Part shown: positions 1-59,573 of the stretch, piece by piece
How positions within the stretch are numbered: the stretch's first letter is position 1
How the letters are laid out: each line of letters opens with the position of its first letter
Source of the DNA: an uncultured Pseudoflavonifractor sp.
GTDB taxonomy: Bacteria; Bacillota; Clostridia; Oscillospirales; Oscillospiraceae
NCBI GenBank assembly: GCA_947577065.1
Contig: CANPTT010000010.1
Location: forward strand, 1 to 59,573
Length of the DNA: 59,573 nt
Reading direction: 5' to 3'
The notes under the pieces: generated by a model
Databases searched by the model: none
What the model was told of the DNA's origin: nothing
What the model saw: the letters and a program-made list of their open reading frames with translations, nothing else
Translations under genes and position numbers: made by a program

Positions 1-65
1 ATGTGAAGCACAAAAGTAGAGGATGGAGTAAACTCAGCGTCGTGGCGTCCAACTACCGGCGGCAG

Positions 66-659
66 TTAATCGGACAGAAATTCAGATGTGTGGTCCCAGT
101 TCGCCAGCAAATAGCTGAGGGCAAAGTTCATAAGACGAATAGTGTCTTTCCGCGTGGAAAGCGCTCCACACTCCTCAGAGCAAAAGTGCTCAAAAGAACG
201 GCCATTCAAAGCCTTGTCCTTGTCTATCATTCGGTCAAGGTACCGCAACCCGGCTTCAGTAGGGCAAGATGCCGCTTCCAGAAGCCTGATGTCCTCTTCG
301 GTGTAGGGCTGGTCATCACGTCCCTTGCGGAATATATACAGGACGGTGTCGATTTTCTTCGGCCACAGGCTTACGATATAGCGGGCGAAGTCGAAGGTGA
401 GAACCCCATAGGGGATGCTGCTGATGTTCCACTCGCCGTATTTGAGCGACTGCACAGCGGCTGCGCATACGGAATAGGTGCGTTTCTCTTCCGGCACTTC
501 GCTCAGTTTTCCACGGCTGTGCTTCATTGCGGCACAGAGGAGCTCCTCTGTCCAGTGACGCTTAGCGATGAATTTCAGCTCATAATATTGAGCCTCATCT
601 GTCATGGCATAGAGTGCGTCCTCGTAGGTTTGTTCGTTTTTGTTATGAAGAATAAACAT
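66..659 (-). CDS. Hypothetical protein (197 aa)
   Basis: I do not recognise this protein. An in-frame ATG at 659 is preceded by AAGGAG at good spacing, so I prefer it to the longer frame reaching 758. The product is soluble-looking and mixed alpha/beta in composition, with scattered cysteines (a Cys-Ser-Glu-Glu-Cys stretch in the C-terminal third) and no signal peptide or membrane segment. It begins with acidic helices and ends in a Leu/Ala-rich helix. It lies 53 bases downstream of the small leftward gene at 713-931 and is probably cotranscribed with it. AT-rich codon use matches the rest of the island. Confidence 0.7.
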   Translation of the reverse strand: MFILHNKNEQTYEDALYAMTDEAQYYELKFIAKRHWTEELLCAAMKHSRGKLSEVPEEKRTYSVCAAAVQSLKYGEWNISSIPYGVLTFDFARYIVSLWPKKIDTVLYIFRKGRDDQPYTEEDIRLLEAASCPTEAGLRYLDRMIDKDKALNGRSFEHFCSEECGALSTRKDTIRLMNFALSYLLANWDHTSEFLSD

Positions 660-712
660 GTCAAAAACTCCTTTTTTAAGTTGTTGGCTCAGCTGTTTAT
701 CGGATTTCCTCC

Positions 713-931
713 TCAATACTGTCGGATGTTTTCTGTGTGTGGGCCTTTGTAGTACCACATGCCATTGACATGGCAGATGGTAATGGCACTGTCTTCGGGA
801 GAGTCTTCGGGGTACTTAGGGGCATAGCGGGCAGTGTAGAAGGCCTGCGTTTGCGAAAAGTAGATATCTGCCTCTCGAGCCCACACACCTCCATATGCGC
901 GGATAATGTTTTGGAACTTTTCAAAGGTCAT
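713..931 (-). CDS. Small hypothetical protein (72 aa)
   Basis: A short leftward gene with ATG at 931 preceded by AGGAG about nine bases upstream. The product is aromatic-rich (many Tyr and Trp) and ends with a His-Val-Asn-Gly-Met-Trp-Tyr-Tyr-Lys-Gly stretch, which suggests a small beta-rich domain. No family is recognised. It probably forms a two-gene unit with the protein encoded at 66-659. An overlapping frame at 697-924 lacks its own ribosome-binding site and is taken as a shadow. Confidence 0.55.
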   Translation of the reverse strand: MTFEKFQNIIRAYGGVWAREADIYFSQTQAFYTARYAPKYPEDSPEDSAITICHVNGMWYYKGPHTENIRQY

Positions 932-1039
932 ATTCGTGTCTCCTTTCTCAATATTGTGTTGTGTACTCCATGCGTCAGATAAAGGTTCTGCATGAGTATG
1001 GAGGTTTGAGATGGGAGTAAAAAGTGGGCGTTATATAGA

Positions 1040-1067
1040 AAAAGACCGGCCTAAGCCGGTCTTTTCT
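1040..1067 (-). terminator. Rho-independent terminator overlapping a stop codon
   Basis: A perfect inverted repeat AAAAGACCGGC / GCCGGTCTTTT forms an 11-bp stem with a four-base loop. The TAG stop of the leftward gene (1051-1053) lies in the loop, so the last codons of that gene form one arm of the terminator. Confidence 0.85.
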
Positions 1068-1578
1068 CGGAAACATATTTTTCGATATGGAGTGTATCGT
1101 GGTTATCCTTGTGCTGGTTAATCCACGCGGTCTTGACGCGGGCAACGATGCTGCCGCTGCTATTCTCGGTAAAAATCGTCGCCATGCAAATATCTTCAGA
1201 CTTTCGATGTTTATTGCGGAGTTTGGTGATGATTTTCTTCAAAATACCGTGGTCAACTTCCGCCTCAACGATTTCGCCATATAAGGCCGTTTTGTAGACT
1301 TCGGCGGGAAGGCAGTTTTCCTTCAGGCGCATGCGAAGATGGTCTGTCGGTTGCACGAGGTATTTCTTGGCGAGTGTGAGGTCAATCAGGAGCTGAAGCT
1401 CCTGTGGCCAGTATACGCGGCGGTTATATGTACCGTGGAGACTGCCTATGGATGTACGCAGGTAGTCTGCGGCTGCATGACAGAGAACGTCCGTCGATGG
1501 ATTATTGAGCTGGCCATATGAGATATGATTGATTGAGAGACTGCTGTTGCTGATATTGATTTCGAGAGAGAGTTTCAT
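1051..1578 (-). CDS. Hypothetical protein (175 aa)
   Basis: Unrecognised leftward gene. ATG 1578 (Met-Lys-Leu-Ser-Leu-Glu) is preferred over upstream alternatives, although its Shine-Dalgarno (GGTGAC) is modest. The N-terminus looks like a beta strand (LSLEINISNSSLSINHISY), the middle contains an Arg-Arg-Val-Tyr-Trp-Pro segment, and a basic stretch (KKIITKLRNKHRKSED) may contact nucleic acid. There is no signal peptide or membrane segment. Transcription starts divergently from the uracil-DNA glycosylase gene. The stop codon is embedded in the terminator at 1040-1067. Confidence 0.65.
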   Translation of the reverse strand: MKLSLEINISNSSLSINHISYGQLNNPSTDVLCHAAADYLRTSIGSLHGTYNRRVYWPQELQLLIDLTLAKKYLVQPTDHLRMRLKENCLPAEVYKTALYGEIVEAEVDHGILKKIITKLRNKHRKSEDICMATIFTENSSGSIVARVKTAWINQHKDNHDTLHIEKYVSEKRPA

Positions 1579-1665
1579 GTGTAAGTCACCACGCTTCTGT
1601 ATATACGAAGTATGGTGGATTTGAAATGCACTCGAACATAGCTCGAACATCGCTATGGGCAAATC

Positions 1666-1694
1666 TTGCTTTTGTTGTTTATCAATGGTATAAT
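1666..1694 (+). promoter_or_regulatory. Sigma-A-type promoter for ung
   Basis: TTGCTT, a 17-base spacer and a perfect TATAAT at 1689-1694. The expected transcription start (about 1701) coincides with the island box CTCATATATAGAAA. Confidence 0.75.
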
Positions 1695-1700
1695 GAAAAC

Positions 1701-1714
1701 CTCATATATAGAAA
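1701..1714 (+). repeat. Recurring island box, TCATATAGAAAA type
   Basis: The first gene-leader copy of a short motif seen repeatedly in the first 9.5 kb: 1031-1043 (TTATATAGAAAAA), here, 2717-2731 (GCTCATATAGAAAAG), 3431-3438 (ATATAGGA), 3445-3459 (CCTCATATAGAAAAC), 4591-4604 (GCTTATATAGAAAA), 4611-4624 (CCTCATATATGAAA), 6064-6076 (CTTATATAGAATA), and inverted at 9491-9503 (CTTCTATATGAGC). Several copies sit 24-28 bases before a start codon. Where a promoter can be drawn, the copy falls at about +1. It may be an operator, an initial transcribed element or a -10 variant. Confidence 0.5.
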
Positions 1715-1772
1715 CCGAAATATATCGCTGCCGCCCATACTTGTAGAGAAAACAATAGTTTGGAGGCGTATC

Positions 1773-2726
1773 ATGGATTCTTCAAATAAGGTGATGGGTA
1801 AGGCGGCTATGTGGACTTGGGATGAAGTCCCCGAGGCTACTAAGTGTCAAATCAAAGCCTACCTTACAGACCCGGATACAAGGGTCTATATCAAATACAA
1901 CAACGATATGGGCGCAGATTTATGGCTGTATAGCGTGGTTGTGGAGGGAGCGCAGGATTTTTGGCTGGATGCGTTTCCGACCGCCAATGAGGCGGTGGAT
2001 TATATCCGGCGGCATCATCTGAAGGTCGCAAAGGAAGCTGGCCTTGGAAATGCTTGGGACGATTATCTCTCGGACGAAGCGAAGATGTTGGCACGGGTCT
2101 TATCGGAATGCATTGCTGCCAAGAGGAAAGATGCAGAGATATATCCGCCTCAGTATGCCATCTTTCGGGCCTTGGCGCTAACTCCGCCCGAGGCAGTCAG
2201 GGTTGTCATTGTCGGCCAAGACCCATATCATGGAAGGGGAGAGGCGAATGGCTTAGCGTTCTCTGTCAATCACGGAATCAAGATTCCGCCTTCTCTGCGA
2301 AATATCTTCAAGGAACTGCATAGCGACTTAGGGTGCGGCATTCCCCAAAGCGGAGATTTAACACCTTGGGCTGAGCGTGGCGTCTTGCTTCTTAATACAG
2401 CGTTGACCGTAGAAAGCGGTAAACCCGGCAGTCACAGCAAGTTGGGGTGGCAGATGTTTGTGCGTGACGTGCTCGATGTTTGTGTGCGTCTGCCACAGCC
2501 GGTTGTTTTTGTGCTGTGGGGCAACTACGCCCGCTCGTTCACAGAGGAGCTTCCGATAGCGGAAAGTCCGAATAAAGTGTACATCTGCTCCAGCCATCCG
2601 AGTCCCTTCAGTGCAATGCGCGGCAGCGGAGATACTCCGGCTTTCATGGGGAGCTGTCCTTTTTCTGAGACGAATCGGCTTTTAAGCCATATGGGTGCGG
2701 AGCCTATTGACTGGTCGCTCATATAG
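1773..2726 (+). CDS. ung: Uracil-DNA glycosylase (family 1) with N-terminal extra domain
   Basis: Removes uracil from DNA as the first step of base excision repair. The catalytic domain spans about residues 95-317. It shows the water-activating motif GQDPYHG at 148-154, the LLNTALTV strand at 206-213 and the HPSP leucine-loop motif at 275-278, all in the order of family 1 enzymes. ATG 1773 follows GGAGG. The upstream in-frame ATG at 1626 would precede the promoter and is rejected. The first 90 or so residues (WTWDEVPEATK... to VDYIRRHHLKV) are not part of normal Ung (about 220-230 aa) and look like a separate small alpha/beta domain I cannot name. Island location and AT-rich codons suggest a mobile-element copy rather than the housekeeping gene. 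Confidence 0.9.
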   Translation: MDSSNKVMGKAAMWTWDEVPEATKCQIKAYLTDPDTRVYIKYNNDMGADLWLYSVVVEGAQDFWLDAFPTANEAVDYIRRHHLKVAKEAGLGNAWDDYLSDEAKMLARVLSECIAAKRKDAEIYPPQYAIFRALALTPPEAVRVVIVGQDPYHGRGEANGLAFSVNHGIKIPPSLRNIFKELHSDLGCGIPQSGDLTPWAERGVLLLNTALTVESGKPGSHSKLGWQMFVRDVLDVCVRLPQPVVFVLWGNYARSFTEELPIAESPNKVYICSSHPSPFSAMRGSGDTPAFMGSCPFSETNRLLSHMGAEPIDWSLI

Positions 2727-2745
2727 AAAAGAAGGTGACTGACGT

Positions 2746-3405
2746 ATGCTTCAGATTGGAGCTTGGGTAGCTTATCGGAAAGATAATTTTACATATGACC
2801 CCAAAACAGACAAACCTTATTTTAAGACAAAGACGGAGGCAATTGAGACTGTCGCCGCAAATAGTTTAGACCCGTGTAAAACGCCCAAGGCTGAACGGGT
2901 AAGCCGAGGGAAGTATCTTTATCGTCCCAAAGACGTTGGGAATCTGGTTTTCTTTTCTGATAGGGAATATGTTATAGAGAGGGTCACCGCAGAGAACATG
3001 CAAATGATTGAAGAACTGATGAGAGAGTTTCTGGGAGAAGAAGAGAGTGAGGAGTCGGCATATCTCAAATCGTTCCTGTCTCAGAAGGAACTATTCTCCG
3101 CCATCGATAAGATTTCCTTTTCATGTGCGGAAGATTTCAAGACTCTTTTAGTCACACACGAAAGAGTGGCAGAGGGATATCTTCTTTGCGTTGACATCAT
3201 AACGAAGTCTGCCCGTTGTGGGGGGCGTGTGGTTGTGGGGACAGTTCCGCATCAGCTTGGTCAGTCGGACAAGGAAACTTTTTTAAGGTTGAAGAAGCAC
3301 GCGACTGCCGTAACACAAATGCTGCGGTCTTGGTATCCAGAGGTAAGGAAGGATATTTCTCGGCGCTATCAACCCAAAAAGGCTGCGGGAGCTGGCACTG
3401 TATAA
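2746..3405 (+). CDS. Hypothetical protein (219 aa)
   Basis: Starts at ATG 2746, 19 bases after ung, with GAAGGTGA as a ribosome-binding site. The island box overlaps the ung stop codon just upstream. The product is charged and lysine-rich. The N-terminal 70 residues (AWVAYRKDNFTYDPKTDKPYF) look like a compact beta domain. A Glu-rich linker at about 85-105 follows, and the C-terminal half ends in a basic helix and tail (SRRYQPKKAAGAG). No signal peptide, membrane segment or recognisable family. It is probably cotranscribed with ung, so a DNA-associated role is possible but unproven. Confidence 0.7.
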   Translation: MLQIGAWVAYRKDNFTYDPKTDKPYFKTKTEAIETVAANSLDPCKTPKAERVSRGKYLYRPKDVGNLVFFSDREYVIERVTAENMQMIEELMREFLGEEESEESAYLKSFLSQKELFSAIDKISFSCAEDFKTLLVTHERVAEGYLLCVDIITKSARCGGRVVVGTVPHQLGQSDKETFLRLKKHATAVTQMLRSWYPEVRKDISRRYQPKKAAGAGTV

Positions 3406-3473
3406 GGCATGCATGAACCAAAAGCTGTCCATATAGGAAGTTCGCCTCATATAGAAAACAGGGGAGAGGTATT

Positions 3474-3752
3474 TTGTTTACATTCCAGCATACAGAGACT
3501 GTTAAATTCCCATCCACGAGCATTCCGGTGCATTTCGTGTATGATAGCGCTTCGGAACTGCTTTGGCTCGAAGTATCCCTCGCGGCCTGTCAGGCCAATA
3601 AGATTGATACCGATGGCGACGCATATCATCAGACGGTGGAGATGTGCGCACAATGGGGTCAACATAGCTGCGGCTCCCAAATGGCAGCGAATCGTATTAT
3701 TCAACGCGACTTCCCGAAGCTGAGCAAAGGTGGCGCCATATTCTATGGTTGA
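3474..3752 (+). CDS. Small hypothetical protein (92 aa), TTG start
   Basis: The likely start is TTG 3474, preceded by GGGGAGAGG at 3461-3469 and by the island box at 3445-3459. The product begins FTFQHTETVKFPSTSIPVHF, which suggests paired beta strands, and has two cysteines. No family is recognised. A rho-independent terminator follows 20 bases after the stop, supporting the rightward gene over the antisense frame at 3447-3836, which has no good ribosome-binding site. Confidence 0.55.
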   Translation: MFTFQHTETVKFPSTSIPVHFVYDSASELLWLEVSLAACQANKIDTDGDAYHQTVEMCAQWGQHSCGSQMAANRIIQRDFPKLSKGGAIFYG

Positions 3753-3772
3753 CGATGCTATATAACAAAAAG

Positions 3773-3799
3773 AAGCTCCCGCTATTTGGCGGGAGCTTT
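3773..3799. terminator. Bidirectional terminator
   Basis: AAGCTCCCGC / GCGGGAGCTT, a 10-bp stem with a six-base loop, has T-rich sequence on both sides. It separates the convergent genes ending at 3752 (plus) and 3826 (minus) and can serve both. Confidence 0.85.
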
Positions 3800-3825
3800 C
3801 TTTATGAATACGAGTGACGAAGGTG

Positions 3826-4425
3826 TCACTCTTCATCGCTTGATGAGTTCATAATTACTGGCATAATTGGGCTAAACCTACGCGGGTCCACTTCAAGTGC
3901 TGCACAAACCGCGAGACCAATACGCATGCTGGTTGCATAGAGACTTTGCTCCCCAGACTCCAAGCGCTGGTACTGGCGAAGCGTGATTCCTGCCCTGTCG
4001 GCAACTTGTTGTTGAGATAAACCCAGAGCTTTCCTTTGGTTTTGCAAAATCTGATTCGCTCTCTCTATATTTACGAACCCCCACTCGGCAAACGGGCTGG
4101 CTGGCTTTGATGGTTCATAGTCATCATCGTATTTGGGATGGATTAGACCTATTATTGTTAAGAAGAATCGTTGTTCTTTTAATTCAAGTACATCACAGAT
4201 TGCAATACTGGTGTTTATGCTGGCATTTTGTAATTTGCGCTCGCCAGACTCGAATTGCTGATATTTATACAGGGGGATGTTAGCCATCTCAGCCACTTCT
4301 AATTGAGATAAACTTAGTTCCTCTCTTCGGCTCTGGAGGGCTTTGCCATCTGTGTTCATGAATATGGAAGCCATCACTTTTAAGTCGTAGTTCTCTTGCT
4401 GGTTTTCCATTTCGCCGTTTCCCAT
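3826..4425 (-). CDS. Transcriptional regulator with two XRE helix-turn-helix domains
   Basis: A DNA-binding protein of 199 aa with two Cro/C1-type HTH_3 domains in tandem. The first is at about residues 28-85 (LQSRREELSLSQLEVAEMAN...KYQQFESGERKL) and the second at about 122-180 (LQNQRKALGLSQQQVADRAG...RQYQRLESGEQSL). The two copies are clearly related to each other, which implies internal duplication and possibly binding to a two-part operator. ATG 4425 has an ideal GGAGG upstream and a promoter at 4462-4490. It faces the repeat-filled region 4630-6000, so the repeats or the TATATAG boxes are natural candidate targets. That link is inference. Confidence 0.88.
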   Translation of the reverse strand: MGNGEMENQQENYDLKVMASIFMNTDGKALQSRREELSLSQLEVAEMANIPLYKYQQFESGERKLQNASINTSIAICDVLELKEQRFFLTIIGLIHPKYDDDYEPSKPASPFAEWGFVNIERANQILQNQRKALGLSQQQVADRAGITLRQYQRLESGEQSLYATSMRIGLAVCAALEVDPRRFSPIMPVIMNSSSDEE

Positions 4426-4461
4426 GAAAACATTCCTCCTGCTTTTTCTTTTGATATAGTT

Positions 4462-4490
4462 ATATTACGCTCCTTTCACTATAAAGTCAA
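4462..4490 (-). promoter_or_regulatory. Promoter of the double-XRE regulator
   Basis: Read leftward: TTGACT (4490-4485), a 17-base spacer, TAATAT (4467-4462). The leader to the ATG at 4425 is about 30 bases. Confidence 0.65.
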
Positions 4491-4629
4491 CGAGACGCTC
4501 ATGTGTGATTTTGTAAGTGCGTAGTAAAACATAGTGTGTGACTTGGTATATGAAGCGTGTATAGGATTTAAGTTATATGTGAAAATATCAGCTTATATAG
4601 AAAAGCGTCACCTCATATATGAAAAATAA

Positions 4630-5420
4630 GATAGACTTCGAGCGGGTGTGCCCGCTTATGATTTTGTGACGGCGCGCAGACTGTCACGGGATGTGATAGT
4701 CTTTTAGACGAAGAATGACTGCGGGCATACATTGACTTCGGTACAAGGATTGACTATGTCCCGCCGCTTTGTGCCATAGTTGCCCCTTGGGCGGGACGTA
4801 GATAGATAGCGGGCAAGGACTGACTGCGGATGCCGATGACAGACTGCGATGCGATGACCGACATAGCCCCGCTGTATTAGAAACATAGTATGCCTCCGAG
4901 CGGGGCGCAGTCTATCTGTGAGTCGAAGAGGATAGCGGCTGCACGTTGACAGTCTTTGCTTCGTTGAATACTACGGAGGCGAGATAAGCTGCGGAGCGTG
5001 AACTGACTTTGGCCCCGCAGACAATCTTCGAAGCGCTGACTGTCTGCAACCGGGTGGCGGTGTAACTACGAAACGATGACAGACTTCAAGGCGTGGATAG
5101 ACATCGGCCCATGACTGACTCCGCCCCGCTGTATCAGAGACATTGTTTACCTACGAGCGGGGCGCAGACTGATGCGGGCTATGACTGAATGCGGAGACGA
5201 TGAGTGACTGCGACTGGTGGGTGGACTGAATACGAAACGCGGACTGAATGCGGGCCTCCATGACTAACTACGAAACGATGTCGATAGCGGTGGGCAACTC
5301 AGTAGACTTCGGGATGAAGATTGAATGCGGGCGAAGAGAAACTGCGAGCGTGGACTGACATCCGGCCCGCTTTATAAGATACAATGTCAGACTGCGAGCG
5401 GGCCGTATACTGCCTCGAGA
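4630..5420. repeat. Degenerate GACT repeat region with periodic GC hairpins, non-coding
   Basis: About 790 bases without a credible gene. The tract is built from degenerate units of the type GACTGAATGCGGG, GACTGCGGA, GACTTCGGG and GACTAACTACGAAACGATG. In the clearest stretch, GACT begins at 5167, 5183, 5206, 5224, 5242 and 5262, close to 18-23 base spacing. TAACTACGAAACGATG occurs twice (about 5063 and 5264). GC-rich hairpins occur at 4641-4656, 4758-4796, 4867-4905, 5124-5162 and 5364-5404. The last three start 240-257 bases apart and share the internal pattern TAT-AGA-ACA-GT. It could be a partition site, origin component or structured RNA; I cannot decide. Confidence 0.7.
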
Positions 5421-5541
5421 ATAGAGGGGATAGCCCATTTTCAAAACTGAACACTTTTTATCAAATAACCATTATCCCAAAATCAGAACTTTTCGAAGAT
5501 ATTAGGAATCGTGAGTGGCCAGAAGTCTTAAAATTATCAAA

Positions 5542-5834
5542 ATACCCCGAAATCATAGCTGAAATATAGTCAAAATACCCCGAAATCGGGGTTTTCATTG
5601 GTTGGCGCAGGTAGGTGTTGGATGTGTGCTATCGTTGATGGAGGGCCGAAATCGTGATTTCGGGGTGTTTTGGGGTGGTTTTTGGGTGGTTTCATATATG
5701 ATTTTGGGGTGTTGCGTTTTGATACCCCGAAATCATAGTCAAATCCTATATGAAATACCCCGAAATCATGGTCAAATTCGGGGTATTGGAGTAGTGTTTT
5801 GTATAGGAGACCCCCGTGTGTGATTTCGGGGTAT
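5542..5834. repeat. Iteron-like cluster of ATACCCCGAAATCA
   Basis: A 14-mer repeats in both orientations: forward at 5542, 5575, 5722 and 5755, a half site at 5646, and inverted at 5655-5666, 5699-5710 (one mismatch), 5775-5786 (partial) and 5821-5834 (exact). The forward copies form two pairs, each exactly 33 bases apart, about three helical turns. Copies at 5722 and 5755 extend to ATAGTC and ATGGTC. CCGAAATC-G-TGATTTCGG at 5646-5663 is a near-perfect palindrome. This resembles plasmid iterons or a multi-site operator. No replication initiator gene is recognised nearby. Confidence 0.75.
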
Positions 5835-5904
5835 GAGGCCTTTTGGGGGCCATTTTTGTCACAAACCACTTTTTGCATTTTTGGGAACTTTTTTGAGAAG
5901 TGGG

Positions 5905-6000
5905 TAACAAATCTGTACTGCACAATATCTGTAACATAGCTACAGATTATGTTGTTTTAGCAACAAATCTGTATATACAAATTTTGTTGTTTTGGTAACA
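5905..6000. repeat. AT-rich region with ATCTGTA repeats and palindrome
   Basis: AACAAATCTGTA occurs at 5906-5917 and 5962-5973. ATCTGTA-N7-TACAGAT at 5927-5947 is a perfect 7-bp inverted repeat. TTGTTGTTTT...AACAAA motifs flank it. The segment is very AT-rich and lies directly downstream of the iteron-like cluster, a layout typical of an origin melting region or a complex promoter. Confidence 0.55.
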
Positions 6001-6023
6001 AAATGGTGGGTATTTTCTCTAAT

Positions 6024-6053
6024 TTGAATTAAGTGATAAAGCATTGATAGAAT
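6024..6053 (+). promoter_or_regulatory. Candidate promoter for the 6090-9444 gene run
   Basis: TTGAAT, an 18-base spacer and TAGAAT at 6048-6053. The predicted start near 6060 again coincides with an island box (CTTATATAGAATA at 6064-6076). Confidence 0.5.
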
Positions 6054-6089
6054 CGGCCATACTTCTTATATAGAATAGGAGGCATTACT

Positions 6090-6332
6090 ATGATACTTCA
6101 AATAAATGAAAAAGAAATCCCGGTTACTAAATCTAATGCCATAATTGCAAATCGGTCCGTGTCCTCTTTTTTAGAGGTGGTCCGGTCGAGTGCGTTAGAG
6201 GCAGGGAATGAAGCGCTTTTTATAACAACCTTATTGGAAATGCATAAGAAGTCCTATGCGCTTTTAGAGGAACTTGGCGTAGAAAATATCCGCTATATCA
6301 TGGAGCACTATGCTGAGCAAGTAGAAAAATAA
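6090..6332 (+). CDS. Small hypothetical protein (80 aa)
   Basis: ATG 6090 follows AGGAGG at optimal spacing. The product starts with a short beta hairpin (MILQINEKEIPVTKSN) and continues as an acidic helical segment (FLEVVRSSALEAGNEALF, then LLEMHKKSYALLEELG). No family is recognised. It is the first gene after the repeat region and may be the first in a run to 9444, although 80 bases separate it from the next gene. Confidence 0.7.
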   Translation: MILQINEKEIPVTKSNAIIANRSVSSFLEVVRSSALEAGNEALFITTLLEMHKKSYALLEELGVENIRYIMEHYAEQVEK

Positions 6333-6412
6333 AAAAAGTTCATATGGAAGAAAAATTTTGAGAAAAATCCTCCATACTTACAGTGAAGACCAATACATAG
6401 GAGGACTTAAAA

Positions 6413-7258
6413 ATGATTCAATCTGATAACAACGTTGCCATTAAGCCTAATGTGCGCCCCAGTTATTACCTCAAGGAGTACGACGACGTAATGATGGGAA
6501 ATCGCAAAACATTTTCCTCCGCCTTGATGAGTAAGGAGCAGGGGCCTGCTCTTTGCACCGAGCTCCTCAAAAGTATTTTCACGCTTTATTTGAATTGGAC
6601 GCCGGAACAGGTACGGGACCAGTTGACTCCAGAGATTGTGAAAACCATGAAGCTGTGGCCTTTGGTAAAGCGTCTACCTTGCCCTCCTGAACTCAACCCT
6701 CAGAAGGAGCTCTATTACGTCGCTTGGCATTTATATCCCCAGACGCGAAATGTAAAGGCGCCTGAGCTTATCATTAAGCTGTATACAGACCTCATGGAGG
6801 GCCGCGCAAAAAAGTTCCCCAGTGGCTACTTCGATGGCAATGACGGACATCTCCGTGCGCGAATCCTTTTTCTGACGATGGTTCGGGAGTATCTTCCGCC
6901 ATTTGATGGCATTGAGTCAATGTATGCCTTTTTCGCTGGCGTCAACGGGAAGCGCTGTATCAATCAGTATAAATTGACCATTCCGCTGAGGGAGTTGTAT
7001 GGTTCTCCTTTGGCTTATCTGCACGACGCGCTTCCTGATTGGCAGAAAGACGAAGAGCTGTATGAATACTACAATGCTATGCTTCAGAAGCCGCGCGCAT
7101 CGGATTCCCCGTTTTTGCCTGTAACGGAGGAAGAACGCATCCTTGCTTTTGGGGATAGCGCTGTTACGACCGGGCGCAGCTTTGTAGAAAACGATGGACA
7201 ATTCGAAACAGAAGTTGTAGACTTTGAAATGGAAGAGAAAGGATTGTGTCATGTCTAA
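6413..7258 (+). CDS. Hypothetical protein (281 aa)
   Basis: ATG 6413 is preceded by AGGAGG. A soluble, mostly helical protein, rich in Leu, Pro and aromatic residues (LYLNWTPEQVRDQLTPEIV; ELYYVAWHLYPQTRN; LTMVREYLPPFDGIESMYAFF). The C-terminal 50 residues look like a flexible acidic tail with many Ser/Thr, a plausible phosphorylation region. Its end overlaps the start of the PP2C phosphatase gene by eight bases, so the two are translationally coupled. A natural inference is that it is the partner or substrate of that phosphatase. No named family is assigned. Confidence 0.75.
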   Translation: MIQSDNNVAIKPNVRPSYYLKEYDDVMMGNRKTFSSALMSKEQGPALCTELLKSIFTLYLNWTPEQVRDQLTPEIVKTMKLWPLVKRLPCPPELNPQKELYYVAWHLYPQTRNVKAPELIIKLYTDLMEGRAKKFPSGYFDGNDGHLRARILFLTMVREYLPPFDGIESMYAFFAGVNGKRCINQYKLTIPLRELYGSPLAYLHDALPDWQKDEELYEYYNAMLQKPRASDSPFLPVTEEERILAFGDSAVTTGRSFVENDGQFETEVVDFEMEEKGLCHV

Positions 7259-8039
7259 TAACATTCAGAGTAAGTATTTTTATGGCGGCGTTTCTGACGT
7301 TGGCTATATGCGTGAACGCAATGAGGACTTCCTTGCTTTTGAGGTCCTTCGGGAGGATATCCTTCTTGCTGTTGTCGCGGACGGCGCTGGGAGCCGCCAG
7401 TGTGGTTTTGAAATCCAGCCTGCTGTGATTGCGGCGACTGAAATTGTGGGGGTAGTCAAGCGCTTTTTTACGTCAAATCCTGAATTTCTGGAGAAGTATC
7501 CTATCGAAGTGCTCAATGAGGCAATGGCTGTTGCCAATCGCACCATTGGGGTATTTAAGGTCGCCAACGAAGACCTATATTCCGGGTTTGGTGTATGCGC
7601 TACCTGTTGCCTCGTAATAGGGGAAAAATTTTTCTTCGCTCACTGTGGCAATACTCGGCTCTATATGGTGCGACACCTTCAAGATGACTCGGCCCGAATT
7701 TTGCAGTTGACCAATGACCATACCTTGGCAGCTCGCATGGTTAAGGATGGTACGCTCAATGCAGAAGAATACTACAGCCATCCGTCTCGCAATACTTACA
7801 CCAGCGGTCTTGGGTTTGTTGATACGCCGGAAATTCAAACGTATAGTGCCACGCTCAAAAAGGGCGATTTGTTGGCCTTGACTACAGACGGCATTCATTA
7901 TGCAATCAACCCGGAATCTATTAAGAACATCATCCTTGAAAGTGATGGTTGGGAATCTGCCGCGAACGCTCTCATTAGTGGCGCGAAAATGCGGGAGATG
8001 GTTGATAACATGACCGCGGCTATTATTTACTACCTATAA
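7251..8039 (+). CDS. PP2C-family serine/threonine protein phosphatase
   Basis: A metal-dependent protein phosphatase of 262 aa. The PP2C motifs are present in order: RERNED at about 21-26, VADGAG at 42-47 (metal-binding Asp44-Gly45), TTDG at 211-214 and DNMTAAIIY at 252-260. ATG 7251 is preferred (GAAAGGA upstream); an earlier in-frame ATG at 7224 lies inside the previous gene without a ribosome-binding site. It overlaps the 281-aa gene by eight bases. No kinase, FHA or von Willebrand domain gene is visible next to it, unlike many phosphatase-kinase pairs. The cysteine-rich CATCCLVIG strand in the core is unusual. Confidence 0.88.
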   Translation: MSNNIQSKYFYGGVSDVGYMRERNEDFLAFEVLREDILLAVVADGAGSRQCGFEIQPAVIAATEIVGVVKRFFTSNPEFLEKYPIEVLNEAMAVANRTIGVFKVANEDLYSGFGVCATCCLVIGEKFFFAHCGNTRLYMVRHLQDDSARILQLTNDHTLAARMVKDGTLNAEEYYSHPSRNTYTSGLGFVDTPEIQTYSATLKKGDLLALTTDGIHYAINPESIKNIILESDGWESAANALISGAKMREMVDNMTAAIIYYL

Positions 8040-8081
8040 ACAGCTCAAAGGAATCACGAATTATAAATGAGGGGATTTAAT

Positions 8082-9272
8082 TTGAAAAACACAATGAAAA
8101 GTATCGTCCGTATGATTGCCACTGCTGGCTTGGCGTTAGTCCTTTCTTTGCCAGTTCATGCAGCGGAGCAATCCAGCATTCAAGTCCTTGTTGATGGCCA
8201 ACCCGTAGTGTGGACAGACGCTATTCCTTTCGCAAATAAGGATAGTCGTACTATGGTTCCGCTCCGAGCCACTGCCGAGGCTATGGGTCTTGATGTGGTT
8301 TGGGATGCCGAAAACGGGCGGGCAGTGTTTTCAAAATCATATGATGAGTTCACTCTTTCTGTTGAATTTATCCCTCGTATTTATGCGTTCGTAGTCAAAG
8401 ATGGCATTCACTTTGACGAAACCAAGTATATGGATACGGCCACGGAGGCCATCAACGGGCGAGTATACGCACCGGTTAGATTTTTGGCCGAAGAGTTTGG
8501 GTATCAGGTAGATTGGGATGCGATGAACAATGCAGTGGTAATGGCATCCGGTCAACCGCTTCCATCGCAGCGGGAACGTCCTACCAAGTTTGTAGTGGAT
8601 GGCGTAGATGCAGACGCAATTTATGCCGCTATTGCTCAGGCCGGAGATGATTATCAGGCAGAATATGAAATTATCTTCTCTGGGTGTAAATCGCGTGAAG
8701 AGGCAAAACAAGTTCGCCGCACTATCATTGCAAAGCATCAGGAAGCGCGCCCTGAATTGAATTTCGGTAAGTATTCCGCTTCGAACCGTTATGTTTTGGA
8801 GGGCGTATCCACAACTGTTACGGTTTGCGGTGCCCGAACGGAAGCTGGCGAGTCGTGTACAGAAATCGCGTTCCGAGATGGCCTTCAGCTCATGCAACAA
8901 ATGATGGCCGAAGGATTGTTGACGGAAGGTATGACCGAATACGAAAAAGCTAAGTGTATTTACGATAAACTGCTGGAAATATACACCTACGACAAGTCGG
9001 ATGACTACGTTGCGTCTGCTTGGTCTGTATTTGAGCGAAATCGAGGGAACTGTTCTGGGTACACCAGCGCGTATAATATGTTGCTCCGGTTCTGTGGAAT
9101 CAAGTGTAAGGGGCAAGGCGGTTATGCTGACCAAGGTAGTCACCTTTGGTCTGTGGCACTATTAGACGGCAGAGAGTGCCATATTGACGTCGTGGCTGAA
9201 AAGTTTGACGTTTCTCCTGAATATCAGAAAGCAATATGCCCTGTATGGGATGAGGCGGTGGAGTATGAGTAA
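8082..9272 (+). CDS. Secreted copper-amine-oxidase-N / transglutaminase-like protein
   Basis: A 396-aa exported protein. The start is probably TTG 8082, placed just after GAGGGG; ATG 8067 and ATG 8094 are alternatives. A Sec signal peptide covers about residues 1-28 (ends PVHAAEQ). The copper amine oxidase N-terminal-like domain at about 35-160 contains the stalk repeat motifs VPLRATAEAMG...VVWD and APVRFLAEEFGYQVDW. After a linker, a transglutaminase-like cysteine domain follows at about 235-390 with GNCSGYTSAYN (Cys324), SHLWSV (His354) and HIDV (Asp369) as a likely triad. The role could be cell-wall peptide cleavage or crosslinking. It follows the phosphatase by 42 bases and overlaps the next gene by eight. 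Confidence 0.85.
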   Translation: MKNTMKSIVRMIATAGLALVLSLPVHAAEQSSIQVLVDGQPVVWTDAIPFANKDSRTMVPLRATAEAMGLDVVWDAENGRAVFSKSYDEFTLSVEFIPRIYAFVVKDGIHFDETKYMDTATEAINGRVYAPVRFLAEEFGYQVDWDAMNNAVVMASGQPLPSQRERPTKFVVDGVDADAIYAAIAQAGDDYQAEYEIIFSGCKSREEAKQVRRTIIAKHQEARPELNFGKYSASNRYVLEGVSTTVTVCGARTEAGESCTEIAFRDGLQLMQQMMAEGLLTEGMTEYEKAKCIYDKLLEIYTYDKSDDYVASAWSVFERNRGNCSGYTSAYNMLLRFCGIKCKGQGGYADQGSHLWSVALLDGRECHIDVVAEKFDVSPEYQKAICPVWDEAVEYE

Positions 9273-9444
9273 TTTACCTTTATCTGAACGAGGTGCTATT
9301 GCAAATAGTGTAGCCAATTTCGTCTTGGAAAACCCGGAGTATACAAACATTTTGGAGGCATATAATGCTTGGGTGCAAAAAGAACGATATCGTGATTTCC
9401 CTTGGGGAGATGCGGATATCCCGCAAAATATCGCAACTTGTTGA
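9265..9444 (+). CDS. Small hypothetical protein (59 aa)
   Basis: ATG 9265 lies eight bases before the end of the transglutaminase-like gene, with a GGAG-type site just upstream, so translation is coupled. The product (MSNLPLSERGAIANSVANF..., ending DADIPQNIATC) is a short helical, soluble protein with a single terminal cysteine. No family is recognised. The longer frame from 9184 overlaps the previous gene and lacks support. Confidence 0.55.
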   Translation: MSNLPLSERGAIANSVANFVLENPEYTNILEAYNAWVQKERYRDFPWGDADIPQNIATC

Positions 9445-9497
9445 GTGCTTTCATCATAACAAATTGTGAAAATATTGAAAACCGCGGAAACTTCTAT

Positions 9498-9704
9498 ATG
9501 AGCAAAATTTGTAAATTTTCTGTGAATTATTGCGATATTGCTATTTTGATACCGATAGAGTATAATGAATGGGCCTATGAACTTGCAACACGAACCCAAC
9601 TAAAATTAAATATTGATTCAGGCTTAGCACAAAATACTTTAACTCCATCCCCAATAAAACATACGCGTTGTCCCATGAATTCTGGCACGAAGAAAAGAGC
9701 CTGA
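9498..9704 (+). CDS. Doubtful small ORF (68 aa)
   Basis: A possible small gene from ATG 9498, preceded only by a weak GCGGAAA. The inverted island box CTTCTATATGAGC overlaps its start. The product has no recognisable domain and its last codons run into the terminator at 9697-9740. It could be a small island gene or chance. Confidence 0.2.
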   Translation: MSKICKFSVNYCDIAILIPIEYNEWAYELATRTQLKLNIDSGLAQNTLTPSPIKHTRCPMNSGTKKRA

Positions 9705-9740
9705 AGCGGATTGTATTCCGCCTCGGACTCTCTTTTTTTT
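9697..9740 (+). terminator. Terminator at the island edge
   Basis: Imperfect hairpin GAGCCTGAAGCGGA / TCCGCCTCGGACTCTC followed by eight T. It closes the island gene run; base composition becomes GC-rich a few dozen bases later. Confidence 0.7.
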
Positions 9741-9848
9741 GCGCTATATTCCGCGCGGCCCCCGTAGTATCAAGCGTTATGACGCATTCAATACACGGAT
9801 GAGGTATTCTTCGGAGATGTTTGTCATGGATGGGGAGGGGGAGAGGTG

Positions 9849-9878
9849 TTGACAAAATTCGTGGGATAACAGTATCAA
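9849..9878 (+). promoter_or_regulatory. Promoter for the lrp-ispE operon
   Basis: A perfect TTGACA at 9849-9854 is followed after 18 bases by TATCAA. It lies about 120 bases before the Lrp start, leaving room for operator sites. Confidence 0.5.
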
Positions 9879-9995
9879 AATATATTGGATGAGGAGAGCG
9901 ACGGCGTTCGCTGAAATGTCCCATTGCAGGCCAGAGTCCGGCTTGTGATACGGCAGCCTGAAGTTATCCACTACACAAAGACGGAGGGATCCTTT

Positions 9996-10484
9996 ATGAA
10001 CAATGAGATCAAGCTTCTCCAGCTTTTGGAGAGCGACTGTACCCTGACCACCGAACAGCTTTCCGCTATGACCGGCCTTTCCCCTGAAGAGGTGAGGGCG
10101 CAGGTCAAACGGCTGGAGGAGGAGCATCTTATTCTGGGCTATTGCGCCGTGGTAGATTGGGACCGCACCGACCGGGAGGCAGTTACCGCCCTCATTGAGG
10201 TGAAGGTGACTCCCCAGCGGGGGGAGGGCTTCGACCGGGTGGCCGAGCGGATCTATCAGTATGACGAGGTGGAGAGCGTCTATCTCATGTCCGGGGCCTT
10301 TGACCTCACCGTCATCATTTCGGGTCGCTCACTAAAGGAGGTGGCCCACTTTGTGGGGGAGAAACTGGCTACCATTGAGGATGTGACAGGGACTGCCACC
10401 CACTTTATCCTTCGCAAGTACAAGGAAAATCATCTGATCTTCGAAAAGCGGGAAGAGCAGCAGGAAAGGTTTGTGTTTGAGTGA
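9996..10484 (+). CDS. Lrp/AsnC-family transcriptional regulator
   Basis: A 162-aa feast/famine regulator. The N-terminal winged helix-turn-helix covers about residues 5-55 (LLQLLESDCTLTTEQLSAMT...VKRLEEEHLILGYCAVV). The C-terminal RAM domain, about 65-150, carries VYLMSGAFDLTVIISG, the effector-pocket glycine region. ATG 9996 follows ACGGAGGG; upstream in-frame codons lack a site. Its stop overlaps the start of the aminotransferase gene, the usual pairing in Clostridia, so it probably controls that gene in response to an amino acid. Confidence 0.92.
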   Translation: MNNEIKLLQLLESDCTLTTEQLSAMTGLSPEEVRAQVKRLEEEHLILGYCAVVDWDRTDREAVTALIEVKVTPQRGEGFDRVAERIYQYDEVESVYLMSGAFDLTVIISGRSLKEVAHFVGEKLATIEDVTGTATHFILRKYKENHLIFEKREEQQERFVFE

Positions 10485-11650
10485 TGATAGACTACGATAA
10501 GATACTCTGCGACAGAATTAAAAAGGTCCAGCCCTCGGGCATCCGCAAATACTTCGACCTGCTCCAGGGGATGGAGGGAGGGATCTCTCTCGGCATTGGG
10601 GAGCCCGACTTTGTGACTCCCTGGCACATACGGGATGCGGGTATTTACTCCCTGGAAAAGGGGTTTACCAAGTACAGTCCCAACGCCGGCCTTTCCGATT
10701 TGCGGCAGGCCATTTCTCGATACATGAAGCGCCGCTTTGATCTGGAGTACGCCCCCATTGGCCAGCTCCTGGTCACGGTGGGGGGCAGCGAAGGCCTGGA
10801 CCTCTGCTTCCGCTGTCTTCTGGAGCCGGGAGATGAGGTCATCATCCCCACTCCCTCCTTTGTCTGCTACGGACCTCTGGTGTCCATGCTCCATGCCCGG
10901 CCTGTATATGTGGAGACAAAGGCGGAAAATGAATTCCGCCTTACCGCGGAAGAGCTGAAAGCGGCTCTTTCCCCCAGGACAAGGGCGGTGGTGTTGCCTT
11001 TCCCCAACAATCCCACCGGCGGCATTATGAGCCGGGAGGACCTGGAGGCCTTGGCGGACGTTCTCCGAGGCACCGACATTATGGTGATCTCTGACGAGAT
11101 CTACGCCGAGTTGACCTATGGCCAGCACCATGTCTCTATGGCAAACCTTCCCGATATGTATGAGAGGACCATTGTCATCAACGGCTTCTCCAAGGCATAC
11201 TCCATGACAGGTTGGCGGCTGGGCTATGTCTGCGGGCCCAAGCCCCTTATTGCCGCCATGACCAAGCTTCACCAATATGCCATCATGTGCGCTCCCACCA
11301 CCAGCCAGTATGCCGCTATTGAGGCGCTGAACAATGGAGACGGGGATATTGAGTCCATGAAGGAGGAGTATGACGGTCGACGCCGGTTTTTGGTGGACGG
11401 CTTCCGCCGCTTGGGTCTGAGTTGCTTTGAGCCCCGGGGCGCCTTCTACACCTTCCCCTGTATTCGTTCCACGGGCCTTACCTCCGCGGAATTTTGTGAC
11501 AGATTTTTGGAGGCTGAGCACGTGGCGGTTATTCCCGGTACTGCCTTCGGGCCTGGCGGTGAGGGCTTTGTGAGGGCCTGCTATGCCGCCTCCATGAAGG
11601 ATCTGGGCGAAGCACTGGACCGACTGGAACGGTTTTTGAAAACCCTGTGA
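10484..11650 (+). CDS. PLP-dependent aminotransferase, class I/II
   Basis: A fold-type I aminotransferase of 388 aa. The PLP pocket is visible: GGSEGLDLCFR, the NPTGG loop, SDEIYAELTY (PLP-binding Asp), and NGFSKAYSMTGWRLGY with the Schiff-base lysine. A late Arg near the C-terminus (EGFVRACYA) fits the substrate carboxylate contact. Start ATG 10484 overlaps the regulator stop as TGATG; GTG 10481 is an alternative closer to AGGAAAGG. Exact substrate is unknown. Neighbouring thrH and DUF1015 suggest a serine, threonine or aspartate-family amino acid, but this is inference. Confidence 0.9.
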   Translation: MIDYDKILCDRIKKVQPSGIRKYFDLLQGMEGGISLGIGEPDFVTPWHIRDAGIYSLEKGFTKYSPNAGLSDLRQAISRYMKRRFDLEYAPIGQLLVTVGGSEGLDLCFRCLLEPGDEVIIPTPSFVCYGPLVSMLHARPVYVETKAENEFRLTAEELKAALSPRTRAVVLPFPNNPTGGIMSREDLEALADVLRGTDIMVISDEIYAELTYGQHHVSMANLPDMYERTIVINGFSKAYSMTGWRLGYVCGPKPLIAAMTKLHQYAIMCAPTTSQYAAIEALNNGDGDIESMKEEYDGRRRFLVDGFRRLGLSCFEPRGAFYTFPCIRSTGLTSAEFCDRFLEAEHVAVIPGTAFGPGGEGFVRACYAASMKDLGEALDRLERFLKTL

Positions 11651-11669
11651 GGAAAGGAGCGGGCTGGGT

Positions 11670-12272
11670 ATGAATGTTGTCTGCCTTGACATGGAGGGAG
11701 TTCTTGTCCCTGAGATTTGGATCGCCTTTGCTGAAGAGAGCGGGATCCCGGAGTTCAAACGCACCACGCGGGATGAACCCGATTATGACAAACTGATGAG
11801 CTGGCGGCTGGGCATTTTGAAGGAGCACGGCCTGGGACTGAAGGAGATCCAGGCCACCATTGCCAGGATCGACCCGCTACCGGGAGCCAAGTCCTTTTTG
11901 GACGAGCTGCGGAGCCTGACCCAAGTCATCATCCTCAGCGATACGTTTGAACAGTTTGCCAAGCCTTTGATGGAAAAGCTGGGTTGGCCCACCATTTTCT
12001 GCAACACGCTGGAGGTAGCCTCCAATGGGGAGATCACAGGTTTTCAGATGCGCTGCGAAAAGTCTAAGCTCACCACGGTGAAAGCGCTCCAGTCCTGCGG
12101 ATTTGATACCATCGCCGCGGGGGACAGCTATAACGACCTGGGCATGATCCAGCAGAGTAAAGCGGGTTTTCTTTTTAAGAGCACTGCCCAGATCAAGGCG
12201 GACCACCCGGAAGTGCCCGCCTATGAGGAATTTGACGAGTTGCTGGTTGCCATCAAGTCTGCTCTGGACTAA
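11670..12272 (+). CDS. thrH: Phosphoserine phosphatase / homoserine phosphotransferase ThrH
   Basis: A HAD-superfamily enzyme of 200 aa, matching the length of ThrH. HAD motif I reads CLDMEGVLVPE, with Glu replacing the second Asp as in ThrH. Motif II is LSDTFEQF and motif IV is AAGDSYNDLGM. ThrH hydrolyses phosphoserine and can transfer phosphate to homoserine. It lies 19 bases after the aminotransferase, whose product could feed serine synthesis. The sequence TTRDEPDYDKLM in the cap region is typical of the family. Confidence 0.88.
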   Translation: MNVVCLDMEGVLVPEIWIAFAEESGIPEFKRTTRDEPDYDKLMSWRLGILKEHGLGLKEIQATIARIDPLPGAKSFLDELRSLTQVIILSDTFEQFAKPLMEKLGWPTIFCNTLEVASNGEITGFQMRCEKSKLTTVKALQSCGFDTIAAGDSYNDLGMIQQSKAGFLFKSTAQIKADHPEVPAYEEFDELLVAIKSALD

Positions 12273-12289
12273 AAAGGGAGGGATCAGGT

Positions 12290-13576
12290 ATGAATCAGGG
12301 CTTTGAAGGACTGGCCTTTGGCCCGGCTGATATCCTGCTGCCCCAAAACTGTGAGTACAGTAAGTGGGCGGTGGTGGCCTGCGATCAGTATACCTCTCAG
12401 CCGGAGTATTGGTCCCGGGTGGAGCGATATGTGGGCGGGGCGCCCTCTGCCCTTCGGATGATACTGCCCGAAAGCTGCCTGGACGGACCCAATGTGGAGA
12501 CAGACGTTATGGAGATCAACAACACCATGACCCGCTGCCTCCGGGAGGGCTACTTCAAGGAGCTTCCCAACGCCCTGATCTATGTGGAGCGGACTTTGAA
12601 AAGTGGAAAGATCCGCCGGGGCCTGGTGGGAAAGGTGGACCTGGAGCAGTACGACTATGAGCCTGGAGCTTCAACTGCCGTCCGGGCTACGGAGGGAACG
12701 GTCATGAGCCGCATCCCCCCCCGGGTGGCGGTGCGGAAAAATGCCCCCATAGAGCTGCCCCATACGATGCTCCTCTGTGATGATCGTCAGCGGACGGTCA
12801 TTGAGCCTCTGGCGGCCCGGAAGGAGAAAATGACCATCCTTTATGATTTTGACCTGATGGAGGACAGTGGGCATGTGGCAGGCTGGCTTTTGGACGAGGA
12901 GAGCGCCAAGATGACGCAGGAGGCGCTGCAGGTCCTCTGTGCTCCTGAAGCCGTTCAAAAGCGCTATGGCCTGGAGCAGGGAGAATTCCCTGTATTCCAG
13001 TTTGCTGTGGGAGACGGGAACCACTCTCTGGCTACCGCCAAGGAGTGCTACGAGCGGCAAAAACGATTCACTCCGCCGGAGAAGTGGGAGGAATTGCCTG
13101 CCCGCTATGCCCTGTGCGAGGTGGTAAACCTTCACGATGACTCTCTGGAGTTTGAACCCATTCACCGAGTGATCTTTCACATCAAGGGCAGGGAGCTGCT
13201 GAACGCGATGCTCCAGGTATTCCCCGGCGCGTATGAGGGGGAGGGAGAGGGCCATGTTCTCCGTTACGTCTGGGCAGGGGGAGAGGGGGCTGTTACCGTG
13301 CCCAAGCCGGTCCATCAGCTTCCGGTGGGGACTCTTCAGAGCTTTTTGGACGACTACATCCCCGCCCATGGCGGCAGCGTGGACTACATCCACGGAGCTG
13401 ATGTGGCGGCAGAGCTGGGGCGTGGGAGTGGCAATATGGCTTTTTTGCTGGAGCCCATGAGCAAGGAGGAGCTATTTCCCACCGTGCTCCATGACGGGGT
13501 CCTGCCCCGAAAGACCTTCTCTATGGGGGAGGCCCATGACAAACGATTTTATTTGGAGGCCCGGAAGATCCGGTAA
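12290..13576 (+). CDS. DUF1015 family protein
   Basis: A 428-aa member of the conserved DUF1015 family. Recognisable blocks are the N-terminal WAVVACDQYTSQPEYW, the central VGDGNHSLATAKECYE, and a C-terminal FLLEPMSKEELF. The biochemical function is not established to my knowledge. The family often sits with serine-synthesis genes, and here it follows thrH by 17 bases with a GGGAGGG site, so the same pathway is the best guess. No signal peptide or membrane segment. Confidence 0.88.
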   Translation: MNQGFEGLAFGPADILLPQNCEYSKWAVVACDQYTSQPEYWSRVERYVGGAPSALRMILPESCLDGPNVETDVMEINNTMTRCLREGYFKELPNALIYVERTLKSGKIRRGLVGKVDLEQYDYEPGASTAVRATEGTVMSRIPPRVAVRKNAPIELPHTMLLCDDRQRTVIEPLAARKEKMTILYDFDLMEDSGHVAGWLLDEESAKMTQEALQVLCAPEAVQKRYGLEQGEFPVFQFAVGDGNHSLATAKECYERQKRFTPPEKWEELPARYALCEVVNLHDDSLEFEPIHRVIFHIKGRELLNAMLQVFPGAYEGEGEGHVLRYVWAGGEGAVTVPKPVHQLPVGTLQSFLDDYIPAHGGSVDYIHGADVAAELGRGSGNMAFLLEPMSKEELFPTVLHDGVLPRKTFSMGEAHDKRFYLEARKIR

Positions 13577-13585
13577 GGAGGTAGT

Positions 13586-14446
13586 ATGGCGTCTATTACA
13601 GTCTCCGCTCCCGCTAAGCTGAATCTGACCCTGGATGTGCTGGGGAAGCGGGAGGATGGCTACCATGAAATGAAGATGGTGATGCAGTCGGTATCCCTCT
13701 GCGATGAACTGACCCTGACGATAGAGAACGGGGAGGGTATCTCCTTGTCCGCTGATCTTGGATTTCTGCCCCTGGACGGCCGAAATCTGGCCGTGGCGGC
13801 GGCCCTGCGGCTCCGGGAGGAGACGGGGAAGGAGTGGGGGAAGCTTGCCATCGATTTAAAAAAGCGGGTCCCGGTCTGCGCGGGATTGGCCGGGGGCAGC
13901 TCCGATGCCGCTGCCGTTCTCCGGGGTCTGAACGAGCTGTGCGGCCTGGGCCTGAGTATGGAGAGGCTGGCTGAAATCGGGGAGAAGGTGGGTTCGGATG
14001 TGCCTTACTGTGTCCTGGGCGGAACAGCTCTGGCCCAGGGATGGGGGGAGAAGATCACCCCGCTCAGCCCTTTGCCTGAGTGCTTTGTAGTGCTGGCTAA
14101 GCCCGGGTTTCCTATTTCTACGCCCGAGTTGTTCGCCCGGCTGGACGCCCAGCGGTCACGGTGCCGCCCGGATACGGAGGGGGTGTTGAAAGCTCTGAGG
14201 GAAGGAGATCTTTCCGGTGTGGCCCGGCGGATGTTCAATGTGTTTGAGGAGATCCTGCCTCCCCGAAAACGGAGCCGGGTGGAGGAGCTGAAGGGAGAAC
14301 TGCTCCATTGCGGAGCCATGGGGGCCAGCATGAGCGGTACAGGCCCTACCGTTTTTGGCCTTTTTCTGAGAGAGGAGGAGGCCAAGGCGGCAGAGGAGCG
14401 GCTGAGGGGGATATGCCGCGAGGTTTTTTTGACACGGACCATCTGA
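13586..14446 (+). CDS. ispE: 4-diphosphocytidyl-2-C-methyl-D-erythritol kinase
   Basis: Phosphorylates CDP-methylerythritol in the non-mevalonate isoprenoid pathway. The 286-aa protein has the GHMP-kinase layout: SAPAKLNLTLDVLGKREDGYHE at the N-terminus, the ATP loop VPVCAGLAGGSSDAAA at about 95-110, and GASMSGTGPTVFG near the C-terminus. AAGGAGG precedes ATG 13586, nine bases after DUF1015, so it ends the operon before the strong terminator at 14452-14490. Confidence 0.96.
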   Translation: MASITVSAPAKLNLTLDVLGKREDGYHEMKMVMQSVSLCDELTLTIENGEGISLSADLGFLPLDGRNLAVAAALRLREETGKEWGKLAIDLKKRVPVCAGLAGGSSDAAAVLRGLNELCGLGLSMERLAEIGEKVGSDVPYCVLGGTALAQGWGEKITPLSPLPECFVVLAKPGFPISTPELFARLDAQRSRCRPDTEGVLKALREGDLSGVARRMFNVFEEILPPRKRSRVEELKGELLHCGAMGASMSGTGPTVFGLFLREEEAKAAEERLRGICREVFLTRTI

Positions 14447-14451
14447 ACGAT

Positions 14452-14490
14452 AAAAAGCCGTTCCCGGAGTATACCGGGAACGGCTTTTTA
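14452..14490. terminator. Bidirectional terminator between ispE and tctA
   Basis: AAAAAGCCGTTCCCGG / CCGGGAACGGCTTTTT has U-tracts in both directions and separates the convergent ispE and tctA. Confidence 0.92.
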
Positions 14491-14508
14491 ATCTGTTGAG
14501 AGGAAATA

Positions 14509-16044
14509 TTACTCCTGGGAACCGCCGTTGGCTCTGGCCTCAGCCTCGCGTTTATTGATCTTGCGCTGGTTGAAGATGGAAAAAACGATGGTTCCGATCG
14601 CTACCACCAGGAAGACCATAGCAATGGGCGACTGGAAAATATCGAAGATCTTGCCGTGATGGATGTTCATAAACCGGACGAAGTTTTTCTCACACATGGG
14701 ACCCAGGATCAGGGTCAGCAGGATGGGGGAGAGGGGGAACTCATACTTGTTCATGAGCCAGCCAAACACGCCGAAGGCTACGCACACGCCGATGTCAAAG
14801 ACGCTCTTATTGATGGAGAAAGCGCCCAGGAGGGAGATGACCAGAATGATGGGGTAGAGCATGGTCTTTTCCACGGACACGATCTTGGCGAAGAACCGCA
14901 CACCCAGGCAGCCCACGATAAGCATACACAGGTTGGAAAGCATCAAGGCCGCAAAGACCTTGTAGACCGTGTGGAGCTCAGAGACATACATCATAGGACC
15001 GGGTTGGATCCCCTTCATGATGAAAGCGCCAAGCAGAACGGCGGTGACTGCGTCGCCGGGGACGCCCAGGCTCAGCAGGGGGATCATGGCGCCGCCGGAG
15101 CAGCCGTTATTGGCCGACTCTGTAGCGGCAACGCCTTGAGGAATACCGGTGCCATAGCGCTCCGGGTGCTTGCTGGCGGATTTGCTGGCGCCATAGGAGA
15201 CAAACACCGCGATATCGCCGCCGGCACCCGGAATGGCGCCGATAAAGGTGCCAATGATGGATCCGGAGAGGATGTTGGGCCAGATCATCTTGATGGTCTT
15301 CCAGTCAGGCAGCACACTGGTGATTTTCTCGTTGGAGGAGGCAGTGTGCTCTTTGCCGTTGAGGATCCGCTCCACCCCGGCGATGACCTCGGCCACGGCA
15401 AACATACCGATGAGGGCGGGGATAAACTGGAAACCATCCAGAAGTCCCGTCTGCTTTACGGTCATAAACCGGGGAATGCCGTTGGTGGGGTCCAGGCCCA
15501 CGCAGCACATGAACATGCCTAGAAAAGCGCTCATGAGGCCCTTGGTAATGGACTTTCCAGAGATGGAGATAATAACGCTAAGGCCAAAGAAGGCCAACAT
15601 GAACATCTCACCCGGGCCAAAATTCATGGCCATATCCGCAATGAGAGGGGACAGGAAGGTCATGATGAGAGCGCCGATGACGCCGCCGCAGAAAGAGGAG
15701 AACATGGCAACGGACAGGGCCCGACCGGCCTCGCCCCTCTTGGTCATGGGATAGCCGTCCAGCACGGTGGCGGCGGCGGAGGGGGTACCGGGGGCGTGGA
15801 TGAGAATGGCGGAGATAGACCCGCCGTACATGCCGCCGCAGTAGATGCCCAGCAGCAGGCCAATAGCGGGGATCAGGTCCATTCCGAAGGAGAAGGGTAC
15901 CAGCAGGGCTACGCCCATGGTGGCGGTCATGCCGGGGATGGCGCCCAAAAGGATGCCGCCCAGAGCTCCGATAAAGGTCATCAGGAGGATCTGGAGGCTG
16001 GTAAAGACTTCAGCATAGCTGGTGATCAACATTCCAAAATCCAT
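14509..16044 (-). CDS. tctA: Tripartite tricarboxylate transporter, large membrane subunit TctA
   Basis: The 511-aa large permease of a TTT-family importer driven by an ion gradient. It has around twelve hydrophobic segments and the family signature GAIPGMTATMGVALLVPF near residue 40, plus a second GAIPGAGGDIAVFVSYG block near 265, reflecting internal duplication. ATG 16044 follows GGAGGGAGG. It is the third gene of a leftward tctC-tctB-tctA operon. The substrate cannot be read from sequence; citrate and other carboxylates are typical. Citrate synthase lies far away at 43 kb, so no direct link is claimed. Confidence 0.95.
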   Translation of the reverse strand: MDFGMLITSYAEVFTSLQILLMTFIGALGGILLGAIPGMTATMGVALLVPFSFGMDLIPAIGLLLGIYCGGMYGGSISAILIHAPGTPSAAATVLDGYPMTKRGEAGRALSVAMFSSFCGGVIGALIMTFLSPLIADMAMNFGPGEMFMLAFFGLSVIISISGKSITKGLMSAFLGMFMCCVGLDPTNGIPRFMTVKQTGLLDGFQFIPALIGMFAVAEVIAGVERILNGKEHTASSNEKITSVLPDWKTIKMIWPNILSGSIIGTFIGAIPGAGGDIAVFVSYGASKSASKHPERYGTGIPQGVAATESANNGCSGGAMIPLLSLGVPGDAVTAVLLGAFIMKGIQPGPMMYVSELHTVYKVFAALMLSNLCMLIVGCLGVRFFAKIVSVEKTMLYPIILVISLLGAFSINKSVFDIGVCVAFGVFGWLMNKYEFPLSPILLTLILGPMCEKNFVRFMNIHHGKIFDIFQSPIAMVFLVVAIGTIVFSIFNQRKINKREAEARANGGSQE

Positions 16045-16059
16045 AGATATCCTCCCTCC

Positions 16060-16590
16060 TTATATCATGGCGATGAGATCCTTCAGGAAGCTGAGAGGAC
16101 CCATGGGGATGTTGACGGACAGGAGCTTGAAGAAGAGCAGCCACATGACAAAGGGGATTGCGATGGAGACGATGACCATGACCACCCAGTTCCGCTTGCC
16201 GATGAGGGCCATGATGATAAAGCCGATGATGGCGGCATCCAGAACGTAACCCAGAGGCCGGAACAGGAGAACAAAGGCAACGCACAGGGCGATAACGATA
16301 AGTGCTCCCTGAACCCCCTTATCCTTGATGACATTGATGCTCTCGGCCTTGTCCACCATAGGATCGTTGAGGTTCATTTTGGACAGCTTGATGATGGATT
16401 GGATCAGCAGGATCACCGAGAAGATGAGCATACCCGTGATCATGGCGATGGGAAACACATTGGGTTGGGCGTAGGTATCCTTTACCTGCTGGAGATTCAG
16501 CATTTGGATAATGCCCCAAATGCCCAACGCAATGAAGATCAGCGAGGCGATCAGGTTGGCAAAGGCCAGGCTTTGGGTCTTTTTTGTCAT
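16060..16590 (-). CDS. tctB: Tripartite tricarboxylate transporter, small membrane subunit TctB
   Basis: A 176-aa protein with four predicted membrane segments in the usual TctB pattern: one near the N-terminus (LIASLIFIALGIWGII), one at about 45-65, and two in the C-terminal half. ATG 16590 follows GGGAGGG. It sits 15 bases before tctA and 101 bases after tctC; the latter gap contains a strong hairpin. Confidence 0.9.
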   Translation of the reverse strand: MTKKTQSLAFANLIASLIFIALGIWGIIQMLNLQQVKDTYAQPNVFPIAMITGMLIFSVILLIQSIIKLSKMNLNDPMVDKAESINVIKDKGVQGALIVIALCVAFVLLFRPLGYVLDAAIIGFIIMALIGKRNWVVMVIVSIAIPFVMWLLFFKLLSVNIPMGPLSFLKDLIAMI

Positions 16591-16637
16591 AGAACGATCC
16601 CTCCCTTTTTGTCAGAGTTATGCGGGGGCTTTATAGA

Positions 16638-16666
16638 GGATGGGCAGGCCCGGGGCCTGCCCATCC
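16638..16666 (-). promoter_or_regulatory. Intercistronic hairpin between tctC and tctB
   Basis: GGATGGGCAGGCC / GGCCTGCCCATCC, a perfect 13-bp stem with a three-base loop, has no long U-tract. It probably stabilises the tctC message or partly stops transcription, giving more binding protein than permease. Confidence 0.75.
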
Positions 16667-16691
16667 TTGTAATGACGCTAAGTTTGGGCGA

Positions 16692-17681
16692 TCACACCAG
16701 ATTGACAGCTTTCATAGCCTCGGCCACATCGGTGGCGCTGTCCTTCAGGAACTGGGTGTAATCGGCGGCGTTCAGGTAGGAGATCGCCTGCCCGTTGTTG
16801 TTCATGAACTCCACGAACTCTGCGTCCTTAATGGCGTTCTCGCAGGCAGTCTCCAGACGGGCCTTCACCTCGGCGGGAGTGCCCTTGGGGATAGCCATGC
16901 CGCGCTGGGTGAAGTACTGCACGTCGTAGCCCTGCTCCGCGCAGGTGGGGACGTCGGGGAAGGCGGAGTTGCGCTCATCGGACATAACGCCCAGGCAAGT
17001 CAAATCGCCGGACTCGATAAAGCTGCGGGCCTCGGCCAGGGAGACGGTAACACCCTGGATGAAGCCGCCGGCGGCGTCCTTCACAGCGGCGGCGGCGCCC
17101 TCCTGATAGGTGACCATCTGGATGTCGATGCCGGTGGCGTTCATCAGGTAACCGCCGGCAATGTGCCACACGGAGGCGGCGGAGGAGCCGCCCATCTGGA
17201 CCTCGCCGGGGTGAGCGGTGCAGTAGTCAATGAAGCCCTTCAGGTCAGTGATGCCGTTGTCATTGGCCCACTTGGTCGCCACGGTGACGGTGGCGGCGTC
17301 GGTATTGACCCGGCACAGGGGCTCATAGCTCTCCCAGGTCAGGTCGCTGGTGCCCAGAGGCTGATATGTAGCCAGTTCAAAGGTGATCATACCGATGGTG
17401 TAGCCGTCGGCCTCAGCGTCGGCGATAGCCTGGTGCCCGGTGATCCCGCCGCCGCCGGTGATGTTATCCACGGTGAGAGTCTGACCCAGATCCTTACCCA
17501 TGGCGTTGGTAAAGGCGCGCAGGCAGGTATCGGTGCCGCCGCCGGCGCCCCAGGGGCAGATAACGTTGATGCCCTTGGTGGGATACTCGCTGGACTTGCC
17601 GCCGCCGCAGGCGGTGAGGCTCATAGCCAGGACCAGAGTCGCGGCTACGGTCGCAAGGATACGCTTCTTGGTGATTTTCAT
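16692..17681 (-). CDS. tctC: Tripartite tricarboxylate transporter substrate-binding lipoprotein TctC
   Basis: Extracytoplasmic binding protein of 329 aa. Met 17681 follows AGGAGGAGG. The N-terminus has a basic start and hydrophobic core ending in a lipobox (MSLTACGGG), so it is a membrane-anchored lipoprotein. The mature part shows Bug/TctC features: INVICPWGAGGGTDTCLRAF near the ligand loop and VDNITGGGGITGHQAIADAEADGY. It is first in the operon and followed by the intercistronic hairpin. The substrate is unknown. Confidence 0.95.
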   Translation of the reverse strand: MKITKKRILATVAATLVLAMSLTACGGGKSSEYPTKGINVICPWGAGGGTDTCLRAFTNAMGKDLGQTLTVDNITGGGGITGHQAIADAEADGYTIGMITFELATYQPLGTSDLTWESYEPLCRVNTDAATVTVATKWANDNGITDLKGFIDYCTAHPGEVQMGGSSAASVWHIAGGYLMNATGIDIQMVTYQEGAAAAVKDAAGGFIQGVTVSLAEARSFIESGDLTCLGVMSDERNSAFPDVPTCAEQGYDVQYFTQRGMAIPKGTPAEVKARLETACENAIKDAEFVEFMNNNGQAISYLNAADYTQFLKDSATDVAEAMKAVNLV

Positions 17682-17861
17682 GTTGATACTTCCTCCTCCT
17701 ATAATTTTGCGCTGCCACAAGTCGCGTAGAACATTTTTATGGCTACGAACATTTTAGACAAAATGGGAGAGATTGTCAATGTGCTTTTTGGAGATATTTG
17801 CAAAAAACCTTTTTGGGAAAAGAGAACCTTAGGGCTTGTAAGGTTTTCGAGAATCCGAGAG

Positions 17862-17891
17862 GTATAAAAGGAAGCAGACATGGAGAAAATG
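17862..17891 (+). promoter_or_regulatory. Forespore sigma-F-type promoter of spoIIR
   Basis: GTATA at 17862-17866, a 15-base spacer, then GGAGAAAATG at 17882-17891. Both elements match the sigma-F/G consensus (GYATA; GGNNANAHTR). The leader to the TTG start at 17924 would be about 27 bases. Confidence 0.75.
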
Positions 17892-17923
17892 GACATATCT
17901 CACATAAAGAGGAGTGTTCAGAG

Positions 17924-18547
17924 TTGGTACATGAGAACAAATTTTTCCTCCGCCGCTGGGAGGCGGCCCTGCTGTTCGGGGTCGGGTTTGCCCTGTTGAT
18001 GGGGGCCTGGCTCACCGGACAGCAAAAAGCGTTGGCGGAGCAAATGGTACGACTCCATGTGGTGGCAAACTCAGATTCAGCGGAGGATCAGGCGGTGAAG
18101 CTGCGGGTCCGGGATGCGGTGCTGGACCGGGCGGAGCCTTGGCTGGAGGCGGCCTCGACTCAGGAGGAGGCGCTGGATATCCTGGCGGCGCATCTGCCGG
18201 AACTGGCCCAGGCCGGGGCAGAGGTGGTGGGGGAGGGAGTGCCCGTTACAGCGTCTATTGCGCAGGACGCCTGGTTTCCCACAAAGGAGTATGAGGATTT
18301 TGCGCTTCCGGCTGGCAAGTATACTGCCTTGCGTATTACATTGGGGGAGGGAGAAGGGCAAAATTGGTGGTGTGTGGTGTTCCCTCCGCTGTGTCTGGGC
18401 TCGGTGAGTGAGACGGCAGCCGAGAGGGCGGGAAATTTTTCGGAGGATCAGGTTCGTCTCATCACTGGTGAGAGTCAGGGCTATGTGGTGAAGTTTAAGG
18501 CTATGGAACTCTGGGATGAATTCAGCAGCTGGCTGGAAGGGGGGTGA
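17924..18547 (+). CDS. spoIIR: Stage II sporulation protein R
   Basis: A signalling protein made in the forespore and exported to trigger SpoIIGA-dependent processing of pro-sigma-E in the mother cell. The 207-aa product has an N-terminal membrane/signal segment ([16 protein letters not shown]), then the conserved [26 protein letters not shown] block. The C-terminal domain contains [12 protein letters not shown] and ends [12 protein letters not shown] 17924 is chosen because GAGGAG sits at the right distance. The frame open to 17798 passes through the promoter. The sigma-F-like promoter agrees with its known regulation. Confidence 0.93.
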
Positions 18548-18551
18548 GAGG

Positions 18552-18710
18552 ATGGAAAAGTATGTCTGTACCGTTTGTGGCTATATCTACGACCCAGCAG
18601 AGGGGGATATGGGAAACTTGGCCCCCGGAACACCCTGGGAACAGGTGCCGGAGGAGTGGACCTGCCCGGTATGTGGGGTGGGAAAGGAACTGTTTGAAAA
18701 GGAAGATTAA
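18552..18710 (+). CDS. Rubredoxin
   Basis: A 52-aa iron protein for one-electron transfer in the cytoplasm, commonly used in oxygen or peroxide detoxification by anaerobes. The FeS4 ligands are clear: [10 protein letters not shown] at the N-terminus and [12 protein letters not shown] at the C-terminus. ATG 18552 is four bases after the spoIIR stop, with GAGAGG upstream. Readthrough from the sporulation gene is possible, although rubredoxin should also be expressed vegetatively. Confidence 0.96.
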
Positions 18711-18713
18711 GGA

Positions 18714-18745
18714 AAGGCCGCTGCCTGGGACGGGCAGCGGCCTTT
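18714..18745. terminator. Hairpin after rubredoxin
   Basis: AAAGGCCGCTGCC / GGCAGCGGCCTTT, 13 bp, lies between convergent genes. The T-tract is short on both strands, so termination may be partial. Confidence 0.7.
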
Positions 18746-18773
18746 GACGATCCGGAAAGAAAAGAGGAGAAAG

Positions 18774-19817
18774 CTATTCCTCCGGCCTCCACAGATCGGT
18801 GAGCCCCCACACGGTCTTTCCATCCCATCCTGTGCAGGTTTGGGCAGTAAACAGGCAGTTAAGGACCGATTCCTCCACACACTCCGCTGCGGCCCGAAAA
18901 GCAATATCCAGCTTGTCCTCGTGAAAGGCTGAGACTGTACGAAGAGAGGCTTCCTCCCTGCCATTGAAGGGGTTCGCGGTAGAGAAGGCAAAAAACACTT
19001 CTCCGCTGCCTTGGCCGATAAAGGATCCCAGCCGAGCTAGACCCACTGAGGCCCGCTTGGCTACCCGGCCCAACTGGCGGCTGTCCAGGGGAAGATCGGT
19101 TGCCAACAGAACGATACAGGAGCCAATGTCCGATTCTCGGGCGGCCCGGGTCTCGTCCAGCAGAGGACCGAGGTGGGTTCCGGATATCGTCAGATCCCCC
19201 ATGCTGCCGTGGTTGGCAAGAACCAAGGTACCTAAGGTATAACTTGCTCCGTCCACCTCCATTTTTCGGGATGCGGAGCCGATCCCCCCCTTTAGGCCAT
19301 GGCACACCATGCCCTTTCCGGCGCCCACATCCCCTTCGTCAAAATCCAGTCCGGCAGCGGCAAAAGCGGCAAAGACCTCCTCCTTGCCCACGGCCCGTTT
19401 TTGAATGTGGTTGAGCCCACCGTCATTGCACTCGCAGACCACTGGGTTGACCGAACGGAGTTCAAAGCCTTCACCCTCACAACGGGCTACCATATAATCC
19501 ACCAGAGCGTCATGGACCAGGCCCACATTGAGCGTATTGGTGAGGGCGATGGGTGTTTCCAGAGTACCCAGTTCCTCCACTTGGACCAAGCCCAGGCTTT
19601 TTCCAAAGCCGTTGAGCACGAAAGCGGCGGCGGGTAGCTTATGAGTAAAGGGATTTTCGGGACAGGGGAGGAGCACCGTTACCCCTGTTTTATGCTCGTC
19701 GGTGTCTATCGTGCAGTGACCTACCATAAGACCCGGTACATCGGTGATTTTGTTGCGGGGGCCTGTGGGGAGCGTACCAACCTTAATATTATGATCTCTG
19801 GCCCGAAGCTGAAGCAT
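18774..19817 (-). CDS. P1 family peptidase (DmpA-like aminopeptidase)
   Basis: A 347-aa N-terminal-nucleophile hydrolase related to D-aminopeptidase DmpA and beta-aminopeptidases. Family landmarks are ITDVPGLMVGHCTI at the N-terminus, NEC-type VVCECNDGGLN near residue 130, GAGKGMVCHGLKGGIGSASR, and TLGTLVLANHGSMGDL. In DmpA, self-cleavage before a serine in the GxS region creates the active nucleophile; GSASR is the equivalent candidate here. No signal peptide. It is a single gene with no clear operon partner. Confidence 0.9.
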   Translation of the reverse strand: MLQLRARDHNIKVGTLPTGPRNKITDVPGLMVGHCTIDTDEHKTGVTVLLPCPENPFTHKLPAAAFVLNGFGKSLGLVQVEELGTLETPIALTNTLNVGLVHDALVDYMVARCEGEGFELRSVNPVVCECNDGGLNHIQKRAVGKEEVFAAFAAAGLDFDEGDVGAGKGMVCHGLKGGIGSASRKMEVDGASYTLGTLVLANHGSMGDLTISGTHLGPLLDETRAARESDIGSCIVLLATDLPLDSRQLGRVAKRASVGLARLGSFIGQGSGEVFFAFSTANPFNGREEASLRTVSAFHEDKLDIAFRAAAECVEESVLNCLFTAQTCTGWDGKTVWGLTDLWRPEE

Positions 19818-19884
19818 AAAGATCCCACCTTTCCATTTCCTCTCATTGTACTCGCCGGTAACCGCGCCGTCAAGGGCCTCGGGG

Positions 19885-19914
19885 TTTACAAAATCATCTG
19901 GGGTGTGCTATACT
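19885..19914 (+). promoter_or_regulatory. Promoter for holA
   Basis: TTTACA, an 18-base spacer and TATACT at 19909-19914, 35 bases before the holA start. Confidence 0.6.
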
Positions 19915-19948
19915 TTTCCATATTTAAGAAAGAGGGGGAAACGGCCTC

Positions 19949-20986
19949 ATGGCATATCAGAAGAAAACCGAGGACCCTTCCTATGATGAGCTGCGTCGGG
20001 AACTGACAGAGGGGGAACTTGGCTGTCTCTATGTTTTTCATGGGGAGGAGACCTACCTCCGAGACCGAAGCCTGGAAAAAATGAAGGAGCTCCTGCTTAC
20101 CGGGGGTCTGGATGACTTTAATTATCACATTCTTGCCGGAAAGGACTTTTCCTTGTCACGCCTTCACGGGTTGGTGGACGCCATGCCTATGATGAGCGAG
20201 CGGACCATGGTGGTGGTCAACGACTGGGATATGGATAAGGGAGACCGAGAGGGGCTACTGGAGCTGCTGGGCGATCTTCCCGACTATGTGTGCCTGATTT
20301 TTGTCTATGATGTACTGGAGTACAAACCGGACAACCGGGGGAAGCTCGCCAAGCTCATAAAAGAAAAGGGTAAGGTGGTGAACTTTGTCCGCCAGGGGCA
20401 GAAAAAATTGGTGAAGTGGGTAGACGCTCGCTTTCAGGCCCTGGGACATGATATCAGCGGTCCGGATGCGGAATACCTGATCTTTCGGTGTGGGGATCTG
20501 ATGACAGGGCTCATTTCGGAAATTGAGAAGATCGGGGCTTACGCCAAGCGGCGGCAGATCACCCGGCAGGATATTGACACAGTATCCACCCCTCAGCTTG
20601 ACGCGGTGATCTTCAACCTGACCGACGCTATCGCAGCCAAGAACTTTGACCGGGCGTTTTCCGTGTTGAGCGATTTGCTCCACATGCAGGAGGCTCCCAT
20701 CAAACTTCTGGCTGCCTTGGCTAAGCAAGTGCGTCAACTTTACACAGCTTGTCTGGCGATAGAGGAGCAAAAAAGCATCAAATGGTTTATGGATCTGTGG
20801 GCGCTTCGCCGGGAATTCCAGGCGGAAAAGCTGTTCCAGTCATGCCGCCGCTTTACCTTGGATTGGTATCGCTGGGCTCTGCTCCGCTGTGAGGAGGCAG
20901 ACCTACAGCTCAAATCCACCGGAGCTGAAGGACAGGAAGTGTTGGTAAGCCTTCTGCTGGATCTGGCCCAGCGACAGGCCGCATGA
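19949..20986 (+). CDS. holA: DNA polymerase III subunit delta
   Basis: The clamp-loader delta subunit opens the beta sliding clamp during replication. The length of 345 aa is typical. The N-terminus carries the LYVFHGEETYLRDRSLEKM block, and the middle shows the AAA+-like fold ending in FRCGDLMTGLISEIEKIGAYA. The C-terminal collar helices (LLHMQEAPIKLLAALAKQVRQLY) are also typical. ATG 19949 follows GAGGGGG. It overlaps the next gene by four bases. Confidence 0.94.
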   Translation: MAYQKKTEDPSYDELRRELTEGELGCLYVFHGEETYLRDRSLEKMKELLLTGGLDDFNYHILAGKDFSLSRLHGLVDAMPMMSERTMVVVNDWDMDKGDREGLLELLGDLPDYVCLIFVYDVLEYKPDNRGKLAKLIKEKGKVVNFVRQGQKKLVKWVDARFQALGHDISGPDAEYLIFRCGDLMTGLISEIEKIGAYAKRRQITRQDIDTVSTPQLDAVIFNLTDAIAAKNFDRAFSVLSDLLHMQEAPIKLLAALAKQVRQLYTACLAIEEQKSIKWFMDLWALRREFQAEKLFQSCRRFTLDWYRWALLRCEEADLQLKSTGAEGQEVLVSLLLDLAQRQAA

Positions 20987-21600
20987 GCGGGAGAGATAAG
21001 CCCCGGATCCGGGAGGCTGTGGTGGTGGAGGGGCGGTACGACAAAAATACCATCGCACAGGTGGTGGACGCTCTGATCCTGGAGACCTCCGGTTTTGGTA
21101 TTTTTAAGGATGAGGAGCGGTTGGTCCTCCTGCGCCGCTTGGCCGCGGAGCGGGGGCTTTTGATCCTCACGGATCCCGACGGAGCTGGGTTCGTCATTCG
21201 GAATTATTTGAAGGGGGCGGTGCCTCCGTCTCAAGTGAAGCACGCTTTTATTCCGGACTGCCCCGGCAAGGAAAAGCGGAAGCGGAGAGCGGGGAGGGAA
21301 GGCAAGCTGGGAGTGGAGGGAATGTCCCCGGAAGTCCTGCTGAGAGCGCTCCGCCGGGCGGGGGCCACCTTCTTGGAGGGAGAAGGGGAGGTCAAACGGA
21401 CTCAGAGAAGCGTTACCAAGGCGGATCTGTATCTGGCGGGGCTCTCGGGGACTCCGGACGCGGCGGAGAAGCGCCGGAGCCTACTGAAGCGGCTGGATCT
21501 GCCGGAGCATATGAGTGCCAATGCGCTGCTGGAGGTATTGAACGCGCTCTACGATCATGAAGAACTGGCGGAGCTCGGAGTATGGAAGGGGAGGGAATAG
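20983..21600 (+). CDS. rnmV: Ribonuclease M5-like Toprim protein
   Basis: RNase M5 matures the 5S rRNA in Gram-positive bacteria. The 205-aa product begins with a Toprim domain: the EAVVVEGRYDK glutamate, FKDEE, and LTDPDGAG with the metal-binding Asp pair. The C-terminal helical part (VTKADLYLAGLSGTPDAAEKR) is family-typical. It overlaps holA by four bases (ATGA) and is followed by a P-loop kinase gene, so the three are likely cotranscribed. Confidence 0.88.
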   Translation: MSGRDKPRIREAVVVEGRYDKNTIAQVVDALILETSGFGIFKDEERLVLLRRLAAERGLLILTDPDGAGFVIRNYLKGAVPPSQVKHAFIPDCPGKEKRKRRAGREGKLGVEGMSPEVLLRALRRAGATFLEGEGEVKRTQRSVTKADLYLAGLSGTPDAAEKRRSLLKRLDLPEHMSANALLEVLNALYDHEELAELGVWKGRE

Positions 21601-21605
21601 GACGG

Positions 21606-22112
21606 ATGGAAAAGGCCATCGTCATCGGCTGTCCAGGGGCGGGGAAGAGTACCTTTGCCCGTGGACTGCGGGAACGGACCGGGCTGCCGCTCTATTATTT
21701 GGACATGTTGTGGCATAGGCCGGATCGGACCAATGTGTCCAGAGAGGAATTTGATACAGGGTTAAGAGAGATCTTGAAGAAGGACCGTTGGATCATAGAT
21801 GGGAACTATTTACGGACGTTGGAACAACGGCTGGCGGCCTGTGACACCGTGTTTTTTCTGGATTTTCCGCCGGAGGTGTGCCTGGCGGGGGCAAAATCCC
21901 GTATTGGGAGGCCCAGGGAGGATATGCCTTGGGTGGAGACGGAGTTTGATAGGGAATTTTGCCAGTGGATCTTGGACTTTCAAAGGGATCAGATGCCTCA
22001 GATCAATGGTTTGCTGGAGAAGCACCGGGGAATGACGGTGTTTCGCTTCCGCTCCAGAGAAGAGGCGGAGGAGTATTTGGGGCGGATAGAAAAAATAGGA
22101 ACGGAAGCTTGA
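21606..22112 (+). CDS. P-loop kinase-like protein (adenylate-kinase/FlaR type)
   Basis: A 168-aa nucleoside-kinase-like ATPase. It has a Walker A loop (GCPGAGKSTFAR), an ending strand with VFFLDFPPEVCLAGAKSR, and LYYLDMLWHRPDRTNVSREEF, the block seen in proteins annotated as AAA family ATPase or DNA topology modulation protein. The substrate is unknown. ATG 21606 has a weak AGGACGG just before it; the frame could extend to 21582, overlapping rnmV. Third gene of the holA unit. Confidence 0.8.
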   Translation: MEKAIVIGCPGAGKSTFARGLRERTGLPLYYLDMLWHRPDRTNVSREEFDTGLREILKKDRWIIDGNYLRTLEQRLAACDTVFFLDFPPEVCLAGAKSRIGRPREDMPWVETEFDREFCQWILDFQRDQMPQINGLLEKHRGMTVFRFRSREEAEEYLGRIEKIGTEA

Positions 22113-22149
22113 TTTTTACCTCTGATTCCTGTATGATGTATCAGAAATA

Positions 22150-22262
22150 GGCAGAGTAGGAAACGGCGTGTTCAGTGCCGGCGGGACGGGGAGTTGTCCG
22201 CCGGACGAAGTGAGGGAATTGACAGGAAGCCCTCCGCAGTGTCTTTTCCGCATCCCGCTGCC
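22150..22262 (+). promoter_or_regulatory. Tetrahydrofolate (THF) riboswitch
   Basis: The leader of folT folds like the folT-type THF aptamer. Closing stem GGCAG / CTGCC encloses conserved AGAGTAG, GGCGTGTTCAGTGCC, GACGGGGAGTTG, GACGAAGTGA and GCATCCCGCT segments in the right order. Downstream, ATCCTCCTC (about 22278) can pair with the AAGGAGGAA ribosome-binding site at 22322-22332, suggesting translational control by sequestering the ribosome-binding site. The downstream gene being a folate-type transporter supports the assignment. Confidence 0.88.
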
Positions 22263-22336
22263 GCATATAGGCGGTATTGTATCCTCCTCTGTGCGGCACC
22301 CGAAAGGGCTGCCCAACACAAAAAGGAGGAATTTTT

Positions 22337-22975
22337 ATGTCCATGACCAGTCAGGAGCTTTACAAAACCCCCTTTTCCGCCGCCTATTGGCGCACAGCCG
22401 GAAAGGATTTCAGGCGGCCCCGGAATCTGGCCTTTTCTGCTTTGATGATTGCCGCCTGCATGGCCCTGGCCCGGGTGCCCGCTATCCCCATCCACTTGAC
22501 GGATGTATATGCCGCCAAGGTGACCTGGGGTTTTCTGGCCCGGAGTCTCTGCGCTATGGTCTGCGGACCGGTGACCGGGGTGGTCTTTGGATTGGCCGAG
22601 GATACGGTCAGCTATCTGGCCAATCCAGCCTTTCCTTATTTCCCGGGCTATGCCCTCACCACTATGCTGGGATGCCTGATCTATGCCCTGTTTCTCTATC
22701 GTACCCGGTTTGGACCGGTGCGGGTGTTTCTTGCCAAGCTCCTGACCAATCTGATGAATGTATTTTTGGGCAGCCTTTGGAGCACTATCCTGTCCGGAAC
22801 AGGGAAGGGTTATCTCTACTACATGACTGCCAGCGCAGTTACCAATGCCATCAAGCTGATTCCCCAAACGGTAATGCTCTGCCTTCTCTTTGCGGCCCTG
22901 ACGCCGATCCTCCGCCGCATGGGATGGCTGCCCATGGGTGGGGGATGGACCGTGAGAAGAGAGGAGGCCCTATGA
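22337..22975 (+). CDS. folT: ECF transporter S component, folate-specific FolT
   Basis: The substrate-capture subunit of an energy-coupling factor importer. The 212-aa protein has about six hydrophobic segments and the S-component pattern: LAFSALMIAACMALARVPAI, then VYAAKVTWGFLARSLCAMVCGPVTGVVFGLAEDTVSYL. ATG 22337 follows AAGGAGGAA. Folate specificity is inferred from the THF riboswitch immediately upstream. The shared ECF ATPase and T subunits are not in this window, as usual for group II ECF systems. Confidence 0.92.
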   Translation: MSMTSQELYKTPFSAAYWRTAGKDFRRPRNLAFSALMIAACMALARVPAIPIHLTDVYAAKVTWGFLARSLCAMVCGPVTGVVFGLAEDTVSYLANPAFPYFPGYALTTMLGCLIYALFLYRTRFGPVRVFLAKLLTNLMNVFLGSLWSTILSGTGKGYLYYMTASAVTNAIKLIPQTVMLCLLFAALTPILRRMGWLPMGGGWTVRREEAL

Positions 22976-23032
22976 CCCAGGCATTGCTCTTTTTTTGCCT
23001 GAGGGCGGCGGGGCTGGAGATGACCGAATAGA

Positions 23033-23079
23033 AAAAGACCCGGAGCCGTGAGGATCATCCTCACGGCTCCGGGTCTTTT
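23033..23079. terminator. Strong bidirectional terminator
   Basis: A very long perfect inverted repeat (AAAAGACCCGGAGCCGTGAG and its complement) separates convergent folT and the leftward gene ending at 23085. Confidence 0.93.
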
Positions 23080-23084
23080 CCCCC

Positions 23085-25124
23085 TCACCGGATCCAGCGG
23101 GGGATCCGGTAAAGCGCTGCATATTCTGGATACAGCTTGATAAGTGCGTCTGAAACGTCATGATATTCCTCAATATACCAGGGACGCAGTCGTTTATAGA
23201 CCCGGACAGTGACTCCGTTGGCCAGATGAAAGACGGGAGCCAGTTGGACGTATGCCTTACCGGGGCCGGTCCCCTCAAGGATGTGGTTGACCAGGATGGT
23301 GAGGATCTGCTGGTTTTCGTCTCCCAGGTGGGTCTGGGCCGGATCACCGATTACCACGTAATCAGCGAAGGCTGTATTCCAGTTGAACGCATCCCGTTTG
23401 TCCACCGTGCCATGGTATTGGAGGACAGTCTTTATCTCCGGCTCAGGCAGGTCCAAAGAGGCCCGGAGGCTGGCAATGGTTTCGTAGTTCAGCGTGAAGG
23501 AGGAAGAGAGAATGGCCGCCGTTTTCTCCTCCAGCCGGGACAGGCTGTCCAAATAGTCGGCCAGCCGCAGAAGTTCATCGATATCGGAGCGCTGGGGGCC
23601 GTAAAAGTGGAAGGAGGGAAAAAGGTCGGGAGTCTCAATATCCTTGATGGAGGCGGGCTGTATCTTTGGAAAAAAGCAGTAGACCGCCGTGGAGATCGCC
23701 AAGAAGGCGCTCATATACTGGGGCGCCCGCGCCAACGCATTTACCGCCACCAGAGCGATAGCGGGCAAGTACATCAGAAGGTGCTGCTGTCCATGGGACT
23801 GGACCTGCACAAAGGCCAAAAAGCATACCGCGATCTGGATAAGGCCCATGGTGATCTTGAACCGGTCCTCCTTCTGGGCCAGGTCCACCAAGGCGGCGAC
23901 CAGAAACAGGACCAGCAGCACCATGCCAAAATAGCGGCAGAAGGAGAGAAAGTCGGCCTCCAGCCCCAGATAGTAGGCGGAGTATATATCTCCGTAATCA
24001 GGCTCCAGCACTTTGTCCAGGAGGAACCGAAGGGTGAAGGACACTCCGCATACGGCGGTGGAACAGCACAGGGCCAGGAAATCCCACCACTTTTTGCGGT
24101 CAAAGAGCAGTTTAGCTACGAATACCGCCACCCCAAAGGAGGCGGCAAAAAAGAGGAAATATCTTCGGCACAGAAAGGTCCCTACCAGAAGAGCCCCTGT
24201 CATGATCCCTCGGCTGACGGCTGGTTTATCACTGGTATAGATGTTATAGGCCCAGATCCCCATGGCGCAGCATGCCACATCCACCATGCCCACAAGTCCT
24301 GTATAGCCCAGCATGGGAAAGAGACTTGCCACCACAAGACCGCTCCAACGCTTGGAGTTGGCCAGAGAGGTAAAGCCCCACAGGGCAGGGAAGGTATAGA
24401 GGTTGGACAACGCAAAGAGAAATACCGTCCTGCTGGGGCCAAAGAGACGCATGATAAGCGAGATGGGGTAGGCCAGCAGATAATTGTAGTCTTCGGTAAG
24501 GGTAGACTGCAATACGTTCAGGAGCTGCTCATAGCCTGAGATCTCCTCTGCTGCCAGGGTTCGGGCAATAGCCCAATAACCAGCGTTGTCCCAGATATAT
24601 ACTGTATTGGAGGTGAAAGCATAGAGGGCGGTAGCCAGATTGAGGCAGACAAGGATAACGAAAAGTTGTTTTCGATCTGCCTTGGCGACGCCGATCACAT
24701 CACGTCCCGCCTTAAGAAGAGCCATGACAATAACGGCAAAGACCACTGCGTTTCCAAGATGGCAAAGGGCTTCCAGCCGCCATCCCTTGGGTAGCCACCC
24801 AATTTTGGGAAGGCGGGCCGTGGGCATTACGCAACTGATGTCGAAGTACCAGCCCAGTAAAAGAGGCGGGATCACCGACAACAGATTTTTCCACCAGGAC
24901 TTCCAGGGAAGAAAAATGCGGGCAGTCAGGTTACAGGCCGCTTCTAAAAACAGCAGAAGGGCGGAGATGACTATGGCGGCAATAATGAGCGTATCGCCGG
25001 GACAGACATCTCCCCAAGGGATCCACAGGCGCACCAATACCCAGGCTGCCAGCATGGGGAAGACCGCCGCACGGATCAGCCAAGCCAAAATGGTTATGCC
25101 GATTTTTTTTGTCTTATCGGACAT
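23085..25124 (-). CDS. Multi-pass membrane protein, GT-C glycosyltransferase-like
   Basis: A 679-aa protein with roughly a dozen membrane segments in the first 480 residues and a soluble C-terminal domain of about 190 residues. The first large loop contains WDNAGYWAIARTL, the acidic-residue loop typical of GT-C enzymes that use polyprenyl-phosphate sugars. I infer a role in transferring sugars or lipids at the cell surface; the acceptor is unknown. ATG 25124 overlaps no neighbour, and the HIT gene ends seven bases upstream of it, so both are probably in one leftward unit. Confidence 0.75.
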   Translation of the reverse strand: MSDKTKKIGITILAWLIRAAVFPMLAAWVLVRLWIPWGDVCPGDTLIIAAIVISALLLFLEAACNLTARIFLPWKSWWKNLLSVIPPLLLGWYFDISCVMPTARLPKIGWLPKGWRLEALCHLGNAVVFAVIVMALLKAGRDVIGVAKADRKQLFVILVCLNLATALYAFTSNTVYIWDNAGYWAIARTLAAEEISGYEQLLNVLQSTLTEDYNYLLAYPISLIMRLFGPSRTVFLFALSNLYTFPALWGFTSLANSKRWSGLVVASLFPMLGYTGLVGMVDVACCAMGIWAYNIYTSDKPAVSRGIMTGALLVGTFLCRRYFLFFAASFGVAVFVAKLLFDRKKWWDFLALCCSTAVCGVSFTLRFLLDKVLEPDYGDIYSAYYLGLEADFLSFCRYFGMVLLVLFLVAALVDLAQKEDRFKITMGLIQIAVCFLAFVQVQSHGQQHLLMYLPAIALVAVNALARAPQYMSAFLAISTAVYCFFPKIQPASIKDIETPDLFPSFHFYGPQRSDIDELLRLADYLDSLSRLEEKTAAILSSSFTLNYETIASLRASLDLPEPEIKTVLQYHGTVDKRDAFNWNTAFADYVVIGDPAQTHLGDENQQILTILVNHILEGTGPGKAYVQLAPVFHLANGVTVRVYKRLRPWYIEEYHDVSDALIKLYPEYAALYRIPRWIR

Positions 25125-25130
25125 AGCGGC

Positions 25131-25469
25131 TCAGCCCGGAGGCCAGGTCATGTCCCGGCCCGAAAGGACATGAAAGTGGAGGTGTTGAACGCTCTGCCCG
25201 GCCTGCGTCCCGATATTGGACACCACACGATAGCTCTCCAGGCCAAGCTCTTTGGCCAAGCGGGCGATGACGGCAAAAATATGACCCACAATGGCGGCGT
25301 TTTTCTCATCCACCTGGGAGACCGACTGGATATGCTCCTTGGGGATCAACAGGAAGTGGACGGGGGCCTGTGGATCGATGTCGTAGAAGGCGCAGCACAG
25401 CTCGTCCTCATAGACTTTTTTGGAGGGGATATCCCCGGCGATGATCTTACAAAAAAGGCAATCACTCAT
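25131..25469 (-). CDS. HIT family nucleotide hydrolase/transferase (HinT-like)
   Basis: A 112-aa purine nucleoside phosphoramidase-type protein. The histidine triad HLHFHVL lies near the C-terminus, and the N-terminal CLFCKIIAGDIPSKKVYEDE is the standard HinT opening with a CxxC. Such enzymes hydrolyse AMP-linked adducts. It precedes the GT-C membrane protein by six bases on the minus strand. Confidence 0.95.
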   Translation of the reverse strand: MSDCLFCKIIAGDIPSKKVYEDELCCAFYDIDPQAPVHFLLIPKEHIQSVSQVDEKNAAIVGHIFAVIARLAKELGLESYRVVSNIGTQAGQSVQHLHFHVLSGRDMTWPPG

Positions 25470-25556
25470 GGAGGCAGACTCCTTTCTTTTTTCTCAATTC
25501 TCTATTTTATACCGGGAAGCGACAGTTGGCAAGATGAAAAGGGAAAATTAAGGAAG

Positions 25557-25583
25557 AAAAGCCTGCCCTGAAGGGCAGGCTTT
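25557..25583. terminator. Terminator downstream of the cupin gene
   Basis: AAAAGCCTGCCCT / AGGGCAGGCTTT with a two-base loop lies immediately after the cupin stop. Confidence 0.85.
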
Positions 25584-25587
25584 CTGC

Positions 25588-25917
25588 TTACTGTTCGGGG
25601 ACCACGGCAAAAAATTCCAGATCCCTATCTCCGTCGTTGATAAGGCTGTGGGCGTGGCCCTTGGGGCAGTAATGGCAGGAGCCGGGACCCAGGGTCTCGC
25701 AGCCGTCGTCATATAAAATCCTTCCTGTGCCGCTGAGGATGTATATGACCTCGCAGCTGGCGTCGTGAGAATGGAGTCCAAGGGAGGCGCCAGGGATGAG
25801 CCGGCCCCGCATGATCTTGCAGAGTTCATCGGAAAAGCTCCTGATCCGGAATTCCTTTTCTCCTCCCCGCATGTGGGGAATGACGGTTTCCGGAATGGAA
25901 GAAAAATCGATATTCAT
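25588..25917 (-). CDS. Cupin domain protein
   Basis: A 109-aa single-domain beta barrel. Cupin motif 1 reads G-ASLGLHSHDASCEVIYILSG and motif 2 reads GPGSCHYCPKGHAHSLIN, giving His, His, Glu and a final His as likely metal ligands. Function could be metal-dependent isomerase, dioxygenase or small-molecule sensing; sequence alone does not say. ATG 25917 follows a GGAGGG site. Confidence 0.88.
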   Translation of the reverse strand: MNIDFSSIPETVIPHMRGGEKEFRIRSFSDELCKIMRGRLIPGASLGLHSHDASCEVIYILSGTGRILYDDGCETLGPGSCHYCPKGHAHSLINDGDRDLEFFAVVPEQ

Positions 25918-25981
25918 GAACTGACCCTCCTTTTAATTTCTTATTTTATATCAAAGGAGGAGGCAGCGCAAGGTCAAAAGG

Positions 25982-26956
25982 TCAATTCTGCCAAAGAATA
26001 TGCTGTCCCAGGATAAAGGGAAAGCGGATCAGGCCGCCCCCACCCAGCTCGCAGCGGTGAAGATCCACGGCGGAAATCTGGCTGTTTCCGTAGGAAGTGT
26101 AGTAGTAGATCCCCCGGGTGGCATTGCAGCAGGAGGTATAAATGGTGATGTCATAGCTGCCGTCGTCCAGCTGGCAGCAGCCCCGTTGCTGGGCCACCGA
26201 GCCCAGAATGTGAAAGAACTGGCTGACGCTCTCCTCCTCGGAGGAGCCGGAGCGGGAGTTGAGCCGAATAAAGGCGGCACGGACAAAGCGGGACTGGGAG
26301 GACAGGTCTCCGGGCAGGCCCAAAGCCCCCATGCCCCGGCTATATGGCTGTAGATCCAGCTTGCGGGAAAAATGGTTGCTGGGGGGTTGAGGGGATAGAG
26401 ACATGAAATTGTTCAGATTGAACAGCTGCTGAGGGAAGGGGGGATTGTTGGTCAGGACTCCCGTGGGATTGTCGTACACCATTACGCCAGCCTGGATGGA
26501 TTCCACTACAATGGAACCCTCGTGGTCGGAGATCATCCAGTGAAGGTGGGCGGTAGGGAAGCTTTTTTGAAACGGTTCGGGGGTAAGATTGATCCGCTCC
26601 AGCAGCCGGCGGGCTTCCTTCACTGTGGCGCATTGAGCCAGGAGCCAGGGAATGAATTCAAAGGTGGCGATATTATCCTTTCCCGGAGTCAGGTCATGGT
26701 AGATCGCGTTTCCCACAAAATTAAGCCCGGCCATACACAGGCCCTTTTCATTCATGCCGTCATAAAACAGTGGGATCCCGTCCTCAATGTGGGCGATCCC
26801 AATAATGGCATAATGGTCAAATATGGGATCGGCCTGACGGAAAAGAAAAGGATATTTTCGTGGCGTCACCGCTAACTCCTCCCCATAAGAGAAATCATAG
26901 TCCAGGGTGCGCCCAAAATAGAAGTCCTTGGTCAGATAGGTTGCCGCTGTGCACAT
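25982..26956 (-). CDS. bsh: Choloylglycine hydrolase (bile salt hydrolase)
   Basis: Cleaves the amide bond of glycine- or taurine-conjugated bile salts. The 324-aa N-terminal nucleophile enzyme shows catalytic Cys2 right after the initiator Met, Arg16 and Asp19 (FGRTLDYD), Asn79 in NEKGLCMAGLNF (where penicillin acylases have Tyr), Asn170-Asn171 in LTNNP, and Arg223 in LPGDLSSQSRFVRA. QLFNLNNF is also typical. No signal peptide, so it is cytoplasmic. AAGGAGGAG precedes ATG 26956. Sequence supports bile salts over penicillin V as substrate; tauro/glyco preference is not predictable here. Confidence 0.93.
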   Translation of the reverse strand: MCTAATYLTKDFYFGRTLDYDFSYGEELAVTPRKYPFLFRQADPIFDHYAIIGIAHIEDGIPLFYDGMNEKGLCMAGLNFVGNAIYHDLTPGKDNIATFEFIPWLLAQCATVKEARRLLERINLTPEPFQKSFPTAHLHWMISDHEGSIVVESIQAGVMVYDNPTGVLTNNPPFPQQLFNLNNFMSLSPQPPSNHFSRKLDLQPYSRGMGALGLPGDLSSQSRFVRAAFIRLNSRSGSSEEESVSQFFHILGSVAQQRGCCQLDDGSYDITIYTSCCNATRGIYYYTSYGNSQISAVDLHRCELGGGGLIRFPFILGQHILWQN

Positions 26957-27026
26957 CAGACACTCCTCCTTTACCGCTATGATAACAAAACTATCCCTAT
27001 TTTATGCTGTGGAAAAAAGAATAGAA

Positions 27027-27056
27027 AGCGGCGGGAGCATTTCCGCTCCCGCCGCT
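27027..27056 (-). terminator. Terminator of the alaS operon
   Basis: AGCGGCGGGAGC / GCTCCCGCCGCT followed, reading leftward, by a T-rich tail. It lies right after the DUF4250 stop. Confidence 0.88.
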
Positions 27057-27060
27057 TGAT

Positions 27061-27234
27061 TTATCGAAATTGACGCAGCTCCGGAATATATTGAAACCCG
27101 GCTTTTTCCAGTCTGGATACCAACTCCGCCTCAGGGACTCCGGTCTCCTTGCAGAAAGCCTCCAGAGAGGAAAAATTATCCCGCAGCTGGGTATTGACAT
27201 AGCTAAACAGGATGAAAGGGTCCTGGGGAAGCAT
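27061..27234 (-). CDS. DUF4250 small protein (57 aa)
   Basis: A short gene directly after alaS. The translated product begins MLPQDPFILFSYVNTQLRD and continues with a small helical region ending IPELRQFR, matching the widespread clostridial DUF4250 family. Its ATG shares a base with the alaS stop (TAATG), so translation is coupled to alaS. The function is unknown. The alternative frame at 26997-27200 on the same strand has no support. Confidence 0.85.
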   Translation of the reverse strand: MLPQDPFILFSYVNTQLRDNFSSLEAFCKETGVPEAELVSRLEKAGFQYIPELRQFR

Positions 27235-29909
27235 TATTCCGCCACCCTCTCCGCCACAAAGTCGTCCACTGCCGCCAGGGCGTCATCCAACTTAAGGACG
27301 TCGCTGCCGCCGCCCATGGCGCTGTCAGGCTTCCCGCCGCCCTTTCCGCCGCAGAGGGCGGTGACAGATCTGATCACATCTCCCGCCTTGATCCCCTTTT
27401 CAATGGCCTCTTTGCCACAGACGGCCAGAAAGGTGATCTTCTCGTCGTTGACAGCAGAGAGAACGGCCACTACCTTGGGGGCCTTATCCCGAAGGAAATC
27501 ACCCATCTTGCGCAGACGGTCGGCGTCGGCATTGGGCAGGGTAGCTGTGAGTACCTTCAGGCCCCGCACATCCTTGGCGCCCATGAGGAAGTTATTGACC
27601 TCACCCATGGCCTCCTTGGATCGAAACGCCTCCACTGTATGGCGCAGCTGGCGCATCTCCTCCAGCTGCTGTTCAATGCGGGTATCCAGCTCGCCGGGCT
27701 TTACCTTCATCAGCTGGGCGGCATGGAAGAGAAGCTCTCGATTCCGGTCAATGTCGGCCAGGGTCAGCTTGCCCACGGTAGCCTCGATCCGCCGCACGCC
27801 GGAGGCCACGGAGGACTCTGATTTGATACGGAAGGAGCCGGCCTTGGCGGTGTTATCCAGGTGGGTGCCGCCGCAAAACTCCACGCTGTAGCCTTTGCCC
27901 ATATCTACGACCCGGACGGTGTCGCCGTACTTTTCGCCAAAGAGAGCGACGGCTCCCCGCTGTTTGGCCTCCTCAATGGGTAGGACATCGGTATGGATGT
28001 CATAGCCCGCCAGGATGGCCTCGTTGACCTGGCGCTCCACCTCGCTGAGTTCCTCTGGGGTCATGGCAGAGAAGTGGGTAAAGTCAAACCGGACCCGGTC
28101 GGGCTCCACAAGGGAGCCGGCCTGCTGCACGTGGGCGCCCAGCACGCTTCGCAGGGCCCTGTCCAGAAGGTGAGTGGCAGAGTGGGCCCGCATGACAGCC
28201 CGGCGGCGCTCACCGTCGATAGAGGCGGTGACAGTCTCGCCCAGTTTCAGGACGCCGCTGCGCAGTTTGCCGTAGTGCATGTATTTTCCGCCCTTGTTTT
28301 TCTGCACGTCCTTCACTTCAAAAACTGCGTCTCCGATGGAGATGACGCCATGGTCGGCCACCTGACCGCCCATCTCGGCATAGAAGGGGGTCTTATCCAG
28401 TACTACAATGCCCTCTACGCCAGCCATCAGCTCTTCAGCCTGTTCATTTTCCACCACTAAAGCAACCACTGTAGCGTCGGAAATGGAGGAGTTGTCGTAG
28501 CCCACAAAAGCGGTCTCCGGGATGTCCTTGCCAAATTCCACGCCGGCCCATCCAAGGTCTCCCAGAGCCTCACGGGCCTTTCGGGCCCGGATCTTTTGTT
28601 CCTCCATCAAAGTTTTGAAGGCGTCCTGGGCCACCTGCATTCCATGCTCGGCCACCATCTCGATCGTCAGGTCAATAGGGAAGCCATAGGTGTCGTACAA
28701 CTTAAAGGCGTCAGCTCCGGAGAACAGGTTTTCCAACTTGGCCTTGTGCTCCTGGAGCATATCGTGAAAGATCTTCAGACCGCCGTCAATGGTCCGGGCA
28801 AAATTCTCTTCCTCCACCCGGATGACCTTGGTGATATAGTCCTGCCGTTCCCGAAGCTCGGGATAGTGACCCTCGTTTTCGTGGATGACAGTGGCGCAGA
28901 CTTCGAAGAGGAAGGGCTCGTTGACCCCAAGGAGTTTGCCGTGGCGGGCGGCCCGACGGAGCAGGCGACGGAGCACATAGCCCCGGCCCTCATTAGAGGG
29001 GAGGACCCCGTCGCAGATCATGAAGGTGGCGGAGCGGATATGGTCGGTGATGACCCGCAGGGACACGTCCTTTTGTTTGGACTGGCCATAGTGGGCGCCG
29101 GTGATATCGCTTACCTTATGGGTGATGTTCATGACGGTATCCACGTCAAAGAGGGAGGGAACGTCCTGGCACACCACCGCCAGCCGCTCCAGGCCCATAC
29201 CGGTATCAATATTTTTCTGCTTCAGCTCTTCGTAGTGGCCCTCACCATCGTTGTTGAACTGGGAGAAGACGATATTCCAGACCTCCATATAACGGTCGCA
29301 GTCGCAGCCCACGGTGCAGCCGGGCTTACCGCAGCCATATTCGGGGCCCCGGTCATAATAGATCTCAGAGCAGGGACCGCAGGGGCCGGAACCATGCTCC
29401 CAGAAGTTGTCCTCCTTGCCGAACTTGAAGATGTGCTCTGTGGGAATGCCGATCTCCTCATGCCAGATGCGGAAAGCCTCGTCATCGGCGGGGGTTGTCT
29501 CATTGCCGGCGAAGACAGAGGGATAGAGCCGATCCGGGTCCAATCCCACCCACTCCGGGGAGGTGAGGAATTCCCAGGCGAAGGGAATGGCCTCCTTTTT
29601 AAAGTAGTCTCCAAAGGAGAAATTACCCAGCATTTCAAAATAAGTGCCGTGGCGGGCGGTGTGACCGATGTTCTCAATGTCGCCGGTGCGGATACATTTC
29701 TGACAGGTGGTCACCCGGTGGCGGGGGGGCTCCTTTTCCCCGGTGAAATAGGGCTTCATGGGGGCCATACCGGAGTTGATGAGGAGCAGCGAGGCGTCAT
29801 CCTGAGGGATCAGGGAGAAGCTGGGCAGGCGCAGATGTCCCTTGCTCTCAAAGAATCTCAGATACATCTCACGCAGCTCGTTGACGCCAAAGTACTTGGG
29901 CTTTTTCAT
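27234..29909 (-). CDS. alaS: Alanyl-tRNA synthetase
   Basis: Charges tRNA-Ala with alanine. The 891-aa protein, slightly longer than usual, has class II core blocks (FFESKGHLRLPSFSLIP; GTYFEMLGNFSFGDYF), the tRNA recognition domain, an editing domain with the zinc motifs HSATH and CGGTH, and a C-terminal domain rich in Gly (GGKGGGKPDSAMGGG) typical of the DHHA1 region. ATG 29909 is chosen, with GGGAGG upstream; TTG 29915 is also open. Expression is controlled by the T-box leader. Confidence 0.98.
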   Translation of the reverse strand: MKKPKYFGVNELREMYLRFFESKGHLRLPSFSLIPQDDASLLLINSGMAPMKPYFTGEKEPPRHRVTTCQKCIRTGDIENIGHTARHGTYFEMLGNFSFGDYFKKEAIPFAWEFLTSPEWVGLDPDRLYPSVFAGNETTPADDEAFRIWHEEIGIPTEHIFKFGKEDNFWEHGSGPCGPCSEIYYDRGPEYGCGKPGCTVGCDCDRYMEVWNIVFSQFNNDGEGHYEELKQKNIDTGMGLERLAVVCQDVPSLFDVDTVMNITHKVSDITGAHYGQSKQKDVSLRVITDHIRSATFMICDGVLPSNEGRGYVLRRLLRRAARHGKLLGVNEPFLFEVCATVIHENEGHYPELRERQDYITKVIRVEEENFARTIDGGLKIFHDMLQEHKAKLENLFSGADAFKLYDTYGFPIDLTIEMVAEHGMQVAQDAFKTLMEEQKIRARKAREALGDLGWAGVEFGKDIPETAFVGYDNSSISDATVVALVVENEQAEELMAGVEGIVVLDKTPFYAEMGGQVADHGVISIGDAVFEVKDVQKNKGGKYMHYGKLRSGVLKLGETVTASIDGERRRAVMRAHSATHLLDRALRSVLGAHVQQAGSLVEPDRVRFDFTHFSAMTPEELSEVERQVNEAILAGYDIHTDVLPIEEAKQRGAVALFGEKYGDTVRVVDMGKGYSVEFCGGTHLDNTAKAGSFRIKSESSVASGVRRIEATVGKLTLADIDRNRELLFHAAQLMKVKPGELDTRIEQQLEEMRQLRHTVEAFRSKEAMGEVNNFLMGAKDVRGLKVLTATLPNADADRLRKMGDFLRDKAPKVVAVLSAVNDEKITFLAVCGKEAIEKGIKAGDVIRSVTALCGGKGGGKPDSAMGGGSDVLKLDDALAAVDDFVAERVAE

Positions 29910-29942
29910 ATACAAAGACCTCCCAAAATTACGGGGTGGGCA

Positions 29943-30172
29943 GTAAAAAACGCTCCGCCCCTGTTGGTTCAGGGGCGAAGCGTATCATAAGGCTCCGCGG
30001 TACCACCCTGATTTACGCCCCGGGGGGCGTATCTCATTTGCATCGGGTAAGGGGGATGGGCCCTCCGGTCTCCCGGAACGCTCGGAAGCGGCGTGTCCGC
30101 CTGTGTCGCCGAGGGCTTTCACTATCCCCTCTCGCTCAAGCGCGGCATAGCGGACTTGACTTCGTCATTGCG
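29943..30172 (-). promoter_or_regulatory. T-box riboswitch leader of alaS
   Basis: Read leftward, the leader contains AGTGAAAGCC near the Stem III region, the T-box motif GGTGGTACCGCG at about 30008-29997, and a terminator (CGCTTCGCCCCTG / CAGGGGCGGAGCG followed by TTTTTT) at 29982-29945. Uncharged tRNA-Ala is expected to stabilise the antiterminator. The alanine specifier codon lies in Stem I, probably in the CCGCTATGCCGCGC area, but I cannot fix it without folding. Confidence 0.92.
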
Positions 30173-30178
30173 GACCTT

Positions 30179-30206
30179 ATTGTATCATATTTTTCCCGCT
30201 TGTCAA
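30179..30206 (-). promoter_or_regulatory. Promoter of the alaS T-box leader
   Basis: TTGACA (30206-30201), a 16-base spacer and TACAAT (30184-30179), read leftward. The start would fall near 30172. Confidence 0.75.
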
Positions 30207-30229
30207 GGTTCATTTTGCCCTGCGGCGGG

Positions 30230-31135
30230 TCAATCCTCCACCAATTCCTTGTCCCGGAGGTTTTCCTTCAGGAAATAGGAGGGGGACATACCGTAGACCG
30301 TTTTGAACTGCCGGCTCATGTGGCTCGCGCTGCAAAAGCCGAATTGGTGGGCCGCCTCCGCCACGGTGCAACCGCTGGAGCGCATCAACAGTTCCGCGTG
30401 GCGGAGCCGGGTCCTGGTGATATAGTCGCTGGGGCTGGTGTGGAGGATGCGGCGGAAGAGCTTATATAACGCGCTGGAACTGACGCCCAGCTCCCGGTTC
30501 AGGTCATAGAGCTTGATGGGTGTGTCAATGTGGGCGGAGATATAGTCCAGCGCCCTGATAAGCAACTCAAGTTCATGGCCCACCTTCTGCCACTCGGCCT
30601 GGGTGGAGAAGGATCCCTCCTTGTTGAGCCGAGCCAGGTGAACGGACAGGGTATACAGTTGGGCCTCCAGCAGGGTCATAAGCCCGGGGACGGCCTCCCT
30701 CCAGTCCTGGAGCATGGCGGTGAAGGCGGGGCGGAAATCGGGCAGGTCCCCCGAGGGGACCACCAGGGGGCTTTGTCCCCCCGTGACGGTTTGCAGGTAG
30801 GAGTCGGTCATGGGTGAGGGGGAGATATCAAAGTGGATGTAATAGTAGTACAGCTTCTCCCCAGGCTGGCAGATGGCCGTGTAGACTTGGTAGGGGGTCA
30901 GAAGGGCCAGGCACCCCGGCTCCAGAGGATACTGTCCGTCGTCGGTGTGAAGGATGGAGCTGCCCCGAAGGATCAGGATCAGCTCCAGGTCATGGGTGAA
31001 AAACTGGCTGAAGGAGGAAATATCCTGCTGAGAAAAGCGGCCAAAGCCATTGATGGTGAAAGAAATGCGATCCAGGTAGGAAGAAAGGGGATCTTTGTTC
31101 ACTTTTTTGACAAAACGGTTGATATTGTTGTACAT
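30230..31135 (-). CDS. AraC-family transcriptional regulator
   Basis: A 301-aa regulator with an N-terminal cupin-like sensing domain (ILRGSSILHTDDGQYPLEPGCLALLTPYQVY) and two C-terminal helix-turn-helix units from about residue 195 (LYDLNRELGVSSSALYKLFRR; TVAEAAHQFGFCSASHMSRQFKTVYGMSPSYF). ATG 31135 is chosen because AGGAG lies seven bases before it; ATG 31150 lacks a site. It diverges from the secreted flavoprotein reductase gene across 192 bases and is the obvious candidate activator. Confidence 0.93.
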   Translation of the reverse strand: MYNNINRFVKKVNKDPLSSYLDRISFTINGFGRFSQQDISSFSQFFTHDLELILILRGSSILHTDDGQYPLEPGCLALLTPYQVYTAICQPGEKLYYYYIHFDISPSPMTDSYLQTVTGGQSPLVVPSGDLPDFRPAFTAMLQDWREAVPGLMTLLEAQLYTLSVHLARLNKEGSFSTQAEWQKVGHELELLIRALDYISAHIDTPIKLYDLNRELGVSSSALYKLFRRILHTSPSDYITRTRLRHAELLMRSSGCTVAEAAHQFGFCSASHMSRQFKTVYGMSPSYFLKENLRDKELVED

Positions 31136-31327
31136 TTTGGAACTCCTCATAGAATTTTGGCCTGTGAAGGCGAAAATATGGAATTGTGTATATTATATCA
31201 TAGTCCGTGCATTTCGAATAGAGGGATTTTGTTCTACAATGAACCAAGAGCGGGGAGAAGCTGCCCTGCCAAACCTTCGTTCTTCCCGCCGGAGCGGGGA
31301 AGACGGACATAAAAAGGAGGAAGGCGT

Positions 31328-33487
31328 ATGAGAAAGCGGATCACAGCCCTGGCATTGGCGTTTGTCATGGTCCTGGGCACGGTGGCTCTGGCGACGGGGA
31401 CGGAGAAGACCATCCCGGTCACCCCTATGGAGCTTACCGTCAACGGCCAGACCGTAACCCCCAAAAAGTCTGACGGCACTCCCGCCGAGGTCTTTGCCTA
31501 TGACGGGGCCACTTATGTGCCCCTGCGGTATCTCAGCGAGCTGCTGGGCGTCCAGGTGGACTGGAGTGCCGAGAGCGCGGGGGTGGCCAAGTTGGAGGGT
31601 GTAAGCGGCCCTCTGGCCGGGGCGGATGGCTATGACCGGACCGTTTCGGCGGAGCTGGTCATCGTGGGTGCCGGGGGAGCCGGCATTTCGGCGGCCCTGT
31701 CGGCGGTGGAAAACGGCGCGAAAAAAGTGATCATCCTGGAGAAGACCGGAAAGACCGGCGGGGCGTTGAACACCACGGCTGGTACCCTCTCCGGCGCCAG
31801 GACGGTGATCCAGGAGTTGGATGGCCTGACGGAGGACACCTACGAATCCTACTATGAGGACCTGATGGAGGAGGGGAGCAAGGACGGGGGCATCCCCACC
31901 GACTACCTTTTGAAGCTCTATTCCCGGGAGGCAGGTAACAGCATCGACTGGCTGTGGAAAAATGGCCTTTCCGAGTATGAGTTCCAGGAGGACGCGGAGG
32001 GGCACAAGGCTGTCTTTGCCCCGGAGCATACCCTTTACTCTTACCCCCGGTCCTATAAGCCCAAGGCCATGGACGGGAAGACCTATAAGAGTGCGGCGGC
32101 GGAGCTGCTGGACCGGATGTTGTCCAAGCAGTCGGCCATTGAGATCCTTTTTGATACCGAGGCCCGCCACCTGATCTGCAATGACAAGGGCCAGGTCATG
32201 GCAGTGGAGGCCGTGGGGGCCAATGGGGAGAGCCTTCTGCTGGAGAGCGGACGGGGGATCCTGATGGCTACGGGCGGCTTCTCCGGGAACCCCGCCCTGG
32301 TGGCGGCCTACTCACCCCTCAACGGCAGCGTGACCGGTAACCTGCCTACTACCGACGGCTGGGGCCTGCGAATGATGCAGGAGGTGGGCGGCTATGTGAA
32401 TACCGACCGGATGTACTTCCCCTTCAATCCCTTTGGCCTGGAGAACAAGAGCCTTCCGGGGACCGGGCGGATCATGTCCACCAAGACTTATTTCTGCGGC
32501 GGCGTCCTCATCAACCAGGAAGGCAAGCGATTCGTGGACGAGACCTCTGTCCCAGTGGACCGCCAGAACGCTCTGGCCAAGCAGACAGAGGGAAAGCAGT
32601 ATGAGTTTTTCACCGATAACGTGGTGGAAAATCTCCTGGGCTGCAACACCCACAATGGGATGTGGAAGATGTATTTCGCCACTGATACCGGCAAGGCGGA
32701 TATCATAAAGGCGGATACCCTGGAGGAGTTTGAGACCCTGACCGGTGTGCCCGCCAATACACTGCGGGCGACGCTGGAGTCCTATAACGCATGTGTCACG
32801 GCCAAGGGAACCGACGAGCTGGGCCGGACCTATGTGCCCACGGACAACATCTACAACGCGGTCATTGACACCATTGACATGAAGGGCCCCTTCTATGCCG
32901 TGGTGACAAAGTGCATGAACAACAACACCCTGGGAGGGATCTCGGTGAACGAGTCTCTCCAGGTCATCACCCAGGATGGGACGGCCATCCCGGGGCTGTA
33001 TGCGGCCGGAGAGTGCGTCGCCGTGTGGGGCCGCTGGCTCAGCGGCGGCTGCGGCGTGAACGGAGCCATTACCTTTGGCCGCTTGGCAGGCCGGTTTATG
33101 ATGGAGGCCGGACCCATGGCGGAGGGATATAAGCCCCAAAACGCCGCCAACATCTTCCCCCTGTCCCTGTGGGAGAAGAAGACGGAGACCCTGGGGAACG
33201 ACAGCCTGCTGAAGGGCCTGAAGGACGGTACCTACGAGGCCTCTGTGAACGGCCAGGAGGGGATCATGAGGCTCCAGGTGGAGATCCAGGGCGGAAAGAT
33301 CGCGGCCATCACCGTGCTGGAGCAGCATGAGACGCCCTCCATCGGGGCGGAGGCCCTGAAGGTCCTGCCCGCCAAGGTAGCGCAGGGCAATTCCATTGAG
33401 ATCGAGGCAGTCAGCGGTGCCACCCTGACCTCCATTCGGTTTATGGACGCCGTCAGCGACTGCCTGAGGCAGGCGGGCGGAAAGTAA
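31328..33487 (+). CDS. Secreted FAD/FMN flavoprotein reductase (fumarate-reductase-like) with stalk domain
   Basis: A 719-aa exported enzyme. A signal peptide (about 1-23) is followed by a copper-amine-oxidase-N-type domain (about 32-90, YVPLRYLSELLGVQVDW), then an FAD-binding fumarate-reductase-like domain with GAGGAG at 114-119 and FGRLAG near the end. The C-terminal FMN-binding domain ends in SGATLT, where Thr701 is the expected covalent FMN site made by ApbE. GKRFVDE keeps the catalytic Arg (401), but the usual His-Thr-Met-Gly-Gly is Asn-Thr-Leu-Gly-Gly (533-537), so fumarate is unlikely. No heme motifs. Probably reduces an extracellular acceptor using flavin-delivered electrons. Confidence 0.88.
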   Translation: MRKRITALALAFVMVLGTVALATGTEKTIPVTPMELTVNGQTVTPKKSDGTPAEVFAYDGATYVPLRYLSELLGVQVDWSAESAGVAKLEGVSGPLAGADGYDRTVSAELVIVGAGGAGISAALSAVENGAKKVIILEKTGKTGGALNTTAGTLSGARTVIQELDGLTEDTYESYYEDLMEEGSKDGGIPTDYLLKLYSREAGNSIDWLWKNGLSEYEFQEDAEGHKAVFAPEHTLYSYPRSYKPKAMDGKTYKSAAAELLDRMLSKQSAIEILFDTEARHLICNDKGQVMAVEAVGANGESLLLESGRGILMATGGFSGNPALVAAYSPLNGSVTGNLPTTDGWGLRMMQEVGGYVNTDRMYFPFNPFGLENKSLPGTGRIMSTKTYFCGGVLINQEGKRFVDETSVPVDRQNALAKQTEGKQYEFFTDNVVENLLGCNTHNGMWKMYFATDTGKADIIKADTLEEFETLTGVPANTLRATLESYNACVTAKGTDELGRTYVPTDNIYNAVIDTIDMKGPFYAVVTKCMNNNTLGGISVNESLQVITQDGTAIPGLYAAGECVAVWGRWLSGGCGVNGAITFGRLAGRFMMEAGPMAEGYKPQNAANIFPLSLWEKKTETLGNDSLLKGLKDGTYEASVNGQEGIMRLQVEIQGGKIAAITVLEQHETPSIGAEALKVLPAKVAQGNSIEIEAVSGATLTSIRFMDAVSDCLRQAGGK

Positions 33488-33512
33488 GCGGAGGATATCG
33501 CAAGGGAAACAA

Positions 33513-33548
33513 AGAGACAGGCGGAGGGAAGTCCCTCCGCCTGTCTCT
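33513..33548. terminator. Bidirectional terminator
   Basis: AGAGACAGGCGGAGGGA / TCCCTCCGCCTGTCTCT lies between the flavoprotein gene and the convergent acyltransferase gene. Confidence 0.88.
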
Positions 33549-33576
33549 GTCTATTTCAGAATGTCAAGCTCCGGTT

Positions 33577-34677
33577 CTATTTCCTGAGAAGGGCCTGGAT
33601 ATTACAGCTCCTGCAGGCGGCAGCATAGCTCTGCCCGGTGAAGAGGTAGCATATCCCCGGGATGGAGGCCAGGACCACTGCCCCCAGGATACAGGCGAGG
33701 CTGATAACGGCAAAAAAACCCAACTGCTGCGGGACGGTGGCCGGGCCCAGGGTACCGAAGATCAGGGTCCAAAGCTTCTCCCCAACGCCGATGGCCAGAG
33801 GGTGTATGAGATAGACAGCGAAGGACAGCCCCGACAGCAGGGGAAGCAGCCGGCCCTTTTCCTCTCTCCCACGAAGGCAGGACTTTGCCAGCAAAAAGAT
33901 GGAGGCGGAGAGGAGGAAGGTGAACAGGGTCAGGTAGTTGGTAAACCGGTCCAGATACATCCCCTTCGAACCGGTATCCCACCAGGTCCCTAAAACGCTT
34001 ATGGTCAGAACGGTGACGATGACGGTGCACAGGACCTTCCGGGAGGGCAGCTTCTCCCATCGCTCCAGGTATGCCCCCAGAAGGAAGTAGCCCAGGTAAC
34101 CGCCGATCATGTTGAGATTCAGGGTCCAGTGCTCGGTGAACACCAGCTCATACTCCTCCGGGACAAAGGTCCGGATGGTGTAAAGCCCCAGAGTGAGGAT
34201 GACCCAGAGAACCATCGTGTAGTTCCAGTGGGCATCGGTAAGGCCGTCCGTCATCCGCTTCAGCATGGGGGAGATGAGGTACATGGGGATGAGGGCGTAG
34301 AGGAACCAGTAGGGCACCGACACGGGAGTGTTCAGCAGCCGGGAAAGGCTGGTAAGGGCTCCGGCGGGGTTGCCTCGAATCACGCTGTAAAGAAGGGTGA
34401 TGGCCGAGTAAGTGAGCAGGGGGAGAAGCACCTTGGGGATCCGCTTCCGGAACAGATGAGAGAGATCGGCGGTCTTCTCCTCCTTCAGCAACAGGGCCCC
34501 AGACATCATGAAGAACAGGGGCACCGCGGGAGTGGACAGGCAGGCAAAAAGGTTGGAAAAGTTCCACAACACGGGGTAGTTCCAGCTTCGTAAAGCCCCG
34601 GCAGCCACATGGAGGTAGATGACCCCCAGCATGGAGCAGACCCGGAGCACATCATAGTCATACCGGCGCTTTTTCAT
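33577..34677 (-). CDS. Acyltransferase 3 family membrane protein
   Basis: A 366-aa multi-pass O-acyltransferase. It shows the family opening YDYDVLRVCSMLGVIYLHVAAG (with the conserved His), around ten membrane segments, and FMMSGALLL. Such proteins add acetyl or succinyl groups to surface sugars or antibiotics. ATG 34677 follows AGGTGGAG and overlaps the U32 gene stop by four bases, so it is the last gene of the mltG-U32-acyltransferase unit. Cell-envelope modification is inferred. Confidence 0.88.
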   Translation of the reverse strand: MKKRRYDYDVLRVCSMLGVIYLHVAAGALRSWNYPVLWNFSNLFACLSTPAVPLFFMMSGALLLKEEKTADLSHLFRKRIPKVLLPLLTYSAITLLYSVIRGNPAGALTSLSRLLNTPVSVPYWFLYALIPMYLISPMLKRMTDGLTDAHWNYTMVLWVILTLGLYTIRTFVPEEYELVFTEHWTLNLNMIGGYLGYFLLGAYLERWEKLPSRKVLCTVIVTVLTISVLGTWWDTGSKGMYLDRFTNYLTLFTFLLSASIFLLAKSCLRGREEKGRLLPLLSGLSFAVYLIHPLAIGVGEKLWTLIFGTLGPATVPQQLGFFAVISLACILGAVVLASIPGICYLFTGQSYAAACRSCNIQALLRK

Positions 34678-35885
34678 GGCTCCACCTGCTTTCTGAGAAT
34701 GGAAAGGGGAGAGGCTTGACAAGGAAGGGAGAGACGCAGGGCCATCTGGGGGATCCTGGCCTCATCAATGGGGAAGCCATCCCCATCCATCAGGTCCTCC
34801 ACCTCAAAGGAGACGGGACGGATGCCGGGGCCTACCAACTCCAGAGTATCCCCTCTGCGAAATTTATTGCGCAGAGAACAGACCGCCCTTCCGTCAGAGC
34901 CGCAGGAGGTGACAATGGCCGATACCTGCCAGTCCCGGATATATCGTGCGTCGCCTAGGTACTGCTCAGGATGTCCATAGTAAAACCCTTCAGAGTATGG
35001 CCTGTGGCTTACCTTATCCAATTCTGCCCGCCAGACCGGGTCCAGTGGTTCCCCGGCTCTGGCTGCATCAATGGCATGACGGTAGGCTCCCGTAACAATG
35101 GCGGCGTAGTAGGCGGATTTCGCCCGGCCCTCGATCTTCAGACTATCTAGCCCAGCCTTCTGAAGCTCCGGAATATGGTCGATCATGCACATGTCCTTGG
35201 AGTTGAAGATATAAGTTCCCCGGCCATCCTCCTCTACGGGGAAAAATTCACCGGGGCGCTGCTCCTCCATAAGGGCGTACTTGTAACGGCAGGGCTGCGC
35301 ACATGAGCCCCTGCTGGCGTCCCGGTGTGCCATGTAGTTGCTGAGGACGCACCGCCCGGAATAGCTGACGCACATGGCGCCATGAACAAAAGCTTCAATC
35401 TCCAGATCCTTTGGGGTCTTGGCCCGGATATCCCGGATCTCCTCCAGGCTCAGCTCCCGGGCCAGGATGACACGCTCCGCACCCTGGTCGTACCAAAATT
35501 GGGCGGCAGCATAGTTGGTGATACCGATCTGGGTGGACATGTGGATGGGAAGAGCGGGAGCGTACCGCTTTGCCAGGGCCAGTACGCCCACATCCCCGAT
35601 GATAAGAGCGTCGACTCCAAGCTCCTGAAGAAAGGTAAGGTAATCGGGAAGTCCTGTGATCTCATTGCTCCGGGGCATTGTGTTGCAGGTCACATGGACC
35701 CGCACCCCATGGTCGTGGCACAGCTTGACCGCTTGGGAGAGAGCCTCTGTGCTGAAGTTCCCTGCAAAAGAGCGCATCCCATATAGCTCGCCTGCCAGAT
35801 ATACCGCATTGGCTCCGTAGGCCACCGACATCCGGAGCCGCTCCATGTCCCCGGCGGGGGCGAGGAGCTCCAAAGCCTTACCCAT
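34674..35885 (-). CDS. Peptidase U32 family protein
   Basis: A 403-aa member of the U32 family, now mostly linked to RNA hydroxylation (TrhP and RlhA types) and not proteolysis. The signature EAFVHGAMCVSYSGRCVLSN lies near residue 160, with further cysteines in RGSCAQPCRYKY that probably bind an iron-sulfur cluster. ATG 35885 lies inside the end of mltG (eight-base overlap). The TrhP-like role in tRNA wobble uridine hydroxylation is likely but not proven. Confidence 0.9.
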   Translation of the reverse strand: MGKALELLAPAGDMERLRMSVAYGANAVYLAGELYGMRSFAGNFSTEALSQAVKLCHDHGVRVHVTCNTMPRSNEITGLPDYLTFLQELGVDALIIGDVGVLALAKRYAPALPIHMSTQIGITNYAAAQFWYDQGAERVILARELSLEEIRDIRAKTPKDLEIEAFVHGAMCVSYSGRCVLSNYMAHRDASRGSCAQPCRYKYALMEEQRPGEFFPVEEDGRGTYIFNSKDMCMIDHIPELQKAGLDSLKIEGRAKSAYYAAIVTGAYRHAIDAARAGEPLDPVWRAELDKVSHRPYSEGFYYGHPEQYLGDARYIRDWQVSAIVTSCGSDGRAVCSLRNKFRRGDTLELVGPGIRPVSFEVEDLMDGDGFPIDEARIPQMALRLSLPCQASPLSILRKQVEP

Positions 35886-37101
35886 TGCTGTGCTCCAGAG
35901 TAGCCAGATAGTTCCGGAACTCAGAATTGGTGCGGAAATAGTGGTGGAGATTGTCGTCGCCCACGGCATAATAATAATAGTTGGTACTTTGAGGATTCAG
36001 CGCGGAGTTGAGGGATACCATGCCGGGGCTGGCGATGGGGCCGGGAGGCAACCCTTTGTTGAGGTATGTGTTATAGGGGCTATCCAGAGTTTGATAATCA
36101 TCCTGGGTGATGGGGCGTCCGGCGGCATAGACCAGGGAGGCATCAATGTTTAAAAAGCCGACGGTCTCATCGGTGGGACGCTCCAGGCGGTTGTAGATGA
36201 CCGAGGCCACAGCGGTCTGATCGGCGCCGTCGGTCTCTTTTTCGATCAGGGAGGCGATAGTGACCAGCTGGTGGACAGAATAGCCCATATCGGCGGCCTT
36301 TTGCCGCATAGAGTCGGGAAACTGCTGGTCAAAACGGAGGATCATCTTGTTTAGCACCTGTACCGCCTCGTTCTCTCCGCCGCCCATATAGAATTCATAG
36401 GTGTCAGGGAAGAGATAACCCTCCAGACGATGATAATCGCCCAGGGGAAGGACCCCTTGCAGGAAGGAATATTTGAAGTCATACTCCGCGGATACCTTCT
36501 GAAGAACGGAAACGGTGGACACTCCCTCCTGAGCCAGGAGAGAGAAGATCTGGTCCAGGGTGTATCCCTCGGGTATGGTGACACTGACGGTCTTCCGACT
36601 TCCGGAACGGGCGGACATAGAGTTGACCAGAGCGTTATAGTCCATGTCGGTATTGAGCTCATAGGTGCCGGGGGTCAGCTTTCGGTCGGCATGGACGATG
36701 GAGGAAAAAATGTGGAATAGGGGCTTATACTCAATAAGGCCGTTCTCCTTCAATAGGTCGGTCACATAGCCCATATCCGCTTTTGAGACCATTTTTGTAG
36801 AAGATTTTACGCTGCCATCTTTCTGAGTCTCCTCCACCTTTTCCTCCCATTGGGTAAAAATACTTTCAGGAAGGGTAATGGTGGCGGAGGCGGGAGCCTT
36901 ATTCAGAGCAAACACATCTCCTGCCCAAAGCCAGGCCAAGCCGGCGAGCAGGGCGGAAGCGGCCACCACCAGCAGGATATAGAGAAGGGGGTTCATTCTC
37001 CGGCGTCTGCGTCTGCGGCGACGGGGGGGAGGGGAACTCCTTCCGGCAGAGGAGCCGGAATGGGGGGCGGCAGAACGGGATTCATGAGGATCTTGCGGCA
37101 T
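35878..37101 (-). CDS. mltG: Endolytic murein transglycosylase MltG
   Basis: Cuts nascent glycan strands and helps terminate peptidoglycan chains. The 407-aa protein has a long basic, Pro/Ser-rich cytoplasmic tail with a run of Arg (about 27-35), one membrane anchor (LLYILLVVAASALLAGLAWLW), a LysM-like region and the YceG catalytic domain. The active-site block VTIASLIEKETDGADQTAVASVIYNRL includes the catalytic Glu. ATG 37101 follows AGGAGT. First gene of a leftward three-gene unit. Confidence 0.94.
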   Translation of the reverse strand: MPQDPHESRSAAPHSGSSAGRSSPPPRRRRRRRRRMNPLLYILLVVAASALLAGLAWLWAGDVFALNKAPASATITLPESIFTQWEEKVEETQKDGSVKSSTKMVSKADMGYVTDLLKENGLIEYKPLFHIFSSIVHADRKLTPGTYELNTDMDYNALVNSMSARSGSRKTVSVTIPEGYTLDQIFSLLAQEGVSTVSVLQKVSAEYDFKYSFLQGVLPLGDYHRLEGYLFPDTYEFYMGGGENEAVQVLNKMILRFDQQFPDSMRQKAADMGYSVHQLVTIASLIEKETDGADQTAVASVIYNRLERPTDETVGFLNIDASLVYAAGRPITQDDYQTLDSPYNTYLNKGLPPGPIASPGMVSLNSALNPQSTNYYYYAVGDDNLHHYFRTNSEFRNYLATLEHSNG

Positions 37102-37236
37102 TGGGAATCACTCCTGACATTTTCGTGTCTTCGCAGTGGAACCAGGGACGGGTGGGACGCATAGAATATTGCGGATGGCGGAACGGAGGCGCAAAAAAAC
37201 TCCGGGCCGTCAAATAATGAATGAGGTGAAGTTTCT

Positions 37237-37398
37237 ATGTGCTGTGGGAACAACGGTTGGGGCGGCGGCTGCTGCTGGATCATTCTGATCATCATCCTGC
37301 TTCTGTGCTGCTGCGGCGGCTGGGGCGGCAACAACTGCGGTTGTAGCTGCGGCTGCAACAATGGCTGTGGCTGTGGGTGCAACGACGGCTGCTGCTAA
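37237..37398 (+). CDS. Cysteine/glycine-rich small membrane protein (53 aa)
   Basis: ATG 37237 follows GAGGTGA. The 53-residue product contains 16 cysteines (2, 3, 12, 13, 24-26, 34, 36, 38, 40, 44, 46, 48, 52, 53) and many glycines. A hydrophobic core WIILIIILLL (14-23) looks like a membrane segment and is followed by CCCGGWGGNN and a Cys-x-Cys-rich tail. A terminator follows 15 bases after the stop. No named family is certain; it recalls small spore-associated or metal-binding proteins. It lies divergent from mltG. Confidence 0.75.
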   Translation: MCCGNNGWGGGCCWIILIIILLLCCCGGWGGNNCGCSCGCNNGCGCGCNDGCC

Positions 37399-37412
37399 GC
37401 CAGACTACATGG

Positions 37413-37436
37413 AAAGCGGGGCGCTGCCCCGCTTTT
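37413..37436. terminator. Terminator after the Cys-rich gene
   Basis: AAAGCGGGGC / GCCCCGCTTTT with a three-base loop lies between convergent genes. Confidence 0.85.
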
Positions 37437-37442
37437 CTCCCA

Positions 37443-38012
37443 CTAAAAATGGGACAGGCAGCGTGTCTCGGTAAGCAGGATATTTACCGGACGGTCATGG
37501 CTCTCCACAGGCAGAGAGGGGAGGAGCAGCTTGTCCCGGCACAGGGCAATGGTCAGGCCGGAAAATCCAGTGAGATAACGGTCATAATATCCGCCCCCAT
37601 GCCCCAGCCGGAATCCGCGCTCGTCAAAACAAAGCCCAGGAACTAAAATGGAAGACAAGTCACTCCGCTTTACAACAGGGCAATCCTTGTCCGGTTCGGG
37701 AATGCCGAAGGGACCGGGAAGGAGATGTCCCGGACCCTGATATGACCGGGCCTCCATCCGTCGCTCTGGCAGACAGAGAGGAAAGGACAACGCCTTTCCC
37801 AGAGAGATAAGAGGCTCTATAAGCTGGGAGGTGTCCGGCTCCTGTCCTACGCCGTAATAAAGAAGAATGGAGGAACACTCTGCCAGCTGTGGCAGAGTGA
37901 GGAGACGCCGAAAGAGGATTCGGTCACTTTCTGCCTTTTCCTTCTCTGACAAGGAGATGCTCTTGACAGATTTCCGTAGGGCAATTTTCTCAGCCGTGGT
38001 AGTGGACAGCAT
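37443..38012 (-). CDS. 5-formyltetrahydrofolate cyclo-ligase
   Basis: Converts 5-formyl-THF to methenyl-THF with ATP. The 189-aa protein starts with the basic KIALRKSVKSISL block and carries the family signature GLCFDERGFRLGHGGGYYDRYL. It overlaps the DJ-1 gene by 23 bases at its 5' end and ends a leftward unit of four genes. Folate recycling here complements folT elsewhere in the window. Confidence 0.95.
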   Translation of the reverse strand: MLSTTTAEKIALRKSVKSISLSEKEKAESDRILFRRLLTLPQLAECSSILLYYGVGQEPDTSQLIEPLISLGKALSFPLCLPERRMEARSYQGPGHLLPGPFGIPEPDKDCPVVKRSDLSSILVPGLCFDERGFRLGHGGGYYDRYLTGFSGLTIALCRDKLLLPSLPVESHDRPVNILLTETRCLSHF

Positions 38013-38535
38013 CCTTTACCCTCTGAGCGGCCTCAGCCCCTTGTAAAAGCTCTACCAGCTTGAGCCCGAAGGGAAAGACGGCGCCGGCGGCCTCCCCGGT
38101 GATGATGTGTCCGTCCACTGTGAAGGGGACGCTGGGCTGGATGATAGCTCCCGCCATCTCATTCTCCATACCGGGATAGCAGACAGCCTTCGTTCCATCC
38201 AACAGGCCAAGGGAGGCCAGGAGAGTAGGGGCGGCGCAGATGGCGGCGGCATAGCCGCCTTGGTCCAGAACGGCGCGGACAAGAGCGGCTACCCCCGGCT
38301 CCTCTCCAAGAGCTTTCACACCGCCCAGCCCGCCGGGAAGCATCACCAGCTCCACGGATTTAGGATCGATCTCGGATAGATTCTTGTCGGTCTTTACTGT
38401 GATGTGATGGGATCCGACCGCCTGATCCCCCTCCAGAGAGGTGAGGACTACGTCGGCCCCGGCCCTGCGAAGAAGATCGGCAGGCACCAAAGCCTCCGCC
38501 TCCTCAAAGCCATTGCCAAGCAGGATGCAAACCAT
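37990..38535 (-). CDS. DJ-1/PfpI family protein
   Basis: A 181-aa flavodoxin-like protein. The nucleophile elbow AAICAAPTLLA contains the conserved cysteine, and the acidic residue of the N-terminal FEEAEAL loop is in place. This pattern is DJ-1/YajL type, implicated in oxidative-stress or carbonyl repair. ATG 38535 follows AAGGAGG. It lies between tmk and the folate ligase gene. Confidence 0.93.
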   Translation of the reverse strand: MVCILLGNGFEEAEALVPADLLRRAGADVVLTSLEGDQAVGSHHITVKTDKNLSEIDPKSVELVMLPGGLGGVKALGEEPGVAALVRAVLDQGGYAAAICAAPTLLASLGLLDGTKAVCYPGMENEMAGAIIQPSVPFTVDGHIITGEAAGAVFPFGLKLVELLQGAEAAQRVKDAVHYHG

Positions 38536-38549
38536 GAGAGACGACCTCC

Positions 38550-39233
38550 TTACTGTAAACCGGGGATCTGTGCGGCCAGCAGGCCCCAGATCTCCTGATG
38601 AATATCCTTAATGGGGCGGATCTGTCCCTGTTCATCCACACAGGATATCCGCTGCCAGCCGTAGTGTCCCGCAGCCCGTAAGGCGGTCTGACGGCAAAGG
38701 GCAAGATATTCCGTATCCACCTCATGGATATCTGCCTTCGTGTGAGTGGCGGCCTCTCGCATGCGGAGAAGCTGTACCGACCTCTCGGTGGGCATATCCA
38801 AATAGATCACCGCGTCGGGCTGGGGGAGCCCCAGCTTTTGATGCTCAAAATCAGACAGCCAGTCAAAAAAGGCAGGCTGCTCCGCTTCGGACAGCTTGCC
38901 CCCCTGGTGGACGGCATTGGATGTGGTATAACGGTCGGAGAGCACCAACTCTCCGGCCTCATAGCTTGTCCCCCACACTTTTTTCCAGGCGGCATAGCGG
39001 TCTACCGCATAGAAGGTGGAGGCGGCATAGGCGTTTACATCGGAGGGCCGGGAACCAAACTCTCCACCCAGGTACATCCTCAGCAGGGCGGAGGAGGGCT
39101 CTGAGTATTGGGGGAACACCAACCGCTGAAACTGAGTCCCCTGGGCATGGAGCCTGTCGCACAGAAGCTTGAACTGAGTGGATTTTCCAGAGCCGTCAGT
39201 GCCCTCAAAGACAATGAGAGTTCCCTTTTTCAT
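38550..39233 (-). CDS. tmk: Thymidylate kinase
   Basis: Phosphorylates dTMP to dTDP. The 227-aa protein begins with FEGTDGSGKSTQF (P-loop), has the DR motif in LSDRYTTSNAVHQ, and includes YLDMPTERSVQLLRMR in the lid region. ATG 39233 follows GGGAGGA; the frame to 39260 lacks support. It starts one base after the TagA-type gene stop. Confidence 0.94.
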   Translation of the reverse strand: MKKGTLIVFEGTDGSGKSTQFKLLCDRLHAQGTQFQRLVFPQYSEPSSALLRMYLGGEFGSRPSDVNAYAASTFYAVDRYAAWKKVWGTSYEAGELVLSDRYTTSNAVHQGGKLSEAEQPAFFDWLSDFEHQKLGLPQPDAVIYLDMPTERSVQLLRMREAATHTKADIHEVDTEYLALCRQTALRAAGHYGWQRISCVDEQGQIRPIKDIHQEIWGLLAAQIPGLQ

Positions 39234-39234
39234 G

Positions 39235-39957
39235 TCATTTTCCTCCCAACCGCGCCCCAAGGGCGTCTACCAGGATCAGGGGCAGTTTGGACATCCGGCC
39301 AATACGACTGGGTTCTTTGATGAGCCGGTACAGCCATTCCAATCCTGCTCTTTGCCACCTCTCGGGGGCACGCTGGACATTTCCTGCAAAGACATCAAGA
39401 CAGCCGCCCAGCCCCACCGCCAATTTTGCCCCGGTGAGCGGGCCGTTTTTAGCCATCCAAAGCTCCTGCTTGGGGGCCCCCAAGCATACGAAGACCACGT
39501 CGGCCCTGGCGGCCTGGATGGCCTCAATAACGGGGGCGTCCTCTTTAAAATATCCGTCATGAGTGCCGCAGATGAGCAGGCCAGGATGGGCCTTGCGCAG
39601 GTTTTGAGCTGCCAATTCCGCCACCCCAGGCTTGGCCCCAAGCAGAAAAAGGGACTGCCCTGTGTGGGACATTCGGGTCATGAGACCCTGGGCAAAATCT
39701 ACACCAGGGGCACGGCCTTTCAGGGGCCGGCCCAGTATTTTCGCGGCGTATACCACGCCAATGCCGTCGGGCAAAGCCAACTCAGCTTGGTTGAGAACGG
39801 CACGGAAGTTTTCATCCTTTTTGGCGGATAGGATAAACTCCGGGTTGGGGGTCACGACATAATGGAACTCCGCTGTCTCCAACAGCGCGGCTCCGGCTTC
39901 GATGGCCTCCTCCAAAGTCAAATCGTCAATACTGACCCCCAAAATATCGGTTTTCAA
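39235..39957 (-). CDS. WecG/TagA/CpsF family glycosyltransferase
   Basis: A GT26 enzyme that adds N-acetylmannosamine-type sugars to lipid-linked precursors in wall polymer synthesis. The 240-aa protein has YVVTPNPEFIL, LPDGIGVVYAAKIL, FLLGAKPGVAELAA and VCLGAPKQELWM, all in family order. The likely start is TTG 39957 (after GGGGGTG); no ATG fits. First gene of the leftward unit, with a promoter at 39994-40022. Confidence 0.92.
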   Translation of the reverse strand: MKTDILGVSIDDLTLEEAIEAGAALLETAEFHYVVTPNPEFILSAKKDENFRAVLNQAELALPDGIGVVYAAKILGRPLKGRAPGVDFAQGLMTRMSHTGQSLFLLGAKPGVAELAAQNLRKAHPGLLICGTHDGYFKEDAPVIEAIQAARADVVFVCLGAPKQELWMAKNGPLTGAKLAVGLGGCLDVFAGNVQRAPERWQRAGLEWLYRLIKEPSRIGRMSKLPLILVDALGARLGGK

Positions 39958-39993
39958 GGGAACACCCCCACGACATACTGCCAATTTTAAACC

Positions 39994-40022
39994 AGTATAT
40001 CATATTTTTGCCCAAAAGTCTA
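39994..40022 (-). promoter_or_regulatory. Promoter of the TagA-tmk unit
   Basis: TAGACT (40022-40017), a 17-base spacer and TATACT (39999-39994), read leftward. Confidence 0.55.
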
Positions 40023-40222
40023 CGGCCATTCTGCCCTGGAAGGCCCTGCGACAGAAGGGACAGTTTGATTTTATGAAATCTTTATGACTTCAAAGTCTCT
40101 CCGGTATCCCAGCGTGGTCGATGTAGGGATGGGCTCTATAATGATAAAAAGCGCCTGCCAAACTTTGCCCCGGCCTATTCCGGTAGACAGCTCCCGTTGA
40201 CCTGACAGACTAAATTTTTCTG

Positions 40223-40250
40223 TTGACATTTCAAAAAGAGGTGCTATAAT
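40223..40250 (+). promoter_or_regulatory. Consensus promoter of the ABC importer operon
   Basis: TTGACA, a 16-base spacer and TATAAT at 40245-40250. Both hexamers are perfect, so this is probably a strong promoter that needs repression. Confidence 0.85.
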
Positions 40251-40262
40251 AGCATATAACAA

Positions 40263-40284
40263 TTTAGCGCTTTTAACCGCTAAA
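40263..40284 (+). promoter_or_regulatory. Palindromic operator candidate
   Basis: TTTAGCG-N8-CGCTAAA lies just downstream of the predicted transcription start and 20 bases before the binding-protein start codon. A repressor site or leader hairpin are both possible. Confidence 0.6.
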
Positions 40285-40304
40285 GTAAACGGGAGGAAAA
40301 TGAA

Positions 40305-41306
40305 ATGAAGCTGCGCAAAATGATGATATTGGGATTGGCCGGAGCTCTCACTCTGTCCCTCTGTGCCTGCGGAGGAGAGAGTGTTCAGACTCAGGCCCCT
40401 GCCGCCGGGAGTGCTGACCCGGCTCCCGCCGGGGACAAGTATGTGGTGGGGATCTGCCAGCTGGCACCCCATCCGGCTCTGGACGCTGCGACCCAAGGCT
40501 TTAAAGATGCCCTGGACAAGCTGCTTCCTGGTCAGGTGGACATTAAAGAGAAGAATGCCGCGGGGGATTCCCCCACCTGCGCCACCATTATCAACGGCTT
40601 TGTATCCAACGGAGTGGATCTTATTATGGCCAATGCCACCGCGCCTCTTCAGGCAGCAGCTTCCGCTACCAATACCATCCCGGTGCTGGGGACCTCCATC
40701 ACCGAGTATGGTGTAGCGCTGGGCATCGACAATTTCTCCGGCACGGTGGGCTCCAATATCTCCGGGACCTCCGATCTGGCTCCCCTGGATCAGCAGGCCC
40801 AAATGATCAAGGAGTGGTATCCTGAAGCCAAGGATATTGGGCTTATCTATTGCTCTGCTGAGCCCAACAGCCAGTATCAGGTAGACAATGTGAAGAAGTA
40901 TCTGGAGGATATGGGCTACACCTGTGAGCAGTATCCCTTCTCGGACACCAATGATATGGCGTCCGTAGTCCAGAATGCGTTGTCCAACAGTGATGTGCTT
41001 TATGTGCCTACCGATAATACCGCCGCCAACAATACCGGTATTATTGACAATATCTGTCGGGGTGTGATCCCTGTCTTTGCCGGGGAAGAGGGCATCTGCG
41101 GCGGTTGCGGCGTGGCGACTTTGTCCATCAGCTACTATGATATCGGTTATAAGACCGGTGAGATGGCGGTCGACATTCTGGCAAATGGAGCCGATGTGTC
41201 CGCCATGCCCATTGAGTATGCTCCCCAGTTTGTCAAGAAGTACAATCCCGCCACCTGCGAAGCCTTGGGTCTTACCGTTCCTGAGGGCTACGAGGCCATT
41301 GGCTGA
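40305..41306 (+). CDS. ABC transporter substrate-binding lipoprotein (TrpX-like)
   Basis: A 333-aa exported binding protein. Its N-terminus has a signal with lipobox LSLCACGG. The mature part is a periplasmic-binding fold of the ABC_sub_bind group: VVGICQLAPHPALDAATQGFKDAL and the ligand-cleft segments VYLIMANATAPLQAA-like and VLYVPTDNTAANN. Members of this group serve tryptophan or other aromatic substrates; the ligand here is not proven. GGGAGGA precedes ATG 40305. First gene of a three-gene operon with a hairpin after it. Confidence 0.9.
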   Translation: MKLRKMMILGLAGALTLSLCACGGESVQTQAPAAGSADPAPAGDKYVVGICQLAPHPALDAATQGFKDALDKLLPGQVDIKEKNAAGDSPTCATIINGFVSNGVDLIMANATAPLQAAASATNTIPVLGTSITEYGVALGIDNFSGTVGSNISGTSDLAPLDQQAQMIKEWYPEAKDIGLIYCSAEPNSQYQVDNVKKYLEDMGYTCEQYPFSDTNDMASVVQNALSNSDVLYVPTDNTAANNTGIIDNICRGVIPVFAGEEGICGGCGVATLSISYYDIGYKTGEMAVDILANGADVSAMPIEYAPQFVKKYNPATCEALGLTVPEGYEAIG

Positions 41307-41322
41307 TCATCTGACCGCACAG

Positions 41323-41356
41323 AGACAGCGGGAAAGGATCTCCTTTCCCGCTGTCT
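41323..41356 (+). promoter_or_regulatory. Intercistronic hairpin after the binding-protein gene
   Basis: AGACAGCGGGAAAGGA / TCCTTTCCCGCTGTCT, a perfect 16-bp stem with no T-run. It likely protects or partly terminates the binding-protein message, as in the tct operon. Confidence 0.75.
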
Positions 41357-41396
41357 TCGGGTATGCTTGAAGTAGTAATACTAGGAGGGATCATCT

Positions 41397-42344
41397 GTGT
41401 CTGGCTTTCTCAACGCTCTGCCGGGAGCGGTATCCCAGGGACTGATCTGGGGCATTATGGCCATCGGCGTCTACATTACCTATAAAATATTGGACATTGC
41501 GGACCTGACGGTGGATGGCTCTCTCTGTACCGGCGGCGCTGTGTTTGTCATGCTCTTTACCAACGGGATCAACCTGTGGGCTGCCATGTTAGCCGCGCTT
41601 CTGGCCGGGATGCTGGCGGGGTTGGTCACAGGACTTCTCCACACCGTCTGTGGGATCCCGGCTATCCTGTCCGGTATCCTTACCCAATTGGCACTTTACT
41701 CGATCAATATGGCCATCATGGGGATGAAGGCCACCGTTGCGATCAATATCAACCAGGAGGGAGTACTGGACAAGCTGCTGGTCTCCCTGCGGTTCGTTCA
41801 GGGCAGCAAGGGGGGCTTTCCGTTCTATCGCCATCCCATTTTTGTGGTGGGCATTTTTACCGCCGGTCTCATTGCCGTTCTCTATTGGTTCTTTGGCCGT
41901 GAGCTGGGCGCCGCCCTCCGGGCCACCGGCTCCAACCCCAATATGGCCCGGGCCCAGGGTATCAACACGGATTTCTGCAAGGTACTGGGTCTGATGCTCT
42001 CCAATGGTTTGGTGGCCCTGTGCGGCGCCCTTTTGTGCCAGTATAGCAGCGCCAACGAGATCAAGGTGGGCCAGGGGGCCATCGTGATCGGGCTGGCTGC
42101 CGTCATTATCGGCGAGGTTTTGCTGGGCAAGGTGTTCCGGAACTTTGCCTTGAAGCTGCTCAGCGTCTCCATCGGTGCTATCCTCTACTACGTGGTGCTC
42201 CAGGCGGTGCTCCAGATGGGGCTTGATGCCAATTATCTGAAGCTTCTCTCCGCCATAGTGGTAGCTGTCTTCCTAACGATTCCCAATTGGAAGGGCAAGT
42301 ATTTTGGCAAGAGCTCCAGAAAGGAGGCGGCTGAAAATGCTTGA
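41397..42344 (+). CDS. ABC transporter permease (TrpY-like)
   Basis: A 315-aa integral membrane subunit with about eight or nine hydrophobic segments. GTG 41397 is the start, with AGGAGGG nine bases upstream. The N-terminal YKILDIADLTVDGSLCTGGAV block and ELGAALRATGSNPNMARAQGI are characteristic of the BPD_transp_2 permeases paired with ABC_sub_bind proteins. Its end overlaps the ATPase gene by eight bases. Confidence 0.93.
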   Translation: MSGFLNALPGAVSQGLIWGIMAIGVYITYKILDIADLTVDGSLCTGGAVFVMLFTNGINLWAAMLAALLAGMLAGLVTGLLHTVCGIPAILSGILTQLALYSINMAIMGMKATVAININQEGVLDKLLVSLRFVQGSKGGFPFYRHPIFVVGIFTAGLIAVLYWFFGRELGAALRATGSNPNMARAQGINTDFCKVLGLMLSNGLVALCGALLCQYSSANEIKVGQGAIVIGLAAVIIGEVLLGKVFRNFALKLLSVSIGAILYYVVLQAVLQMGLDANYLKLLSAIVVAVFLTIPNWKGKYFGKSSRKEAAENA

Positions 42345-43131
42345 GATCAAAAATATCTGGAAAACCTTTAACGCGAATACAGTCAATGAGAAAGTAGCCC
42401 TCAAGGGGGTGAGTCTTACCCTGAATGATGGAGAGTTCGTCACTGTTATCGGCGGGAATGGGGCGGGCAAGTCCACCCTGATGAACGCTGTGGCCGGGGT
42501 CTATCCGGTAGACCGGGGCTCTATCACCATCAATGGAGCGGATGTGACGGATCTGCCGGAGCATAAGCGGGCTCCTTATATCGGCCGGGTGTTCCAGGAT
42601 CCTATGATGGGTACCGCTGCCTCTATGCAGATCGAGGAGAACCTGGCTCTGGCTGCTCGCCGGGGACAGACCAGAGGGCTGAAGGCCGGCATTACCAAGA
42701 TGGAACGGGAGGAGTACCGAGAACTGCTGAAGATCCTGGACCTGGGGCTGGAGGAGCGGATGACCTCAAAGGTGGGCCTTCTCTCCGGTGGACAGCGGCA
42801 GGCTCTTACCCTGCTGATGGCTACCCTTCGGAAACCCAAGTTGCTTCTGCTGGATGAGCACACCGCCGCCCTGGATCCGAAAACGGCGGCCAAGGTGCTG
42901 GATACTACTGAGCGCATTGTTCAGAAGGATAAGCTTACCACTCTGATGATCACCCATAACATGAAGGACGCTATCGTTCACGGAGACCGGCTCATCATGA
43001 TGTACGACGGTAGGGTCGCCATCGATGTGTCCGGGCAGGAGAAAAAGAAGCTGACGGTGGAGACTCTTCTGGAGATGTTCAACAAGGTTTCTGGCTCTGA
43101 CGAGGCCGATGACAAGCTGCTGTTGTCATGA
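42337..43131 (+). CDS. ABC transporter ATP-binding protein (TrpZ-like)
   Basis: A 264-aa ATPase. Walker A is GGNGAGKST, the signature is LSGGQRQALTLL, Walker B is LLLLDEHTAALD, and the H-loop is MITHN. ATG 42337 lies inside the end of the permease gene after GGAGG. It completes the importer. Confidence 0.95.
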   Translation: MLEIKNIWKTFNANTVNEKVALKGVSLTLNDGEFVTVIGGNGAGKSTLMNAVAGVYPVDRGSITINGADVTDLPEHKRAPYIGRVFQDPMMGTAASMQIEENLALAARRGQTRGLKAGITKMEREEYRELLKILDLGLEERMTSKVGLLSGGQRQALTLLMATLRKPKLLLLDEHTAALDPKTAAKVLDTTERIVQKDKLTTLMITHNMKDAIVHGDRLIMMYDGRVAIDVSGQEKKKLTVETLLEMFNKVSGSDEADDKLLLS

Positions 43132-43147
43132 GCCAAAGAATAGATGG

Positions 43148-43179
43148 AAAAGCGGTCTGCCTGGCGGGCCGCTTTTTTT
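43148..43179 (+). terminator. Terminator of the ABC operon
   Basis: AAAAGCGG / CCGCTTTT stem followed by a run of seven T. Confidence 0.8.
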
Positions 43180-43284
43180 GTTTGAAAAAAGAAGAACTAT
43201 CGATGCCCGATTCATAATATGGAAACATTTTTATGCTATCCTTACAAATGAAAGTGTAGTGCTGTAACGGAAAAGGAGGCGCAA

Positions 43285-44652
43285 ATGGCGAGTAACCCCA
43301 ATTATTACGATCTTCGGCCCGAGGTACGGGCCATGGCGGCGGACGCCCGGAAACACAGCCGGATCAATGCTGCCGATTATACTAAATATGACGTGAAACG
43401 GGGTCTGCGGGATCTGAACGGAAAGGGTGTGGTGGCGGGTCTTACCGAGATCTCCGATATTCATGCCAAAGACAGACTCCCCGACGGGACCGAGGTCCCA
43501 TGTGAAGGAAAGCTTTATTACCGAGGAGTAGATGTGGAAGAGTTGGTCTCCGGCGCCCTTCGGGAAAACCGCTATGGCTTTGAGGAGACGGCCTATCTCC
43601 TTTTGCTGGGTCATCTGCCGAACGGGGAAGAGTTGGCAGAGTTCCAGGAACTGCTGGGATATTACCGTTCTCTGCCTAATAATTTTGTGCGGGATGTGAT
43701 CTTGAAGGCTCCCAGTCGGGATGTGATGAACTCACTGGCTCGGAGCGTCCTGAATATGGCATCCTATGATAGCCGCGCGGACAACATTCATTTGTCCAAT
43801 GTGCTGCGCCAGTGCCTGCAGCTTATCGCTGTGTTTCCCCTGCTCTCGGTCTATGGCTGTCAGGCCAGCAACTATAAGGAGGGCAATAGCCTTTATATTC
43901 ATGCGCCTCAACCCGGGCTCTCCACAGCGGAGACCATTCTCTGCCTCCTTCGGCCTGATTCCAAGTACAGCCCGTGGGAGGCCAAGGTGTTGGATGCTTG
44001 TCTGACGCTTCATGCCGAGCACGGCGGCGGCAACAATTCTACCTTCACCACCCACGTGGTCACCTCCTCGGGGACCGATACATACTCCTGCATGGCAGCG
44101 GCCCTGGCCTCCCTGAAGGGGCCCCGTCACGGCGGTGCTAACATTATGGTGGTTCGGATGTTTGAGGATATGAAGGAACAGGTCCGGGACTGGAGGGACG
44201 AGGATGAGGTGCGCGCCTATCTCCATGCCCTGTTGGATAAGCGGGCCTTTGACAAATCGGGTCTCATATATGGGATGGGCCATGCGGTATACTCGTTGTC
44301 CGATCCCAGAGCCAAGGTCCTTAAGGCATTGGTGGAGAAACTGTCTGTCGAGAAGGGAAGGCAGGAGGATTACCAGCTCTATTCTCTGGTGGAGCGCTTG
44401 GGGCCAGAGGTCATTTCGGGAGAGCGGAAGATGTACAAGGGCGTCTCCGCCAACGTGGACTTTTACTCCGGCTTTGTCTATCATATGATGGATCTACCCT
44501 TGGAGCTCTATACGCCTCTCTTTGCCATTGCCCGCATCGCGGGCTGGAGCGCCCACCGGATGGAGGAGCTGATCAATATGGGCAAGATCATTCGTCCCGC
44601 CTACCAGTATGTGGGCAAGCATAAGCCATATCAACCCTTGGGAGAAAGATGA
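43285..44652 (+). CDS. gltA: Citrate synthase
   Basis: Condenses acetyl-CoA and oxaloacetate. At 455 aa it belongs to the longer clostridial citrate/2-methylcitrate synthase group. Catalytic residues lie in LHAEHGGGNNSTF (His), GMGHAVYS (His) and VSANVDFYSGFVY (Asp). ATG 43285 follows AAGGAGG. A single gene with its own terminator at 44681-44714; the partial TCA arm likely supplies 2-oxoglutarate for glutamate, matching gdhA 3 kb downstream. Confidence 0.94.
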   Translation: MASNPNYYDLRPEVRAMAADARKHSRINAADYTKYDVKRGLRDLNGKGVVAGLTEISDIHAKDRLPDGTEVPCEGKLYYRGVDVEELVSGALRENRYGFEETAYLLLLGHLPNGEELAEFQELLGYYRSLPNNFVRDVILKAPSRDVMNSLARSVLNMASYDSRADNIHLSNVLRQCLQLIAVFPLLSVYGCQASNYKEGNSLYIHAPQPGLSTAETILCLLRPDSKYSPWEAKVLDACLTLHAEHGGGNNSTFTTHVVTSSGTDTYSCMAAALASLKGPRHGGANIMVVRMFEDMKEQVRDWRDEDEVRAYLHALLDKRAFDKSGLIYGMGHAVYSLSDPRAKVLKALVEKLSVEKGRQEDYQLYSLVERLGPEVISGERKMYKGVSANVDFYSGFVYHMMDLPLELYTPLFAIARIAGWSAHRMEELINMGKIIRPAYQYVGKHKPYQPLGER

Positions 44653-44680
44653 GCGGCTGGGCAGAAGTTGCCATAGAGAG

Positions 44681-44714
44681 GGACCCCCGTGGGCGTTACC
44701 GCCCACGGGGGTCC
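44681..44714 (+). terminator. Terminator of citrate synthase
   Basis: GGACCCCCGTGGGCG / CGCCCACGGGGGTCC, a 15-bp stem followed by TTTTG. Confidence 0.88.
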
Positions 44715-44786
44715 TTTTGAATGTATCCGGCTGAAGGGAGATTCAATTCCCCTGTTTTTTGAAAGCTGAGTGGGGGGCACTCCTGC

Positions 44787-45920
44787 TTACTGCAGGGCTG
44801 CCGCCACTCTTGCCAGGGTGTCGGTGTGGAGCTGGTCCACTAGGTGCGTGTAGATCTTTCCTGTAGTGGATGGAGTGGAGTGACCCAAAGCCTTACCAAT
44901 GTCAAAAAGGGGCGCTCCTTGGGAGGAGGCTACGGTGGCAAAGGTGTGCCGCAGGCCATGAAGGGTCAGGGGCGGTAGGCCACTGTTGCGGATGAAACGG
45001 GTAAAATTCATGGACAGGTTATTGGGAGAAAAGGGTCGACCCTTTTTGTCCACAGCTACCATTCCGCTGTTGGGCCAGTTTGTCCCCATAGCCAGCTTTT
45101 TTTCATTCTGTCGCCGCCGTTCCTGGCGTAGAAGGTAATAAATATCATCTCCCATATAAAGGACCCGGGTGGAGGAACGATTTTTGGTTTCCTTGTCAAT
45201 AACCTTGGCCCCTGCAGCAGTACGGGCTTCCCGAATGTGTATTTTCCGCATTTGAAAATCCACACTGTCCCAACGCAGGCCGCAGATCTCCTCCCGGCGC
45301 AGTCCCAGGCTTCCGGCCAGGTGTACTACGGTTTCCAGCCAATGGCCCTCCATAAGCTGATACAGTTTTTTGAGTGTTTCCGCCGTATAGTACCGGGTCT
45401 CCTTGTAGACCACGCGGGGCGGTTCCACCCGCTCGGTGGGGCAGCGGAGGATCAGATCCTGTCGCATAGCGGCATGCAGGGCGGCGGAGAGCAGATCATG
45501 GTGCCGCCGGACCGTATTGGGACATAGATGTTTGCATTGCATCAGCTCGGCATAATAATGCTGCAGGTCCTTTGGACTCAGGTCTTGAAGAGGGATGCAG
45601 CCCAAGGCGGGGGAGAGGTGATTACGGATGATTTTTTGATATCCATAGACAGTTGTCTCCGCCCGATTGGGAATGACGACCTCTTGCATCCAGGTTTCCA
45701 GCCAGTCGTCAAGTGTCATTTTTACAGGACGAAGATGTTGGGATTGCGCCTTTTTGATCAAAAAAGTGTCTCGGGCTTTCCGTGCAGCGGAGAGGGTGGG
45801 ATGGGTTCCATACTTTCGGATGCGCTGCCCATCTTCGTCCTTTCCCAGGTCCATGTAGAGATAATATACGTGTCTTTCGGTGTCATAGGAAATGCCGCGT
45901 TCATATTTGATCCTGCTCAT
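44787..45920 (-). CDS. Tyrosine recombinase (phage-type integrase), orphan
   Basis: A 377-aa site-specific recombinase. An N-terminal arm-binding-like region (YLYMDLGKDEDGQRIRKYG) is followed by a SAM-like core-binding domain at about 65-145 and the catalytic domain. The expected catalytic residues are present: Arg in LGLRREEICGLRW, HGLRH, GHSTPSTTGKIY and the final Tyr. ATG 45920 follows GGAGA. No excisionase, relaxase or phage genes accompany it, so it is either a solitary integrase, the remnant of an element, or a domesticated recombinase. Confidence 0.93.
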   Translation of the reverse strand: MSRIKYERGISYDTERHVYYLYMDLGKDEDGQRIRKYGTHPTLSAARKARDTFLIKKAQSQHLRPVKMTLDDWLETWMQEVVIPNRAETTVYGYQKIIRNHLSPALGCIPLQDLSPKDLQHYYAELMQCKHLCPNTVRRHHDLLSAALHAAMRQDLILRCPTERVEPPRVVYKETRYYTAETLKKLYQLMEGHWLETVVHLAGSLGLRREEICGLRWDSVDFQMRKIHIREARTAAGAKVIDKETKNRSSTRVLYMGDDIYYLLRQERRRQNEKKLAMGTNWPNSGMVAVDKKGRPFSPNNLSMNFTRFIRNSGLPPLTLHGLRHTFATVASSQGAPLFDIGKALGHSTPSTTGKIYTHLVDQLHTDTLARVAAALQ

Positions 45921-45992
45921 AGTTCTCTTTCTCCTTTCTGTTCGACAGGAATCGACAGTAAAGATTATCATGTCGGGGAGAAAAGAGATAGA

Positions 45993-46037
45993 AAAATCTC
46001 CCCCTAAATCCTAATTTGGGATAAAGGGGAAGATTTT
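45993..46037 (-). terminator. Large hairpin between the FAD-protein and integrase genes
   Basis: AAAATCTCCCCCT and AGGGGAAGATTTT are the outer arms; AAATCC / GGGAT may extend the stem inside. Read leftward it ends in ATTTTTCT, so it can terminate the gene ending at 46070. Its place beside an integrase also makes a recombination-site role conceivable. Confidence 0.65.
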
Positions 46038-46069
46038 ATTCGATATTATTGCCAAAATTACAAGAAAGG

Positions 46070-47692
46070 TCATGGCCTTGCCGCCACTGCTTCAGCAACC
46101 CGGATGCCATCCACAGCCGCAGAGGTGATCCCTCCGGCATAGCCGGCGCCCTCACCACAGGGATAGAGTCCCCGAAGAGGGGACCGGAGCTCCTCATTTC
46201 GGAGAATGCGAACGGGGGAGGAGGAGCGGGTCTCGATCCCGGTGAGGACCGCACCTTGATCGGCAAAGCCGTGGAGCTTTTGGTCAAGGAGAGGAAGGGC
46301 GGAGCGAAGAGACTCGGCCACATATGGGGGCAGGCAGTTGTCCAGACTGACGGCGGTTACCCCGGGACGATAGGTGGGCGTTAACTTCCCAAAAGCGGTG
46401 GAGGCCCGCCCTGATAGAAAATCTCCTGCCAGTTGGGCGGGGGCATGAAATACCGGGCGGTCCGGGGCATAGATAGGTGGGAGCCCTCCGGTCCCCAGAT
46501 CCCAGGCAGTTCGCTCCCAGAACTCCTGAAAGCGGACGCCGGCCAGTGGATCGCTTCCCTCAAAATCTCCGGGGCCCACGCCGACCAGAAGTCCGCCGTT
46601 GATATTCCTTCCGTCTCTGGCCCGAAAGCTCATACCGTTGGTGACGACCTGCCCATAGTCGCTTTCAGCCGCGACCACCTGCCCCCCAGGGCAGACACAG
46701 AAAGTAAAGGCGCTTCGGCCGTTGGGGAGGTGGCATGCCAACTTATAGTCCGCGGGAGGAAGCTTAGTCCAGGCGGAGCCATACTGCCGAAGGGAGATCA
46801 GCTCCTGACTGTGCTCAATGCGGCAGCCGATGGCAAAAGGCTTGCTCTCCATGGGGACCCCTGCCTCATGGAGCATCCGGAAGGTGTCCCGGGCGGAGTG
46901 GCCGGGGGCCAGGATCAGCGTGTCGCAATCCAGCGCCTCGCCCACCGGGCCCTGCTCGGTATCGTAATAAATCCCTGTCAGACGTCCGTCTTCCACACGA
47001 AGGCCGGTGAGTTGGTGCTCAAAGCGAATATCGGCCCCCAGGGAGAGCAGCTCCTGTCGCATGGACTTTACCACGCTCCGGAGCACGTCGGTGCCCACAT
47101 GGGGCTTCTGCTGCCACAGGATATCCTCCGGGGCCCCGTGGCGGACAAACTCCTCCAGCACGGCCCCAATGCGTCCGTCATGGGTCCCCGTATTCAGCTT
47201 GCCATCGGAGAAGGTGCCTGCGCCCCCCTCACCGAACTGGACGTTGGATGTTCGGGAAAGGGAGCCGGTTTTCCAGAAATGCTCCACATCCGCCGTCCGC
47301 TCATCCACGTCCCGCCCCCGCTCCAAAAGGATGGGAGGCAGGCCGTTCCGGGCCAGGAACAGGGCGCAGAACAGCCCCGCCGGTCCCATGCCAACCACCA
47401 CCGGGGGTAGGGGGGAGGTCCGCTTTACCCCAGGGAATATATAAGGCGCAGGCGTCCACGAAGTAATGTTGGGGCTGTGGTTGCTTTGGAGCAGCGCGGC
47501 CTCATTTTCCACCTCCACGCCCAGCGTGCAGATATAGCGGACCTGATCCTTTTTTCTCGCATCCACTGAGCGGCGCAATAGACGGACGGCCCCCAGAGCA
47601 GCGGGGGATATCCCCAGAGCCTTGGCGGCCTTGCGTTTCAGATCCTCCAATCCATGATCCAGGGGGAGGGATAAATTTTGTATCCGTATCAT
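46070..47692 (-). CDS. NAD(P)/FAD-dependent dehydrogenase (COG2509 type)
   Basis: A 540-aa flavoprotein. An N-terminal domain of about 90 residues (IRIQNLSLPLDHGLEDLKRK...LLRRSVDARKKDQVRYI) precedes the Rossmann FAD fold VVVGMGPAGLFCALFLARNG. Further marks are FGEGGAGTFSDGKLNT, LILAPGHSARDTF and GLYPCGEGAGYAGGITSAAVDG. This group is widespread in Clostridia with no settled substrate. A single gene; ATG 47692 diverges from gdhA. Confidence 0.9.
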   Translation of the reverse strand: MIRIQNLSLPLDHGLEDLKRKAAKALGISPAALGAVRLLRRSVDARKKDQVRYICTLGVEVENEAALLQSNHSPNITSWTPAPYIFPGVKRTSPLPPVVVGMGPAGLFCALFLARNGLPPILLERGRDVDERTADVEHFWKTGSLSRTSNVQFGEGGAGTFSDGKLNTGTHDGRIGAVLEEFVRHGAPEDILWQQKPHVGTDVLRSVVKSMRQELLSLGADIRFEHQLTGLRVEDGRLTGIYYDTEQGPVGEALDCDTLILAPGHSARDTFRMLHEAGVPMESKPFAIGCRIEHSQELISLRQYGSAWTKLPPADYKLACHLPNGRSAFTFCVCPGGQVVAAESDYGQVVTNGMSFRARDGRNINGGLLVGVGPGDFEGSDPLAGVRFQEFWERTAWDLGTGGLPPIYAPDRPVFHAPAQLAGDFLSGRASTAFGKLTPTYRPGVTAVSLDNCLPPYVAESLRSALPLLDQKLHGFADQGAVLTGIETRSSSPVRILRNEELRSPLRGLYPCGEGAGYAGGITSAAVDGIRVAEAVAARP

Positions 47693-47805
47693 AGCCTATC
47701 ACCACCGGATAGTGTACCACAGTTTGCCGCTCTGCACAATCCCGGATGTGGACAGGGGAAGAAACTGGGGAGGACAACAAAATTTGCAAGTTGAGAAAGT
47801 TTTTC

Positions 47806-47834
47806 TTGCATTTACTTTTTGCGCATTGTATAAT
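47806..47834 (+). promoter_or_regulatory. Promoter of gdhA
   Basis: TTGCAT, a 17-base spacer and a perfect TATAAT at 47829-47834. The leader is about 70 bases. Confidence 0.8.
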
Positions 47835-47874
47835 AGACCTGTTACCAACAGAGGTTTTAGGGAAAATTGAATGA

Positions 47875-49263
<1,389 letters not shown>

Positions 49264-49280
49264 GGTGATCGGAATGAAAA

Positions 49281-49318
49281 GGAAAGGCCACGGTATTTGC
49301 CGTGGCCTTCCTTTTTTT
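49281..49318 (+). terminator. Terminator of gdhA
   Basis: AAGGCCACGG / CCGTGGCCTT hairpin followed by a run of seven T. Confidence 0.92.
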
Positions 49319-49530
49319 AATCGGGATCCAATTATACGGTCAAAACGGGATCAGCCGCACCCATCTCATGATCCTATGATATACTGTCGCTGTATTACCA
49401 AGGAAAGGAGCCTTGTTTCATGAAGACAGCATACTGTGTTTCGGCGATTGGTTGCTGACCGGGAAGTCTGCGCAGATCCGATCCACATTCCTCCCGGGAG
49501 ACGACCATCTATCTTCGGGAGGAGCCCGAA

Positions 49531-49956
49531 ATGGATCGAGAAAATAAAAGGAAACAGTACGAAAAAGGGTATTGCAAGGATTATCCGTGTAAGGATGTGT
49601 TTACCTTCGTTTGACAAGGGCAGACACGGTCTTGCGGGACCCGAGTCGTCCCCGGGCTGTGTTTTGTCTTCCGCAACCATTGTCACGGTTGCCTTGTCAG
49701 CCTTCATTGGACATAAGACCGGGAGACTGGGAAAGCGATTGTGGCGGACTTATGGATTCCATTGCTGTCTGGGTCTGCAAAGGGGGGAGAGTGGGCTGTC
49801 ATCTACCGTTGCCGCCGCTGCGGGGCCCTGTCTTCTAACCGGACGGCAGCAGACAATGACCCCGCCATGCTTCTCAGCATTGCGGCGAGGCCTTTGGGCC
49901 AACCGCCTTTTCCCATTGAGCGGATGGGTGAGATGATGGCGGGGCTGGGTTACTGA
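49531..49956 (+). pseudogene. Decayed RNHCP-domain gene
   Basis: Homology to the RNHCP-domain family is spread over three frames. Frame one starts at ATG 49531 after GGGAGGAG (MDRENKRKQYEKGYCKDYPC), hits TGA at 49612, then continues with RSCGTRVVP and the signature RNHCHGCLVSLH at 49672-49707. A one-base loss near 49708 moves LDIRPGDWESDCGG and MDSIAVWVCKG into the next frame. A second shift at the G-run (about 49782) moves GEWAVIYRCRRCGALSSNRT and PPFPIERMGEMM into the third. A short ORF at 49420-49458 (MKTAYCVSAIGC) lies just upstream and is unexplained. Nothing else is seen between 49320 and 50040. Confidence 0.75.
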
Positions 49957-49960
49957 ATCA

Positions 49961-49999
49961 AAAAAGCGGATCCCGGCTTTGCGCCGGGATCCGCTTTTT
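49961..49999. terminator. Bidirectional terminator
   Basis: AAAAAGCGGATCCCGGC / GCCGGGATCCGCTTTTT lies between the RNHCP remnant and ackA. Confidence 0.9.
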
Positions 50000-50042
50000 C
50001 CGTTCAACATGAGATCTGGATCCCTCAGAACTCTGGGGACGC

Positions 50043-51236
50043 TTACTTCCCGACGATCTCCGCGGTATCCATGGCGATCATCAGTTCCTCGTTGGTAGGG
50101 ATCAGAAGTACCTGGACCTTGGAATCGGGGGCGGAGATCACCGCCTCCTTGCCACGGATGTTGTTGGCGTCTTCATCCATTTTCACGCCCATGTACTCCA
50201 GGCCGGAGGCAATGGCCATCCGGGCGGCGGCGTCGTTTTCGCCTACGCCGGCGGTAAAGACAATGGCATCCACTCCGCCCATGGCGGCAGCGTAGGCCCC
50301 GATATACTTCTTTACGCTGTAGTAGAACACATCCAAAGCCAACTGGGCCCGGTGGTTGCCTGCCTCGGCGGCGGAGCAGATGTCCCGGAAGTCGGAAGAT
50401 ACTCCGGAGATCCCCAACACGCCGGACTTTTTGTTCAGGATATTCAGCATCTCCTTGATGTCATAGCCGTAGCGGCCCATCAGGTATTCCATGATGGTGG
50501 CGTCGATATCTCCGGAGCGGGTACCCATGGGGAAGCCGGCCAGAGGACCCAGACCCATGGTGGTATCCACGCACTTTCCCCCCTTGACGGCGGCAAGGGA
50601 GGAGCCGTTGCCCAAGTGACAGGTGATGATCCGCAGATCCTTGGCGGGTTTACCCAGCATGTCGGCGGCCCGGGCGGACACATAACGGTGGGAGGTGCCG
50701 TGGAAACCGTAGCGGCGGACCTTGTCCTTTTCGTAGTATTCATAGGGAATGGCGTAGGTGTAGGCTTTCTCAGGCATAGTCATATGGAATGCGGTATCAA
50801 ATACGGCCACCTGGGGTGTGCCCGCCATCACCTTCTGGCAGGCTTCAATGCCCATGAGATTTGCGGGATTGTGGAGGGGCCCCAAAGGAATACATTCTTT
50901 AATGGCGGCGATACAGGCGTCATCCACAACACAGCTTTCGGTAAAGGCCATACCGCCATGGAGGACCCGGTGGCCCACGGCGTCGATTTCTTTCACATCG
51001 GCGATAATGCCATGGTCAGGAGAGACCAGGGCGTCCAGCACAGCCTGGATGGCCTCTCCGTGGGTGGGCATGGGGAGGTCGGCCTTATAGTCTTCCTTGC
51101 CGGGGACTTTGTGGGTCAGACGGCCGTCGATGCCAATGCGTTCGCACAGGCCCTTAGCCAATACGTCGTGGCTGGCGGAATCCATGAGCTGATACTTGAG
51201 GGAGGAACTGCCTGCGTTGATAACGAGGATCTTCAT
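50043..51236 (-). CDS. ackA: Acetate kinase
   Basis: Makes ATP from acetyl phosphate in the last step of acetate fermentation. The 397-aa protein starts VINAGSSSLKYQL (ASKHA phosphate loop) and has VGHRVLHGG, GFHGTSHRYVS and CHLGNGSSLAA, all canonical. AAGGAGA precedes ATG 51236. It is divergent from tmcAL across 172 bases. Confidence 0.98.
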   Translation of the reverse strand: MKILVINAGSSSLKYQLMDSASHDVLAKGLCERIGIDGRLTHKVPGKEDYKADLPMPTHGEAIQAVLDALVSPDHGIIADVKEIDAVGHRVLHGGMAFTESCVVDDACIAAIKECIPLGPLHNPANLMGIEACQKVMAGTPQVAVFDTAFHMTMPEKAYTYAIPYEYYEKDKVRRYGFHGTSHRYVSARAADMLGKPAKDLRIITCHLGNGSSLAAVKGGKCVDTTMGLGPLAGFPMGTRSGDIDATIMEYLMGRYGYDIKEMLNILNKKSGVLGISGVSSDFRDICSAAEAGNHRAQLALDVFYYSVKKYIGAYAAAMGGVDAIVFTAGVGENDAAARMAIASGLEYMGVKMDEDANNIRGKEAVISAPDSKVQVLLIPTNEELMIAMDTAEIVGK

Positions 51237-51408
51237 AGGAAAAACTCTCCTTCCGTATTTTAGGCAGCAACGCTTGCCTTTGGAGCGGAAACGTGCTACA
51301 TTCCTTTTATAGAATATCCAAATTTTGCGATAAGACTATTGTATAACTTTTTTATCGAAAGGACAACTCCTTTTTCTGAGAAAAAGGAAAAAAGTCAGGA
51401 GGAGTGTC

Positions 51409-52587
51409 ATGAATGCCGTAGGTATTGTTGCGGAATACAATCCCTTCCACAGAGGCCATGCCTATCATATTGCCGAGACACGGCGGCTTTTGGGAAAAGA
51501 CAGGCCTGTGGTCTGTGTTATGTCGGGCAGCTGGGTCCAGCGGGGGGAGTGCGCCCTTACCGACAAGTGGACCCGGACAGCTTTGGCACTGAATGGCGGG
51601 GCCGATTTGGTGCTGGAGCTGCCTCTGCCCTGGGCCATCTCCTCCGCTGAGGGTTTTGCCCGAGGAGCAGTGACGGTGCTGAAGGCCACAGGGGTGGTGG
51701 AGTTCATCTCCTTTGGAAGTGAGAGCGGATGCATAGAGGATCTGTATCAGGTGGCGCGCGGTTTGGAGGGGGATACATACCGGGCTGCCCTTCGGGAGGA
51801 ACTTGATAAGGGGATCTCCTTTGCGGAAGCCCGCCAGAGGGCCGGGGTGAAAGCCGTTGGGAAACAGGCGAAATGTCTGCGGGGCGCCAATGACAGCTTG
51901 GGGGTGGAATATATCCGGGCGGCAGGGGAGGATTTGTCTGCGGTAGCCATTTTACGGCAAGGGGCTTCCCATGACAGCGATCGTCCGGAGAAAGATTTTG
52001 CCTCCGCCTCTTATCTGCGGGAAAAGCTGCGCCGGGGGGAGGATATTTCCCCTTGGCTGGGAGAAGGGGCACCGGAAGGACTTCAAAAAGGGGAGATCGC
52101 CTGCATGGAAAACGTGGAACGGGCCATACTGGCCCGCTTACGGCAGATGGATGAGGAGGATTTCGCCGCGCTCCCGGACAGCGGAGCGGCAGAAGGACTG
52201 CCCGGACGCTTGAGAAAAGCGGCAAAAAGAGCGGCCTCCCTGAAGGAATTTTATGCGTTGGGAAAGACCCGCCGCTATGCGCACGCCCGGATCCGCCGCC
52301 TGGCGCTGTGGTCATTTTTAGGCATGACGGAGGCGGACCGACCCACAGCCGGGCCTACCTATCTCCGGGTGCTGGGGATGAACGGACAAGGGAAACGGCT
52401 GCTCCGGGAGATGAAGGGTAGGGCCACGCTGCCGGTCCTCACCAAGTCCGCTCATATTCGGGATATGGGGGAGCCGGCACGCGCTCTTTTCGCCCTGGAA
52501 TGTCGGGGGAGCGACCTGTTCGGGCTTTGCTTTGATAGAATAAAGCCCTGTGGTATGGACTATACCACAGGGCCGATAGTTCTGTAA
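51409..52587 (+). CDS. tmcAL: tRNA(Met) cytidine acetate ligase
   Basis: Acetylates the wobble cytidine of elongator tRNA-Met, using acetate and ATP. The 392-aa protein starts AVGIVAEYNPFHRGHAYH (nucleotidyltransferase HxGH motif) and has VMSGSWVQRGECALTDKWTRT, ADLVLELP and SFGSESG, typical of YlbM/TmcAL. GGAGG precedes ATG 51409. It is transcribed away from ackA, an enzyme of the acetate pool it draws on. Confidence 0.94.
   Translation: MNAVGIVAEYNPFHRGHAYHIAETRRLLGKDRPVVCVMSGSWVQRGECALTDKWTRTALALNGGADLVLELPLPWAISSAEGFARGAVTVLKATGVVEFISFGSESGCIEDLYQVARGLEGDTYRAALREELDKGISFAEARQRAGVKAVGKQAKCLRGANDSLGVEYIRAAGEDLSAVAILRQGASHDSDRPEKDFASASYLREKLRRGEDISPWLGEGAPEGLQKGEIACMENVERAILARLRQMDEEDFAALPDSGAAEGLPGRLRKAAKRAASLKEFYALGKTRRYAHARIRRLALWSFLGMTEADRPTAGPTYLRVLGMNGQGKRLLREMKGRATLPVLTKSAHIRDMGEPARALFALECRGSDLFGLCFDRIKPCGMDYTTGPIVL
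52545..52573 (-). terminator. Terminator embedded in the 3' end of tmcAL
   Basis: GCCCTGTGGTAT / ATACCACAGGGC. Read leftward it is followed by TTTATTCTA, so it can end the convergent TVP38 gene while coding for the last residues of TmcAL on the other strand. Confidence 0.65.
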
Positions 52588-52590
52588 AAG

Positions 52591-53298
52591 CTAGGTTTTA
52601 CGAGGCTTGGGTTCGCTAAGATGACCGATGATCTGTTCCTCAAGCCGGTCGCCGTACCGCAATACGACCAGGAAAAAGAGAAGTCCGCCCACACCGATCA
52701 AAGCCATACCCCACCAGGGGATCGACACCACAGAGCCACCTACAGCCGCCGCAGCCAGCAGCCCCCAGGGCCGCCCCAGGATGACCAGGATCAAAAAACG
52801 GCGGAAGGAGATATCGGTGAGTCCGGCCATAATGCACAACAGATCATCGGGGAAAAAGGGAAACAGAAAGGCCAAAAAAAGAAAGACGTCCCGCTTTTTG
52901 CGAATGACCTCGCCATACCGTTCCCAGCTCCTGCCGCTGATAAAACGCTGGGTGAAGGGCTGACCAATGCTTCTGCTGAGCAGAAAGACAATGGCGGAGC
53001 CCAGAATCACTGCAAATGCTGTAATGAGAAAGGAGACCCCGGCTCCAAAGAGAAGGCCTCCCGCTACGGTGGTCAGGTTGCTGGGAATAGGGGCCACGAT
53101 AACGGAAATAAGCTGAAGAAGAAAGAAGACGGCGTGAGAATAAGGGGCGAATCGCTGGATATATTCCTGCATTTCTTCCGGGGAGTGGATGACCTCTAAA
53201 AATCCTGTGGCCCAAAGGCCCCAACAGAGAAAAAGAAACAGCAAAAGGACGGCGGCAAAAGCCGCCGTCCTTTTCAGTTGACGATGATTCCCGTTCAT
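52591..53298 (-). CDS. TVP38/TMEM64 (SNARE-associated) family membrane protein
   Basis: A 235-aa membrane protein related to DedA-type proteins. It has a first hydrophobic segment at about 12-30, the conserved region VAPIPSNLTTVAGGLLFGAG, then FLFLAFLFPFFPDDLLCIMAGLT and further segments ending at about 220. Members are thought to move lipids across membranes. ATG 53298 follows GGAGGTG; the frame from 53367 lacks support. Confidence 0.9.
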   Translation of the reverse strand: MNGNHRQLKRTAAFAAVLLLFLFLCWGLWATGFLEVIHSPEEMQEYIQRFAPYSHAVFFLLQLISVIVAPIPSNLTTVAGGLLFGAGVSFLITAFAVILGSAIVFLLSRSIGQPFTQRFISGRSWERYGEVIRKKRDVFLFLAFLFPFFPDDLLCIMAGLTDISFRRFLILVILGRPWGLLAAAAVGGSVVSIPWWGMALIGVGGLLFFLVVLRYGDRLEEQIIGHLSEPKPRKT

Positions 53299-53417
53299 CC
53301 TGTCCACCTCCCGGTTTTTATCTTTCTCATAAACACAGGATAGCACAATCGGCAGGATAAAATCCATATATAAAATCAGACGATTTTCTTAAGATTGGTT
53401 GAAGAGGAAAATGAGAA

Positions 53418-53449
53418 CAAAAAAACCACACCCGATGTCAAGGTGTGGT
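53418..53449 (-). terminator. Terminator of the 27-aa peptide gene
   Basis: ACCACACC / GGTGTGGT stem, read leftward, ends in seven T followed by GTTCTC. Confidence 0.85.
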
Positions 53450-53474
53450 ACATTGCTCCTTGGCTGTTCGGGAA

Positions 53475-53558
53475 TTATCGTTGACTTGGGGTGATGGTGG
53501 TACGATCAAAAATCAGGTCATCCACATCATCCACACGGCGGTCGGTATCAAAAATCAT
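53475..53558 (-). CDS. Predicted 27-aa acidic peptide
   Basis: ATG 53558 follows AGGAGGGG at ideal spacing and the stop is TAA at 53477-53475. The product, MIFDTDRRVDDVDDLIFDRT followed by TITPSQR, is very acidic with two IFD units about fifteen residues apart. It has its own near-consensus promoter and a strong terminator, so it is a complete transcription unit of about 160 bases. No family is recognised. It could be a regulatory peptide, a signalling peptide or the coding part of a small RNA. Confidence 0.6.
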   Translation of the reverse strand: MIFDTDRRVDDVDDLIFDRTTITPSQR

Positions 53559-53590
53559 GGCAGACCCCTCCTTTCTTAATTCTATTGTAA

Positions 53591-53619
53591 AGTATAACCC
53601 CCTACCTTGGAAAAGTCAA
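53591..53619 (-). promoter_or_regulatory. Promoter of the 27-aa peptide gene
   Basis: TTGACT (53619-53614), a 17-base spacer and TATACT (53596-53591), read leftward; the leader is about 26 bases. Confidence 0.75.
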
Positions 53620-53745
53620 GGGGGCTTTCGTCATTGTTACCTAATTGTAATATTTCCGTTTTGTGTCAATTTGTGAAAATGGTAGAAAAAAGGAAAAAGA
53701 AGGAGGGGCGGCACAGGATCCGCCCCTCCGCTTTGCAGTATTATC

Positions 53746-55698
53746 TTATTCACCTTGCTCCTTGATGGTGCCTTCGCGGTAGGCGGTGAGCAGATCCTGA
53801 AGCTGTTCGATCTGCGTGCGGAGCCTAAGACCTGTGTCCGTATCACCAACCAGGATCCGGCGGGGCAAATTTTCTACAATGCGGACCCTGGGGGCGCTCT
53901 CACGGGGGTTTTCCATGATCTGGTCGTAGGGCTTGTGCTGGGCCAGGGCTAAGTGATGGGAGTTGTAGATAAGGGTATACCCGCCGAATCCCGTCTGGCG
54001 CTGGTAGGCTTTGGAGATACCGCCGTCAATGACGAAGAGGAGTCCCTCTCCGCGGATGGGGCTTTCGCCCTCTTTTTCCTTTACCGGTACATGGCCGTTG
54101 ACAATATGGGAACGGGAGGGGTCCAGCCCAAATTCCCGCAGAATAGTTTCGCAGGTAGCCCGGCTTTTGACCAAGGTGTAATAGGGATTATAAAACTCCT
54201 TGTGGGTGGCCTTATCCGCAATAAAATACCGCTCAAAGGTGGAAAGCTTGCTCTTTCCGAAAAGAGGGGATTTGGGGCCGGCCCACAGATACCAGAACAG
54301 GTCTACCGCGCTTTCACGCTCGGGGGAGCCGAGGCTCCCATAGAAGGCCGTTCGGACTTTTCCATCCAGATCGTCCAGATAAGCCTTGCCCGCAAGAGCT
54401 TCACCCGCCAAGGCTATCTTGTCAAATTGCCCATTTTCTGTCATGGGGATACAGCCGTGATACAAAAGGTTTCCGTTGACGACCTTGTACATCCCCCCGT
54501 GGCTCAGAAGGAAGCGGATGTGTTTTTTCAAAAGAGCGCTGTGGCGGAAGGAGGCGGCAAGCTGTTCGATCAGTTCCTGCTCTCCGGCGGTAAGGGCGGT
54601 GGGATCCGAAGGGTCGATGGTGGGGAAATGAGTGTCCAGCATAGGGTAGATCTTGCCGTCCACAGTTACTGTTCCGGCCGAAAAGTCCACCTTGGGCAGA
54701 AGAATGCGGCTGTCCATGTCATATTCCGGATGCCGGGCCAGAAGCTGGCACTCCAGCTTGAACTCGATGACTGCCATGGCCTTGTGCATTTTGGAGGCCA
54801 GTTCGCTTTCCACAGGGTCGTAAATGTTCTCATCCAACACGTGAGGAGTAAAGCGCTCGCAGGGGTCGTCCCTGTATACCTCGGCGGCAAACATGGAAAG
54901 AGGGCGTAGGTTGATGCCGTAGCCATCCTCCAACTGGTCGAAGTTATTATAGCTTACACACCGCCGCAGCACGCTGGCAACGCAGGCCAGGTTGCCGGCA
55001 AAGGCGCCCAGCCAGCCGATGTCGTGATTGCCCCACTGCACATCCACGTCGTGGAAATGCCGCAGCTCCTCCATGATACGGTCGGCGTGGGGTCCCCGGT
55101 CAAAGATGTCGCCGATGATGTGAAGGCTGTCAACGGCGCACTCCTTGATGAGCTGGCAGAACTGGACGATAAAGGCGTCGGAGGTTCCGGTGGAGACGAT
55201 GGAGGCGATGATCTCCTCATAGTAGCGTTCCTTGCTGTCATCGGCGTCGGCATGGAGCAGCTCATCGATAATATAGGAAAAACTGGCCGGGATCTTTTTT
55301 CGGACCTTGGAGCGGGTGTACTTGGCCGAGACTGTCTGGCAGACCTGCACCAGTCGGTAGATGGCGATGCGGCACCAGTTGTTATACTCTGGGGCCTTCA
55401 TCTCCCCCTGGAGCCGGGCCAAGGTCCCGGCGGGATCGTAGATCAGCATAGCAAGCTCGTCCCGCTCCCTTTCGGAGACGGAGCGGGCAAAGAGATAATC
55501 GATCTTATCCCGGATAATGCCCGAGGCACTGGAGAGAAGATAGCTGAAGGCGTCGTATTCCCCATGGAGGTCACTGAAAAAATATTCCGTCCCCTTGGGA
55601 AGGCGGCAGATAGCGTTGAGGTTGATGATCTCCGCAGAGGCGGCCAAGGCGGTGGGGTAGCTGCGGGAGAGGAGCTGTAAGTAGTTGAGGTCGGTCAT
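53746..55698 (-). CDS. fbp: Fructose-1,6-bisphosphatase, class III
   Basis: Gluconeogenic phosphatase of the Firmicutes-type class III. At 650 aa the length is typical. Metallophosphatase motifs are FFSDLHGEYDAF, IIGDIFDRGPHAD and VQWGNHDIGWLGAFAGN, with later histidines in LLSHGGMYK and IVNGHVPVK. ATG 55698 follows GGAGG; ATG 55713 is also in frame. It lies 18 bases after the pseudouridine synthase gene and may be cotranscribed with it. Confidence 0.97.
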   Translation of the reverse strand: MTDLNYLQLLSRSYPTALAASAEIINLNAICRLPKGTEYFFSDLHGEYDAFSYLLSSASGIIRDKIDYLFARSVSERERDELAMLIYDPAGTLARLQGEMKAPEYNNWCRIAIYRLVQVCQTVSAKYTRSKVRKKIPASFSYIIDELLHADADDSKERYYEEIIASIVSTGTSDAFIVQFCQLIKECAVDSLHIIGDIFDRGPHADRIMEELRHFHDVDVQWGNHDIGWLGAFAGNLACVASVLRRCVSYNNFDQLEDGYGINLRPLSMFAAEVYRDDPCERFTPHVLDENIYDPVESELASKMHKAMAVIEFKLECQLLARHPEYDMDSRILLPKVDFSAGTVTVDGKIYPMLDTHFPTIDPSDPTALTAGEQELIEQLAASFRHSALLKKHIRFLLSHGGMYKVVNGNLLYHGCIPMTENGQFDKIALAGEALAGKAYLDDLDGKVRTAFYGSLGSPERESAVDLFWYLWAGPKSPLFGKSKLSTFERYFIADKATHKEFYNPYYTLVKSRATCETILREFGLDPSRSHIVNGHVPVKEKEGESPIRGEGLLFVIDGGISKAYQRQTGFGGYTLIYNSHHLALAQHKPYDQIMENPRESAPRVRIVENLPRRILVGDTDTGLRLRTQIEQLQDLLTAYREGTIKEQGE

Positions 55699-55716
55699 GG
55701 GGGAAACCTCCAATTC

Positions 55717-56598
55717 TTAGGATAGGGAAGAAAAGTACCGGGAAAACATACGCGTGAACCCATCGGGGGGTGGAGCGGTAAAGGTAAGAAGCGATTTACT
55801 TCCCGGATGGGTGAGGGTCAGATCATATGCGTGGAGTCCCAAACGGCCCATGGGATCCGTCTGGGCTCCGTATTTGTCGTCCCCGGCTACCGGATGACCC
55901 AATTCGGACAGATGGACTCGGATCTGGTTCTTGCGCCCAGTGTCCAGCTCTACATTCAATAGAGAATAGCCTCCCCTCCGTATCAGAACGGTATATCGGG
56001 TCACGGCTTCCTTGCCTTCCCCTCCTTTGGTGGAGTATACCCTATGGATCCTGTTCTCGGTGAGTGGAGAGCGGCAGGTCCCACTGTCAGGCAAGTCCTC
56101 GCCCTCTGCCACGGCCCAATAACCCCGCTTTTTCACCAGACAGTTCCAATTCTCCTGAAGGGCGTTTCTCAGTTCTTCTGATTTGGAGAACATCAGCACT
56201 CCGGAGGTGTCCCGGTCCAGTCGGTGGACAACAAAGAGCCTTGCGTTAGGATCTCTGGCCCGAAGGTAGCCGGCGGCAAGGCGGTAGGCGGTACGACTCT
56301 TCTGGGTGTCGGTAGCCACGGATAAAAGCCCTGCGGGCTTGTGGATGACCAGCAGGTCCCGGTCCTCATAGAGCACGGGGAACGGAAGCGAGGCCCCTTT
56401 GGCCTGGGGCAGAATGATCACAGTCTGGCCAGGAACGAGAGGAAGATCAAATTGTCTTTGGGGGATATTGTCTACCAGTACCTGTCCCCGGGAGAGAAGA
56501 TGCTTTACGTTGTTCCGGGACTGCCCGGATACATGGGCAAACAAAAAATCCAGCAGGGAGGCAGGCTCCTCTACCGGGAAATGAGACTCTCTCTTCAT
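55717..56598 (-). CDS. RluA-family RNA pseudouridine synthase
   Basis: Converts uridine to pseudouridine in rRNA or tRNA. The 293-aa protein has an N-terminal S4-like region (LLDFLFAHVSGQSRNNVKHLLSRGQVLVDN), the catalytic HRLDRDTSGVLMF motif, GRKNQIRVHLSELGHPVAGDDKYG and a C-terminal strand pattern typical of RluD-like enzymes. ATG 56598 follows AAGGAGGG. The target site is unknown. Confidence 0.94.
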   Translation of the reverse strand: MKRESHFPVEEPASLLDFLFAHVSGQSRNNVKHLLSRGQVLVDNIPQRQFDLPLVPGQTVIILPQAKGASLPFPVLYEDRDLLVIHKPAGLLSVATDTQKSRTAYRLAAGYLRARDPNARLFVVHRLDRDTSGVLMFSKSEELRNALQENWNCLVKKRGYWAVAEGEDLPDSGTCRSPLTENRIHRVYSTKGGEGKEAVTRYTVLIRRGGYSLLNVELDTGRKNQIRVHLSELGHPVAGDDKYGAQTDPMGRLGLHAYDLTLTHPGSKSLLTFTAPPPDGFTRMFSRYFSSLS

Positions 56599-56732
56599 AA
56601 GTCCCTCCTTGTTGGGATATTTTTCATTATACTCCCTAAGGGGGAAAGAATCAAGGGAACGGCGTTGCAAAATTCATTGAGCGCAGGCGGAAAAGATGTT
56701 ATAATCCATATACAGGAAAGGGGGGGCTCCAA

Positions 56733-58301
56733 ATGAAAAAGCTGCTGCAATATGGATTGGGACTGGCGCTTTGCGCCAGCCTTTTACCTTGCTCCGCGCA
56801 AGCGATCTTCTCTGATGTAGTCCCTGGAAGCTGGTATGAGGAGGCAGTGAATCAAATGGCGGAGGACGGCATTTTGCTGGGTTATCCAGATGGGTCCTTT
56901 GACCCCAACGCTCCCATCACCGCAGCCCAGTTTGTCGCTATCGCCGACCGGTGCGCCGGTGAGGCTGTTCCATCTGCTCCCGGGGAGCATTGGGCTGCCG
57001 GAAGTCTGGAAAAGGCTCTCCGGTATGGTTGGTATGACTGGGATGAGCTGCCTCCCACAGGGGAGAGCTTTGATCTGCCCATTTCCCGCCAACTTGCGGT
57101 AAAGGTTCTGGTGGCGGCCCTGCTTCCTGGGGAGGAATATGATTATACTGTGGAGGTCCAAAAGATCAGCGACTTTTCCGCGCTCAGCGGACGTTATTAT
57201 GAACCTGTTTTATCGGCCTACGCGGCTGGAGTTGTCACTGGCGACGGGGCTGGAAATTTCCGACCCACTGACGGTTTGAGCCGGGCAGAGGCGTGCGTTC
57301 TCTTTCAGAGGGCGCTGGCCCATGCGGAGGGGCGATCCCCATCCTTGCCGGGCCCGGCAGAAGTCGTCCCTGTGCCTTTGCCGTCTCAGCCCCAAGCGAC
57401 GGTGAGCGGCGGAGTGTCGGAAAATGGATGGCTTCAAGTGCTGAATGGACAGCTGTGCAACGAAAGGGGAGATCCGGTGGCCCTTCGTGGCATGAGCACC
57501 CACGGCCTTCAGTGGTACGGACAGTTTGCCAGCCCTCAGGCGATCCAAAACACCGCGGCATATGGGGCCAATGTATTCCGGGTGGCAATGTACACCGGGG
57601 AGGGGGGGTATTTATCTCAACCGGAAAACATAGAGCAAGCAGCGTTTGCGGCAGTGGACACGGTGATTCGAAATGACATGTATGTCGTTTTGGATTGGCA
57701 CATCATCTCGGATGGAGATCCTATGTCCCATGTGGAGGAGGCGGAGAAGTTTTTCGCACGGGCGGCGGCTCGATATAAGGATACGCCTAACGTTCTCTAT
57801 GAGATCTGTAACGAACCCAACGGAAATGTGAGCTGGTCGGAGGATGTAAAGCCCTATGCCCAGCGGGTGACGTCCGTGATCCGGGCCCAGTCTCCCGAGG
57901 GGATCATTCTGATCGGAAGCCCCACATGGAGCCAGGACGTCCATCTGGCGGCCGCCGACCCGGTGATGGGGACAAATCTGATATACACCCTTCATTTTTA
58001 CGCCGGGACCCACGGCCAATGGCTCCGGGACCGGATCTCCCAGGTCCAGGACCAAGGCCTGGCAGTCTTTGTCTCCGAGTGGGGGACCAGCCGGGCCGAT
58101 GGCAGCGGCGGGGTCTTCCTGGAGGAGAGTCAGGTCTGGCTGGATTTCCTGGAGCAGAGGGGGATCAGTTGGTGCAACTGGTCTCTGTGCGATAAAAACG
58201 AGACCTCCGCCGCCCTAAAGCCGGAGACCCCGGCGGAAGGCGTCTGGAGGGAGGAGGACTTGTCTGAATCGGGAAAATTTGTGTTTTCTCACTTCCGCTG
58301 A
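56733..58301 (+). CDS. SLH-domain glycoside hydrolase family 5 (cellulase-like)
   Basis: A 522-aa secreted enzyme. A signal peptide (about 1-24) is followed by S-layer homology repeats at about 25-195 (IFSDVVPGSWYEEAVNQMAEDGILLGYPDG; FSALSGRYYEPVLSAYAAGVV), then a Pro-rich linker (203-222) and a GH5 barrel (about 230-505). The catalytic acid/base is Glu361 in YEICNEPNG and the nucleophile is Glu449 in FVSEWGTS. Surface-attached beta-glucan hydrolysis is likely; the exact polymer is not predictable. A GGGGG-type site precedes ATG 56733. Confidence 0.92.
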   Translation: MKKLLQYGLGLALCASLLPCSAQAIFSDVVPGSWYEEAVNQMAEDGILLGYPDGSFDPNAPITAAQFVAIADRCAGEAVPSAPGEHWAAGSLEKALRYGWYDWDELPPTGESFDLPISRQLAVKVLVAALLPGEEYDYTVEVQKISDFSALSGRYYEPVLSAYAAGVVTGDGAGNFRPTDGLSRAEACVLFQRALAHAEGRSPSLPGPAEVVPVPLPSQPQATVSGGVSENGWLQVLNGQLCNERGDPVALRGMSTHGLQWYGQFASPQAIQNTAAYGANVFRVAMYTGEGGYLSQPENIEQAAFAAVDTVIRNDMYVVLDWHIISDGDPMSHVEEAEKFFARAAARYKDTPNVLYEICNEPNGNVSWSEDVKPYAQRVTSVIRAQSPEGIILIGSPTWSQDVHLAAADPVMGTNLIYTLHFYAGTHGQWLRDRISQVQDQGLAVFVSEWGTSRADGSGGVFLEESQVWLDFLEQRGISWCNWSLCDKNETSAALKPETPAEGVWREEDLSESGKFVFSHFR

Positions 58302-58335
58302 TTGCAGGCATATATATAAAAAGGTGTTGAGGTGT

Positions 58336-58785
58336 ATGTTTGAAAAAATGAGTAAGGCGCTTACAAGAGAAGATATAGCGGAAATTGAGGTAGAGCTGGG
58401 ACTTGCGTTTCCGGAAGATTTTATAGAACACTACCTGTCTTATAATGGAGGAATACCTACAAAAACAGTTTTCTATTCTGGAGAGGAAGATATGGAAACG
58501 GAGGTTCAAGTCTTTCTTCCATTAAAACATCGCCATTGTGATATTCCCATAGGGACAGCGGAGGAAAAATATTTATTGTTCAAAGGGAAATCCCCATTGA
58601 TGACCTCCTATTTTCCCTTTGCCAATGACTATGGAGCCAATCCGTTTTGTGTCAATTTGGAGGACGGAGGAGTCTATATTGTGTATATGGATCTGGGAGA
58701 ATTGGAGGATAGATGCTTTCATCGTATTGCAGAGAGCTTTCGGGACTTTGTAGGATATCTGTCCGAAGACAGCATGGATGATTAG
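58336..58785 (+). CDS. SMI1/KNR4 (SUKH) family protein
   Basis: A 149-aa single-domain protein. ALTREDIAEIEVELGLAFPEDFIEHYLSYNGG is the classic SUKH opening, and FPFANDYGANPFCVNLEDGGVYIVYMD the central block. SUKH proteins often act as immunity proteins beside polymorphic toxins, but no toxin gene is visible here. The upstream gene is the GH5 enzyme, 35 bases away. ATG 58336 has GAGGTG close by. AT-rich codons set it apart from its neighbours, suggesting transfer. Confidence 0.88.
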   Translation: MFEKMSKALTREDIAEIEVELGLAFPEDFIEHYLSYNGGIPTKTVFYSGEEDMETEVQVFLPLKHRHCDIPIGTAEEKYLLFKGKSPLMTSYFPFANDYGANPFCVNLEDGGVYIVYMDLGELEDRCFHRIAESFRDFVGYLSEDSMDD

Positions 58786-58820
58786 GGTTCAGCCTGCAAA
58801 CATAGGCATAGACATAGCAG

Positions 58821-58850
58821 AAGACCGCCGACTTTTGCCGGCGGTCTTCT
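58821..58850 (+). terminator. Terminator after the SUKH gene
   Basis: AAGACCGCCG / CGGCGGTCTT hairpin with a TCTTAA tail. Confidence 0.75.
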
Positions 58851-58858
58851 TAATGGTC

Positions 58859-58873
58859 CGAGTGTTCATAACG
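58859..58873 (+). repeat. Palindrome arm CGAGTGTTCATAACG, left copy
   Basis: A 15-base sequence identical to one arm of the palindrome at 59480-59515. Extended by GATTTG, it matches the inverted sequence at 59495-59515 over 21 bases. It marks the left side of the TnpV remnant. Confidence 0.75.
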
Positions 58874-58986
58874 GATTTGCTCAAAACAAGTTATTGGCAG
58901 CGACACACATTTTCAATTTGTACATTCGCAACATGGAACGAATCATAGTAGAATCGGATTACATTCCAACATAAGAGGTCATCAAG

Positions 58987-59361
58987 ATGGAAAAATCATT
59001 ATTTGATCAGATGGGCGGCACATACACTCGGCAAGGTGATTACTGCTTGCCCAATCTTGCCTTACCGTCGCAGGAAGAATGGCATATCGGTGTATGGGGA
59101 GAACGGCGGCGGAAGTACCTCAAGGAACACCGTCGTGTGCTGTACTACAATCTGCTGACCAGTGGGAAGCTCCAAGCGCACCTTGCCGATGTGGAGGAAC
59201 AGGCACAGGAGATGTTCGAGCGACTGACAAAGCAGATGGCAGAAAAGCAGGGCGCGACAGAAGCGCTGAAAGCTGCCGACATGATGGCGTGGGTAGGAAG
59301 AATGAACAATATCCGCAACGCTACGGAGGAAGCTATATCGAGCTGCCGGAGGACAAGCTGA
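58987..59361 (+). mobile_element. tnpV: TnpV-family transposon-encoded protein, 3' end altered
   Basis: The first 110 of 124 residues match the TnpV family of Tn4451-like elements: LFDQMGGTYTRQGDYCLPNL, HIGVWGERRRKYLKEHRR, LLTSGKLQAHLADVEEQAQEMFERL, KQMAEKQGATEALKAADMMAWVGRMNNIRN. The usual end is lost, and reading passes into an unrelated tail (AISSCRRTS). Another frame continues YIELPEDKLIPPVRAETRQG, which may be the remnant of a second gene. No resolvase (TnpX) is present, so this is a decayed fragment. It lies between repeated palindrome arms and beside a tRNA gene. Confidence 0.8.
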
Positions 59362-59436
59362 TTCCGCCAGTCAGAGCAGAAACTCGGCAGGGCGTTGCGG
59401 TGCAGTATCTCACAAGATGCCAAACGGCATAACAAA

Positions 59437-59457
59437 AGAGCAGGCATTGCCTGCTCT
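59437..59457 (-). terminator. Small terminator-like hairpin
   Basis: AGAGCAGGC / GCCTGCTCT with a three-base loop; read leftward it ends in TTTTG. Confidence 0.6.
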
Positions 59458-59479
59458 ACATAGAAAAGTATAGAAGAAT

Positions 59480-59515
59480 CGAGTGTTCATAACGCAAATC
59501 CGTTATGAACACTCG
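59480..59515. repeat. Perfect palindrome beside tRNA-Pro
   Basis: CGAGTGTTCATAACG-CAAATC-CGTTATGAACACTCG, a 15-bp perfect stem with a six-base loop, four bases from the tRNA 3' end. One arm recurs at 58859-58873. It may act as the tRNA terminator or as the end of a mobile element. Confidence 0.85.
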
Positions 59516-59518
59516 ATA

Positions 59519-59573
59519 TGGTCGGAGTGGCGGGATTCGAACCCGCGGCCTCTTGGTCCCGAACCAAGCGCGA
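59519..59573 (-). tRNA. tRNA-Pro (anticodon CGG), 3' part
   Basis: Read leftward from the right edge: anticodon arm CTTGG-TTCGGGA-CCAAG with anticodon CGG, T arm GCGGG-TTCGAAT-CCCGC, and acceptor strand ending ACTCCGACCA with encoded CCA. The 5' half (D arm, acceptor 5' strand) lies outside the window. Confidence 0.88.

Follow-up and report, generated by a model that had tools for sequence, protein, structure and literature searches.

A phased array of degenerate direct repeats with superimposed hairpins on an accessory segment: a candidate iteron-like control region

Introduction

On pRUMAL01, a plasmid of Ruminococcus albus 7 (NC_014824.1), repeats are densest in windows starting at 241.8-246.2 kb, and the array found there (~241.9-247.9 kb) is free of annotated genes and lies directly ahead of a Rep3 replication initiation gene at 248,195. 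It holds 99 units of 22 bp over 6.3 kb, all of them on the same strand, with 23, 44, 88 and 22 as the commonest unit spacings. It also carries 35 hairpins; of the 34 spacings between them, 33 lie no more than 4 bp from a multiple of 22. A shorter array of the same units is seen at ~237.7-238.6 kb. Thirteen plasmid records carry related Rep genes, and five small ones were examined: direct repeats of 22-23 bp occur upstream of the Rep3-related gene in four of them (pRGI00460, pRGI00555, pRGI00363 and Mediterraneibacter gnavus unnamed1), and pRGF00037 has no direct-repeat array in the 503 bases examined, which are part of its upstream DNA. When three of the small-plasmid arrays were put to an unsupervised test, two beat eight shuffles and pRGI00555 did not.

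Two further systems were considered. In extrachromosomal mycobacterial prophages, an RNA-based origin includes a non-coding region that is needed for maintenance and expresses an RNA beside parABS (PMC7157519). The large ornate RNAs of the ROOL and GOLLD classes (PMC12286853) have, as an earlier note on this DNA had suggested, a length range comparable to that of the locus studied below.

Here we describe this locus, tract A, within a window of 59,573 nucleotides (the whole stretch of DNA analysed) from an uncultured Pseudoflavonifractor. We give a probability of about one half to the reading that tract A is an iteron-like DNA control array, serving an integrated element in its replication, incompatibility or partition. 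The literature surveyed contains no account of tract A, a statement confined to that survey. The features are collected in Table 1.

Table 1. Coordinates of tract A, its hairpins, its surroundings and the segment that carries it.
Feature	Position	Strand	Remarks
Visible part of accessory, probably integrated segment	1-9639		Runs off contig start
Two-stretch XRE-type protein	3826-4425		Two XRE-type helix-turn-helix stretches; Pfam HTH_3, E 7.6e-14
AT-rich left flank	4490-4625		TGTGTGAYTT / TATATGAAA repeats; motifs again at 5738 and 5807 (tract B); GC 0.345 at 4400-4599
Tract A, non-coding direct-repeat array	4630-5420	+	~29-31 degenerate units, core TGACTKCGR, period 18.4 bp
Hairpin H0, fourth and diverged copy	4758-4797		Stem GTCCCGCC/GGCGGGAC; from alignment with H1-H3
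Hairpin H1	4866-4906		Stem GCCCCGCT/AGCGGGGC, 25-nt loop
Hairpin H2	5123-5163		Stem as H1, 25-nt loop
Hairpin H3	5364-5404		Stem GGCCCGCT/AGCGGGCC, 25-nt loop; 3' arm overlaps unit
Tract B	5540-5835		Copies of ATACCCCGAAATCA, both orientations
Tract C	5941-6002		Two 27-nt copies, TTGTTNNNNNAACAAA type
80-aa protein	6090-6332	+	Weak likeness to a pRUMAL01 protein (16% identity, pairwise E 0.002)
281-aa protein	6413-7258	+	No Pfam match of its own; relatives on R. albus and B. proteoclasticus plasmids
PP2C-type phosphatase	7224-8039	+	
Assembly fork	9640-9694		55 bases identical to end of contig C4 (same assembly); probable right junction of segment

A phased direct-repeat array

The earlier note had described about 790 non-coding bases of degenerate repeat units, and both the extent and the non-coding character hold: only two open reading frames touch the tract, of 60 and 61 aa (60-aa limit), and many repeats lie at distances that three does not divide (202, 257 and 59 among them). 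Repetition is far in excess of chance, with 342 repeated 6-mer pairs (mean 117, sd 14, maximum 160 in 500 dinucleotide shuffles) and 79 repeated 8-mer pairs (shuffle maximum 27). An unsupervised motif search recovered 29 sites worth 348 bits, none of 20 shuffles exceeding 13 sites or 137 bits; a repeat run found 29 sites and 346 bits in a shifted register, and two control stretches of the window reached 92 and 60 bits against shuffle bests of their own of 142 and 81. A profile built from hand-picked units returned 31 sites. The units lie predominantly on one strand, the profile matching 31-32 times on the + strand and 7-10 times on the - strand depending on background, a bias somewhat inflated by a profile made from + strand units; several of the - strand matches coincide with hairpin arms.

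The units are also phased, in line with the unit periodicity that the earlier note had described. Seventeen of the 28 gaps between them measure 17-20 bp (mean 4.9 and maximum 13 in 5000 random placements), and the larger gaps are mostly close to multiples of the period, which is best fitted at 18.4 bp (R 0.66, p 0.001 in 1000 placements), a lattice with jitter. Within the unit, information is concentrated at positions 1-5, 7 and 8 (0.9-1.4 bits), with 0.7-0.8 bits at -6, -2 and -1 and at most 0.44 elsewhere, a profile that is partly by construction, the sites having been aligned on the core. Tandem Repeats Finder reports only 4818-4862 (2.3 copies) within the tract, because the units are too degenerate for that program. 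GC content is 0.50-0.565 inside the array, between AT-rich flanks of 0.345 on the left and 0.375 on the right.

Under the preferred reading, a single sequence-specific protein would occupy the ~30 direct sites on the 18.4-bp lattice, one copy next to another. The gene for this protein may lie in the part of the element that is missing, or the protein may be the adjoining two-domain XRE protein.

Four related hairpins

Superimposed on the units are hairpins with 8-bp stems and loops of 24-25 nt that have sequence in common. The earlier note had recognised the spacings, measured here as 257 and 241, and had overlooked the fourth hairpin, H0, about 108 bases ahead of H1. H0 scores 58.1 bits with a model of the four hairpins that by construction includes it, and all four align across 58 columns with a single gap, in the loop of H0.

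The stems are paired in 32 of 32 cells, and two of the eight pairs are changed on both sides, whereas slid stem partners pair at 31-53%. The paired percentage is attained in 12 of 500 shuffles, the covariation score likewise in 12 and the count of doubly changed pairs in 55; as the test covers four copies only, selected for being hairpins, we take stem conservation as support rather than proof. The stems are without G-U pairs, which does not separate RNA from DNA, because six of the eight pairs are invariant. Units phased far beyond what shuffles show, and stems whose pairing survives through matched changes, together support the earlier note's proposal of selected structure.

The hairpins and the lattice are connected. 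The 3' arms of H1-H3 overlap the unit starts at 4891, 5148 and 5389, so that these hairpins consist of a unit and a matching upstream arm. Hairpin spacings amount to 5.9, 14.1 and 13.2 units, and the two periodicities thus need not be independent. Under the preferred reading, the four hairpins, three of them with a repeat unit for a 3' arm, would mark or hide sites in single-stranded or extruded DNA.

Folding and transcription signals

The earlier note had offered, as one possibility, a large structured RNA comparable to ROOL or GOLLD, and this is not supported. No Rfam family reaches its gathering score in tract A, matches up to E 5 being below-threshold miRNA families at 5645-5834, outside the tract. 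The segments between hairpins show no more folding than shuffles (z +0.65, -0.80 and +1.37 on the + strand; +0.67, -1.53 and +1.62 on the - strand); the hairpins and 4630-4756 do fold better (200 shuffles in each case). Folded whole as RNA, the tract gives z -1.59 on the + strand, with two of 20 shuffles as good, and -2.49 on the - strand, with none of 20; as + strand DNA it gives -2.13 (20 shuffles).

A different kind of RNA has to be weighed. CsrB-type decoy RNAs provide a model for titration of an RNA-binding protein, and tract A could be transcribed from the + strand as a long, mostly unstructured RNA that offers ~30 GACUGCGR sites and four hairpins to such a protein. Same-strand units, their loose spacing and the common hairpin-loop sequence would suit this role, as would the shared direction of the rightward genes and a + strand GC skew that is positive in every 200-base window of the tract (AT skew -0.04 to 0.19). 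Against it stand the absence of a promoter-like site on the + strand from 4072 to 4630 and the presence of terminator-like sites inside the tract at 4640 and 4937, the first one beyond it being at 5577. The whole-tract fold scores, the lack of an Rfam match and the lack of relatives in which between-species covariation might be seen count in the same direction, and we regard a decoy RNA as unlikely.

Surrounding DNA and neighbouring genes

Tract A is part of a non-coding region from 4426 to 6089 that contains additional repeat families. In tract B, a motif search found six sites worth 107 bits (eight shuffles: at most 87 bits and at most seven sites). Set against the tract A profile, its motif attains a score that 1.3% of the 58,039 17-mers of the window also attain, a suggestive result and no more. 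The stretch 5440-5850, which includes tract B, folds beyond shuffles (z -5.0 on the + strand, -3.9 on the - strand).

To the left, the XRE gene lies on the - strand, starts at 4425 and is transcribed away from the tract; a Rep3_N match to its product (E 0.038) is below cut-off. To the right, the first likely gene starts at 6090, the genes are on the + strand, and the PP2C gene is followed by a copper-amine-oxidase-N/transglutaminase gene. PADLOC returned HTH and phosphatase matches only.

This arrangement invites the alternative that the two-domain XRE protein binds both the units and the tract B sites, making 4490-5835 an extended operator that switches two divergent transcription units. The divergent, adjoining XRE gene, the motifs common to the left flank and tract B, and the score of the tract B motif on the tract A profile are in keeping with it. 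However, ordinary XRE operators have far fewer sites than ~30 same-strand sites over 790 bp. The relatives of the XRE protein, all short or diverged matches in 20 of 149 genomes (own included), seven plasmid records, two phage records and four viral loci, point the same way: on three of the four viral contigs they are of single-domain size (88-102 aa), and a dense unit array is absent from those contigs and from the XRE-bearing loci of related genomes. We consider an operator of this kind improbable.

The carrier segment and its probable junction

Tract A lies on an accessory segment, as comparison within the genus shows. The AsnC/Lrp gene starting near 9990 is present in 14 of 16 genus genomes, own included, and its upstream DNA was compared for 11 of the 13 others, of which one contig was too short. 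At all 10 informative loci the segment is absent and a gene of the UDG superfamily lies upstream, DNA matches to the window beginning at 9975 or later; two translated matches of 29-31 residues at one of these loci look like chance. In the own genome the corresponding UDG gene is on contig C4 and ends 72 bases short of the contig end. The identity of that end with 9640-9694 is the pattern left where assembly paths meet, so the sampled population probably contains both empty and occupied sites; the fork may alternatively stem from a contig chimera. The assembly yielded no contig overlapping the left end of the window.

The segment itself bears a UDG-superfamily gene (1776-2726; family match over residues 137-287 of 316), to which only one other genus genome has a match at E 1e-20 (16 searched, own included). 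Outside the segment are a tyrosine recombinase gene (Phage_integrase, 44787-45971), perhaps a remnant of another element, a THF riboswitch (Rfam RF01831, 22150-22262) and, at 37318-37391, a 24-bp tandem repeat in three copies.

Searches for relatives

By blastn, tract A was found in its own genome only among 149 genomes (own included), where it matched itself and four chance-level stretches, and it had no match in plasmids and phages. The hairpin-loop pattern occurred in three stretches of genome contigs, all chance by reading, and in none of the viral contigs. With the hairpin model, nine of 400 family genomes gave matches at E <=0.01, own included (58-76 bits); the best of the others (L185, 30.9 bits) reads as an ordinary terminator, and the remaining seven score 21.6-24.8 bits. 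A unit-triplet pattern matched at least 120 stretches in viral contigs and is a poor probe, since it fails to match the window itself. Several dense-unit loci were rejected: L074 reads as a coding-type repeat, L133 and L073 were set aside on open-frame length only, L148 is simple-sequence DNA, and L162 reads as a homogeneous 21-bp tandem repeat. The L162 repeat, of TTGACTGCGTTAGACCTA type, lies on the reverse strand of a viral contig at about 3438-3755.

Of the outcomes that the earlier note had named as speaking against its claims, the lack of a homologous region elsewhere held in the searches made; lack of periodicity and coding evidence did not. Detection in a single genome is also in keeping with a decaying satellite, in which old tandem duplications of ~18 bp and ~250 bp drift without function, and the segments between hairpins are indeed mutually alignable above shuffles (S1 vs S2, z 4.0). 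Such drift is very unlikely in view of a phase held across 790 bp, paired stem changes in the four hairpins, and a core kept while spacers vary, the last being in part a product of the way the sites were aligned, on their cores.

As a single query, the 281-aa protein found its own genome only among 149 relatives and 391 class genomes, and a three-row profile found four of the 391, own included, the other three weakly (E 7e-6 to 7e-4). Viral contigs and phages gave no relatives, and two plasmids did, pRUMAL01 and pCY360 (28.6% and 27.7% identity; E 8e-25 and 2e-18), one of these proteins being above the DUF4046 cut-off and the other below. The pRUMAL01 relative has a PP2C gene one gene further on; the PP2C protein of the segment matched 49 plasmid records. 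Plasmids yielded no match to the proteins at 69-758 and 2746-3402, and viral contigs none to those at 2746-3405 and 1776-2723.

Interpretation

Taken against a Rep3-type iteron origin, tract A presents the one-strand direct-repeat array and, as weak evidence, an AT-rich stretch beside it. Its period is 18.4 bp instead of 22, no Rep3 domain is above cut-off in 12 segment ORFs, and the strict pattern TTWTNCACA, which we take to be the DnaA-box motif, has no exact match in the segment and two in the window, at 27008 and 31953. With period, adjacent initiator and DnaA box all differing, tract A does not qualify as a Rep3 iteron array, and it may nevertheless work like one. The left part of the segment is missing, which leaves room for a distant rep gene. 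Nor was a rep or par gene recognised when the 12 ORFs of the visible 9.6 kb were scanned with Pfam, including the parA/parB or parM/parR pair that would adjoin a plasmid partition centromere. The replication- or partition-type DNA site that the earlier note had put forward is therefore plausible from the layout parallel before the pRUMAL01 Rep3 gene, and lacks a recognised rep or par gene in the segment.

A DNA array is favoured because same-strand, phased units stand far above shuffles while the stretches between hairpins show no excess folding; because the stems stay paired, on an accessory segment with a fork at 9640; and because segment genes have relatives on pRUMAL01 and pCY360, the layout recurs before the pRUMAL01 Rep3 gene, and the flanks are AT-rich. 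It is weakened by the lack of a recognised rep or par gene, a period of 18.4 instead of 22 bp, the lack of a strict DnaA box, hairpins that differ from those of pRUMAL01, and a doubly-changed-pair count that 55 of 500 shuffles reach. The likely use of such an array would be replication or copy-number control of the element, in an iteron-like manner, with partition next. That it represents a new kind of maintenance or regulatory element, with a ~30-site 18.4-bp lattice, some units built into hairpins able to hide them, a probably mobile carrier and a counterpart of different sequence before the pRUMAL01 rep gene, is a tentative and rather doubtful proposal.

If long arrays of units and hairpins mark control regions of large plasmids and integrated elements, their layout would be enough to recognise them in the absence of shared sequence, and they would flag origins or partition sites on contigs that carry no recognised rep or par gene.

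Comparison with known systems

The non-coding stretch at 86.5-88.0 kb of the R. albus plasmid was the first-choice parallel, because it lies ~4 kb from a DUF4046-like gene; it is repeat-rich (16 sites, 181 bits versus at most 113 in shuffles). Since it falls outside the plasmid's 25 densest windows, it was given up and the array ahead of the rep gene preferred.

Compared with the ornate ROOL and GOLLD RNAs (PMC12286853), tract A is made of repeats instead of a single elaborate fold, and it has no Rfam match. The mycobacterial prophage origins lie beside parABS (PMC7157519), whereas no par gene was recognised in the segment that carries tract A. Small Rep3 plasmids share direct repeats with tract A but place them upstream of rep, which follows the array, in about 5-8 copies of 22-23 bp. 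The pRUMAL01 region ahead of the Rep3 gene differs in that it has another sequence, its unit is 22 bp in 99 copies instead of 18.4 bp in ~30, its hairpins are short palindromes instead of 8-bp stems with 24-25-nt loops, and it directly precedes an initiator gene, none being recognised beside tract A. It is nonetheless the closest layout to tract A: both are non-coding, the plasmid region by its annotation, with degenerate direct units on one strand, spacings at the unit length and its multiples, and hairpins superimposed at longer intervals, and pRUMAL01 also carries relatives of the 281-aa and PP2C proteins of the window.
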